The notes under the pieces are model-generated. The model saw only the letters and a program-made list of their open reading frames with translations. It was not told where the DNA came from and did not search any database. From Streptococcus sanguinis (GTDB lineage: Bacteria > Bacillota > Bacilli > Lactobacillales > Streptococcaceae), in assembly GCF_003943655.1 (NCBI RefSeq), contig NZ_RJMM01000001.1:168483-204228 (forward strand): a DNA stretch of 35,746 nt, in the 5' to 3' direction. The position numbers and the translations under genes were made by a program. This document shows, one piece after another, positions 1 through 35,746 of this stretch. Numbering within the stretch: the stretch's first letter is position 1; every line of letters starts with the position of its first letter.

Positions 1-231
1 AGTAATCATGACAAAGGGCAGGAAATCTTTAGCAAGCTGCCCGAGAGCTTCAAATCCTGTCCAACCTTGGATGACTATTTCTTCTGGATCAGAAGACGTA
101 GAGATATAAAAATTAAAGTTGCTTTCACCAAGAGAGCTGATGAAAATGAGAAAAAAGAGCAGCCCTTCTATTAGCCAAAAAGGTTTGGAGCGGACAAGCT
201 GGTAGAGCTCCGCCTGAATAGTATGTAACAT
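1..231 (-). CDS. ABC-2 type permease (C-terminally cut by window edge)
   Basis: Seventy-seven codons of an open frame run off the left edge. The start ATG is at 231, preceded by an AGAGGAG ribosome binding site. The protein begins MLHTIQAELYQLVRSKPFWL and continues into a hydrophobic stretch (LLFFLIFISSL), so it looks like a membrane protein with a short cytoplasmic N-terminus. The start resembles that of the upstream gene (MMDFIRADFYRLMRSKGFW), which suggests the two permeases arose by duplication and form a heterodimeric channel with the ATPase upstream. It lies 37 nt after the previous gene, so it is the third gene of that operon. The substrate cannot be read from the sequence. Bacteriocin immunity or peptide-antibiotic export are family possibilities only. 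Confidence 0.75.
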   Translation of the reverse strand, partial: MLHTIQAELYQLVRSKPFWLIEGLLFFLIFISSLGESNFNFYISTSSDPEEIVIQGWTGFEALGQLAKDFLPFVMIT

Positions 232-268
232 GAAATCTCCTCTGAATGATTAAGATTGTTCCTGCTTT

Positions 269-1021
269 TTATAAATCTTTCTTTTTGAAAACCATCAGCC
301 CGCCACCTAGAAAGAGCAGGGTGACCGTTACCACTGTCAGGATAGCCTTGATAACAGCTCCGCCATCTGCTGCCATATTTGTGTTAAATCGCAGGGTCAG
401 ACAGATTAGCCATTCATTATCCGGATAAAAGATGAGGGGAATAGTCAGTAAAGTACCGCCAAGGAAATAGGTCAGAAAGCTAGATATAATCGAGTGGCTG
501 GCATAGAGCACAAAAGAAATGATGGCAATCCATGTAATCGTGCTGAGAAATTGAACGAAGAGAGCAGCTCCTAGCTGAGGCAAAAAAGAGCTGGGGGCAC
601 TTCCAATTCCGTTGGACAGACTAGCAGTCACAAAGGAGATAGATAAAATCAGCAGGAAGTGAAAGGCTGCGATGCTAACACAAACAAAGAACTTAGAAAA
701 ATAATAGCTGAGCTTAGAGATGCCGTAGCTCAGACAGTTTTTATAAAGTTTCCGAGACAGGTCCACTCCAAGGACCATACCGATACCAATGATGGTGAAA
801 AAGAGCAGACTGTCTGTTTTGCCTGCAAAATAGTCCAGAGCTTGAAGGCCGGTTAGTTTTCCTAGAGATTGACTAGCAGCCTCATTTCTGGAGATATTTG
901 CTCCAAAATGAATATTTGCCTGGAAGAAGGTTGCTGATAAAATCACACAGAAAAACTCAGTAATCCAAAAGCCTTTTGAACGCATGAGCCGGTAAAAATC
1001 GGCTCGAATGAAATCCATCAT
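269..1021 (-). CDS. ABC-2 type transporter permease
   Basis: A 250-residue polytopic membrane protein with about six hydrophobic segments: one near residues 17-35, others around 70-85, 105-130, 145-175 and 180-200, and a last one near 225-243 before the basic end MVFKKKDL. Size and layout fit the BcrB/ABC-2 permease class, which pairs with a separate ATPase to export small molecules or confer antibiotic or bacteriocin resistance. GGGAGG lies 6-9 nt before the two adjacent ATG codons (1021 and 1018). It follows the ATPase gene by 16 nt and precedes a paralogous permease, giving an ATPase-permease-permease operon. The family is well supported; the transported compound is unknown. Confidence 0.8.
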   Translation of the reverse strand: MMDFIRADFYRLMRSKGFWITEFFCVILSATFFQANIHFGANISRNEAASQSLGKLTGLQALDYFAGKTDSLLFFTIIGIGMVLGVDLSRKLYKNCLSYGISKLSYYFSKFFVCVSIAAFHFLLILSISFVTASLSNGIGSAPSSFLPQLGAALFVQFLSTITWIAIISFVLYASHSIISSFLTYFLGGTLLTIPLIFYPDNEWLICLTLRFNTNMAADGGAVIKAILTVVTVTLLFLGGGLMVFKKKDL

Positions 1022-1037
1022 GATAAGCCTCCCTTTG

Positions 1038-1946
1038 TCATTTGACCAAGTCTGTAAAGAAGTTTTCTAGGTTTTGTCGTGCATAGTAAATCTCCTGCAC
1101 TGGTATATCTGCAGTCGCAAGTTCCTTGACAATCTTGCTAATCTCATGCGAATGGGTGAAGATATGAATCTCGTCAGAAGCATTGACCACCTTGATGCGA
1201 TGCATGAGCTGGTCGTGAATCAGCCGGCTGGCTTCTTCTAACTGTGACGTTTTAAGCACGATATAGTCTTCACTCTGTTCTTCAAACTCCGCCTTGGAAA
1301 TCTCGCGAATCAGTCGTCCTTCCTCGATAATGCCGAATTGGGTACCAACCAAGTAGAGTTCAGACAGGATATGGCTGGAGATGATAAAGGTCATGCCTAA
1401 CTCTTCGTTGAGCCGCTGTACCAGCTGTCGGAATTCCTTGATGCCGACTGGATCCAGGCCATTGATAGGTTCGTCCAGTATCATCAGGTCAGGTCTGGTA
1501 AGAAGCGCGATAGCTAGACCCAGCCGTTGTTTCATCCCGAGTGAGAAGTCGCGGAATTTCTTCTTGCCGGTATCCGTCAAGTCCACGTATTCCAAGGTTT
1601 CACGGATGACCTTGTCCGCATGGGGAATATGGCGGAGCTTGCAGTAGTAGTTGAGATTTTCATAGGCTGTCAAGTGGTTGTGAGCGACCGGTGTTTCGAT
1701 GACCGATCCGACCCGTTTGAGGCTCTGCGTCCATTCTTGATAGTTCTGAGAGCCAAAGAGGGAGACATTGCCACTGCTTGCTTCCAAGAGCTGGGTGATG
1801 ACCTTGATCAGAGTGGTCTTTCCGGCCCCGTTCTTGCCAATCAAACCGTAAATATCTCCTTTTTTTATCGTCAGACTCACATCGGTCAGAGCGTACTGCC
1901 GGCCGAATTTTTTGCTGACTTGCTGTAAAACCAAAACATTTTCCAT
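1038..1946 (-). CDS. ABC transporter ATP-binding protein
   Basis: This 302-residue ATPase energises the two permeases encoded after it. Walker A (GKNGAGKT) is at residues 37-44, followed by the signature FSLGMKQRLGLA, Walker B LMILDEP with the D-loop GLDP, and the switch histidine in ISSH. The C-terminal ~90 residues are the extension usual in BcrA/drug-export ATPases. I place the start at 1946 (MENVLVLQQ) because AAAAGGAG lies 8 nt upstream. An in-frame ATG at 1964 has no ribosome binding site. It is the first gene of the operon, and the region upstream carries a -10 box and long direct repeats. BcrA-type exporters are often controlled by two-component systems, but none is encoded in this window. 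Confidence 0.9.
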   Translation of the reverse strand: MENVLVLQQVSKKFGRQYALTDVSLTIKKGDIYGLIGKNGAGKTTLIKVITQLLEASSGNVSLFGSQNYQEWTQSLKRVGSVIETPVAHNHLTAYENLNYYCKLRHIPHADKVIRETLEYVDLTDTGKKKFRDFSLGMKQRLGLAIALLTRPDLMILDEPINGLDPVGIKEFRQLVQRLNEELGMTFIISSHILSELYLVGTQFGIIEEGRLIREISKAEFEEQSEDYIVLKTSQLEEASRLIHDQLMHRIKVVNASDEIHIFTHSHEISKIVKELATADIPVQEIYYARQNLENFFTDLVK

Positions 1947-1999
1947 GTCAAGTCTCCTTTTCATGATGTTAGGAGAGAAAACTCCTCTTCTTATTAATT

Positions 2000-2054
2000 A
2001 GTATAGCGCCAAACCTTCAAATATTTCTAAAGAATTTCTCAAATATTTCTAAAG
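2000..2054 (-). promoter_or_regulatory. ABC operon promoter with tandem 16-bp direct repeat
   Basis: On the minus strand a TATACT -10 box (2000-2005) is preceded 17 nt upstream by AGAAAT, a poor -35. Two perfect copies of TCAAATATTTCTAAAG (plus-strand spelling) occupy 2017-2032 and 2039-2054, a period of 22 bp, about two helical turns. The proximal copy covers the weak -35 position. This arrangement is typical of activator-dependent promoters whose regulator binds direct repeats on one DNA face. The repeats are certain; the operator role is inferred. Confidence 0.6.
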
Positions 2055-2078
2055 TTTTTGGTTTGTCATGTAAAAGGG

Positions 2079-2693
2079 TCAGAACTCATCTAGGAATTTC
2101 TCTATTATTTGAGCAAATGCTTCGGGCGCTTGGCTATTCAGAGTATGGCCGCCCTTTTCTATAATGCAAAGCTGAGAATTTTTCAGCAGCTTGTTAAGTT
2201 TGTAGGCAGCTTTTAGATTGGGCTTGTCTTTGCTGCCGCAAACAAGCAGGCTGGGGCGCTTGATTTTCTTTACCTTATCAGTAAGATTTACCTTACGCAG
2301 TTCGGTCAAAATCCGCAGCATCTGGCCTTTATCCGCCCCTTGCTTGGTGAAGACGCTTTTGGGCATCAGTTTAAAGACGAGAATCTGCAGTCTGTAGAGA
2401 AAATTATCTGCTAAATTGTATTGAGTCCCGGATAAAATCAAACCCTTCAGATGAGTAAGAGCTTGGTCAGCTAGGTCCAGTGTCAGCAAGCCACCGAGTG
2501 ACAAACCGACTAAGATAAAAGGCTGTTCTTCAGCTTGAAGGTGCTGGAGGGTTGCTTGTCGAATTTCTTGATAGCTTTCATTTCCCTTTGGAAAAAGAGC
2601 CAGCGACTCCGTCGGGACATCAGCTAGAGCTTCTTGAACTTTCTTCCAAGAATACTCATCTTGCCCTAGTCCGTGCAGAAAGATAACTTTCAT
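2079..2693 (-). CDS. alpha/beta-fold hydrolase
   Basis: A 204-residue cytosolic alpha/beta hydrolase. The oxyanion region is HGLG near residue 7. The nucleophile elbow GLSLGG has its serine at residue 65. The likely acid is the aspartate in CGSKDKP and the likely base is the histidine in EKGGHTLNS near the end, so the triad is complete. I use the ATG at 2693 because AAAGGAG lies 8 nt upstream within the end of pabB. A longer in-frame reading would start inside pabB without such support. The gene begins 1 nt after the pabB stop codon, so translation is probably coupled. The substrate is unknown, and a role in folate or aminobenzoate metabolism is suggested only by position. Confidence 0.85.
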   Translation of the reverse strand: MKVIFLHGLGQDEYSWKKVQEALADVPTESLALFPKGNESYQEIRQATLQHLQAEEQPFILVGLSLGGLLTLDLADQALTHLKGLILSGTQYNLADNFLYRLQILVFKLMPKSVFTKQGADKGQMLRILTELRKVNLTDKVKKIKRPSLLVCGSKDKPNLKAAYKLNKLLKNSQLCIIEKGGHTLNSQAPEAFAQIIEKFLDEF

Positions 2694-2694
2694 G

Positions 2695-4425
2695 TCAGAG
2701 CTCTCCTTTATCAATCTCCAGCTCATACAGTCCCCTGACTGCGTTGCAGGCGTAGATTTTCTCAGCCTGATCCAAATCGGCCAGAGTCAAAATTTTCTCA
2801 GTAGCTTGCCCCTCATCCAGTAGCTGCTGGCGGTAGATGCCCTTGAGCAGGCCCAGTTCAGCTGGAGGCGTGTAGAGCTTGCCGTCTAGCTTCAGCAGCA
2901 GATTTCCGATAGAGGTTTCCAGCAGCTGGCCTTGTGCATTGTAGTAAATCTGCTCTTGCTGCTCCAAGGTCAGATGTGGCCGATGGCTGGTTTTGAAATA
3001 GGTAAAGGGCTGGGCTAGATTGGCTGTCTGCTCAACTAGTTTTGCCTTTCTGAAAGTCGCCGTCAGCGGTGGTAGAGGAGCTGTTTCTAGCCCAATACTG
3101 CCGTCTTTTTTAAGAGCTATACGCAGCCTGTAATCCTGCCCTTTATCCAGCTGAGCGCAGGTTTCTTCTAACTCTTGGTTCAGTTTGTCTTGGTCAAAAG
3201 GATAGGCGAAGTAGCTAGCTGCTTCTGTCAGTCTTTGCAGGTGTTGGTCTTGCAAGGTCAGCTTTCCATTCGTTACTTTTCCGGTAGAAATCAGGTCGAA
3301 TCGCGGATTTTTTCGATAGAGGACGGCAGATTTTTGCTGGGTCTCGATGTACTCGGATTTCCACGTGCTGTCCCAAGTGATTCCGCCGCCAACGCCGTAG
3401 ATAGCTTTTCTTCCCTCGAGTTGAATGGTGCGGATGGCGACGTTAAAAATCCGTCTCTGGTCTGGCAGACAGATGCCGACTGTACCGCAGTAGACACCGC
3501 GAGCAGCTTTTTCTGTTGCTTTGATGATCGCCATGGTCGAAATCTTAGGAGCGCCTGTGATGGATCCGCAAGGAAAGAGCGCCTTGAAAAGCTCTGCCAG
3601 CCCAATTCCTTCATTTAGCTGGCTTTTAATGGTAGAGGTCATCTGCCAGACTGTAGAGTATTGCTCGACACTGCAGAGACGCTCAACCCGCTCGCTGCCC
3701 GTCTGAGAAATGCGGTTCATATCATTGCGCAGCAGATCGACAATCATCATATTTTCTGCTCGATTTTTGGCATCATGGGCCAGCCATGCAGCCTGCTCTC
3801 TATCCTGCTCTAAGGTCAGTCCCCGATTGGTAGTTCCTTTCATAGGACGAGTGGTCAGTTGACCTCGGTGCTCCTCGAAAAAGAGCTCAGGGCTGATGGA
3901 CAAGATGGCGGTCTCGTCATGCTCCACATAGGCATTGTAGGCAGCATTTTGCTCAACGACCAGCCTGTTGTAAATAGCCAAGCTATCCTCAGGATTGAGC
4001 TCCGCGCACAGCTGCACCGTGTAGTTGACCTGATAGGTATCGCCCTGGCGGATATGATGATGAATAGTCTCGATAGCCTTCTGGTACTCTTGCTCAGAAG
4101 TCAGCCCCTGCCAAGCCGCTGGCATTTCCACTTCCTCATAGGTCAAGGGAATGGAAGCCTCCTCGGTCTTATCGTGGATAGTAAAGTAGAGGAGGTATTC
4201 TTTCTGGAGCGGAGCCGAATGAACTTGGAATTTTTCCTCGAAGGCTGGCGCTGCTTCATAGCTGACATAGCCGACAGCGTAGTATCCTTTCTCCTGCCAA
4301 CCCTCAATCTCTGTCAAAAGTTCCTCCACTTGGTCAAGACGGCGAGTCTTTAGCTCCTTGATGGGATTCGTAAAAATCAGGCGTTGGCCCAACTGCTTAA
4401 AATCAATAATCGTTTTCTTGTGCAT
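2695..4425 (-). CDS. pabB: aminodeoxychorismate synthase component I fused to PabC-like lyase domain
   Basis: A 576-residue two-domain enzyme of p-aminobenzoate (folate) synthesis. Residues 1-370 are a chorismate-binding domain: the PMKGT motif at 194-198 carries the lysine typical of PabB, and conserved stretches include GSITGAPK near 288-294 and the C-terminal GVGGGITWDS. From about residue 375 there is a class IV aminotransferase-like domain (LISTGKV at the start, TSIGN at 504-508), whose PLP lysine is probably K478 in YFKTS. PabB condenses chorismate with ammonia and the PabC domain releases pyruvate to give p-aminobenzoate. No PabA glutaminase is encoded nearby, so it must be supplied from elsewhere, possibly shared with tryptophan synthesis. 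The start ATG has no visible Shine-Dalgarno sequence. Confidence 0.93.
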   Translation of the reverse strand: MHKKTIIDFKQLGQRLIFTNPIKELKTRRLDQVEELLTEIEGWQEKGYYAVGYVSYEAAPAFEEKFQVHSAPLQKEYLLYFTIHDKTEEASIPLTYEEVEMPAAWQGLTSEQEYQKAIETIHHHIRQGDTYQVNYTVQLCAELNPEDSLAIYNRLVVEQNAAYNAYVEHDETAILSISPELFFEEHRGQLTTRPMKGTTNRGLTLEQDREQAAWLAHDAKNRAENMMIVDLLRNDMNRISQTGSERVERLCSVEQYSTVWQMTSTIKSQLNEGIGLAELFKALFPCGSITGAPKISTMAIIKATEKAARGVYCGTVGICLPDQRRIFNVAIRTIQLEGRKAIYGVGGGITWDSTWKSEYIETQQKSAVLYRKNPRFDLISTGKVTNGKLTLQDQHLQRLTEAASYFAYPFDQDKLNQELEETCAQLDKGQDYRLRIALKKDGSIGLETAPLPPLTATFRKAKLVEQTANLAQPFTYFKTSHRPHLTLEQQEQIYYNAQGQLLETSIGNLLLKLDGKLYTPPAELGLLKGIYRQQLLDEGQATEKILTLADLDQAEKIYACNAVRGLYELEIDKGEL

Positions 4426-4498
4426 AAAGTTATTTTATCATAAGATAATTTGAATGAAAACGGATTTATCGGATGTGACAATCATTCTTTTATAATGG

Positions 4499-4528
4499 TT
4501 GACAGATTAGAAAGTGGCTAGGTATACT
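4499..4528 (+). promoter_or_regulatory. Promoter for the 4558 gene cluster
   Basis: TTGACA (4499-4504) and TATACT (4523-4528) are separated by 18 bp. This predicts transcription from about 4535, some 23 nt before the first start codon, and AAAGAA-type sequence provides only a weak ribosome binding site. Confidence 0.7.
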
Positions 4529-4557
4529 ATGTTTAAAAAAGAAAGAATGAGATTGCT

Positions 4558-4929
4558 ATGAAATCAAATAAATTGTTATTGGTAAATGGGGTTGCGAGTA
4601 TTATAGCGGGAATTCTTATCATGTATTTTTCTTTACAAAGATCGAGTTTTGAGTTTGTTGATTTGATTGGTAGCTTCATTGAAAATTACATATGGGCACT
4701 TCTGATTCTGCTAATTAATGTTTTCTTGTTGATACTTTCCTTAGCTGGTATGTCTCATTATAGTGGGGACTCTAGGGTCAATAAGATGAATCATCAGATG
4801 CTGCTTTTTGCATCTATCATGGGATTTATTCCTTTTCTAGCTATCTTTGCAGGCCTTTTGTCTATAGGAGCTGGGGTCCTCTATCTTCAAGATTTTCAAA
4901 AAATAAAAAGTGAAGACAAAGCTGACTAA
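4558..4929 (+). CDS. small membrane protein, possibly DUF4064-like
   Basis: A 123-residue integral membrane protein. Hydrophobic segments lie at about residues 7-26, 42-64 and 80-110 (the last may be two helices), with a charged C-terminus ending KSEDKAD. The alternating glycine-rich helices and overall size recall DUF4064/DUF308-type proteins, but I do not recognise it with certainty and assign no function. It is the first gene after a good promoter, and the AI-2E-family transporter gene follows after 78 nt, so the two are probably cotranscribed. Base composition is more AT-rich than the flanking pabB. Confidence 0.65.
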   Translation: MKSNKLLLVNGVASIIAGILIMYFSLQRSSFEFVDLIGSFIENYIWALLILLINVFLLILSLAGMSHYSGDSRVNKMNHQMLLFASIMGFIPFLAIFAGLLSIGAGVLYLQDFQKIKSEDKAD

Positions 4930-5007
4930 TCCATGCTTTCTCCTGCTCGAAAGCCCTCGAAAATTATGATAAAATAAGGAAATGATAAAACCTTAAAAGG
5001 AAGCCTT

Positions 5008-6108
5008 ATGAAAAAAATAAATGAATCTTATAAACTAATCGTCTTTGCGGCGCTCGCTCTGGCTCTGGTTCTATATATCGGGAACATCTGGTCTGGTCTG
5101 CAGAGCCTGACTTCGGTTTTTTCACCCATTATATTGGGTGGTGTCCTTGCCTTTATCTTTAATGTTCCGATGAAAAAACTGGAAGACTTCTTGGATAAAT
5201 GCCGAGTCCCTCAGAAGTTGCAGCGTGGTTTGGCCTTAGTCTTGGAGGTGCTGATTTTAGCTCTCATTATGACGGGGATTGTCTCCATCGTCGTGCCGAC
5301 TTTGACCACAGCGGTCAATCAGCTGAGCGCAACAATCGGCAAGGTAGCGCCTCAGGTAGCCAAGTGGCTGCAGCAGTCTGGCTTGCTTTCCTCTAGCCAG
5401 CTGAAAGATTTGACCAAGCAGCTGCAAAACAGTGACATTGTCAACCGAGCCATCTCTCTTCTGGGCAGTCTGACAGGCAATATCTCTGCCATCTTTGGCA
5501 ATTTCTTCTCTGTCATCATGTCTATCTTCCTCATGTTTGCCTTCTTGAGCAGCAAGGAGCATTTGCAGACAATCACTAGCCGTCTCCTGCAGGTTATGCT
5601 TCCTGAGAAGGCTGTCAAACGCCTCTCCTATGTCGGTTCTGTCATTGTTGAGACTTATGATAAGTTTCTGATGGGGCAGATGATTGAGGCCGTCATTGTT
5701 GGGATTTTAGTCTTTATCGCCTATTCTCTGACAGGCCTGCCTTATGCAGCCTTGACAGGAGTTTTGGCTGGAGTGCTCTCTTTCATTCCCTACATCGGGC
5801 CTTTCTCAGCTTGTGCTCTGGGAGCTATCTTTATCTTTACCGATAGCCCTTGGAAAGCCCTTCTTTCAATCGCAGTCTTTCAGGGAGTGCAGTTGATTGA
5901 GGGCAACGTCATCTATCCGCGTGTAGTCGGCCAGTCCGTCGGTCTTCCAACTCTCTTTACCCTAGCAGCCGCACTGATTGGGGGTAACCTCTTTGGCTTG
6001 GTTGGCATGATCTTCTTCACTCCTATCTTCGCAGTTATCTACCGCTTGGTTAGAGAGTTTGTTGAGGAGAAGGAGGGGAAAAAAGCCGAGGGGAGCGGAA
6101 GTAGATGA
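5008..6108 (+). CDS. AI-2E family transporter (PerM/YdbI-like)
   Basis: A 366-residue polytopic membrane protein of the AI-2 exporter/PerM family. Two helices lie near residues 10-50, one near 70-95, and a soluble, coiled loop spans about 95-145 (rich in Q, S, L and K). A helix at 150-180 is followed by a C-terminal bundle containing the conserved stretch FIPYIGPF and the YPRVVGQSVGLP region. The ATG is preceded by AAAAGGAAG. Some members export autoinducer-2, others act as Na+/H+ antiporters or are uncharacterised, so the substrate is open. Its stop codon overlaps the next start by 4 nt (ATGA), giving translational coupling to an unknown anchored protein. Confidence 0.88.
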   Translation: MKKINESYKLIVFAALALALVLYIGNIWSGLQSLTSVFSPIILGGVLAFIFNVPMKKLEDFLDKCRVPQKLQRGLALVLEVLILALIMTGIVSIVVPTLTTAVNQLSATIGKVAPQVAKWLQQSGLLSSSQLKDLTKQLQNSDIVNRAISLLGSLTGNISAIFGNFFSVIMSIFLMFAFLSSKEHLQTITSRLLQVMLPEKAVKRLSYVGSVIVETYDKFLMGQMIEAVIVGILVFIAYSLTGLPYAALTGVLAGVLSFIPYIGPFSACALGAIFIFTDSPWKALLSIAVFQGVQLIEGNVIYPRVVGQSVGLPTLFTLAAALIGGNLFGLVGMIFFTPIFAVIYRLVREFVEEKEGKKAEGSGSR

Positions 6109-7046
6109 AGAAAAAAATAATCCTTCTCAGCTCGCTGCTATTAGCTATTTTGCTTGTTAGTTTTTATTTCACTATTTATAGAAAATCAACGGAGAATGAA
6201 TCTCAGAAAATAGCATATAAGAGTAACTCGAACTCAAAAGTAAAACGTTCAGATATTCAAATATTTGGAGATAAAAAGCAATATGTCCTAGCACCAAGTT
6301 CTTTGATTGTTGGGAAAAAGTACGCCATAGATTCAGAAAAAAGATGGGCGATTCTTCCAGAGAAAGAACAAACATTTTCGAAGGAGCATCTTCAGAAAAA
6401 AGGAGAGTATTGGAACCTTATTCTTTATAATTTAGAGGAAGAAGGTTTGCCAGAACGAAAGATTGATCTCTATCAAGCTGTTCGAAGTTACAATAAGAAA
6501 AGTGTTCCGCTTGAACTAATTGGATGTTATTATCTTGATGGGGACCATTACTTTAGATTGACTATAGAGAACCTTTCAGAAGAACGACCAACTTTAAAAG
6601 ATGTGTACTTAAATTTGGAGACAGAACAAATAGAAGATGCATCAGAAAATACAAAGTTTACCATGGATTCTGATATCTATAATACGGCAAAAGCAACAAA
6701 TTTTTCGGAAGTTATAGATCCTAAGGGCTATATGAATCCTTCGAATCAAATAGCAAAATTCACACTTGACGGGAGGGTTCAAGATGTGAACATCAATCTT
6801 TACAGCCTTTATCCAGATATAGAGTCTAAACTGATTAAAGAAGATTGGGTGCTTTATGTTAGGACGGATAAGGTTACACCAGATGAGTGGTTTGATACTC
6901 TTCTTTATTGGTTTGCGACCAAGGGAGAAGATGTCTTGCCAGTTTATGGCTACAATGATGATTCATCTGTATCTGATACTCAGATTCATAATAGTCAAGA
7001 AGCAAAAGCATGGTTGGAGCAGCATCCAGCGCTACAGAAAAATTAA
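6105..7046 (+). CDS. hypothetical membrane-anchored extracellular protein
   Basis: A 313-residue protein I do not recognise. It begins MKKKIILLSSLLLAILLVSF, a basic start followed by a hydrophobic helix to about residue 25, with no lipobox cysteine. It is therefore probably a single-pass anchored protein with an outside domain of about 285 residues. That domain is hydrophilic, rich in K, E, N, Y and D, and contains repeated DLY/NLE-type strands, suggesting a beta-rich fold. The ATG overlaps the stop of the AI-2E-family transporter, and a terminator follows 15 nt after the stop codon. The gene is visibly more AT-rich than its neighbours on both sides, which hints at a different history. Confidence 0.7.
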   Translation: MKKKIILLSSLLLAILLVSFYFTIYRKSTENESQKIAYKSNSNSKVKRSDIQIFGDKKQYVLAPSSLIVGKKYAIDSEKRWAILPEKEQTFSKEHLQKKGEYWNLILYNLEEEGLPERKIDLYQAVRSYNKKSVPLELIGCYYLDGDHYFRLTIENLSEERPTLKDVYLNLETEQIEDASENTKFTMDSDIYNTAKATNFSEVIDPKGYMNPSNQIAKFTLDGRVQDVNINLYSLYPDIESKLIKEDWVLYVRTDKVTPDEWFDTLLYWFATKGEDVLPVYGYNDDSSVSDTQIHNSQEAKAWLEQHPALQKN

Positions 7047-7061
7047 GTAAGCAAATCATAA

Positions 7062-7098
7062 AAGACCAGCGAGAATAAAAATCGCTGGTTTTTCTTTT
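7062..7098 (+). terminator. Rho-independent terminator
   Basis: ACCAGCGA (7065-7072) pairs with TCGCTGGT (7082-7089) across a 9-nt loop, followed by a T-rich run. It ends the 4558-7046 transcription unit before the metE leader. Confidence 0.85.
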
Positions 7099-7187
7099 TC
7101 CAATGTCATAACTTCTACCTATATCAAACAATAATCTTAGTCAATAGTGCAGCTAAAATGGGGATTTTGGCTTGGTTGATGAAATCA

Positions 7188-7208
7188 GTTATAGTTTTAA
7201 GCTATAAC
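7188..7208 (+). promoter_or_regulatory. MET-box upstream of metE
   Basis: The 17-mer TATAGTTTTAAGCTATA (7190-7206) matches the streptococcal MET-box consensus TATAGTTTNAAACTATA except for one base. It lies within a near-perfect 21-bp palindrome. In streptococci this site is bound by the LysR-type methionine regulator (MtaR/MetR). Its centre is about 66 bp upstream of the predicted start site, the usual place for a LysR activator. Confidence 0.8.
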
Positions 7209-7228
7209 AAACTCTGGGAAATTCCAAT

Positions 7229-7257
7229 TATACAGAGGGGGGATTTTCTGATAAGAT
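7229..7257 (+). promoter_or_regulatory. Predicted metE promoter
   Basis: TATACA (7229-7234) and TAAGAT (7252-7257) are 17 bp apart, each matching consensus at four of six positions. A weak core promoter fits activator dependence through the MET-box. Transcription would start near 7264, leaving a short leader with TGGAGG before the metE ATG. There is no T-box or S-box-sized leader. Confidence 0.45.
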
Positions 7258-7286
7258 AAAATCAAGAAAAATTTTGGAGGACGTTT

Positions 7287-9539
7287 ATGTCAACGACTAT
7301 CATTGGTTTCCCACGTTTGGGCGAATTCCGCGAATTGAAATTTACAACTGAAAAATACTTTAGACATGAAATCTCAGCAGATGAGCTTCTGGCTGCAGCT
7401 AAGGAGCTGCGCGCTAAGCACTGGAATATTGTTAAGGAAAAAGGAATTTCAGAGCTTCCGTCTAATGACTTTTCTCATTATGACAATGTGCTGGATGCGG
7501 CCTTTCTCTTTAACGTGGTGCCGTCATCTGTGCAAGGCTTGGAGTTGACTGACTTGGAGCGGTATTTTGCCTTGGCTCGTGGCTATCAGGGCGAAAAAGG
7601 GGATGTCCGTGCCCTTCCGATGAAGAAATGGTTCAATACCAACTACCACTATATCGTTCCTAAATTTGAAAAAGAAACCCAAGTCAAATTGGCTGGGCAT
7701 AAGATTTTTGATGAATTTGCAGAAGCGAAAGAGTTGGGCTTGGTAACCCGTCCAGTTGTGGTCGGACCATTCACTCTCCTGCAAGTATCTGACTTTGAAG
7801 ACGGTTTAGCGCCAGCTGACTTTGTCGATGCACTGGCTGCAGCTTATCAAGAAGTTTTTGCAACATTAGCAGAGCTGGGCGCAGAGCGTATCCAGCTGGA
7901 TGAGCCAAGCTTGGTCAAAGACCTGTCAGCAGAAGAAAAAGCTCTCTTCTTGGACCTTTATAAGAAACTTTTGGAAGACAAGAAAGGTTTGGAAGTCTTG
8001 GTTCAAACCTACTTTGGTGATGTTCGTGACATCTATGCAGATCTTGTAGAGTTGCCAGTAGATGCGATTGGTTTGGACTTTGTCGAAGGCAAGAAAACAC
8101 TTGAACTTGTCAAAGGTGGCTTCCCAGCTGATAAGACTCTTTATGCAGGGATTGTCAATGGTAAGAACATTTGGCGCAACAACTATGAAAAGAGCTTGGC
8201 AGTGCTTGAGCAAATCCCAGCTGAAAACATCGTCTTGACAAGCTCATGTTCACTGCTCCATGTGCCAGTTACAACAGCTAATGAAGAATTTGAACCAGCA
8301 ATCTTGAACCACTTTGCCTTTGCGGTGGAAAAATTGGATGAAATTCGTGACTTGGATGCTATCCGCAATGGTGGCGGTGCAGAAGCACTTGCTGCTAACA
8401 AAGAACTCTTTGCGACTGAACGTGTGGGTGAAAATGCGGAACTTCGTGCTCGCATCGCTGGTTTGACAGACGCTGACTACACTCGTTTGCCAGCCTTTGC
8501 AGAGCGTGAGGAAATCCAGAACAAGACGCTCAATCTGCCACCATTGCCAACTACGACAATTGGTTCCTTCCCTCAAACCAAGGAAGTCCGTGCCAAACGT
8601 TTGGCTTTCCGTAAGGGTGAGCTGTCAGCAGAAGACTATGACAAGTTCTTGGCTGAGCAGATCGATGAATGGATCAAGTGGCAAGAAGAAGTTGGATTTG
8701 ATGTGCTGGTGCACGGTGAGTTCGAGCGTAATGACATGGTTGAGTACTTCGGTCAAAACTTGTCAGGCTACCTCTTCTCTAAGAATGGTTGGGTACAATC
8801 ATACGGTATGCGTGGGGTAAAACCACCAATCATCTGGGGTGATGTGACTCGTCTCAACCCAATCACTGTTAAATGGTCTAGCTACGCACAAAGCCGTACA
8901 GACAAACCTGTTAAGGGTATGTTGACTGGACCTGTAACCATCCTCAACTGGTCTTTCCCACGTGAAGACATCTCTATCAAGGATTCTACCCTTCAAATCG
9001 CTCTTGCAATCAAAGATGAAGTACTTGACCTTGAAGCTGCAGGCGTGAAGATTATCCAAATCGACGAGGCTGCTCTTCGTGAGAAATTGCCACTCCGTCG
9101 CAGCGACTGGTACGAAGACTACCTTGACTGGGCAATTCCAGCCTTCCGCTTGGTACACTCAACAGTAGCGCCAGATACGCAAATCCACACTCATATGTGT
9201 TACTCAGAATTTACAGATATCATCCCAGCTATCGACAACATGGATGCGGACGTGATTTCCTTTGAAGCCAGCCGTTCTAACTTGGAAATCCTGGATGAGC
9301 TCAAGGCTAAGAACTTCCAGACAGAAGTGGGGCCTGGAGTTTACGATATCCACTCACCACGCGTGCCAAATGAAGGGGAAATCGACCATACGATTGAGGC
9401 TATCTTGGCTAAGGTGCCAAGCGGCAAGGTCTGGATCAACCCTGACTGTGGTCTTAAAACTCGTGGTATCCCAGAAACCAAGGCTAGCTTGGTGCGCTTA
9501 GTAGAAGCAGCCAAAGCAGCTAGACAACATTTGAAATAA
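7287..9539 (+). CDS. metE: cobalamin-independent methionine synthase MetE
   Basis: A 750-residue full-length MetE, which transfers the methyl group of 5-methyltetrahydrofolate (polyglutamate) to homocysteine to give methionine without B12. The protein is the usual double barrel: an N-terminal half starting [16 protein letters not shown], and a C-terminal catalytic half starting [16 protein letters not shown] near residue 423. Zinc and homocysteine ligands are visible as H636 and C638 in HTHMCYSEF and C721 in [14 protein letters not shown] precedes the ATG at a good distance. Codon use is strongly biased as in highly expressed genes. It forms an operon with metF, which supplies its methyl donor, and is preceded by a MET-box. 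Confidence 0.97.
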
Positions 9540-9636
9540 TCCTCCTGGAACCTCAAAAGTTGAACTTGATGGAGGATACCCCCAAAAAATGAAGCAGAGC
9601 TGACAATCCTGCAGAAGCTGTTCTTCTAGGATTGTC
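9539..9636 (+). other. Structured metE-metF intercistronic region
   Basis: Two inverted repeats follow each other. ATCCTCC (9539-9545) pairs with GGAGGAT (9571-9577). GACAATCCT (9602-9610) pairs perfectly with AGGATTGTC (9628-9636), with an inner AGAAG/CTTCT stem and a CTGTT loop. Neither is followed by a T-run, so they are not ordinary terminators. Between them GGAGGA precedes a four-codon frame (ATG at 9589, TGA at 9601) whose stop overlaps the second hairpin. Confidence 0.6.
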
Positions 9637-9677
9637 CTCGGCTATCACTACCATCATTGAAAGGAACTTTTTGTTAT

Positions 9678-10556
9678 ATGGTTCGTCGTCACACACCCAG
9701 TCTCTCATTTGAAGTATTTCCTCCCAATCCGGCAGTAGGCAATGATAAGATTTTTCAGGCGTTGAGAGAGATGCAAGATCTGGCTCCTCACTTTATCAGT
9801 GTGACAGCCAGCAATAATAAGTTTGACATTGAGGAGACGACGGTTCGTTTGACGGAGTTCATCGCCAACGACCTCAAGATTCCGACGATTGCTCACCTAC
9901 CCGCGGTTTATCTGACCAAGGACATGGTGTCCAATATTTTGCAGTCTCTAGATCGGGTTGGTGTCCATCAGATTTTAGCTTTGCGAGGGGATATTTTTCC
10001 AGATGTAGCACCTAAGGATGATTTTACCTATGCGACTGACTTGATCGAATACATCAAGACAGAAGCACCGCATTTTGACATCATCGGAGCTTGCTATCCA
10101 GAAGGCCATCCAGATTCGCCAAATCAGATTTCGGATATTCAAAATCTGAAGAAAAAGGTGGATGCTGGCTGTTCTAGTCTGGTGACCCAGCTTTTCTTTG
10201 ACAATGAGCGCTTTTATGATTTTCAGGACAAGTGCATTTTAGCAGGTATTGAAGTGCCTATCCATGCTGGGATTATGCCAATTCTCAACCGCAATCAGGC
10301 TCTGCGCTTGCTCAAGACATGTGAGAATATTAAGCTGCCGAGAAAATTCCGGGCTATTCTGGATAAGTACGAACATGACCCAGAGTCTCTGAGAGCAGCA
10401 GGTCTGGCTTATGCTGTGGATCAAATCGTTGACTTGGTGACCCAAGATGTAGCGGGCATACACCTTTATACTATGAATAATGCTGCAACAGCCTACCATA
10501 TCTATAAGGCTACCCATGCCCTCTTTAATCATAATCCATCCGTCCAATCTTTTTAA
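9678..10556 (+). CDS. metF: 5,10-methylenetetrahydrofolate reductase
   Basis: A 292-residue flavoprotein that reduces 5,10-methylene- to 5-methyltetrahydrofolate, the methyl donor for MetE. Family landmarks are SFEVFPPN near the N-terminus, HFISVTASNN, IPTIAHLPAVYLTKD, the strand LALRGDIFPD, and GACYPEGHPDS. I choose the ATG at 9678 (MVRRHTPSLSF) with AAGGA upstream. A TTG at 9657 would add seven unconserved residues. It is the second gene of the metE operon, 138 nt after metE, with two hairpins in the gap and a terminator 12 nt after its stop. Confidence 0.95.
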   Translation: MVRRHTPSLSFEVFPPNPAVGNDKIFQALREMQDLAPHFISVTASNNKFDIEETTVRLTEFIANDLKIPTIAHLPAVYLTKDMVSNILQSLDRVGVHQILALRGDIFPDVAPKDDFTYATDLIEYIKTEAPHFDIIGACYPEGHPDSPNQISDIQNLKKKVDAGCSSLVTQLFFDNERFYDFQDKCILAGIEVPIHAGIMPILNRNQALRLLKTCENIKLPRKFRAILDKYEHDPESLRAAGLAYAVDQIVDLVTQDVAGIHLYTMNNAATAYHIYKATHALFNHNPSVQSF

Positions 10557-10568
10557 GATGAATGAAGA

Positions 10569-10612
10569 AACCACTAATCAGATTCATTTGCTGTTTAGTG
10601 GTTTTTGTTTTA
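10569..10612 (+). terminator. Terminator after metF
   Basis: AACCACTAA (10569-10577) pairs with TTAGTGGTT (10595-10603) across a 17-nt loop, followed by TTTTGTTTT. A TATAAT (10611-10616) immediately after it may serve as the -10 box of the following regulator gene. Confidence 0.85.
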
Positions 10613-10653
10613 TAATAAGGATAAAAAACTTATCCAAATCTAAGGAGGAGCTG

Positions 10654-11502
10654 ATGGAGCATTCGCTGACCTTGGTTAAGTCTATGCAGTTTGGCCAAGA
10701 AGATTGTTTTTTTGCCTTCTGCGGTTATTCGAAAACGGAAGCCCATCATAGCTTTGGGCCGGCTGTCCGGGATGTTTATGTCATTCATATCGTACTGGAG
10801 GGACGGGGGACTTACTCCGTGGGCAATCAGCGCTATGATTTGCAGGAAGGGCAGGGCTTTGTGGTGCCGCCAGGTCAGTCGGTCTTTTATCAGGCTGATG
10901 GAGAAGAGCCATGGTCTTATGTCTGGATGGGACTGGGCGGGCGTCTCTTGCCTCCTTATCTGCAGGCTCTGGGCTTACAGTCGAGCCAATGGTCTTTTGA
11001 GCTGACTTCTTTGCAGGAATTTAAGGCCTTGGTCTTTGAAAGTCTGGCTTATGAGGGCAGCGGAATAACAGCTGAACTGGCTCTGCAAAGGCAAGTTTAT
11101 CGCTTCTTAGAGCTCTTGTCCCAGCGTCTTAAGCAGACATCTTTAATCACGGAAAGCCGTCGGGTCAATCCCTATGTCCAGCAGGTCTTGGAACTGCTGA
11201 GCAGTCATCTGCCAGAAAGTTTATCTGTACAGGACTTGGCGCAGAAATTGGCTCTGCACCCTTCCTACCTATCTCGGCTTTTCAAGGATGAAGTAGGAAA
11301 GGGGATCAAGGAGTACAGTAATGATTTGCGGCTCAATATGGCAGCTGATCTGCTGACGAGCAGCCAGCTTTCGGTGGAAGAGATTGCCAGTAAGACAGGC
11401 TTTGCCGGAACACAGAGCTTTTCAAAAGCCTTCAAGAAGGCGCGTGGCCAGTCGCCCTTGAATTTTCGCAAGGCTAGCTCTCATCTGGGGCAGGAGCTGT
11501 AA
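10654..11502 (+). CDS. AraC-family transcriptional regulator (MsmR/RafR-like)
   Basis: A 282-residue regulator. Residues about 10-150 form a cupin-like sugar-sensing domain (the stretch VLEGRGTYSVGNQRYDLQEG and the PPGQ loop are typical of AraC_binding domains). Residues about 180-280 carry two helix-turn-helix motifs, the first around LSVQDLAQKLALHPSYLSRLF and the second around SVEEIASKTGFAGTQSFSKAF. The start at 10654 has TAAGGAGGAG just upstream. An open frame extends further upstream into metF but lacks a ribosome binding site. It precedes an alpha-galactosidase gene on the same strand, as msmR or rafR do next to aga in other streptococci, so it probably activates that gene in response to an alpha-galactoside. 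Confidence 0.88.
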   Translation: MEHSLTLVKSMQFGQEDCFFAFCGYSKTEAHHSFGPAVRDVYVIHIVLEGRGTYSVGNQRYDLQEGQGFVVPPGQSVFYQADGEEPWSYVWMGLGGRLLPPYLQALGLQSSQWSFELTSLQEFKALVFESLAYEGSGITAELALQRQVYRFLELLSQRLKQTSLITESRRVNPYVQQVLELLSSHLPESLSVQDLAQKLALHPSYLSRLFKDEVGKGIKEYSNDLRLNMAADLLTSSQLSVEEIASKTGFAGTQSFSKAFKKARGQSPLNFRKASSHLGQEL

Positions 11503-11534
11503 AAAGTCACATTTGGACAAATAATACTAGAAAG

Positions 11535-11569
11535 AAAGGCTTACCAAAAAGGGCAGCCTTTTTTATAAT
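11535..11569 (+). promoter_or_regulatory. Overlapping terminator and aga promoter
   Basis: AAAGGCT (11535-11541) and AGCCTTT (11555-11561) form a terminator stem running into a T-run. The same segment holds a possible promoter: TTACCA (11541-11546), 17 bp, TATAAT (11564-11569). The regulator transcript would end where the alpha-galactosidase transcript begins, about 35 nt before its ATG. Confidence 0.6.
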
Positions 11570-11610
11570 GAAAGTGGAAGCTTGATTGCAGACTGTGAAA
11601 GGAGAAGACC

Positions 11611-13848
11611 ATGAATAAGGCGAGTATTTTGTTTAACGAAGAGGGCAGGCAATTTCATCTGACTAATGGTGATGCTTCTTATATCTTTCGGGTTGCGGAG
11701 GATGGTAAACTCTTGCAGCTTTACTATGGCGCGGGGGTACCGGAGCGGGATTATTCTTATCTGGTGGAGTTGCAGCATCGGCCCATGACGACCTATCGGA
11801 AAGAAGGGGATTTACGCTATTCTTTGGAGCATGTACGGCAGGAATTTCCAGAATACGGCACGACAGATTTTCGTCATCCCGCTATCTGTCTGCGGCAGGA
11901 AAATGGCTCGCGTATTACTGATTTTGTCTATGTCAGTCATCAGATAGTAGATGGTAAGCCGGCTTTAGAGGGCCTGCCCGCTACTTATACAGAGGCTCAA
12001 ACGGAGGCTAAGACTCTTATTCTAACTCTGCGAGATGCGTTGACAGAAGTGGAAGTTCAGCTGTTTTATACGATTTTTGCTGATTGGCCGGTTATAGCTC
12101 GTTCCAGCAAAGTGATCAATCAAGGCAGGGAAACTTGCTACTTGGAATCCCTAGCTAGTCTGTCGCTGGATCTGCCAGATGCTGACTATGACTGGCTGCA
12201 GCTATCAGGAGCATGGGCTCGGGAACGCTATATCAAGGAGCGCCCGCTTCAGCAGGGGATTCAGTCTATTGAGTCAATCCGCGGCATTTCCAGTCCCCAC
12301 CACAATCCTTTTGTGGCTCTTAAGCGACCGGAAACGACTGAGTTATCAGGTCCAGTGCTAGGAGCGGCCTTGGTGTACTCGGGCAATTTTCTCATTCAGG
12401 CTGAGGTGGATACCTATGATGTGACCCGGTTGCAGCTAGGAATTAATCCTTTCGATTTTGAGTGGAAGCTGGCTGTGGGCCATTCCTTTACCAGTCCAGA
12501 AGCTCTGTTGGTTTACTCTGAGCAGGGCCTCAACGGCATGAGTCAAGCCTTTCATCAGCTATTTCGTCGACGACTAGCTAGAGGCTACTGGCGCGAGCGA
12601 GTGCGTCCTGTGCTCATCAATAACTGGGAAGCTACCTATTTTGACTTTAGTGAGGATCAGCTGCTGGAGCTTGCTGAAAAGGCTCAGGAAGTAGGGGTGG
12701 AGCTCTTTGTGTTAGATGATGGCTGGTTTGGCCAGCGGACTAACGATCGTGCTGGGCTGGGGGATTGGTTTGTCAATCCAGAAAGGCTGCCGCAGGGGCT
12801 GGGCTCGCTAGCAGAGCGGATTCACGGTTTGGGCATGCAGTTTGGTCTTTGGTTTGAGCCGGAAATGGTCAATAAGGACAGCCAACTCTACCGAACTCAT
12901 CCTGACTGGCTGTTGGCAGTGCCAGATAGACAGCCCCACCATGGTCGGAACCAGTTTGTTTTGGACTATTCTCGGCCGGAAGTAGTGGATGAGATTTTTG
13001 AACGTCTGTCAGCGGTTATCGAGGAAGCGCAGCTGGATTATATCAAATGGGATATGAATCGCCCTCTGACGGATGTCTTCTCAGCTGCCTGGCCAGCGGA
13101 TCAGCAAGGAGAGATTTTTCACCGCTATGTCTTGGGTGTTTATGACTTGTATGAGCGTTTGATTAGTCGCTATCCGAGATTGTTATTTGAGTCCTGCTCT
13201 TCAGGTGGAGGCCGCTTTGATCCAGGTATGCTCTACTATGCTCCTCAAGCTTGGACCAGCGATGACTCGGATGCGATTGAACGCTTGAAGATCCAGTATG
13301 GGACCAGTCTTCTCTATCCGCTTTCGTCTATGGGAGCCCATGTCTCCATCGTGCCCAATCACCAGACCAATCGTCTGACTCCGTTGAAGACGCGGGGGAA
13401 TGTCGCCTTTTTCGGTTCCTTTGGTTATGAGCTGGACCTTAATCAGCTATGTCCAGAAGAATTGGCTGAGGTCAGGGAACAGATAGCTTTTTACAAGCGC
13501 CATCGAGAGCTGATTCATAATGGAACTTTTTATCGACTGCAGTCGCCATTTAAGGGAGATGGGCAGACAGCTTGGATGGTTGTCAGTCAGGATCAGAACA
13601 CTGCACTTTTAGGCGCTTTCAAGGTCCTCAATCAAGTCAATCGTTCTCATCAGCGCTTGCAACTGAAAGGACTGGCTGCGGATAAGGTCTATCGGCTAGA
13701 GGTGTGTGCCTATACGGGGGCTGAGCTTATGCGAGTTGGACTGGTCACCACGGACGCTTCCAGCGGTCAGCTTTTAGAGGATTCTGAGCAAAAGCCGAGC
13801 TATGACTTTGATTCCAAACTCTGGCTGTTTGAAGCAGAGGATGAGTAG
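11611..13848 (+). CDS. aga: alpha-galactosidase, glycoside hydrolase family 36
   Basis: A 745-residue GH36 enzyme of the usual family length that releases galactose from melibiose, raffinose and similar alpha-galactosides. An N-terminal beta-sandwich covers about the first 330 residues, followed by a TIM barrel with LFVLDDGWFG, the nucleophile in YIKWDMNR (D481) and the acid/base region WTSDDSDAIE (about D551), then a C-terminal beta domain. SCSSGGGRFD is the usual substrate loop. No signal peptide is present, so it acts in the cytosol on imported sugars. AAAGGAG precedes the ATG. The regulator gene lies upstream, but no msm/raf transport genes follow. Confidence 0.95.
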   Translation: MNKASILFNEEGRQFHLTNGDASYIFRVAEDGKLLQLYYGAGVPERDYSYLVELQHRPMTTYRKEGDLRYSLEHVRQEFPEYGTTDFRHPAICLRQENGSRITDFVYVSHQIVDGKPALEGLPATYTEAQTEAKTLILTLRDALTEVEVQLFYTIFADWPVIARSSKVINQGRETCYLESLASLSLDLPDADYDWLQLSGAWARERYIKERPLQQGIQSIESIRGISSPHHNPFVALKRPETTELSGPVLGAALVYSGNFLIQAEVDTYDVTRLQLGINPFDFEWKLAVGHSFTSPEALLVYSEQGLNGMSQAFHQLFRRRLARGYWRERVRPVLINNWEATYFDFSEDQLLELAEKAQEVGVELFVLDDGWFGQRTNDRAGLGDWFVNPERLPQGLGSLAERIHGLGMQFGLWFEPEMVNKDSQLYRTHPDWLLAVPDRQPHHGRNQFVLDYSRPEVVDEIFERLSAVIEEAQLDYIKWDMNRPLTDVFSAAWPADQQGEIFHRYVLGVYDLYERLISRYPRLLFESCSSGGGRFDPGMLYYAPQAWTSDDSDAIERLKIQYGTSLLYPLSSMGAHVSIVPNHQTNRLTPLKTRGNVAFFGSFGYELDLNQLCPEELAEVREQIAFYKRHRELIHNGTFYRLQSPFKGDGQTAWMVVSQDQNTALLGAFKVLNQVNRSHQRLQLKGLAADKVYRLEVCAYTGAELMRVGLVTTDASSGQLLEDSEQKPSYDFDSKLWLFEAEDE

Positions 13849-13868
13849 ATAAGATGAGGAATAAAAAG

Positions 13869-13914
13869 AGCAGAAGGAACAAGCTGATTAAAAGCTATCC
13901 TTCTTGCTTTTTTT
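13869..13914 (+). terminator. Terminator after aga
   Basis: AGCAGAAGGA (13869-13878) pairs with TCCTTCTTGCT (13898-13908), with one bulged T, followed by a run of T. It separates aga from the HAD gene. The rest of the gap to 14093 contains a TATAAT at 13981-13986 without a good -35. Confidence 0.75.
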
Positions 13915-14040
13915 CTCTGAGAAAAAAGGATAGTACCATTATCTCTGATAATTCTATAGGAAAAGGCTTTCGAAAAGGTATATAATAGGATAGAGAGTTC
14001 GTAAAATAATATTGGCTAAAAGTGAGAGAATTTGTAAAAA

Positions 14041-14097
14041 ATGAAGAAAGCATTCAGCAAATGCGAGGAAGAACATGAGGAAGAGGAAGTTTTATGA
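14041..14097 (+). other. Short upstream frame overlapping the HAD gene start
   Basis: An 18-codon frame from ATG 14041 to TGA 14095-14097 overlaps the HAD start codon by ATGA. Its second half is nearly all glutamate because it encodes the purine-rich ribosome binding region. Its own ribosome binding site is poor. It may be fortuitous; I record it because the four-base overlap is the classic form of translational coupling. Confidence 0.25.
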
Positions 14098-14936
14098 CGA
14101 GAAAAATCATCTTTCTGGATGTGGACGGTACCATCATCGACTATGATAATCATATACCGGAGTCTGCTGTTGTCGCCATTCGCAAGGCACGAGAAAAGGG
14201 CCATCTGGTCTATGTCTGTACCGGCCGCAGCAAGGCTGAGATGCCGCCGGAAATTTGGGATATCGGCTTTGATGGGATGATTGGTGGCAACGGCTCCTAT
14301 GTGGAGCATGAGGGGGAGGTTATTCTGCACCAACTGATTCCGCGAGATGTCGCTAAAAGGCTAGTCGACTGGCTTCAAGAGCGGGGGCTAGAGTTTTACC
14401 TAGAGAGTAATAACGGTCTCTTTGCAAGCAAAGGCTTCCGCGAAGCAGCGCGGCCGGCGCTTCGGACCTACGTCCTTGGAAAAGGTGTTAATCCAGAAAA
14501 AGTAGTAAATATGGAGGCAGAAGAAGCTCTTCACGGCCTGGTTTATGGTGGGAAGCTCTATCGGGACGACCTGAACAAAGTCAGCTTTATCCTAAAGAGT
14601 TACCAAGACCATCTGGACTCCAAACGGGCTTTTCCTGAGCTCAAAGCAGGTACTTGGGGTGGCAAGGGCGAGCATGCCCTATTTGGTGATTTGGGAGTCA
14701 AAGGCATTACCAAAGCGCATGCTATTGAGGTTTTCTTGAAGCATCTGCATGCTGACAGGGCGTATACTCTGGCTTTCGGTGATGCCAAGGTTGATATTCC
14801 TATGCTGGACTATTGTCAGGTCGGGGTCGCTATGGGAAATGGCGGAGCGGAAATCAAGGCCATGGCCGATCTGGTGACAGACTCGGTCAGCCAAGACGGT
14901 CTCTACAAGGCCTTTGAAAAGTTAGAACTCATCTAA
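14094..14936 (+). CDS. Cof-type HAD-IIB family hydrolase
   Basis: A 280-residue phosphatase of the haloacid dehalogenase superfamily. Motif I is FLDVDGTIID at residues 7-16 with the nucleophile and acid/base aspartates. Motif II is in YVCTGRSK, the lysine of motif III is probably in VKGITKAHAIEVF, and motif IV is FGDAKVDIPMLDY. The cap lies in the middle, as in the Cof/YidA group. Likely substrates are small phosphorylated metabolites such as sugar phosphates or flavin or pyridoxal phosphates, but sequence does not decide. GAGGAAG precedes the ATG. It is followed after 11 nt by a histidine phosphatase gene, so the two phosphatases form an operon. Confidence 0.92.
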   Translation: MTRKIIFLDVDGTIIDYDNHIPESAVVAIRKAREKGHLVYVCTGRSKAEMPPEIWDIGFDGMIGGNGSYVEHEGEVILHQLIPRDVAKRLVDWLQERGLEFYLESNNGLFASKGFREAARPALRTYVLGKGVNPEKVVNMEAEEALHGLVYGGKLYRDDLNKVSFILKSYQDHLDSKRAFPELKAGTWGGKGEHALFGDLGVKGITKAHAIEVFLKHLHADRAYTLAFGDAKVDIPMLDYCQVGVAMGNGGAEIKAMADLVTDSVSQDGLYKAFEKLELI

Positions 14937-14947
14937 AGGAGATATGA

Positions 14948-15517
14948 ATGATGGCAAAAACTCTTTATCTGATGCGGCATGGGCAGACGCTTTTCAACCT
15001 ACGCCATAAGGTACAAGGCTGGTGTGATGCTCCTCTGACTGATTTTGGCATCTATCAGGCCAAGGTGGCGGGGAAATATTTTAAGGATGCTGGAATTATT
15101 TTTGACGATGCTTATAGCTCTACTCAAGAGCGGGCCTGTGATACCTTGGAATTGGTAACAGACGGTAAGATTCCCTATAAGCGTATCAAGGGACTCAAGG
15201 AGTGGAACTTCGGGACCTTTGAAGGGGAAAGCGAAGACCTCTTCGTCCCCTATGGCGGAGAAGGTGTGTACCAGGTCGGTGAGCGCGTGCTAGTTACTCT
15301 GACTGAGGTAATGGAGCAGGCGGATGCAGAGCCAGTCTTGGCCGTCAGCCATGGTGGTGCCATGTGGGCCTTCTATCTCAAGATTGCAGCTCAAGCTCTG
15401 GATCCCAAGGTGCGCTTTGGCAACTGCGCCATTTGTCATTACCATTATGAGCAGGGATATTTTAAGCTGGTAGAAGTCATTGACCCGCTGACGGGTAGTG
15501 TGTATGAGTGTGAATGA
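14948..15517 (+). CDS. histidine phosphatase family protein (phosphoglycerate mutase-like)
   Basis: A 189-residue enzyme with the catalytic RHGQT motif near residues 10-14, a conserved arginine in STQERACDTLE, the acid/base glutamate region EWNFGTFEGE, and the second catalytic histidine in VSHGGAMW. It lacks the insertions of true dPGM glycolytic mutases, so it is probably a broad phosphatase. Two ATG codons are possible (14948 and 14951). The second has the better distance to AAAGGAG and gives MAKTLYLMRHGQT. It is cotranscribed with the HAD phosphatase, and a bidirectional terminator follows 60 nt downstream. Confidence 0.9.
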   Translation: MMAKTLYLMRHGQTLFNLRHKVQGWCDAPLTDFGIYQAKVAGKYFKDAGIIFDDAYSSTQERACDTLELVTDGKIPYKRIKGLKEWNFGTFEGESEDLFVPYGGEGVYQVGERVLVTLTEVMEQADAEPVLAVSHGGAMWAFYLKIAAQALDPKVRFGNCAICHYHYEQGYFKLVEVIDPLTGSVYECE

Positions 15518-15577
15518 AAAAGCAAATTTTTTAAACTGCTCATAGTAATGAAGAATTAGAAAGATTATCACTAGAAT

Positions 15578-15605
15578 AAAAACCTCAGATTTTTCTGAGG
15601 TTTTT
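15578..15605. terminator. Bidirectional terminator between convergent genes
   Basis: AAAAACCTCAGA (15578-15589) and TCTGAGGTTTTT (15594-15605) form a perfect 12-bp stem with a TTTT loop, giving a T-run on both strands. It serves the histidine phosphatase gene (plus) and the 4-TM protein gene (minus). Confidence 0.93.
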
Positions 15606-15608
15606 GGT

Positions 15609-16088
15609 TTATACTTGACTGTAGGTTTCACGACGACTTAGTTTTGCGTCTTCTTTTTTGCTGGGTATTGGTTGAGCTTGCTCTTCTGCCTTCCACTCAC
15701 TTCGGGTAAAGACCATGGAGAGTAGTGTCAGAGCTGCAAAGGATGATCCCACATACCAGTAGGGCATATCCAGTGTCGTGGAGCGACCAGATAGATTGAC
15801 GATGCCACGGAAGAGCATACCGGCTGTCATGATGGCTACAGCTGAGTTCCAGAGGTTGAGGCTGAGCCGAGAGAGATTAGGGATGACCTTCATAAAGAGC
15901 AGGAGGAGGATGCAGCCCGCTAGAGGAATAGCAAATAGATAGTGCATGTGACTAGATGTTTCGCCGAAGCTGAAGGATTCATAGATTCTGCTGAAAGCAA
16001 AGAAGAAAATAGTTAATAGTGCGTAGATAAGGGCTGTTTTTCTAAAACGTTTTTTGCTGGGATTAGTAACCGATGTAGACAATATCAC
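15609..16088 (-). CDS. four-helix membrane protein of unknown function
   Basis: A 159-residue membrane protein with hydrophobic helices at about residues 18-35, 48-68, 82-100 and 107-126, and a charged cytoplasmic-looking tail (EEQAQPIPSKKEDAKLSRRE). I do not recognise the family. The start is taken as GTG at 16088, preceded by AAAGG and overlapping the end of the upstream phosphodiester glycosidase gene by 26 nt. A TTG two codons later is also possible. The overlap and shared strand show it is the last gene of the GT2-GtrA operon, so it probably works at the membrane with those two proteins. Confidence 0.7.
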   Translation of the reverse strand: MILSTSVTNPSKKRFRKTALIYALLTIFFFAFSRIYESFSFGETSSHMHYLFAIPLAGCILLLLFMKVIPNLSRLSLNLWNSAVAIMTAGMLFRGIVNLSGRSTTLDMPYWYVGSSFAALTLLSMVFTRSEWKAEEQAQPIPSKKEDAKLSRRETYSQV

Positions 16089-16974
16089 TCACCGACCTTT
16101 CTGAGATAGTATTTCCGTTGGTTGTAGGTTTGTTAATGACCTGACCGTTAAAGTAAAGTGTAGAGGAGCCGCCGCCATCGAGGTTATAGGCGGTCTTGAC
16201 ACCATAAGATTTCATGATTTCTGCCATCTGGTAGAGGGAAAGCCCCTCGCTTTCTGTGGTGCGTCCGTCTGAAACAATGATGATATAGTGGTTTTCATCA
16301 ATGATACCGATAGCTGTCCGAGGATTGGAAGACATGGACTGGCCGACTTCGGAGTTGGTATCAACGACAATTTCACCATTTTCTACGAGAGATGGGCCGA
16401 AGGTCAAGAGATTGACCACGCCGTCTTTAACCAGTTGATCGGCAGAGACTTGATCTTCATAGATAATCTTGAGGGAGCCGTCTTTGTAAATAGCCAAATC
16501 ACCATTGCTGGAGTCTTCTCGGACGGTATCGCGGTAGACGACGCCATTGCGGATGACATAGCCAGTCGTATTGGCCCCATAGTAGTCGCCGTTGACCGCT
16601 AGGATAGCATTGTTGCTGGCAGCTGTTTCCGAAGTTTTGGCTGTGACATTGTTTCCGTAGGTATTTTGGGCAAAGGCGGTTTTCAGGTATTCCGATGAGC
16701 TGACGGTCACATCAGCGATGTAGACTTGGGTGTTGCTGACGGTCTTTTCAGTCAATGTGACCGAGATGTTGTCGTCTGAATAGCTGGTATCCGTCACTGT
16801 CGCTGTCTCAGCAGCCTTGCTGGCAGCCTCGGCATTGGACGACGAACTTGTGCTTGAAACCGTCGAAATGGTCTCTGCGATGACGAAGGTTTTCAGCATG
16901 GAGTAGCTGAAGGAAGCTGTCAGAAGCAGCCCGAAAATGGAGGCGTAGGCATAGCGTTTCTTTAAAAATTTCAT
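16063..16974 (-). CDS. phosphodiester glycosidase (NAGPA/DUF2233) family protein
   Basis: A 303-residue protein with an N-terminal membrane anchor at about residues 10-32, then an S/T/A-rich linker with SSTSSSSN, and an extracellular NAGPA domain. The domain markers are AILAVNGDYYGANTTGYVIR, NPRTAIGIIDE, IIVSDGR and the signature YNLDGGGSSTLYFNG. Family members cleave the bond between a sugar and a phosphate in a phosphodiester, as in uncovering mannose-6-phosphate or acting on bacterial polymers. The start overlaps the stop of the GT2-GtrA gene by ATGA. A surface glycopolymer or lipid-phosphate sugar is the likely substrate, by inference from the neighbour. Confidence 0.88.
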   Translation of the reverse strand: MKFLKKRYAYASIFGLLLTASFSYSMLKTFVIAETISTVSSTSSSSNAEAASKAAETATVTDTSYSDDNISVTLTEKTVSNTQVYIADVTVSSSEYLKTAFAQNTYGNNVTAKTSETAASNNAILAVNGDYYGANTTGYVIRNGVVYRDTVREDSSNGDLAIYKDGSLKIIYEDQVSADQLVKDGVVNLLTFGPSLVENGEIVVDTNSEVGQSMSSNPRTAIGIIDENHYIIIVSDGRTTESEGLSLYQMAEIMKSYGVKTAYNLDGGGSSTLYFNGQVINKPTTNGNTISERSVSDIVYIGY

Positions 16975-18014
16975 GATGCGGTGTGTGTCCTTTCCTTAAA
17001 AATAAATCTCTTTTGGACCATCCAGGAGACGATGAAGAGCAAGATGCCGACGATGATTTTGACAATCAGAAGATTAAGACCAAAGACAGCATAGAAGAGG
17101 CGAATCAGCAGTGTGTCCAGGATAAAGAGCACCACAGCTAAGCTGAAATAGCCAGTTCCTGTCTTGAGTATACTGTCGTCGTTCTTAAAGACCAGCTTTT
17201 TATTGGTCGAATAGTTAAATATTGAGCTGGTCACTCGAGCAATCCCGTTAGCTAAAAGAATTCTCAGGCTGGTCGGCACAGCAGCTAAAAACAAGAGAGC
17301 CAGTGCATAGACGATGTAGTCTACGATAAAGCTGCTGAGAGAAGTCAGGGCAAATTTGAAAATATTTTTATAAATCATGAGTCCATCCCGAATCGGCCGG
17401 AAGTGGGAGCCTTGATTGTCATTGATATAGACCGTCTCAATAGGCACTTCCAAAATGGGATATTCCTTGCTGGCTTCTAAGAGCATGTTCATTTCATACT
17501 CATAGCGCTGGCCCTCTACCTTTAGCATAAATGGAATCATGTTGGTCGTAAAGGCTCGTAAGCCTGTCTGAGTATCGGAGACACCCACGCCAGTCTGAAG
17601 CCTGAAGAGAGCCCGAGTCAGACTGTTGCCGAAGCGGCTGCGCAGAGGCACCTTGCCAGTAAAGGCGCGTGCTCCCAGAATCAGCTGATTGGGATTTTCA
17701 GAAGATTTGGCCGCTACGCGGAAAACATCCCAGACCTTGTGCTGGCCATCCGCATCTGCTGTTACCACCGTTCCATAGATCTTCAGTGCTTGGATAAAGG
17801 TAAAAGCAGTCTTCAGTGCTTGCCCCTTGCCTTGATTGACCTGATGACGGAGCACGATCGCGTACTGCTCTGCCTGCTCAAAGACTATCTGGCATTTGGA
17901 AGAGCTGCCGTCATCGATAACAATGATATGAAAATCACTCTTATGGTGAATTTTTTTTATCAGCTTAATAAGATTATAATCAGGCTCATAGGCCGGAATC
18001 ACTAGATAATCCAT
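16971..18014 (-). CDS. GT2 glycosyltransferase fused to GtrA-like membrane domain
   Basis: A 347-residue fusion. Residues 1-215 are a family 2 glycosyltransferase of the polyprenyl-phosphate sugar synthase type, with LVIPAYEPD, the nucleotide-sugar aspartates in VIDDGSS (34-36) and TADADGQH (86-92), and DTQTGLRAF. Residues about 217-345 are a GtrA domain of four helices ending WMVQKRFIFKE. The first half probably loads a sugar onto undecaprenyl phosphate and the GtrA half helps move it across the membrane. I place the start at 18014 (MDYLVIPAY), since AAAGAGG is 7 nt upstream. The ATG at 18020 would leave one nucleotide. First gene of a three-gene overlapping operon. Confidence 0.9.
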   Translation of the reverse strand: MDYLVIPAYEPDYNLIKLIKKIHHKSDFHIIVIDDGSSSKCQIVFEQAEQYAIVLRHQVNQGKGQALKTAFTFIQALKIYGTVVTADADGQHKVWDVFRVAAKSSENPNQLILGARAFTGKVPLRSRFGNSLTRALFRLQTGVGVSDTQTGLRAFTTNMIPFMLKVEGQRYEYEMNMLLEASKEYPILEVPIETVYINDNQGSHFRPIRDGLMIYKNIFKFALTSLSSFIVDYIVYALALLFLAAVPTSLRILLANGIARVTSSIFNYSTNKKLVFKNDDSILKTGTGYFSLAVVLFILDTLLIRLFYAVFGLNLLIVKIIVGILLFIVSWMVQKRFIFKERTHTAS

Positions 18015-18075
18015 ATCCATACCTCTTTCTTAGATGATTTGTAGAAAGTATACAGACTGTGGCTTAAAAATTCCT

Positions 18076-18110
18076 AATATAAGTTAGTTTTAAGAAAATG
18101 TTAACATTTT
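18076..18110 (-). promoter_or_regulatory. Promoter of the GT2-GtrA operon with palindromic operator candidate
   Basis: On the minus strand TTAACA (18099-18104) and TATATT (18076-18081) are 17 bp apart, both matching consensus at five of six positions. The -35 lies inside a perfect 16-bp palindrome, AAAATGTTAACATTTT (18095-18110), so a dimeric repressor there would block polymerase. The leader is about 55 nt. Confidence 0.65.
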
Positions 18111-18301
18111 TTTAAGGAAAGAGCAGAGGTAGAATGTGGTAGAAATGCGATGGGAAGAGGGGTTGAGGTGAAGTTGTGGGATGAATTATAGAGTATGAAA
18201 GGTGATTTATGTATATACTTATAAAAACTAGAAAATTCAAATGTTGGCAATCTATTACTATGATTCAAATATAAATATTGGGAAAATATTTTCCTGCAAC
18301 G
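18111..18301. other. Intergenic spacer without a recognisable gene
   Basis: I find no gene in this part of the roughly 320-nt gap between the GT2-GtrA and PrsW genes. It is purine-rich on the plus strand and contains one perfect 14-bp palindrome, GGAAAATATTTTCC (18281-18294), next to the terminator. No convincing start codon with a ribosome binding site is present. Confidence 0.5.
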
Positions 18302-18330
18302 AAAAAACGACCATAACGGTCGTTTTTTTG
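18302..18330 (-). terminator. Terminator after the PrsW-family gene
   Basis: AACGACC (18306-18312) pairs with GGTCGTT (18318-18324) around a 5-nt loop, flanked by A- and T-runs, so it can act on both strands. It lies just after the PrsW-family stop codon on the minus strand. Confidence 0.88.
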
Positions 18331-18333
18331 ATA

Positions 18334-19155
18334 TTATTCCACTTCCAATTCTTCTTGGTCGATTTTATGGGCTGTTCGGTAGGCTTGGTAAAAGATAAAG
18401 ACAGCCAGAGCAGTCATGGCAGGTACGATGATTGGGATGTCCGTTTCGATAGCAGTCAGCGGTGAATTCCAGAAGAAGTGGAGAACGAAGGCTGCTAGGA
18501 AGTAGAAGAGCCCCACTCGGAAATAATTTTTCTGAGTTTTGGCATAGCGTAGCATGAGAGCCAGACCGAGAGTGGTTAGGGCGGTGTAGAGCCAGTGAGA
18601 GGCAATGCCGCCAGTGATACGTCCTAGAATCCCAGAGATGGTGAAGGAGAAGCCTTCGGGCAGGTCAGAGAGGATATAAGAGAAATCTTCGCTAATCTGA
18701 AAGCCCATGCCGGCCGTTATACCCAGCATCAAGAAAGATTTGAGCTTTTTGACTGGGACTAGATAGACAGCGAAGGCAACTGCCAACAGCTTAAGGGGTT
18801 CTTCAACCAGCGGAGCTGCGATGGCATTTTCTAGGTCACTGAGCAAGGTGTTTGGGAAGCTCGTGCTGACCCACTCGTGGATATAGGTGTTGGCCAAGCC
18901 AGAGGTCCAGCCAGAAATGAAAAGACCACCTAGCAGAGCTACCCCAAGGCTAAGTGCAGGCGTCTGCCATTTTTTGCCCAGTTGGCGAATCAAGAGCAGG
19001 GCAGGGATGATATAGAGCAAGGCCAGAAGGGCTGACAGTCCGACAATCCCATAGGAAGTACCTGACATACTGCCAGTAGTATAGGCTTGTGTCTCGTATT
19101 CTAAGCCAATCGCGCTCAGAAGGAGAAAAATGAAAAGAACAATATTTTTCTTCAT
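18334..19155 (-). CDS. PrsW family intramembrane metalloprotease
   Basis: A 273-residue polytopic membrane protein with about eight helices. The PrsW family motifs are present: EEPLK at residues 118-122, GFQISEDF at 151-158 and LHFFWN at 225-230, which together would bind the zinc and act in proteolysis within the membrane. In Bacillus, PrsW makes the first cut in the anti-sigma factor RsiW; many other members have unknown substrates, and some belong to the CAAX-protease-like group that matures or resists bacteriocins. No sigma or anti-sigma gene is near. It is transcribed alone, divergently from the large SARP-type regulator. The ribosome binding site is weak (AAAGTTA). Confidence 0.88.
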   Translation of the reverse strand: MKKNIVLFIFLLLSAIGLEYETQAYTTGSMSGTSYGIVGLSALLALLYIIPALLLIRQLGKKWQTPALSLGVALLGGLFISGWTSGLANTYIHEWVSTSFPNTLLSDLENAIAAPLVEEPLKLLAVAFAVYLVPVKKLKSFLMLGITAGMGFQISEDFSYILSDLPEGFSFTISGILGRITGGIASHWLYTALTTLGLALMLRYAKTQKNYFRVGLFYFLAAFVLHFFWNSPLTAIETDIPIIVPAMTALAVFIFYQAYRTAHKIDQEELEVE

Positions 19156-19186
19156 AAGTAACTTTCTAAAATTTTATTTTCATCCT

Positions 19187-19249
19187 AGTATAACAAAAAA
19201 ATCCTAAATAAAACCAATTTAAAAACTGGAAATTAAGGGCTGGTATAAT
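19187..19249. promoter_or_regulatory. Divergent promoters of the PrsW-family and SARP-type genes
   Basis: On the minus strand TGTTATACT is an extended -10 (TATACT at plus positions 19187-19192) about 31 nt before the PrsW-family ATG. On the plus strand TGGTATAAT is also an extended -10 (TATAAT at 19244-19249) about 66 nt before the regulator ATG. Neither has a good -35 at normal spacing. Both therefore look like extended -10 promoters placed back to back. Confidence 0.6.
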
Positions 19250-19315
19250 ACTTTACTTGCCAAACTGTCTCTTTTTGTTTATATTAGTTCTATAAGGTTT
19301 CTTGGAGGCGTTTGC

Positions 19316-22300
19316 ATGACGAAAGATCTGTTGAGGTTGAAATTGCTGGGAAGTCCGAGTGTCTTTCTCAATCAAGAGGAAGTCTTTTTTCCTTTTGCCA
19401 AAATCAATGCTCTGCTTTACTATCTCCACATCAATGGAGCAGTCAATCGAGAGGAGATTGCAGGAATCCTCTGGGAAAACAAGGACAATCAGACCGCCAA
19501 AAAGAATCTGCGCAATACAATTTATCAAGCTAACAAGCTACTAGGTGGGGAATGGATTGTCGCTCCCAACCGAACTGTTCTGTCGCTTAATCCCGAGTGT
19601 GCGATTGAAAGTGATGTAGAACTTTTTACGGATCATCCTGCGGAGCATCTGTCTCTCTATCAGGGTGATTTTCTGCAGGGCTTCTATCTCAAGGATAGCG
19701 AGGCTTTTGATTACTGGGTGTCTAAGATGCGGACGCGATATGAGCAGCTTTATATCCAGGCCTGCTACCAACAGATGGAAACAGAAAAAGACCAGCTGGA
19801 TTTGAAAGAGGCTGAGCGGAATTTGCGCCGCTTGATCAGCATTGATGAGTTTGACGAGAAGAACTATCATCTGCTCATGAAGCTCTATCAGGATAATGAC
19901 CGGCCTGGCAAGGTGATAGAGACCTACTACAAATTGGTCAATATTTTGGATAAGGAACTGGGTATTAGTCCTACGGAACCTATCCAGCAACTATATCATG
20001 AAGTGCTTGCCAAGGACCGTAGCGAGCGCAAGACTAAGCAGTTTCTGCGTAATACGGACCACTTTTTCGGACGGGTCGATGAAATCAAACGCTTGGAATC
20101 TTATTTCTCTAAAGTGATAGAGACTCAGGAGGCTCGTGCTCTGGTTCTAGTCGGTGGTACTGGTATTGGAAAGCGGACAGTGACTCGTCAAGTACTGGCC
20201 AACCAGACCAAGTATTTCCAGATTGTTATGGCCGAGTGCTTCAAGGAAGAGATGAAGTCAGAGCTCCAGCCTTGGCGTGGTTTGCTGGACGGCCTGGGGG
20301 ACTTGGTTATTCAGCACCAGATTCTCTCTATCAGTCAGTGGCAGGTCATTTTGGAGAGTTATTTTCCCATTTTGACAGGCGGCACTTCTGGTCTTCAGTT
20401 GGATGCGGACAAGCTGGCTCAGTTTGTCGTGGATATTCTGCAGAAGATTTCTAAGAAAAAAGCTTTGATAATCTTGATTGAGGACTGTCACTGGATGGAT
20501 AAGTACAGCGTTGCTGTCCTAGAGCAGGTTATGAATCATTTGACCGGCTATCCTGTGGCCTTTGTGCTGACCAAGCATCTGAGCACCCCTTCTTATTTGG
20601 AACATTTTTTCAATCACCTGCTGGTACGCAATAAGCTGGGATTTATCGAGCTGCAGCCGCTGAATTTTAAGGATAGTGCAGCTTACTTGCAAGCCCAGAC
20701 AGGTCAGTTAGCCATATCTGAAGAACGCCTTGAGGATATTTATCGGGTCAGCCAAGGCATCCCTTTCTTCCTGTCGGAATACGCTGAGCAGCTCCTACGA
20801 GGAGAGAAGTTTCATCCGCTGACTCCGGCCATCAAGGCTAAGCTGTCCTTGAAGCTGGATTACCTGAGCAGTCAAGAAGAGGAGTTGGTGGACTATCTGG
20901 CTTGTTTTAGGGCTCCTGCGTCGGTTTCGCTCTTAGCTAGGTTATTAGGCCTGCCGATGGAAGAAGTGGTCGAAACCACTGAGGAGTTTGGACGGAAGCA
21001 GCTATTGATGGAAGAGGAGCAGGGCGAGGACTTGGTAGTGCGGTTCAGTCAGGAGCTTTTGAGAATCTACGCCTATGAGCGCTTGTCGCTTGCCAAGAAG
21101 CGAATGCTGCATCATCAGATTGCCCAAGGCATGGAAGACCAGCTGGGAGACTCTCTCTATCATGCTCAGTTGCTCAATGAAATCGCCTATCACTACAAGA
21201 TGTCCAAGCAGCCCATCAAGTCTCTGGAGTACGAGCTGCATTATCTCGAAGCTACTCTGAAGTTTCATCACGAGCTCTTTCCGATTTATTCACGGGAGTT
21301 TGGTTTTATCGAAAAGACGGATGATAGCAATCAGTCCGCAGTTTTAGACCAGTTTGACCGTATCCGTCGGGAGATAGAGGGCTTAGAGAGAAAACATCAG
21401 AATCACAAGGATTTTCAGCTATTGGTTCTCCGCTTTCTCTATCTAGAAGGGCGCTATGCTATCCGGACGGGGAATTACCAGCAGGGAATGGACAATATCC
21501 AGCAGGTGATTATTTCAGCCAAGGAGCTGCAGCAGATGGATTTTCTCCTAGAAGGCTATCGGCAGATGATTTATTACTGCATCCAGACGGAGAATATCTC
21601 TGAGATGCGTTACTATACGGAGTTGGCTCTAGATGCTTCGGTCCAGGCCAACAATCACGAGGCCATTGCTATCAATCTCCGACTCAAGGGGCTCTATCAT
21701 CTCATGATTGGAGATGAGGAGCAGTCGCTTCACCATCTCTACCAGTCTATTGATTGTTTCAGCCTGACGTCTTCGCTGCGTTCCAAGTATTCAATTCAGA
21801 TTGCGGCGGCTCTAGACTATCTGGCGGAGATTGAGCAGATTCGCGGGAATTTCACGACAGCTCTGGCTCATCAGAAGGAGGCCATTGAGCTGACGGAAAA
21901 TAAAACAGCGGAGCCTTCGATTTTTGCTTTTTACATCGGCTTGGGTATGACCTATTATCAACTGGGAGATTATGAGCAGGCGGAGCGGATTTTCTTCAAG
22001 GCTAAAACAGCTCTGAAGTCCCTCAGTTTCCCTTGGAAAGAGACCCAGTTGGAAGTGTATTTGGCCTTGATTGGCTGTGAGAAGGGAGATTTCCAGCCGG
22101 TCCTTGACCTGCTGCGGAAAAAGGATAGCCTCATTAGTCGCTATGGCAATCCGCGGGACAAGGGGCTAATCTACTATCTGATGGCTGTGATTAAGTATCG
22201 CCTGCTGACTGGAAGCATAGAGGAGTCTGCCTTTGAAGGCTTACTGGCTCAGGACTTTGATTCCTACTATGAAACGGCTAAAAGACAGCTCAATCCTTAT

Positions 22301-22372
22301 CGAGATCGTCACCAGCTAAAGGAATTAGAAAACTTACGCCAAGGCCTATCTCTGGCATTAAACAAAAAATAA
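19316..22372 (+). CDS. SARP/BTAD-type transcriptional regulator with AAA ATPase and TPR domains
   Basis: A 1018-residue regulator. Residues about 1-95 form a winged helix of the SARP/OmpR type (LKLLGSPSVFLNQEEV at the start, then NREEIAGILW and AKKNLRNTIYQANKLLGG). Residues about 96-240 are the alpha-helical bacterial activation domain (BTAD), with FDEKNYHLLMKLY. An NTPase follows: the P-loop GGTGIGKRT at 280-288 has arginine in place of the serine/threonine that usually follows the lysine, and Walker B is ALIILIEDCHW with E389 D390. From about residue 600 it is helical TPR-like repeat. The layout is MalT/AfsR-like, where a ligand acts through the repeats. GGAGG precedes the ATG. It lies tail to tail with hutG, so a hut role is possible but unproven. 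Confidence 0.88.
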   Translation: MTKDLLRLKLLGSPSVFLNQEEVFFPFAKINALLYYLHINGAVNREEIAGILWENKDNQTAKKNLRNTIYQANKLLGGEWIVAPNRTVLSLNPECAIESDVELFTDHPAEHLSLYQGDFLQGFYLKDSEAFDYWVSKMRTRYEQLYIQACYQQMETEKDQLDLKEAERNLRRLISIDEFDEKNYHLLMKLYQDNDRPGKVIETYYKLVNILDKELGISPTEPIQQLYHEVLAKDRSERKTKQFLRNTDHFFGRVDEIKRLESYFSKVIETQEARALVLVGGTGIGKRTVTRQVLANQTKYFQIVMAECFKEEMKSELQPWRGLLDGLGDLVIQHQILSISQWQVILESYFPILTGGTSGLQLDADKLAQFVVDILQKISKKKALIILIEDCHWMDKYSVAVLEQVMNHLTGYPVAFVLTKHLSTPSYLEHFFNHLLVRNKLGFIELQPLNFKDSAAYLQAQTGQLAISEERLEDIYRVSQGIPFFLSEYAEQLLRGEKFHPLTPAIKAKLSLKLDYLSSQEEELVDYLACFRAPASVSLLARLLGLPMEEVVETTEEFGRKQLLMEEEQGEDLVVRFSQELLRIYAYERLSLAKKRMLHHQIAQGMEDQLGDSLYHAQLLNEIAYHYKMSKQPIKSLEYELHYLEATLKFHHELFPIYSREFGFIEKTDDSNQSAVLDQFDRIRREIEGLERKHQNHKDFQLLVLRFLYLEGRYAIRTGNYQQGMDNIQQVIISAKELQQMDFLLEGYRQMIYYCIQTENISEMRYYTELALDASVQANNHEAIAINLRLKGLYHLMIGDEEQSLHHLYQSIDCFSLTSSLRSKYSIQIAAALDYLAEIEQIRGNFTTALAHQKEAIELTENKTAEPSIFAFYIGLGMTYYQLGDYEQAERIFFKAKTALKSLSFPWKETQLEVYLALIGCEKGDFQPVLDLLRKKDSLISRYGNPRDKGLIYYLMAVIKYRLLTGSIEESAFEGLLAQDFDSYYETAKRQLNPYRDRHQLKELENLRQGLSLALNKK

Positions 22373-22403
22373 AAGAGGACGAACATAGAGTTCATCCTCT
22401 TTT
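22371..22403. terminator. Bidirectional terminator between the SARP-type gene and hutG
   Basis: AAAAGAGGA (22371-22379) pairs with TCCTCTTTT (22395-22403), and an inner GAAC/GTTC stem closes a small loop. The A- and T-rich ends allow termination on both strands of the convergent pair. Confidence 0.9.
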
Positions 22404-22433
22404 GATGTTTGTAATGAAGTTTTTAAATGTCCA

Positions 22434-23423
22434 TCAATCATGTGCTTGCGCCCAGACTTGGGTCAGGTAAAAGACAAAGCTGGCAGCCAAATTAGCCGTA
22501 TGGTTGTCAATATCATGAGGTGGAGAGACTTCGACGATGTCAAAGCCTATCAGCTTGCCTGACGCAGCGATGTGCTGGAAGACCAGAACAGCTAGATTGG
22601 GATCCACACCGAGCGACTGAATGGCACTAACACCAGGAGCAGCACCAGCTGAGAAGCAGTCAATATCAATGGTCAAATAGACCTGCTCCTTGCCGGCTAG
22701 AAAGGTATCGACCGCTTTACAGACTTCCTTGTAACCCATTTGGTAAATATCCATTCCAGTCAGAAACTGGATAGCCTTGGATTTTGCCACAAAGTCAAAG
22801 AGAAAGAGATTGTTATTGTGCTCCTGAATCCCTAGGATAAGGTAGTTAAAGGCCTGTTTCTGAGCCAGAGTGTCATCGAACATCTGGCGAAAACCGGTAC
22901 CAGAGTTAGGACCAGTCTGGTCATAGGGACGCAAATCAAAGTGGGCATCCATATTGATAACGGCCAAGTCTTGGTCAGGAGCTAGTGACGACTTTAGACC
23001 CAGATAGTGGCCGTAGGCTGTTTCGTGGCCACCCCCTAGGACAATAGGCCGGAGATTGAGCTCTCGCAGGCGTTTGACTGCTCGAGCCAAGCTTTGCTGT
23101 AGCTGCTCCAGAGAGCGGTTAGGACCGTCAATATCGCCAACATCAAAGACGCGGACGTTTCTGCCCAGATGCCAAGGAAGCTTGGCCAGCTGGGTTCGGA
23201 TAGCTTGTGGCCCTTCGACAGCCCCCACTCGGCCATGGTTGATATAAACCCCTTTATCACTCTTGAAGCCAATCAAGGCAAAGTTGACGCCATCAAAAGG
23301 TTTTAAGTTAGGGTCATTTAAGTCCAAAAACTCAATAACCATCCCCCATTTGGCAGCATATAAATCATCATCCAGTCTCTTATGATAATAGCTGTTATCT
23401 AGCTGATAGTAATCTTCTAACAT
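22434..23423 (-). CDS. hutG: formimidoylglutamase
   Basis: A 329-residue arginase/ureohydrolase-family enzyme that hydrolyses N-formimino-L-glutamate to glutamate and formamide, the last step of one histidine pathway. Metal-binding motifs are [20 protein letters not shown] and [18 protein letters not shown] use the ATG at 23423 ([10 protein letters not shown]) because AAAAGGA lies 7 nt upstream. The ATG at 23441 lacks a site. It is the last gene on the hut strand, after a hairpin terminator, and has its own promoter with both hexamers at consensus. The cluster also encodes the alternative folate-dependent route, so this enzyme is a second exit for formiminoglutamate. Confidence 0.93.
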
Positions 23424-23459
23424 GATTTTGTCCTTTTCCATAACGATATTTGCGACTTT

Positions 23460-23488
23460 ATTATAAGAGTTTCCACCAAGCCTGTCAA
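23460..23488 (-). promoter_or_regulatory. Consensus promoter for hutG
   Basis: Read on the minus strand, TTGACA (23483-23488) and TATAAT (23460-23465) are exactly 17 bp apart. All twelve hexamer positions match the vegetative sigma factor consensus. It lies directly after the hairpin that follows hutH and gives a leader of about 30 nt before the hutG ATG. Confidence 0.85.
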
Positions 23489-23504
23489 TGACTTTTGGCG
23501 GGAA

Positions 23505-23536
23505 AAGAAGCCCAGCTGCATGAGAGTGGGCTTCTT
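23505..23536 (-). terminator. Hairpin terminator or attenuator between hutH and hutG
   Basis: AAGAAGCCCA (23505-23514) pairs perfectly with TGGGCTTCTT (23527-23536) around a 12-nt loop. On the minus strand the stem is followed by TTCC, so the stem itself supplies most of the U-tract and termination may be partial. It separates the main hut transcript from hutG. Confidence 0.75.
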
Positions 23537-23564
23537 AGGTTAGTTTTTTATAGAGTCATCAACT

Positions 23565-25106
23565 TTAAAACTGAATGCTCAAGTCCACAGCCTTTTCAAC
23601 GGCTGCTAGGAATTCTTCGTTTTCAATCAGCTCAGAAGCCTTGTTGAGCTCTTCGTAGATTTCAATGTCCTTATCAAACTCGATAAAGCGGACATGCTGA
23701 CGGAAGAGGTCATAAGCTGGCTTGGTTCCCTTGCCTAGTTCATGATTTTCTGGTTTCAGATCTAGAGCTTGGCAGGCTGCCATGATTTCTGTTGCCACGA
23801 TGCGGCGAGAATTCTTAAGAATTTCAGCTGCCTTACGTGCTGCAGTAGTTCCCATGCTGACAAAGTCTTCTTGGTTTTCACAAGATGGGATAGAGTCTAC
23901 GCTGGCTGGATGAGACAGAACTTTGTTTTCAGATGCGAGTGAAGCACAAGCATACTGGGTAATCATAAAGCCAGAGTTGAGTCCTGGGTGTTTGACTAAG
24001 AAGGATGGAAGCTTGCTCAGTTGGCTGTTGACCAAACGTTCTACACGACGCTCGGATACATTTCCGATTTCAGAAATAGCGATGCCGAGGAAGTCGAATG
24101 GCTGAGCCATTGGTTCACCGTGGAAGTTACCGCCTGAAATAACATGGCCTTCCTTGGTGATAATAGGATTGTCTGTGACGGAGTTGATTTCAATCTCAAC
24201 TTTAGTTTTCACATAAGCGATAGAGTCCTTGCTGGCACCATGAATCTGCGGAATACAACGCAGGGTGTAAGGGTCTTGGACCCGTTGTTGAGTGGCTACG
24301 GTTGTGTTGCCACTGCCTTCCAGAAGGTTGCGGATATTGCGGGCTGTAGCTAGCTGACCGCTCTGAGGTCGAATGGTGTGTAAGTCTTCTTCAAATGGAC
24401 TGGTAATACCATTATGGACTTCCATGGAAAGAGCGCCAGCGACATCTGACAGTTTAAGCAGCTGGATGGCATCGTAGGTAGCCAGGGCTCCGATACCTGT
24501 CAGGACAGTCGTACCGTTAATCAGCGCCAACCCTTCCTTAGCTGCTAGAGCAATTTTCTCGATACCGGCCTTGTCCAATGCTTCTTGTCCAGAGAGCAAT
24601 TCACCTTGATAGTAAGCGCGCCCCAGTCCTAACATAGGCAGAACCATGTGAGCCAGCGGTGCTAAATCTCCAGAAGCTCCCAAAGATCCTTTTTCCGGAA
24701 TGTAAGGGACTACGCCTTTATTGAGCAATTCTAGGAGCTTTTCGACAGTAGAGAGACGAATGCCAGAATAGCCCTTTACCAAGGAATTAATCCGGATTAG
24801 CATGATAGCGCGGACGGCATCTTCAGGTAGAGGATCGCCATAGCCTGAAGAGTGTGTACGGATTAGGTTTTCTTGCAGCTGCGTCGTATCTTCTGGTGAG
24901 ATGCTGACATTGCAGAGAGAGCCAAATCCAGTTGTAACACCGTAGACTACCCGCTTTTCGCGGACGATGTCATCCACGATTTTGCGGGAAGCTTCTACAG
25001 CTTTCTTAGCTTCTTGGTTGATTTCGCAGGTGGCTCCATGTCGGGCTACTGCGATAACATCTTCAAGTGTTAGACTGTTTCCGTCTAAGTGAATCAATTT
25101 TGACAT
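23565..25106 (-). CDS. hutH: histidine ammonia-lyase
   Basis: A 513-residue enzyme that deaminates L-histidine to urocanate, the first step of degradation. The residues that cyclise into the MIO electrophile are A144-S145-G146 within GSLGASGDLAPLAHM. The catalytic tyrosine region YGVTTGFG is at about 55-62, and SGGNFHGEPMA and ENQEDFVSMG are further family marks. Full length. GGAGG precedes the ATG. It follows the amino-acid permease gene after 35 nt, so uptake and first enzyme are expressed together, and it is followed by a hairpin before hutG. Confidence 0.97.
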   Translation of the reverse strand: MSKLIHLDGNSLTLEDVIAVARHGATCEINQEAKKAVEASRKIVDDIVREKRVVYGVTTGFGSLCNVSISPEDTTQLQENLIRTHSSGYGDPLPEDAVRAIMLIRINSLVKGYSGIRLSTVEKLLELLNKGVVPYIPEKGSLGASGDLAPLAHMVLPMLGLGRAYYQGELLSGQEALDKAGIEKIALAAKEGLALINGTTVLTGIGALATYDAIQLLKLSDVAGALSMEVHNGITSPFEEDLHTIRPQSGQLATARNIRNLLEGSGNTTVATQQRVQDPYTLRCIPQIHGASKDSIAYVKTKVEIEINSVTDNPIITKEGHVISGGNFHGEPMAQPFDFLGIAISEIGNVSERRVERLVNSQLSKLPSFLVKHPGLNSGFMITQYACASLASENKVLSHPASVDSIPSCENQEDFVSMGTTAARKAAEILKNSRRIVATEIMAACQALDLKPENHELGKGTKPAYDLFRQHVRFIEFDKDIEIYEELNKASELIENEEFLAAVEKAVDLSIQF

Positions 25107-25141
25107 GTAAAATCCTCCATGATGGGATATAATGCTTAGAG

Positions 25142-26482
25142 TTAGTCAGGGTTAGTAGGAACCTTTTTTCGGCCGTGCATAAAGAAGTATACTAAGCTGG
25201 CAACAGCGGCTCCAATGACACCATAAACGACGTTCATCGGATTATCAGCTACAATCATAACCAGGCTGACAACAACAGCTAGGATAGGGATGACAGGGCC
25301 GAATGGTACGCGGAAGACAACCTTCTTTTCTGGATACATTTTTCTGAGTTTCAAGACCGCCAAGGCAGTTGGGATGTATTGGAAGAAACGGAAGACCACG
25401 CTGAGGGTAGCCAATTCTTCAAATTTTCCAGAGAAGAGCAGAGCGATTGAGAATGCTCCAGAGATTAAGATAGCAACTACAGGAGCGTTTTTAGCATTGG
25501 TTTCTGCAATTTTCTTAGGCAGCAAGCCTTCTTCTGCGATAGCTGCTCCAAAACGCGGTACCATGATGGATTCCCCGATATTAAGACCTGCGATAGAGAT
25601 GAGGGCACCGATAGAAACAATCCAAGCGCCTGCAGGGCCGATCATTTCGACAAAAGCATCTTGTACAGAAGCATCTGTTTGCAAGATACGGCTACCCAGC
25701 ATAGCGATGGTTCCAGCGATAATCAACATATATAGAACAGATACAATACTGATAGAGCCCAAGATAGCCCGAGGCACATTCTTTTCTGGGTTGCGCATTT
25801 CACCGGCAACGATAGACATAGTTTCAAATCCAATGAAGCCGTAGAAGATATAGACAGCTGTGTTGGCAATGGCAGTCATGACATTGGTTCCAGGTTCAAG
25901 CTGTAGGAAAGGAGTGAAATTTCCTTTATCTACTCCGCCTTTGATAAAGAAGATAGCACATGCTGCAAAGGCAATGATTGGGATTAACTTAGCTACAGTT
26001 GCAGTGAGTGTGAAAATTTTTGAGGTCTTCAAACCAGCAATGTTCATTAAGCTGAGCAAGATAATCAAAGCGATACTAAGCAAACGCTCGTAAGGAGTGA
26101 AAGCTGGGAAGGTAATGACAAAGAGTCGGGCAAAACCAGCAGCCATAGCTGACCAGGCAATACCAGTTACGACCCAGCCTAGGAAACCAACGTTAAATCC
26201 AATGAAGTCTCCAAAGGCTGCTTTGGAATATTGGAAGGCTCCACCGTTCTTGTTAAAATAACCAGCAGTTTCTGCCAAGCAGACGGCTAAGAGAATAACG
26301 AGGAGTGCTGTTCCAAGCATGACAGCCAGAGAGGCAGGACCAAGTCCTTTATAAATCTTTTGCGGTAGGAGGAAAATACCCGAACCGATAACGGCATTGA
26401 TACCGTAGAGAGTTGCACCGGAAAAGCTAAATTTCGCTTTTTCCTGTTCTTGTTCTTGTGCAGTGAGTTTAGTTGCATCCAT
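25142..26482 (-). CDS. APC family amino-acid permease, probable histidine uptake
   Basis: A 446-residue membrane protein with about 12 helices of the amino acid-polyamine-organocation family. The first helix holds the unwound motif NAVIGSGIFLLP that binds the amino-acid backbone, and GFIGFETMSIVAGEMRNPEKNVPRAI is the conserved loop after helix 6. Substrate preference cannot be read from motifs, but its place between hutD and hutH makes histidine (or urocanate) the likely substrate. AAAGGAG precedes the ATG. The 76-nt gap before it holds an 11-bp hairpin that overlaps the hutD stop codon. Confidence 0.9.
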   Translation of the reverse strand: MDATKLTAQEQEQEKAKFSFSGATLYGINAVIGSGIFLLPQKIYKGLGPASLAVMLGTALLVILLAVCLAETAGYFNKNGGAFQYSKAAFGDFIGFNVGFLGWVVTGIAWSAMAAGFARLFVITFPAFTPYERLLSIALIILLSLMNIAGLKTSKIFTLTATVAKLIPIIAFAACAIFFIKGGVDKGNFTPFLQLEPGTNVMTAIANTAVYIFYGFIGFETMSIVAGEMRNPEKNVPRAILGSISIVSVLYMLIIAGTIAMLGSRILQTDASVQDAFVEMIGPAGAWIVSIGALISIAGLNIGESIMVPRFGAAIAEEGLLPKKIAETNAKNAPVVAILISGAFSIALLFSGKFEELATLSVVFRFFQYIPTALAVLKLRKMYPEKKVVFRVPFGPVIPILAVVVSLVMIVADNPMNVVYGVIGAAVASLVYFFMHGRKKVPTNPD

Positions 26483-26520
26483 AATAATGTTTCTCCTTTA
26501 GAGATATGGCGATCCTCTCC

Positions 26521-26564
26521 AAGTAAAGATAGAATGGTGACAAGGCATTATGGTATCTTTACTT
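26521..26564 (-). other. Intercistronic hairpin between hutD and the permease gene
   Basis: AAGTAAAGATA (26521-26531) and TATCTTTACTT (26554-26564) are perfect 11-bp arms around a 22-nt loop, and the hutD stop codon lies in one arm. No T-run follows on either strand. It could mark RNA processing or protect the upstream message. Confidence 0.65.
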
Positions 26565-27158
26565 AGTAGGGATGTAGGTCAAACCAGCCCAAATAGCGAG
26601 GGGAGCGCCCTTTGGCTGGTTACTCGAAAACATTATATGCAGCTCAGTTTCCTGAGTCTCTTTTTCCACTATCAGAAGCTGCTCTGCCTCTAGGTTAAGT
26701 GCTGGCAGGTTTGTTCCCGTCACCGTCAGATCCTCTAAGGCATAAATAAATTGAATTTCGTCATCTCGGCTAAGCTCTTGCTCATTGAAGACGGCAATCA
26801 TCTGTCCCTGATAATGGTCGCTGTATATTAAGTTAAAGTCGGTACAAGTTCCACGACTTGTGATAGAATCACTCCCTTCGAAGAAATAGGGAGTAAAGGG
26901 AGCTAGAACCGTTTCCTCCTGCCGGCTGGCATTGTGGAGATGAAGTGTGTGGTCCAGGCTCATGAGAATACGGTGAAAGCCGCTGAGGTCAGAAAACTGA
27001 CTTTCAGCCAACTCCACAGTCGCTGTTGAGAGTCGATAGTCAAAGTCACGCTTGCCATAGTGGCCAGTTGGTGGGGAAAGATAAAGCTGTTTAGTCTTTC
27101 CCCCCGACCAATCGGAAACTTGAAAATCGTTTGCTCTTAAAAGGGTTACATTTGTCAT
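26559..27158 (-). CDS. hutD: HutD family protein
   Basis: A 199-residue cupin-like protein of the HutD family. Conserved stretches include DWSGGKTKQLYLSPP, KRDFDYRLSTATVE, FSDLSGFHRILMSLDHTL and the FEGSDSI turn. In Pseudomonas HutD is thought to limit hut activity, perhaps by binding urocanate or formylglutamate, but no catalytic role is established. It starts 12 nt after the fhs stop codon. No Shine-Dalgarno sequence is visible before the ATG, so translation probably depends on ribosomes finishing fhs, which would keep its level low. Confidence 0.88.
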   Translation of the reverse strand: MTNVTLLRANDFQVSDWSGGKTKQLYLSPPTGHYGKRDFDYRLSTATVELAESQFSDLSGFHRILMSLDHTLHLHNASRQEETVLAPFTPYFFEGSDSITSRGTCTDFNLIYSDHYQGQMIAVFNEQELSRDDEIQFIYALEDLTVTGTNLPALNLEAEQLLIVEKETQETELHIMFSSNQPKGAPLAIWAGLTYIPTK

Positions 27159-27170
27159 TTTTGGTATTTA

Positions 27171-28844
27171 TTAGAACAAACCGCTGATATTGCCGTCTTT
27201 GTCAACATCAATCTTTTCGCTGGCTGGTGCCTTAGGCAAGCCAGGCATGGTCATGATAGCACCTGTCAGAGCGACGATGAAGCCTGCACCAGCAGAAACT
27301 TTGAGCTGGCTGATAGTCACAACAAAGTCTTTAGGTGCGCCTAGTTTCTTAGCATCGTCTGAGAAGGAGTACTGAGTCTTAGCCATACAGATAGGATAGT
27401 TGGAGAAGCCCAGCTCTTCCAGTTGTTTGAGCTCACGTTTAGCGGCAGGTGTCAGGCGAACGCCCTTGCCTCCATAGACCTTAGTAACAATTTTGTTGAG
27501 CTTGGTCTCAATGGAGTCTTCTTCATTATATACAAATTGGAAGTGATTGTCTCCTTCGGCCAGTTCAACGACTTTTTCAGCCAACTCTTTACCGCCGGCT
27601 CCGCCATTTGCCCAAACGTCGGAAATCACTACGTCAACTCCGCGTTTTTGGCAGGCGTCATAAACTGCTTGCAATTCTGCTTCGGTATCCAGCGGGAATT
27701 TATTGATGGCAACGACTGCTGGCAATCCATAAACATCTTGAATGTTTTCCAGATGTTTTTCTAAGTTCGGCAGTCCGTCTACAACAGCTTGGACATTTTC
27801 TTCAGCCAAATCACTCTTAGCCACACCACCGTGCATCTTGAGAGCGCGGATGGTAGCAACCAGAACTACAGCCGATGGACGAAGGCCAGATGTACGACAC
27901 TTGATATCAATGAATTTTTCAGCACCCAGGTCAGCACCGAAACCAGCTTCGGTGACTGCATAGTCACCATATTTGAGAGCCAGTTTGGTAGCCAGAACAC
28001 TGTTACAACCATGGGCAATGTTGGCGAAAGGTCCGCCGTGAATCAAGGCTGGTGTGTGTTCCAGAGTTTGAACCAAGTTTGGATGGATAGCGTCTTTGAG
28101 CACAGCAGCCATAGCGCCGCCAGCTTTCAGATCCTTGGCAGTTACTGGTTTACCGTCAAAGCTGTAGCCAATGATAATCTTTTCCAAACGGTTCTTGAGG
28201 TCAGTGATATTTTCTGACAGACAGAGAATAGCCATAACCTCAGAAGCAACTGTAATGTCAAAACCATCTTCACGCGGAACACCGTTGACTTTACCTTGCA
28301 AGCCGTCTACGATGTGGCGCAGTTGCCGGTCATTCATATCCACTGCCCGCTTCCAAGTGATGCGGCGAGAATCGATACCTAAGGCATTGCCATGGTGAAT
28401 GTGGTTATCAATGAGGGCCGCTAGTAGGTTGTTGGCAACACCGATGGCATGAAAGTCACCAGTGAAGTGGAGATTGATGTCCTCCATGGGTACAACCTGG
28501 GCGTGACCACCGCCAGCAGCTCCGCCCTTGATACCAAAGACAGGTCCGAGTGAAGGTTCACGCAGAGCGATAACGGCTTTTTTACCGATAGCAGCTAAAG
28601 CATCGACCAATCCGACAGAAGTCGTTGTCTTGCCTTCTCCTGCTGGTGTCGGAGAAATAGCTGTCACGAGAATCAGTTTGCCGTCTGGCTTGTCTTTTAA
28701 GGCTTCCAGTTGGCCGGCACTGATTTTTGCCTTGTAATTTCCATAAAGAGACAAGGCATCTTCAGCAATTCCTAGCTTTTCTGCCACCTCTTTGATGGGC
28801 TTCATTTGAACCGAATTCGCAATTTCAATATCTGATAAAACCAT
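27171..28844 (-). CDS. fhs: formate-tetrahydrofolate ligase
   Basis: A 557-residue ATP-dependent enzyme that joins formate to tetrahydrofolate to give 10-formyltetrahydrofolate. The P-loop is [16 protein letters not shown] near residue 70, followed by [23 protein letters not shown] and the KFPLDTEAE region. I use the ATG at 28844 ([12 protein letters not shown]), with AGAGG 7 nt upstream; a longer reading from 28874 is unsupported. Its place next to ftcD and fchA suggests it handles formate or balances one-carbon folates during histidine use. Streptococci usually have another fhs elsewhere, so this may be a pathway-specific second copy (inference). Confidence 0.95.
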
Positions 28845-28910
28845 ATTGTTACCTCTTGAGAAAAGGAAGTCCATCCATGGGAAAGAGCAGACTTCTCTTC
28901 CGTTTATCTA

Positions 28911-29537
28911 TTAGACAACTTTCAAAATTTCTTGATAAATTTCATCGGCTAGAGCGCAGCCTTTTTGTAGGAGCTCTTCACCCTTGCTGCGGTAGTCTGC
29001 GACGAATGCTTCATCCTTGACACCTGACAGATTTATGAGGACATTGAGCCAAGCCCCTTGCAGACCAGCCTTAAGGTTGAGAGCTGCTACCCCCAGGTCG
29101 CTGGCAGCATTGGTATTGGACTTACCGACAGCCTTTTGAGTTGTTTGCAGGGCAGCCAAGATGTCTTCCATCATGCCATAAGGTGACTTGGTCGCTTCCT
29201 TGAGGGCTTGCTGCATAGCTTCCCGACGAGCAGCCTTATCTTCCTCTGTTTCCTTAGGCATATCAAAGACGGCGGAGACCAGATTGAAGGCTTCAGTGTC
29301 CTTGTCGATAGCAGCGAGCAGGCTTTCTTGCAGGCAGGCGCTTTCTGCATGCACTTGAGCAATTTCTGCTTCAAATTCTGTGTATTTTTTCTTGCCAAGG
29401 GTTAATTCACAGACCATTTTGGTTAGGGAAATCCCGTTAGCTGCTGAAAGAGCAGCGGCAGAGCCGCCTCCTGGTGCAGGAGCGTCTGAGCCTAGGACTT
29501 GGGCAAATTCTGTCAAACTTAAATCTACTAATTTCAT
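28911..29537 (-). CDS. fchA: formiminotetrahydrofolate cyclodeaminase
   Basis: A 208-residue all-helical enzyme that converts 5-formiminotetrahydrofolate to 5,10-methenyltetrahydrofolate and ammonia. The conserved N-terminal loop is LGSDAPAPGGGSAAALSAANG, truncated here to its recognisable core (DAPAPGGGSAAAL). Other marks are the DTEAFNLVSAVFDMPK helix and SNTNAASDLGVAAL. In mammals this is the second domain of FTCD; here it is a separate gene 14 nt after ftcD with AGGAGGG before its ATG, so the two halves are made together and probably associate. Confidence 0.94.
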   Translation of the reverse strand: MKLVDLSLTEFAQVLGSDAPAPGGGSAAALSAANGISLTKMVCELTLGKKKYTEFEAEIAQVHAESACLQESLLAAIDKDTEAFNLVSAVFDMPKETEEDKAARREAMQQALKEATKSPYGMMEDILAALQTTQKAVGKSNTNAASDLGVAALNLKAGLQGAWLNVLINLSGVKDEAFVADYRSKGEELLQKGCALADEIYQEILKVV

Positions 29538-29551
29538 AGGTTTCTGCCCTC

Positions 29552-30451
29552 CTAGCCCAGCAAATGGTTTTCCAGAACTTGCTTGCCATAGTCAAAGTCT
29601 TCGATTTGCAGATAGTATTCTGCTGCGTCAATCAGAGCCTTGGCTGGAGCCAAACCGATGACTTCTGAGCCGAGGATTCCAACTCCGTAACGCTTGGCTT
29701 CAAAGCGAACAGTTTCAAAGACACGATAGAGTGGGAATTTTTCCAGATTAACCATATTGATAGAAACCTGGGCAATGTTGCGGTCTTCCAGCATAACGCC
29801 GATAGCTTTACAGTACTTGTAGCCACCGCTTGATCCACGGATAATTTTGGCAATATTGTTGGCAATTTCCAGATTGTCTGTATCCAAGTTGATGTTGTAG
29901 GCGATGAGCGGCATTCTAGCACCGACAGCAGTGACACCAGCAGTTGGGTGAATCTTTCTTTCACCGTAGTCAGGCGCCCAGTCAGGTTCCAAGAGTTTTT
30001 CTGGCATGCCTTCAAATTGTCCCTTACGTACCTTAGCCAAGTTCTTACGCTCTGGACGAGTCGCTGCATCTTCATAGAGGAAGATAGGAATACCGAGCTC
30101 ACGGTTGATTCGCTCAGATACTGTCTTCGCAATTTCTACGCATTCCTCACTTGTGATGTCCTTAATCGGTACAAAAGGCAGGACATCAGTTGCGCCCATA
30201 CGAGGGTGTTCGCCCTGGTGCTTGGTCAAGTCAATGTTTTCAGAAGCATATTTGACCAAACGAAAGGCAACTTCCTGAATGTTTTGATCGTCGCCGACCA
30301 AGGTAAAGACGCTGCGGTTGTGGCTGGCATCAGAAGAGTGGTCCAAAAGTGTTACACCTGGCACGCTCTTAGCTGTTTCCACTAGACCGTCAATGACCGC
30401 TTGGTTGCGGCCTTCAGAAAAGTTAGGAATACATTCAACAATTTTTGCCAT
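29552..30451 (-). CDS. ftcD: glutamate formiminotransferase
   Basis: A 299-residue enzyme that moves the formimino group of formiminoglutamate to tetrahydrofolate, leaving glutamate. It corresponds to the N-terminal domain of mammalian FTCD: VECIPNFSEGRN at the start, LLDHSSDASHNRSVFTLVG, HQGEHPRMGATDVLPFVP, and VGARMPLIAYNINLDT. GAGGTAA precedes the ATG. It is followed by fchA and fhs, making a folate branch module within the hut operon. The upstream 119-nt gap to hutU contains a strong hairpin. Confidence 0.95.
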   Translation of the reverse strand: MAKIVECIPNFSEGRNQAVIDGLVETAKSVPGVTLLDHSSDASHNRSVFTLVGDDQNIQEVAFRLVKYASENIDLTKHQGEHPRMGATDVLPFVPIKDITSEECVEIAKTVSERINRELGIPIFLYEDAATRPERKNLAKVRKGQFEGMPEKLLEPDWAPDYGERKIHPTAGVTAVGARMPLIAYNINLDTDNLEIANNIAKIIRGSSGGYKYCKAIGVMLEDRNIAQVSINMVNLEKFPLYRVFETVRFEAKRYGVGILGSEVIGLAPAKALIDAAEYYLQIEDFDYGKQVLENHLLG

Positions 30452-30517
30452 AAGATATTACCTCGTGATATCAATAATTTTAATTTATAATATGAACTTA
30501 ATAAAGCAGAACCTCCT

Positions 30518-30545
30518 CCTGAGCTAGGCTGATACCCAGCTCAGG
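30518..30545 (-). other. Intercistronic hairpin between hutU and ftcD
   Basis: CCTGAGCTAGG (30518-30528) and CCCAGCTCAGG (30535-30545) form an 11-bp stem with one G-U wobble and a 6-nt loop. No T-run follows on either strand, so it is unlikely to be a full terminator. It may stabilise the hutU message or lower downstream expression. Confidence 0.7.
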
Positions 30546-30570
30546 TCGGAAGTTGGGGGACAAGTTTTTT

Positions 30571-32601
30571 CTATTCGAACAACTTTTTAACAGATTCTTT
30601 GACCAAATCTTCGTCAGTTAAGTACGGAATGGTGATGTGGTCTGTTCCTTGGTGGAGACGGTTGTACTCGATAGCTGTTTCGATAGCATGCTCATTGCGA
30701 GCCCAGTTACGACGAGCAACTCCGCCGATTGTATCCCAAGCGATAGCAGATTTGATGATTTCATCAATGCGTTCGCTGCCGTCCAGTACTAAGCCAAAGC
30801 CACCGTTGATAGACTTACCAATACCAGTTCCGCCACCGTTGTGGAGAGCTACCAAACTCATACCACGAGCTGCATTACCAGCATAACATTGCACAGCCAT
30901 GTCGCAAGTGACATTAGATCCGTCCTTGATATTAGAAGTTTCACGGAATGGAGAGTCGGTACCAGATACGTCGTGGTGGTCACGGCCGATCATGACAGGA
31001 CCAATCTTGCCTTCGCGTACTAATTCATTGAACTTGAGAGCAATATTGACACGGCCCATACAGTCTTGGTAGAGAATGCGAGCCTGAGTTCCAACAACCA
31101 ACTGGTTCTTTTCTGCATCACGGATCCAGTTGTAGTTGTCGCGGTCTTGGTAGCGGCGGTTAGGGTCGATGACTTCCATGGCTGCATGGTCAGTAGCGAC
31201 TAGGTCTTCGTGCTTACCGCTCAGACATACCCAACGGAAAGGACCGTAGCCATAGTCAAAGAGCATTGGACCCATGATGTCTTCTACATAAGATGGCCAG
31301 ATAAAGCCGTCTTTATCATCAAAGCCATTCTTAGAAATTTCCTTGATGCCAGAGTCATAGACTGCCTTCATAAAGGCATTACCGTAGTCAAAGAAGTAAG
31401 TGCCATTGTTAGTCAAGGTCTTGATTGCCTTGAAGTGACGTTCCAATGTTTCGTCAACCAACTTAGCAAAGGTTTCCTTATCTTCAGCCAAGAGGCGAGT
31501 CCGCTCTTCAAAGCTGATACCAGCTGGACAGTAGCCGCCGTCATAGACATTGTGGCAAGAAGTTTGGTCAGACAGCAAATCTACATGGATATTGTTCTCG
31601 TTGACATATTCTAAGAGGTCTACGATGTTACCATGATAGGCGATAGAAGTTGATTCGCCAGCTTCCAGAGCTTTTTGAGCCAAGTCGATAGCTTCTTTCG
31701 GACTTTCGGCTAATTGGCTAATCCATCCTTGAGAGTGACGAGTTTCAATCCGAGAATAGTCTACTTCTGCCACGATTGCTACAGCTTTAGCAATTTCGGC
31801 TGCTTTCCCTTGAGCTCCACTCATGCCGCCCAGACCAGAAGAGATGAAGAGTTTGCTTGTCAGGTCGCCATCATCAGCTACACCTAGTTTCAAGCGTCCA
31901 GCATTGAGGAGAGTGTTGAAAGTACCATGGACGATACCTTGAGGGCCGATGTACATCCAGCCGCCAGCTGTCATTTGACCATAGTTGGTCACGCCCATTT
32001 CTTCTGCAATTTCCCAGTCCTTCATGTTGTCATATTCACCGACCAAGAGGCCATTGGTGATGATAACACGAGGTGCTTCTGGTTTAGATTTGAAGAGTCC
32101 GAGTGGGTGGCCAGATTCCACAACCAAGGTTTGATGGTCGGTCATGATTTCCAAGTATTTCATGATGAGGTTGTACTGCATCCAGTTAGCGCAGACAGAT
32201 CCAGTTTCCCCATAAGTAACCAATTCATAAGGATAAAGGGCGATTTCAAAGCTCAGGTTGTTGTCAATCATAACCTGCATAGCTTTGGCTGCAGTACAGT
32301 TCCCTTTGTACTCGTCAATTGGTTTACCGTAGATGCGTTCTTTTGGACGCCAGCGGTAGCCATAAATCCGTCCGCGAGTTTTCAGTTCTTCCAGAAATTC
32401 TGGAATCACTTCCTCATGGAATCTCTTTGGAATATAGCGAAGGGCATTTTTTAGAGCAATTTCGGTTTGAGCTTGAGTCAAACGGAAGCCCCGGTCAGGT
32501 GCTCGACGGATGCCTTCTTGGAAAACTGTTTTTTCAGGCAGTACATCGTCTAATTTGACGGTCATTGCTGCTGCAATTTCATTTTCGCTAAAGTATGACA
32601 T
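30571..32601 (-). CDS. hutU: urocanate hydratase, long form
   Basis: A 676-residue enzyme that adds water to urocanate to form 4-imidazolone-5-propionate, using tightly bound NAD+ as an electrophile. Family marks are GNCTAAKAMQ, YGQMTAGGWMYIGPQGIVHGT, the nucleotide-binding GLGGMSGAQ at about 256-264, DQTSCHNVYDGGY, and near the end IGRDHHDVSGTDSPFRET and LHNGGGTGIGKSINGGFG. It is about 120 residues longer than the 555-residue proteobacterial type and matches the length of the animal UROC1 type. AAAAGGAGG precedes the ATG. First gene of the minus-strand hut operon, divergent from hutI. Confidence 0.96.
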   Translation of the reverse strand: MSYFSENEIAAAMTVKLDDVLPEKTVFQEGIRRAPDRGFRLTQAQTEIALKNALRYIPKRFHEEVIPEFLEELKTRGRIYGYRWRPKERIYGKPIDEYKGNCTAAKAMQVMIDNNLSFEIALYPYELVTYGETGSVCANWMQYNLIMKYLEIMTDHQTLVVESGHPLGLFKSKPEAPRVIITNGLLVGEYDNMKDWEIAEEMGVTNYGQMTAGGWMYIGPQGIVHGTFNTLLNAGRLKLGVADDGDLTSKLFISSGLGGMSGAQGKAAEIAKAVAIVAEVDYSRIETRHSQGWISQLAESPKEAIDLAQKALEAGESTSIAYHGNIVDLLEYVNENNIHVDLLSDQTSCHNVYDGGYCPAGISFEERTRLLAEDKETFAKLVDETLERHFKAIKTLTNNGTYFFDYGNAFMKAVYDSGIKEISKNGFDDKDGFIWPSYVEDIMGPMLFDYGYGPFRWVCLSGKHEDLVATDHAAMEVIDPNRRYQDRDNYNWIRDAEKNQLVVGTQARILYQDCMGRVNIALKFNELVREGKIGPVMIGRDHHDVSGTDSPFRETSNIKDGSNVTCDMAVQCYAGNAARGMSLVALHNGGGTGIGKSINGGFGLVLDGSERIDEIIKSAIAWDTIGGVARRNWARNEHAIETAIEYNRLHQGTDHITIPYLTDEDLVKESVKKLFE

Positions 32602-32647
32602 GAAAAATCCTCCTTTTAGTCAAGTGTAAAATATCTTTCTCCTACAT

Positions 32648-32677
32648 TCTATAAGACTCCCGTCCATAAAGAGTCAA
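32648..32677 (-). promoter_or_regulatory. hutU promoter with inverted repeat in the spacer
   Basis: On the minus strand TTGACT (32672-32677) and TATAGA (32648-32653) are 18 bp apart. GACTC (32655-32659) and GAGTC (32671-32675) form an inverted repeat between the two boxes, touching the -35, which would suit a repressor. Leader about 40 nt, then AAAAGGAGG. Confidence 0.7.
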
Positions 32678-32728
32678 GAAAATGACAAAAACAGTAAAAA
32701 AAGTGGGGCTCCTATCTTTTACAAGCTT

Positions 32729-32757
32729 TTGACTATAATTTGACGATAGTGTATTAT
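32729..32757 (+). promoter_or_regulatory. hutI promoter
   Basis: TTGACT (32729-32734) and TATTAT (32752-32757) are 17 bp apart. TTTGAC occurs twice with an 11-bp period across the -35 and spacer. The promoter is back to back with that of hutU, with about 50 bp between their -35 boxes, so one regulator could control both. Confidence 0.72.
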
Positions 32758-32800
32758 GATGAAAAGCAAATATGTCGGAAAATGAAATGGAGGAACAAGC

Positions 32801-34066
32801 ATGACTGCTGATTTACTATTAACTCACTTTAATCAAGTCTTCTGTCCCAAGGATCTCGGACATCCCCTTTTTGGCGAGGAGATGAAGGAAGCTCAGGTCT
32901 TGGAGGACGGCTACATTGCAGTCAAAGACGGCAAAATCCTAGCAGTTGGCAGCGGAGAGCCGGATGCCAGTCTGGTTGGACCAGATACTAAGATTCAGTC
33001 TTATGAGGGCAAGATTGCTACGCCTGGTTTGATCGACTGCCATACTCACTTGGTCTACGGTGGCAGCCGGGAGCATGAATTTGCTAAGAAGTTAGCCGGG
33101 GTCCCTTATCTGGAAATTCTTGCTCAAGGCGGCGGTATTCTCAGTACAGTCCGAGCAACTCGAGAAGCTTCTTTTGACACTCTCTATGATAAGTCTAAGA
33201 GACTGCTGGACTATATGCTGCTGCATGGGGTGACGACTGTTGAGGCAAAGAGTGGCTATGGTCTGGACTGGGAAACAGAGAAGCGCCAGCTGGATGTCGT
33301 TGGGGCTTTAGACCGTGACCATGAGATTGACCTCGTTTCTACCTTTATGGCTGCCCACGCCGTCCCACCAGAATATAAAGGACGCTCTCAGGAATATCTG
33401 GAGCTCATCGTCGAGGAAATGCTGCCTCGGGTAAAGGCAGAAAATCTAGCTGAGTTCTGTGATATTTTCTGCGAAAAAGGTGTCTTTACAGCGGCTGAGT
33501 CACGTTACTTACTTTCCAAGGCTAAGGAAATGGGCTTCAAGCTTCGTATCCATGCTGATGAAATCGAGTCTATCGGTGGAGTAGATGTCGCAGCTGAACT
33601 AGGAGCAACTAGTGCAGAGCACTTGATGGTGGCGACCGATGAAGGCATTCGCAAGATGGCGGAAGCCAAGGTTATTGGGAATCTCCTGCCGGCAACTACC
33701 TTCAGTCTGATGGAAGATACCTATGCACCAGCCCGCAAAATGCTGGAAGCTGGTATGGCCATCACTCTGACTACCGACAGCAATCCAGGCTCTTGTCCAA
33801 CAGCTAACCTGCAGTTCGTCATGCAGCTAGGCTGCTTTATGATGCGTCTGACGCCAGTGGAAGTCCTTAACGCTGTAACCATCAATGCGGCCTACTCAGT
33901 TAATCGACAAGATAAGATTGGCAGCTTTGACACTGGCAAGCAGGCTGATATTACCATCCTAGACGCTAAGAATATTGACTATCCACTTTATTTCTTTGCG
34001 ACCAACCTGACCCATCAGGTCTACAAGGCTGGAAAACTGGTCGTCGATCAAGGCAGAATTGTCTAG
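32801..34066 (+). CDS. hutI: imidazolonepropionase
   Basis: A 421-residue amidohydrolase that opens 4-imidazolone-5-propionate to N-formimino-L-glutamate. Metal ligands are the histidines in [16 protein letters not shown], with further ligands in [13 protein letters not shown] and [13 protein letters not shown] and the aspartate in [19 protein letters not shown] is also conserved. TGGAGG precedes the ATG. It is the only hut gene on the plus strand, divergent from hutU, and a terminator follows. Together with HutH and HutU it completes the pathway to formiminoglutamate. Confidence 0.96.
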
Positions 34067-34095
34067 CCTCTCTAAAAATGAATCGTATTTTTCGG

Positions 34096-34124
34096 ACTCT
34101 CTCTGGTGACAGGGAGAGTTTTCT
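34096..34124 (+). terminator. Terminator after hutI
   Basis: ACTCTCTCT (34096-34104) pairs with AGGGAGAGT (34111-34119), with one T-G wobble and a GGTGAC loop, followed by TTTTCTTT. Confidence 0.85.
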
Positions 34125-34142
34125 TTATATCAAAACTTTCCC

Positions 34143-34171
34143 TTGCCATTCTGCTGGAAGTCTGCTATAAT
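34143..34171 (+). promoter_or_regulatory. rpsF operon promoter
   Basis: TTGCCA (34143-34148) and TATAAT (34166-34171) are 17 bp apart, a strong promoter as expected for ribosomal protein genes. It gives a leader of about 67 nt. Confidence 0.82.
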
Positions 34172-34177
34172 AGTTAT

Positions 34178-34244
34178 TTGTGAGCAAACCTCACTTACCC
34201 CTTGCAAAGTCTTGGGGTCATTAGACCAAAAGGAGGAAAAATCA
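34178..34244 (+). promoter_or_regulatory. rpsF leader, possible S6:S18 autoregulatory RNA
   Basis: The leader contains ACCCC (34197-34201) pairing with GGGGT (34214-34218), and an alternative GGTC/GACC hairpin just after, then AAAGGAGG. Many Firmicutes have an S6:S18-binding hairpin here. I do not see its conserved bulge clearly, so the assignment rests on position. Confidence 0.35.
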
Positions 34245-34535
34245 ATGGCTAAATACGAAATTCTTTATATTATTCGTCCAAACATTGAAGAAGAAGCTAA
34301 AAACGCTTTGGTAGCACGCTTTGACTCTATCTTGACTGACAATGGTGCAACTGTTGTTGAATCAAAAGACTGGGAAAAACGTCGTCTTGCATACGAAATC
34401 CAAGATTTCCGTGAAGGACTTTACCACATCGTTAACGTTGAAGCAAACGACGATGCAGCTCTTAAAGAGTTTGACCGTCTTTCAAAAATCAACGCTGACA
34501 TTCTTCGTCACATGATCGTCAAACTTGACGCTTAA
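34245..34535 (+). CDS. rpsF: 30S ribosomal protein S6
   Basis: A 96-residue ribosomal protein that binds S18 in the platform of the 30S subunit. [17 protein letters not shown] and [19 protein letters not shown] are typical. The ATG at 34245 follows AAAGGAGG at a good distance; an upstream in-frame extension to 34143 would cover the promoter and is not real. Codon use is that of highly expressed genes. First gene of the conserved rpsF-ssb-rpsR operon, with ssb starting 11 nt later. Confidence 0.98.
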
Positions 34536-34546
34536 GAAGGTAGACT

Positions 34547-35041
34547 ATGATTAATAACGTTGTACTGGTGGGTCGCATGACCCGTGATGCCGAGCTTCGC
34601 TATACTCCGCAGAACCAAGCGGTCGCAACATTTACTCTGGCTGTCAATCGCAACTTTAAAAATCAAAGTGGCGAGCGAGAAGCAGACTTTATCAATGTTG
34701 TTATCTGGCGTCAGCAGGCAGAAAATCTTGCAAATTGGGCTAAAAAAGGAGCCCTGATCGGAATTACAGGCCGTATTCAAACGCGTAACTACGAGAATCA
34801 GCAAGGCCAGCGTGTCTATGTCACAGAAGTTGTTGCGGACAATTTCCAACTCTTGGAAAGTCGCTCTAATCGTGAAGGTCAGTCATCTGGCGGTTACGGT
34901 GGGAACAGCTTCGGCGGCAGCTCTGCTCCAAGTTATGGCAGTGCAGACTCGTCTAACCAAGTACCGAACTTTTCTCGTGATGAGAGCCCATTTGGCAATT
35001 CCAACCCAATGGATATCTCAGACGACGATCTACCTTTCTAA
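34547..35041 (+). CDS. ssb: single-stranded DNA-binding protein
   Basis: A 164-residue SSB. Residues 1-105 are the OB fold ([26 protein letters not shown], and [20 protein letters not shown]). Residues about 106-155 are a flexible linker rich in G, S, N and Q. The C-terminus is the acidic peptide SDDDLPF that recruits replication and repair enzymes. It is the essential type rather than a short plasmid or competence-type SSB, as shown by the operon with rpsF and rpsR. Confidence 0.98.
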
Positions 35042-35077
35042 GGACCGAATCTAACTATAATATAAAGGAGAAAACAC

Positions 35078-35317
35078 ATGGCTCAACAACGTCGTGGCGG
35101 ATTCAAACGCCGTAAAAAAGTTGATTACATCGCAGCGAACAAAATTGAATATGTTGATTACAAAGATACTGAGCTTCTTAGCCGTTTCGTTTCAGAACGT
35201 GGGAAAATCCTTCCTCGTCGTGTAACAGGAACTTCAGCTAAAAACCAACGTAAAGTAACAACAGCTATCAAACGCGCTCGCGTAATGGCTTTGATGCCTT
35301 TCGTAAATGAAGACTAA
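35078..35317 (+). CDS. rpsR: 30S ribosomal protein S18
   Basis: A 79-residue ribosomal protein that forms a dimer with S6 on the 30S subunit. [13 protein letters not shown], the central [23 protein letters not shown] and the basic stretch [17 protein letters not shown] are typical. AAAGGAG precedes the ATG. There is no zinc-binding cysteine set, so it is the Zn-independent form. Last gene of the operon, followed by a strong terminator. Confidence 0.98.
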
Positions 35318-35324
35318 TTAGATT

Positions 35325-35353
35325 AACAGCAGGCTCTAGCTTGCTGTTTTTTT
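35325..35353 (+). terminator. Terminator after rpsR
   Basis: AACAGCAGGC (35325-35334) pairs with GCTTGCTGTT (35339-35348), with one G-U wobble and a TCTA loop, followed by a run of T. Confidence 0.92.
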
Positions 35354-35362
35354 ATTTTGTCA

Positions 35363-35394
35363 TTGACAAAATGTCAGTGGAGTGCTATACTGAC
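35363..35394 (+). promoter_or_regulatory. Promoter and candidate operator of the tetR-type gene
   Basis: TTGACA (35363-35368) and TATACT (35386-35391) are 17 bp apart. GTCAGT (35373-35378) and ACTGAC (35389-35394) form an inverted repeat across the spacer and -10. A second repeat, TGACA-AAA-TGTCA (35364-35376), covers the -35. Such symmetry suggests autoregulation by the TetR-family product. Confidence 0.7.
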
Positions 35395-35412
35395 CACAAG
35401 GAGGCAGAAATC

Positions 35413-35746
35413 ATGCGTGATGTCAAGGAAGTAGAGGTGCGGCGGGCGGAGATTATGTCTGCAGCCTTGCAGCTCTTTGCCCAAAAGGGCTATCTAAAGA
35501 CAAGGACTCAAGACATTATTGATAAGCTTGGAATTTCTCGAGGCCTGCTTTACTATCATTTTAAGGATAAGGAAGATATTCTCTATTGTCTGATTGAAAA
35601 GAACTCTGAGCCCTTGCTGAGAAAGCTAGAAAAAATCAGCTATCAGCCAAATGTCGGAGCCAAGGAAAAAATCAGAACTTTTATTGAGGCGACCCTTATC
35701 CCAGAGGAGAGCAGAACACAGGAAAATCAAGTCTTGCAGGAAACCG
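35413..35746 (+). CDS. TetR/AcrR family transcriptional regulator (cut by right edge)
   Basis: The first 111 codons of a TetR-family regulator, open at the window end. The N-terminal helix-turn-helix is clear: RAEIMSAALQLFAQKGYLKT, then TQDIIDKLGISRGLLYYHF and KDKEDILYCLI, covering residues about 10-58. The ligand-binding half is mostly missing, so no inducer can be proposed. AAGGAGG lies 8 nt before the ATG. TetR regulators of this kind usually repress their own gene and an adjacent transporter or efflux gene, which would lie beyond the right edge. Confidence 0.88.
   Translation, partial: MRDVKEVEVRRAEIMSAALQLFAQKGYLKTRTQDIIDKLGISRGLLYYHFKDKEDILYCLIEKNSEPLLRKLEKISYQPNVGAKEKIRTFIEATLIPEESRTQENQVLQET

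What the first reader, a model, noticed from the sequence alone, without database searches (positions are those of the whole stretch)
15609..18014. GT2-GtrA, phosphodiester glycosidase and 4-TM protein operon: possible surface glycan modification system
Three overlapping genes encode an enzyme likely to make and flip undecaprenyl-phosphate sugar, an extracellular anchored enzyme of the class that removes a sugar from a phosphodiester, and an unknown 4-TM protein. Known GtrA/GtrB systems need a polytopic GT-C transferase to place the sugar on its acceptor, and none is here. The set may therefore be a make-and-trim cycle on a lipid carrier or teichoic-type polymer, with the unknown protein as a new component.
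Basis: partly seen in the sequence, partly recalled or inferred. Interest (0 to 1): 0.58.

Follow-up and report, generated by a model that had tools for sequence, protein, structure and literature searches.

The report
Lipid-carried sugar operon with phosphodiester glycosidase
A three-gene unit in oral streptococci and many other Firmicutes appears to load a sugar onto the cell-wall carrier lipid, flip it outside and use it up there with an enzyme type not previously linked to that job, so it may be a new way of moving sugars onto, or off, the bacterial surface.

Summary
In detail: three overlapping minus-strand genes encode a GT2-GtrA fusion, a membrane-anchored NAGPA-fold phosphodiester glycosidase, and a 4-TM protein of no Pfam or NCBIfam family.

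The set is a real unit. 4TM follows NAGPA in 80 of 80 named loci; GT2-GtrA lies just upstream in 57. In one 398-genome Firmicutes sample the genes nest: all 11 genomes with 4TM are among 18 with this NAGPA subfamily, and all 18 have GT2-GtrA (19 of the other 380 do). Only 1 of 67 genomes with other NAGPA subfamilies has it. In the 7 without 4TM the order is reversed, still adjacent.

No GT-C was recognised beside the set (25 of 48 multi-TM neighbours scanned; one matched nothing). YfhO is missing from 12 of the 18 genomes, PMT_2 from 6, both from two 99%-complete ones; other GT-C classes were not searched.

Best reading: NAGPA, with 4TM, consumes the flipped undecaprenyl-phosphate sugar outside, transferring it in place of a GT-C or hydrolysing it. 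Transfer, hydrolysis and a GT-C in trans are not separated. VTC, DUF4956 and Cthe_2159 genes are frequent neighbours elsewhere.

The parts
16971..18014 (-). GT2-GtrA fusion: polyisoprenyl-phosphate glycosyltransferase domain plus GtrA-type flippase domain (ORF opens at 18020; better-placed ATG at 18014)
   Evidence: PF00535, PF04138 over cut-off; weak matches to 5mlz DPMS and to ArnC structures; D89, D91 and DTQTG invariant in 28 of 28; start context
16063..16974 (-). membrane-anchored, probably extracytoplasmic NAGPA-fold phosphodiester glycosidase
   Evidence: PF09992 E 5.6e-43; 6u11, 6pkg, 3ohg by sequence; N128, D130, D236, D266 invariant in 47 of 47; L097 and L099, not in that alignment, have Glu at 236; model and fold match
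15609..16088 (-). 4-TM protein of undescribed family, GTG start overlapping the end of the NAGPA gene
   Evidence: family alignments; model; no Pfam or NCBIfam match at E up to 0.001; topology and conserved outward positions
18076..18104 (-). promoter-like site upstream of GT2-GtrA
   Evidence: TTAACA-17-TATATT, 10 of 12; consensus match only
15577..15606 (.). terminator-like hairpin at the end of the operon
   Evidence: 13 pairs, loop 4, T tract; near-symmetrical, so it may serve both strands
18300..18330 (.). terminator-like hairpin between the PrsW-like gene and the operon; likely boundary of the unit
   Evidence: 13 pairs, loop 5, T tract

Best explanation
The operon is a largely self-contained pathway for a lipid-carried sugar. 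The GT2 domain puts a sugar on undecaprenyl phosphate at the inner face and its fused GtrA domain helps carry the product to the outer face (inferred from the families). The anchored NAGPA-fold enzyme then breaks the sugar-phosphate bond of that flipped lipid outside the membrane, with the 4-TM protein as its membrane partner that presents the lipid head group or the acceptor (inferred). I favour transfer of the sugar to an acceptor, i.e. NAGPA standing in for the GT-C transferase of GtrA/GtrB systems, over plain hydrolysis that only returns the carrier lipid; the two are not separated here. Shown: gene content, folds, conserved order, nested co-occurrence. Inferred: substrate, direction, acceptor, role of the partner.
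For: Nested dependence in one 398-genome sample: 4TM 11 within NAGPA subfamily 18 within GT2-GtrA 37 (18 of 18 against 19 of 380, Fisher 2.7e-21, not corrected for phylogeny; the 18 come from 9 families). Specific to this subfamily: 1 of 67 genomes with only other NAGPA-family genes has GT2-GtrA. Order reversed but still adjacent in 7 of 7 genomes without 4TM. NAGPA-4TM genomes without adjacent GT2-GtrA carry it elsewhere: 4 of 4 and 18 of 19. In G492, G508, G504 and G463 a divergent NAGPA-family gene directly follows GT2-GtrA. Within Streptococcus 33 of 59 genomes have all three genes, 23 none, 3 part. Fold and core residues match solved NAGPA. YfhO is missing from 12 of the 18 genomes; G203 (intact adjacent set, 99% complete) and G120 lack both YfhO and PMT_2. 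No multi-TM neighbour recurs beside the set. Conserved 4TM positions sit at or near the outer face.
Against: Characterised NAGPA is a hydrolase of alpha-linked GlcNAc-1-phosphate diesters, whereas GtrB is taken to be inverting (PMC4728340, passages) and so would give beta-linked lipid sugars; the stereochemistry may not fit. PMT_2 is present in 12 of the 18 genomes and YfhO in 6, so 16 of 18 have at least one GT-C candidate; other GT-C classes were not searched, and some known GT-Cs carry no Pfam domain (PMC8035078, passages). One multi-TM neighbour (L183 4056-6149) matched no family and could be a GT-C, and 23 of 48 such neighbours were not scanned. In 98 relatives YfhO is nearly universal (92); the one near-complete streptococcus without intact YfhO (G002) has an interrupted GT2 gene, so it is no counter-example and could even hint at joint decay. 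No biochemical evidence exists for any step. The 4-TM fold gave no confident structural relative.
Confidence: 0.5

Rival explanations
1. Carrier-lipid valve: NAGPA only hydrolyses the flipped undecaprenyl-phosphate sugar, returning the carrier and releasing the sugar outside; an outer-face counterpart of B. subtilis UshA. (A version of the best explanation without transfer.)
For: Known NAGPA chemistry is hydrolysis; there is precedent that cells release undecaprenyl phosphate from monophosphate-linked sugars (UshA, PMC11898649, abstract and passages). This NAGPA subfamily is not found without GT2-GtrA in the 398-genome sample.
Against: UshA is described as an alpha/beta hydrolase on the cytoplasmic side, so not related. 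GT2-GtrA occurs without this NAGPA subfamily in 19 of 37 genomes, so it does not need such a valve. A dedicated make-and-destroy operon has no evident benefit.
Confidence: 0.2
2. Ordinary multi-component glycosylation with a trans-acting GT-C: a GT-C coded elsewhere places the sugar; NAGPA trims a phosphodiester-linked sugar on the finished polymer.
For: In 98 relatives YfhO is nearly universal (92) and PMT_2 is somewhat commoner in streptococci with the set (21 of 33 against 8 of 26, p 0.018). 16 of the 18 NAGPA-subfamily genomes have YfhO or PMT_2. GT-C genes can be unlinked (PMC7117936, section 13).
Against: YfhO is missing from 12 and PMT_2 from 6 of the 18, and both from two 99%-complete genomes. 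YfhO is as common without the set (26 of 26) as with it (31 of 33) in streptococci.
Confidence: 0.25
3. The set is an accessory of a larger exopolysaccharide or polyphosphate-related system with VTC, DUF4956 and Cthe_2159 proteins, and NAGPA acts on that product rather than on the lipid.
For: VTC, DUF4956 and Cthe_2159 within 6 kb of NAGPA-4TM in 9, 11 and 13 of 62 non-streptococcal named loci, and one or more of them near it in unnamed G005, G020, G057 (streptococci) and G075; VTC co-occurs in Streptococcus (28 of 33 against 5 of 26, p 7e-7). CotH, polyphosphate polymerase and DUF4956 genes accompany Pel loci (PMC7112168, passages).
Against: None of the 18 named streptococcal loci has these genes nearby, 5 streptococci with the set have no VTC, and the NAGPA link to GT2-GtrA is tighter. 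Phylogeny not corrected.
Confidence: 0.15

Closest known systems
GtrA/GtrB/GtrX and Gram-positive multi-component transmembrane glycosylation systems (CsbB-GtcA-YfhO and relatives; PMC8035078, passages)
   Same: GT-A polyisoprenyl-phosphate glycosyltransferase plus GtrA-type domain, proposed to make and flip a lipid-linked sugar
   Different: Fused GT2-GtrA; no GT-C recognised in the unit; a NAGPA-fold enzyme and an unknown 4-TM protein instead
L. johnsonii FI9785 241-242 (GtrA-GtrB needed for glucan EPS1; PMC7117936: abstract, opening part, sections 8 and 13)
   Same: GtrA-GtrB pair without a glycosyltransferase neighbour, needed for a surface glycan
   Different: Separate genes; no NAGPA or 4-TM partner mentioned in the parts I read; mechanism of polymer formation unknown there
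[quoted passage not shown] PF09992)
   Same: Fold and core residues
   Different: Asp130 in NGDYYG (47 of 47) where the aligned vertebrate enzymes have Gly; N-terminal anchor; consistent genomic link to a lipid-sugar synthase
UshA (YqjL) of B. subtilis, undecaprenyl-phosphate sugar hydrolase (PMC11898649, abstract and passages)
   Same: Proposed breakage of the same kind of lipid sugar
   Different: Described as an alpha/beta hydrolase, cytoplasmic side, SigM regulon
Dolichol-phosphate-mannose synthase of Pyrococcus furiosus (5mlz; organism recalled)
   Same: GT2 fused to a GtrA-like membrane domain
   Different: Mannose enzyme; weak sequence match only (E 5e-05)

Membership tests
Multi-component transmembrane glycosylation (GtrA/GtrB/GT-C) | GT-A polyisoprenyl-phosphate glycosyltransferase | tested here: met
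   PF00535 over cut-off; D89, D91 and DTQTG invariant in 28 of 28; activity not tested
Multi-component transmembrane glycosylation (GtrA/GtrB/GT-C) | GtrA-type flippase domain | tested here: met
   PF04138 over cut-off, residues 222-341
Multi-component transmembrane glycosylation (GtrA/GtrB/GT-C) | GT-C transferase in the same gene unit | tested here: not met
   In the window no GT-C lies next to the set. In 110 loci with the NAGPA subfamily, 48 multi-TM neighbours within 5 kb fall in 41 groups, the largest of 5; 25 of 48 scanned, none a GT-C family, one (L183 4056-6149) without a match
Multi-component transmembrane glycosylation (GtrA/GtrB/GT-C) | GT-C transferase anywhere in the genome | tested here: inconclusive
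   YfhO in 6 of 18 and PMT_2 in 12 of 18 NAGPA-subfamily genomes (own genome; the rest); G203 and G120 have neither; other GT-C classes not searched
NAGPA / phosphodiester glycosidase (PF09992) | Family profile and fold | tested here: met
   PF09992 147.5 bits against cut-off 25; Foldseek E 5.7e-15 to 6pki
NAGPA / phosphodiester glycosidase (PF09992) | Cleavage of a sugar-1-phosphate diester | not testable with these tools
   Core residues conserved; no activity data
UshA undecaprenyl-phosphate sugar hydrolase | Alpha/beta hydrolase fold, cytoplasmic side | tested here: not met
   NAGPA fold with an N-terminal membrane helix; the outer location is predicted
Any Pfam or NCBIfam family for the 4-TM protein (DUF2871 nearest) | Significant profile match | tested here: not met
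   No match at E up to 0.001 for any of 46 rows in Pfam or NCBIfam; window protein 16.7 bits against cut-off 27.4 for DUF2871; 7 of 46 rows match it weakly, best E 0.0077
MAPEG-like or other four-helix membrane folds for the 4-TM protein | Shared fold | tested here: inconclusive
   Best Foldseek E 0.49; VIA Z at most 9.7, in the range of common helical bundles
Pel-locus accessory set (CotH, polyphosphate polymerase, DUF4956, DUF4832) | VTC and DUF4956 next to the set in streptococci | tested here: inconclusive
   0 of 18 named streptococcal loci, but beside or near it in unnamed streptococci G020 and G057; pel genes, CotH and DUF4832 not searched

The most novel reading that the evidence does not exclude
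A GT-C-free extracytoplasmic glycosylation machine: a NAGPA-fold enzyme, held by a new 4-TM partner, uses the flipped undecaprenyl-phosphate sugar as a donor and transfers the sugar to a surface acceptor. That would make the phosphodiester-glycosidase fold a new kind of lipid-sugar-dependent glycosyltransferase, spread through streptococci, Clostridia and, without the 4-TM part, a large-genome Bacilli lineage.
Probability: 0.3. Interest if true: 0.82.

Novelty: new variant of a known kind. Interest (0 to 1): 0.6.

Why it matters
Surface sugars of Gram-positive bacteria affect phage adsorption, immune recognition and antibiotic response (recalled), and extracytoplasmic glycosylation of their wall polymers is thought to end with a GT-C transferase. 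Here is a widespread, uncharacterised unit that should make the donor lipid but carries a phosphodiester glycosidase instead. If that enzyme uses the lipid sugar, it is either a new class of transferase or an outer-face route to recover the carrier lipid, both directly testable. The 4-TM family gets a first functional setting, and GtrA/GtrB pairs without a GT-C neighbour, such as those of L. johnsonii, get a candidate class of partner to look for.

Tried and rejected
PrsW-like protease (18334-19155) as a fourth member: rejected. A terminator-like hairpin separates it, and in the 101 sequences searched (window and L091-L190) it was seen only in the window, L111 and L110.

RNA element in 14900-19400: none at gathering scores.

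A GT-C hidden in the gaps between 4TM and GT2-GtrA in G020, G005, G057 and G052: not found; the gaps hold VTC, DUF4956, Cthe_2159, a transposase, an anchored surface protein or small unassigned frames.

Multi-TM neighbours as GT-C: 48 reading frames (300 aa or more, at least 6 hydrophobic windows, within 5 kb) in 110 loci fall in 41 groups, the largest of 5, which includes a cation ATPase. 25 of the 48 were scanned: transporters, ABC and FtsX permeases, SecDF, SpoIIE, sensor proteins, a polysaccharide flippase-like protein (L187), a weak alpha/beta hydrolase match (L179), and one without any match (L183 4056-6149). The other 23 were not scanned.

4-TM fold as a clue to function: no confident match in the PDB; families not listed there are not excluded.

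G002 as a streptococcus with an intact set but no YfhO: rejected, its GT2 frame is interrupted (first read only one strand). GT2 frames also appear broken in G057, G158 and L117; they were still counted as present.

Print: searches (2 papers, both listed; 2, both listed; 20 of 74 listed; 15 of 397 listed; 25 of 440 listed), in a library of open-licence PubMed Central papers, listed none that treats a bacterial phosphodiester glycosidase as partner of GtrA or of a lipid-linked sugar, judged from titles, abstract openings and term counts; unlisted and subscription papers were not seen. Das et al. 2013 on DUF2233 is not held.

'Just upstream' allows a gap up to 1.2 kb (L145 has a frame in between). 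L170 was missed by that filter and added by hand (56 became 57). One search was given 19 of the 23 named loci without an adjacent GT2-GtrA (L131, L134, L167 and L177, short contigs or edges, left out). Genome sets were copied by hand from the tables. The E-value cuts (1e-70 NAGPA subfamily, 1e-50 GT2-GtrA, 1e-20 4TM) were chosen after seeing the gaps; G330's 4TM hit (8e-4) and G465's NAGPA hit (5e-47, no GT2-GtrA) fall outside them. Three weak NAGPA hits among the 98 relatives (G015, G036, G085) were dropped.
Full report
What is there. The window lies in a Streptococcus; the closest named locus found is S. sanguinis SK355, 98% identical in the NAGPA protein. Three minus-strand genes overlap: GT2-GtrA (16971-18014/18020), NAGPA (16063-16974) and a 4-TM protein (15609-16088). 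Terminator-like hairpins at 15577-15606 and 18300-18330 and a promoter-like site at 18104-18076 suggest a unit of its own (consensus matches only). Sequence and fold put the second protein in the NAGPA family. The third belongs to no family of Pfam or NCBIfam: no match at E up to 0.001 in any of 46 relatives.

Conservation of the unit. In 98 relatives the 4-TM protein was found in 37 and a strong NAGPA match in 36; in all 36 the two are adjacent (coordinates). GT2-GtrA is directly next to them in 31, within 5 kb in 4 (G005, G020, G052, G057) and on another contig in 1 (G026); in a few, such as G002 and G057, its frame is broken. The 37th, G029, keeps only the 4-TM gene. In Streptococcus alone, 33 of 59 genomes have all three genes, 23 none, and 3 part: G029 (4TM), G037 and G058 (GT2-GtrA, beside a GT2 synthase cluster with a PilZ domain shown in G037). 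Among 26 streptococcal loci the set sits in 6 upstream and 8 downstream settings, so the order is not kept by the neighbourhood.

Further afield. A scan of named genomes with the NAGPA profile gave the best 80 of 578 loci, 18 Streptococcus and 62 others, mostly Clostridia by name. 4TM follows NAGPA in 80 of 80. GT2-GtrA lies within 1.2 kb upstream in 18 of 18 and 39 of 62 (L170 added by hand). Of the 23 without it beside them, 19 genomes were searched and 18 hold a strong GT2-GtrA elsewhere, as do the unnamed G278, G303, G351 and G492.

Nested dependence. In one sample of 398 Firmicutes genomes, 4TM is in 11 (E below 1e-20), this NAGPA subfamily in 18 (E up to 1e-70) and GT2-GtrA in 37 (E up to 1e-50). 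The 11 lie within the 18 and the 18 within the 37, against 19 GT2-GtrA genomes among the other 380 (Fisher 2.7e-21; no correction for shared ancestry; the 18 span 9 families). The link is specific: of 67 genomes with only other NAGPA-family genes, 1 has GT2-GtrA. In the 7 genomes with this NAGPA but no 4TM (G119, G120, G158, G163, G316, G430, G471) the order is NAGPA then GT2-GtrA, adjacent in all 7, with the GT2 frame broken in G158. In G492, G508, G504 and G463 GT2-GtrA is followed by a divergent NAGPA-family gene. Keeping the pair through an order change, and pairing with another NAGPA subfamily, argue for a working link rather than hitch-hiking. I conclude that NAGPA acts in the GT2-GtrA pathway and that 4TM depends on NAGPA. 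Yet GT2-GtrA also occurs without this NAGPA (19 of 37), so it has other uses.

No GT-C recognised in the unit. In 110 loci with the NAGPA subfamily, 48 multi-TM reading frames lie within 5 kb; they fall in 41 groups, the largest of 5. 25 of the 48 were scanned: none matched a GT-C family and one (L183 4056-6149) matched nothing. Genome-wide, YfhO is in 92 of 98 relatives, with or without the set (31 of 33 and 26 of 26 streptococci). Among the 18 NAGPA-subfamily genomes YfhO is absent from 12 and PMT_2 from 6; 16 of 18 have one or the other. G203, 99% complete with an intact adjacent set, and G120, also 99%, have neither. Against this, GT-C proteins without a Pfam domain exist (PMC8035078, passages) and other classes were not searched; and G002, the one near-complete streptococcus without an intact YfhO, has an interrupted GT2 gene. 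A GT-C in trans is weakened, not excluded.

Mechanism. GtrB-type enzymes put a sugar on undecaprenyl phosphate and GtrA-type proteins are thought to flip it (PMC4728340 and PMC8035078, passages). The product is a sugar phosphodiester, the general bond class that NAGPA enzymes cut. The NAGPA here keeps the core residues of the family, with Asp at 130 (47 of 47; Gly in the aligned vertebrate enzymes). The 4-TM protein is N-in, C-in by K/R counts (means 3.63, 0.15, 2.30, 0.65, 2.30 for the five non-membrane stretches from N to C), with conserved Y36, E37, S40, S45, M48, G95 and G101 at or near the outer loops, where NAGPA's domain would lie. Transfer would explain why an acceptor-facing membrane partner is kept; hydrolysis is the known chemistry and has a functional, unrelated precedent in UshA (PMC11898649, abstract and passages). 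A point against both is that known NAGPA cuts alpha-linked GlcNAc-1-phosphate while GtrB is considered inverting. The sugar and the acceptor are unknown.

Wider setting. VTC (PF09359), DUF4956 (PF16316) and Cthe_2159 (PF14262) genes, one or more of them, lie near the set in unnamed streptococci (G005, G020, G057) and in G075, and in Clostridia (9, 11 and 13 of 62 named loci within 6 kb), not in the 18 named streptococci. VTC also co-occurs in the genus: 28 of 33 with the set, 5 of 26 without. Polyphosphate-polymerase and DUF4956 genes accompany Pel loci in streptococci and Clostridia (PMC7112168, passages). The meaning is open.

Verdict. A real, conserved and, in the searches made, undescribed unit; a new variant of GtrA/GtrB-type lipid-sugar pathways in which a phosphodiester glycosidase is the genomic partner. 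The step it catalyses on the lipid is inferred, not shown.

Noticed in passing
L207 5420-9092 (G000:C13): Own genome has a VTC-DUF4956 pair directly downstream of a small regulator-like gene and a 4-TM-window membrane protein that look like BlaI and BlaR1 (by eye, no family search).
   Followed up: no
L223, L225, L227, L235: A divergent NAGPA-family gene directly follows GT2-GtrA in four Firmicutes genomes (G492, G508, G504, G463).
   Followed up: partly
L100, L101, L102, L238: GT2-GtrA paralogues sit before a large GT2-like protein (GT2 and PilZ domains shown for L101 only) and, in L100, L101 and L238, a 13-15 TM protein (no Pfam match in L101), with a GGDEF or EAL gene shown near L101 and L100: probably a separate c-di-GMP-linked exopolysaccharide system with a candidate GT-C-like protein.
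   Followed up: partly
window 18334-19155; L110 7840-8646: A PrsW-like intramembrane protease lies upstream of the set in the window and in S. sanguinis SK355 (L111) and downstream of it in G023 (L110); 3 of 26 streptococcal loci.
   Followed up: yes
L103 6212-6565 (G029): The 4-TM gene stands alone, NAGPA and GT2-GtrA missing: a likely relic.
   Followed up: partly
L162, L165, L176, L202, L205: Genes that look like a response regulator and sensor kinase pair lie beside NAGPA-4TM or the VTC cluster in several Firmicutes; the kinase was confirmed by Pfam only in L202.
   Followed up: partly
L183 4056-6149: A 698-residue frame with 15 hydrophobic windows and no Pfam match near a NAGPA-4TM set; could be an unrecognised GT-C or a chance frame.
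   Followed up: no
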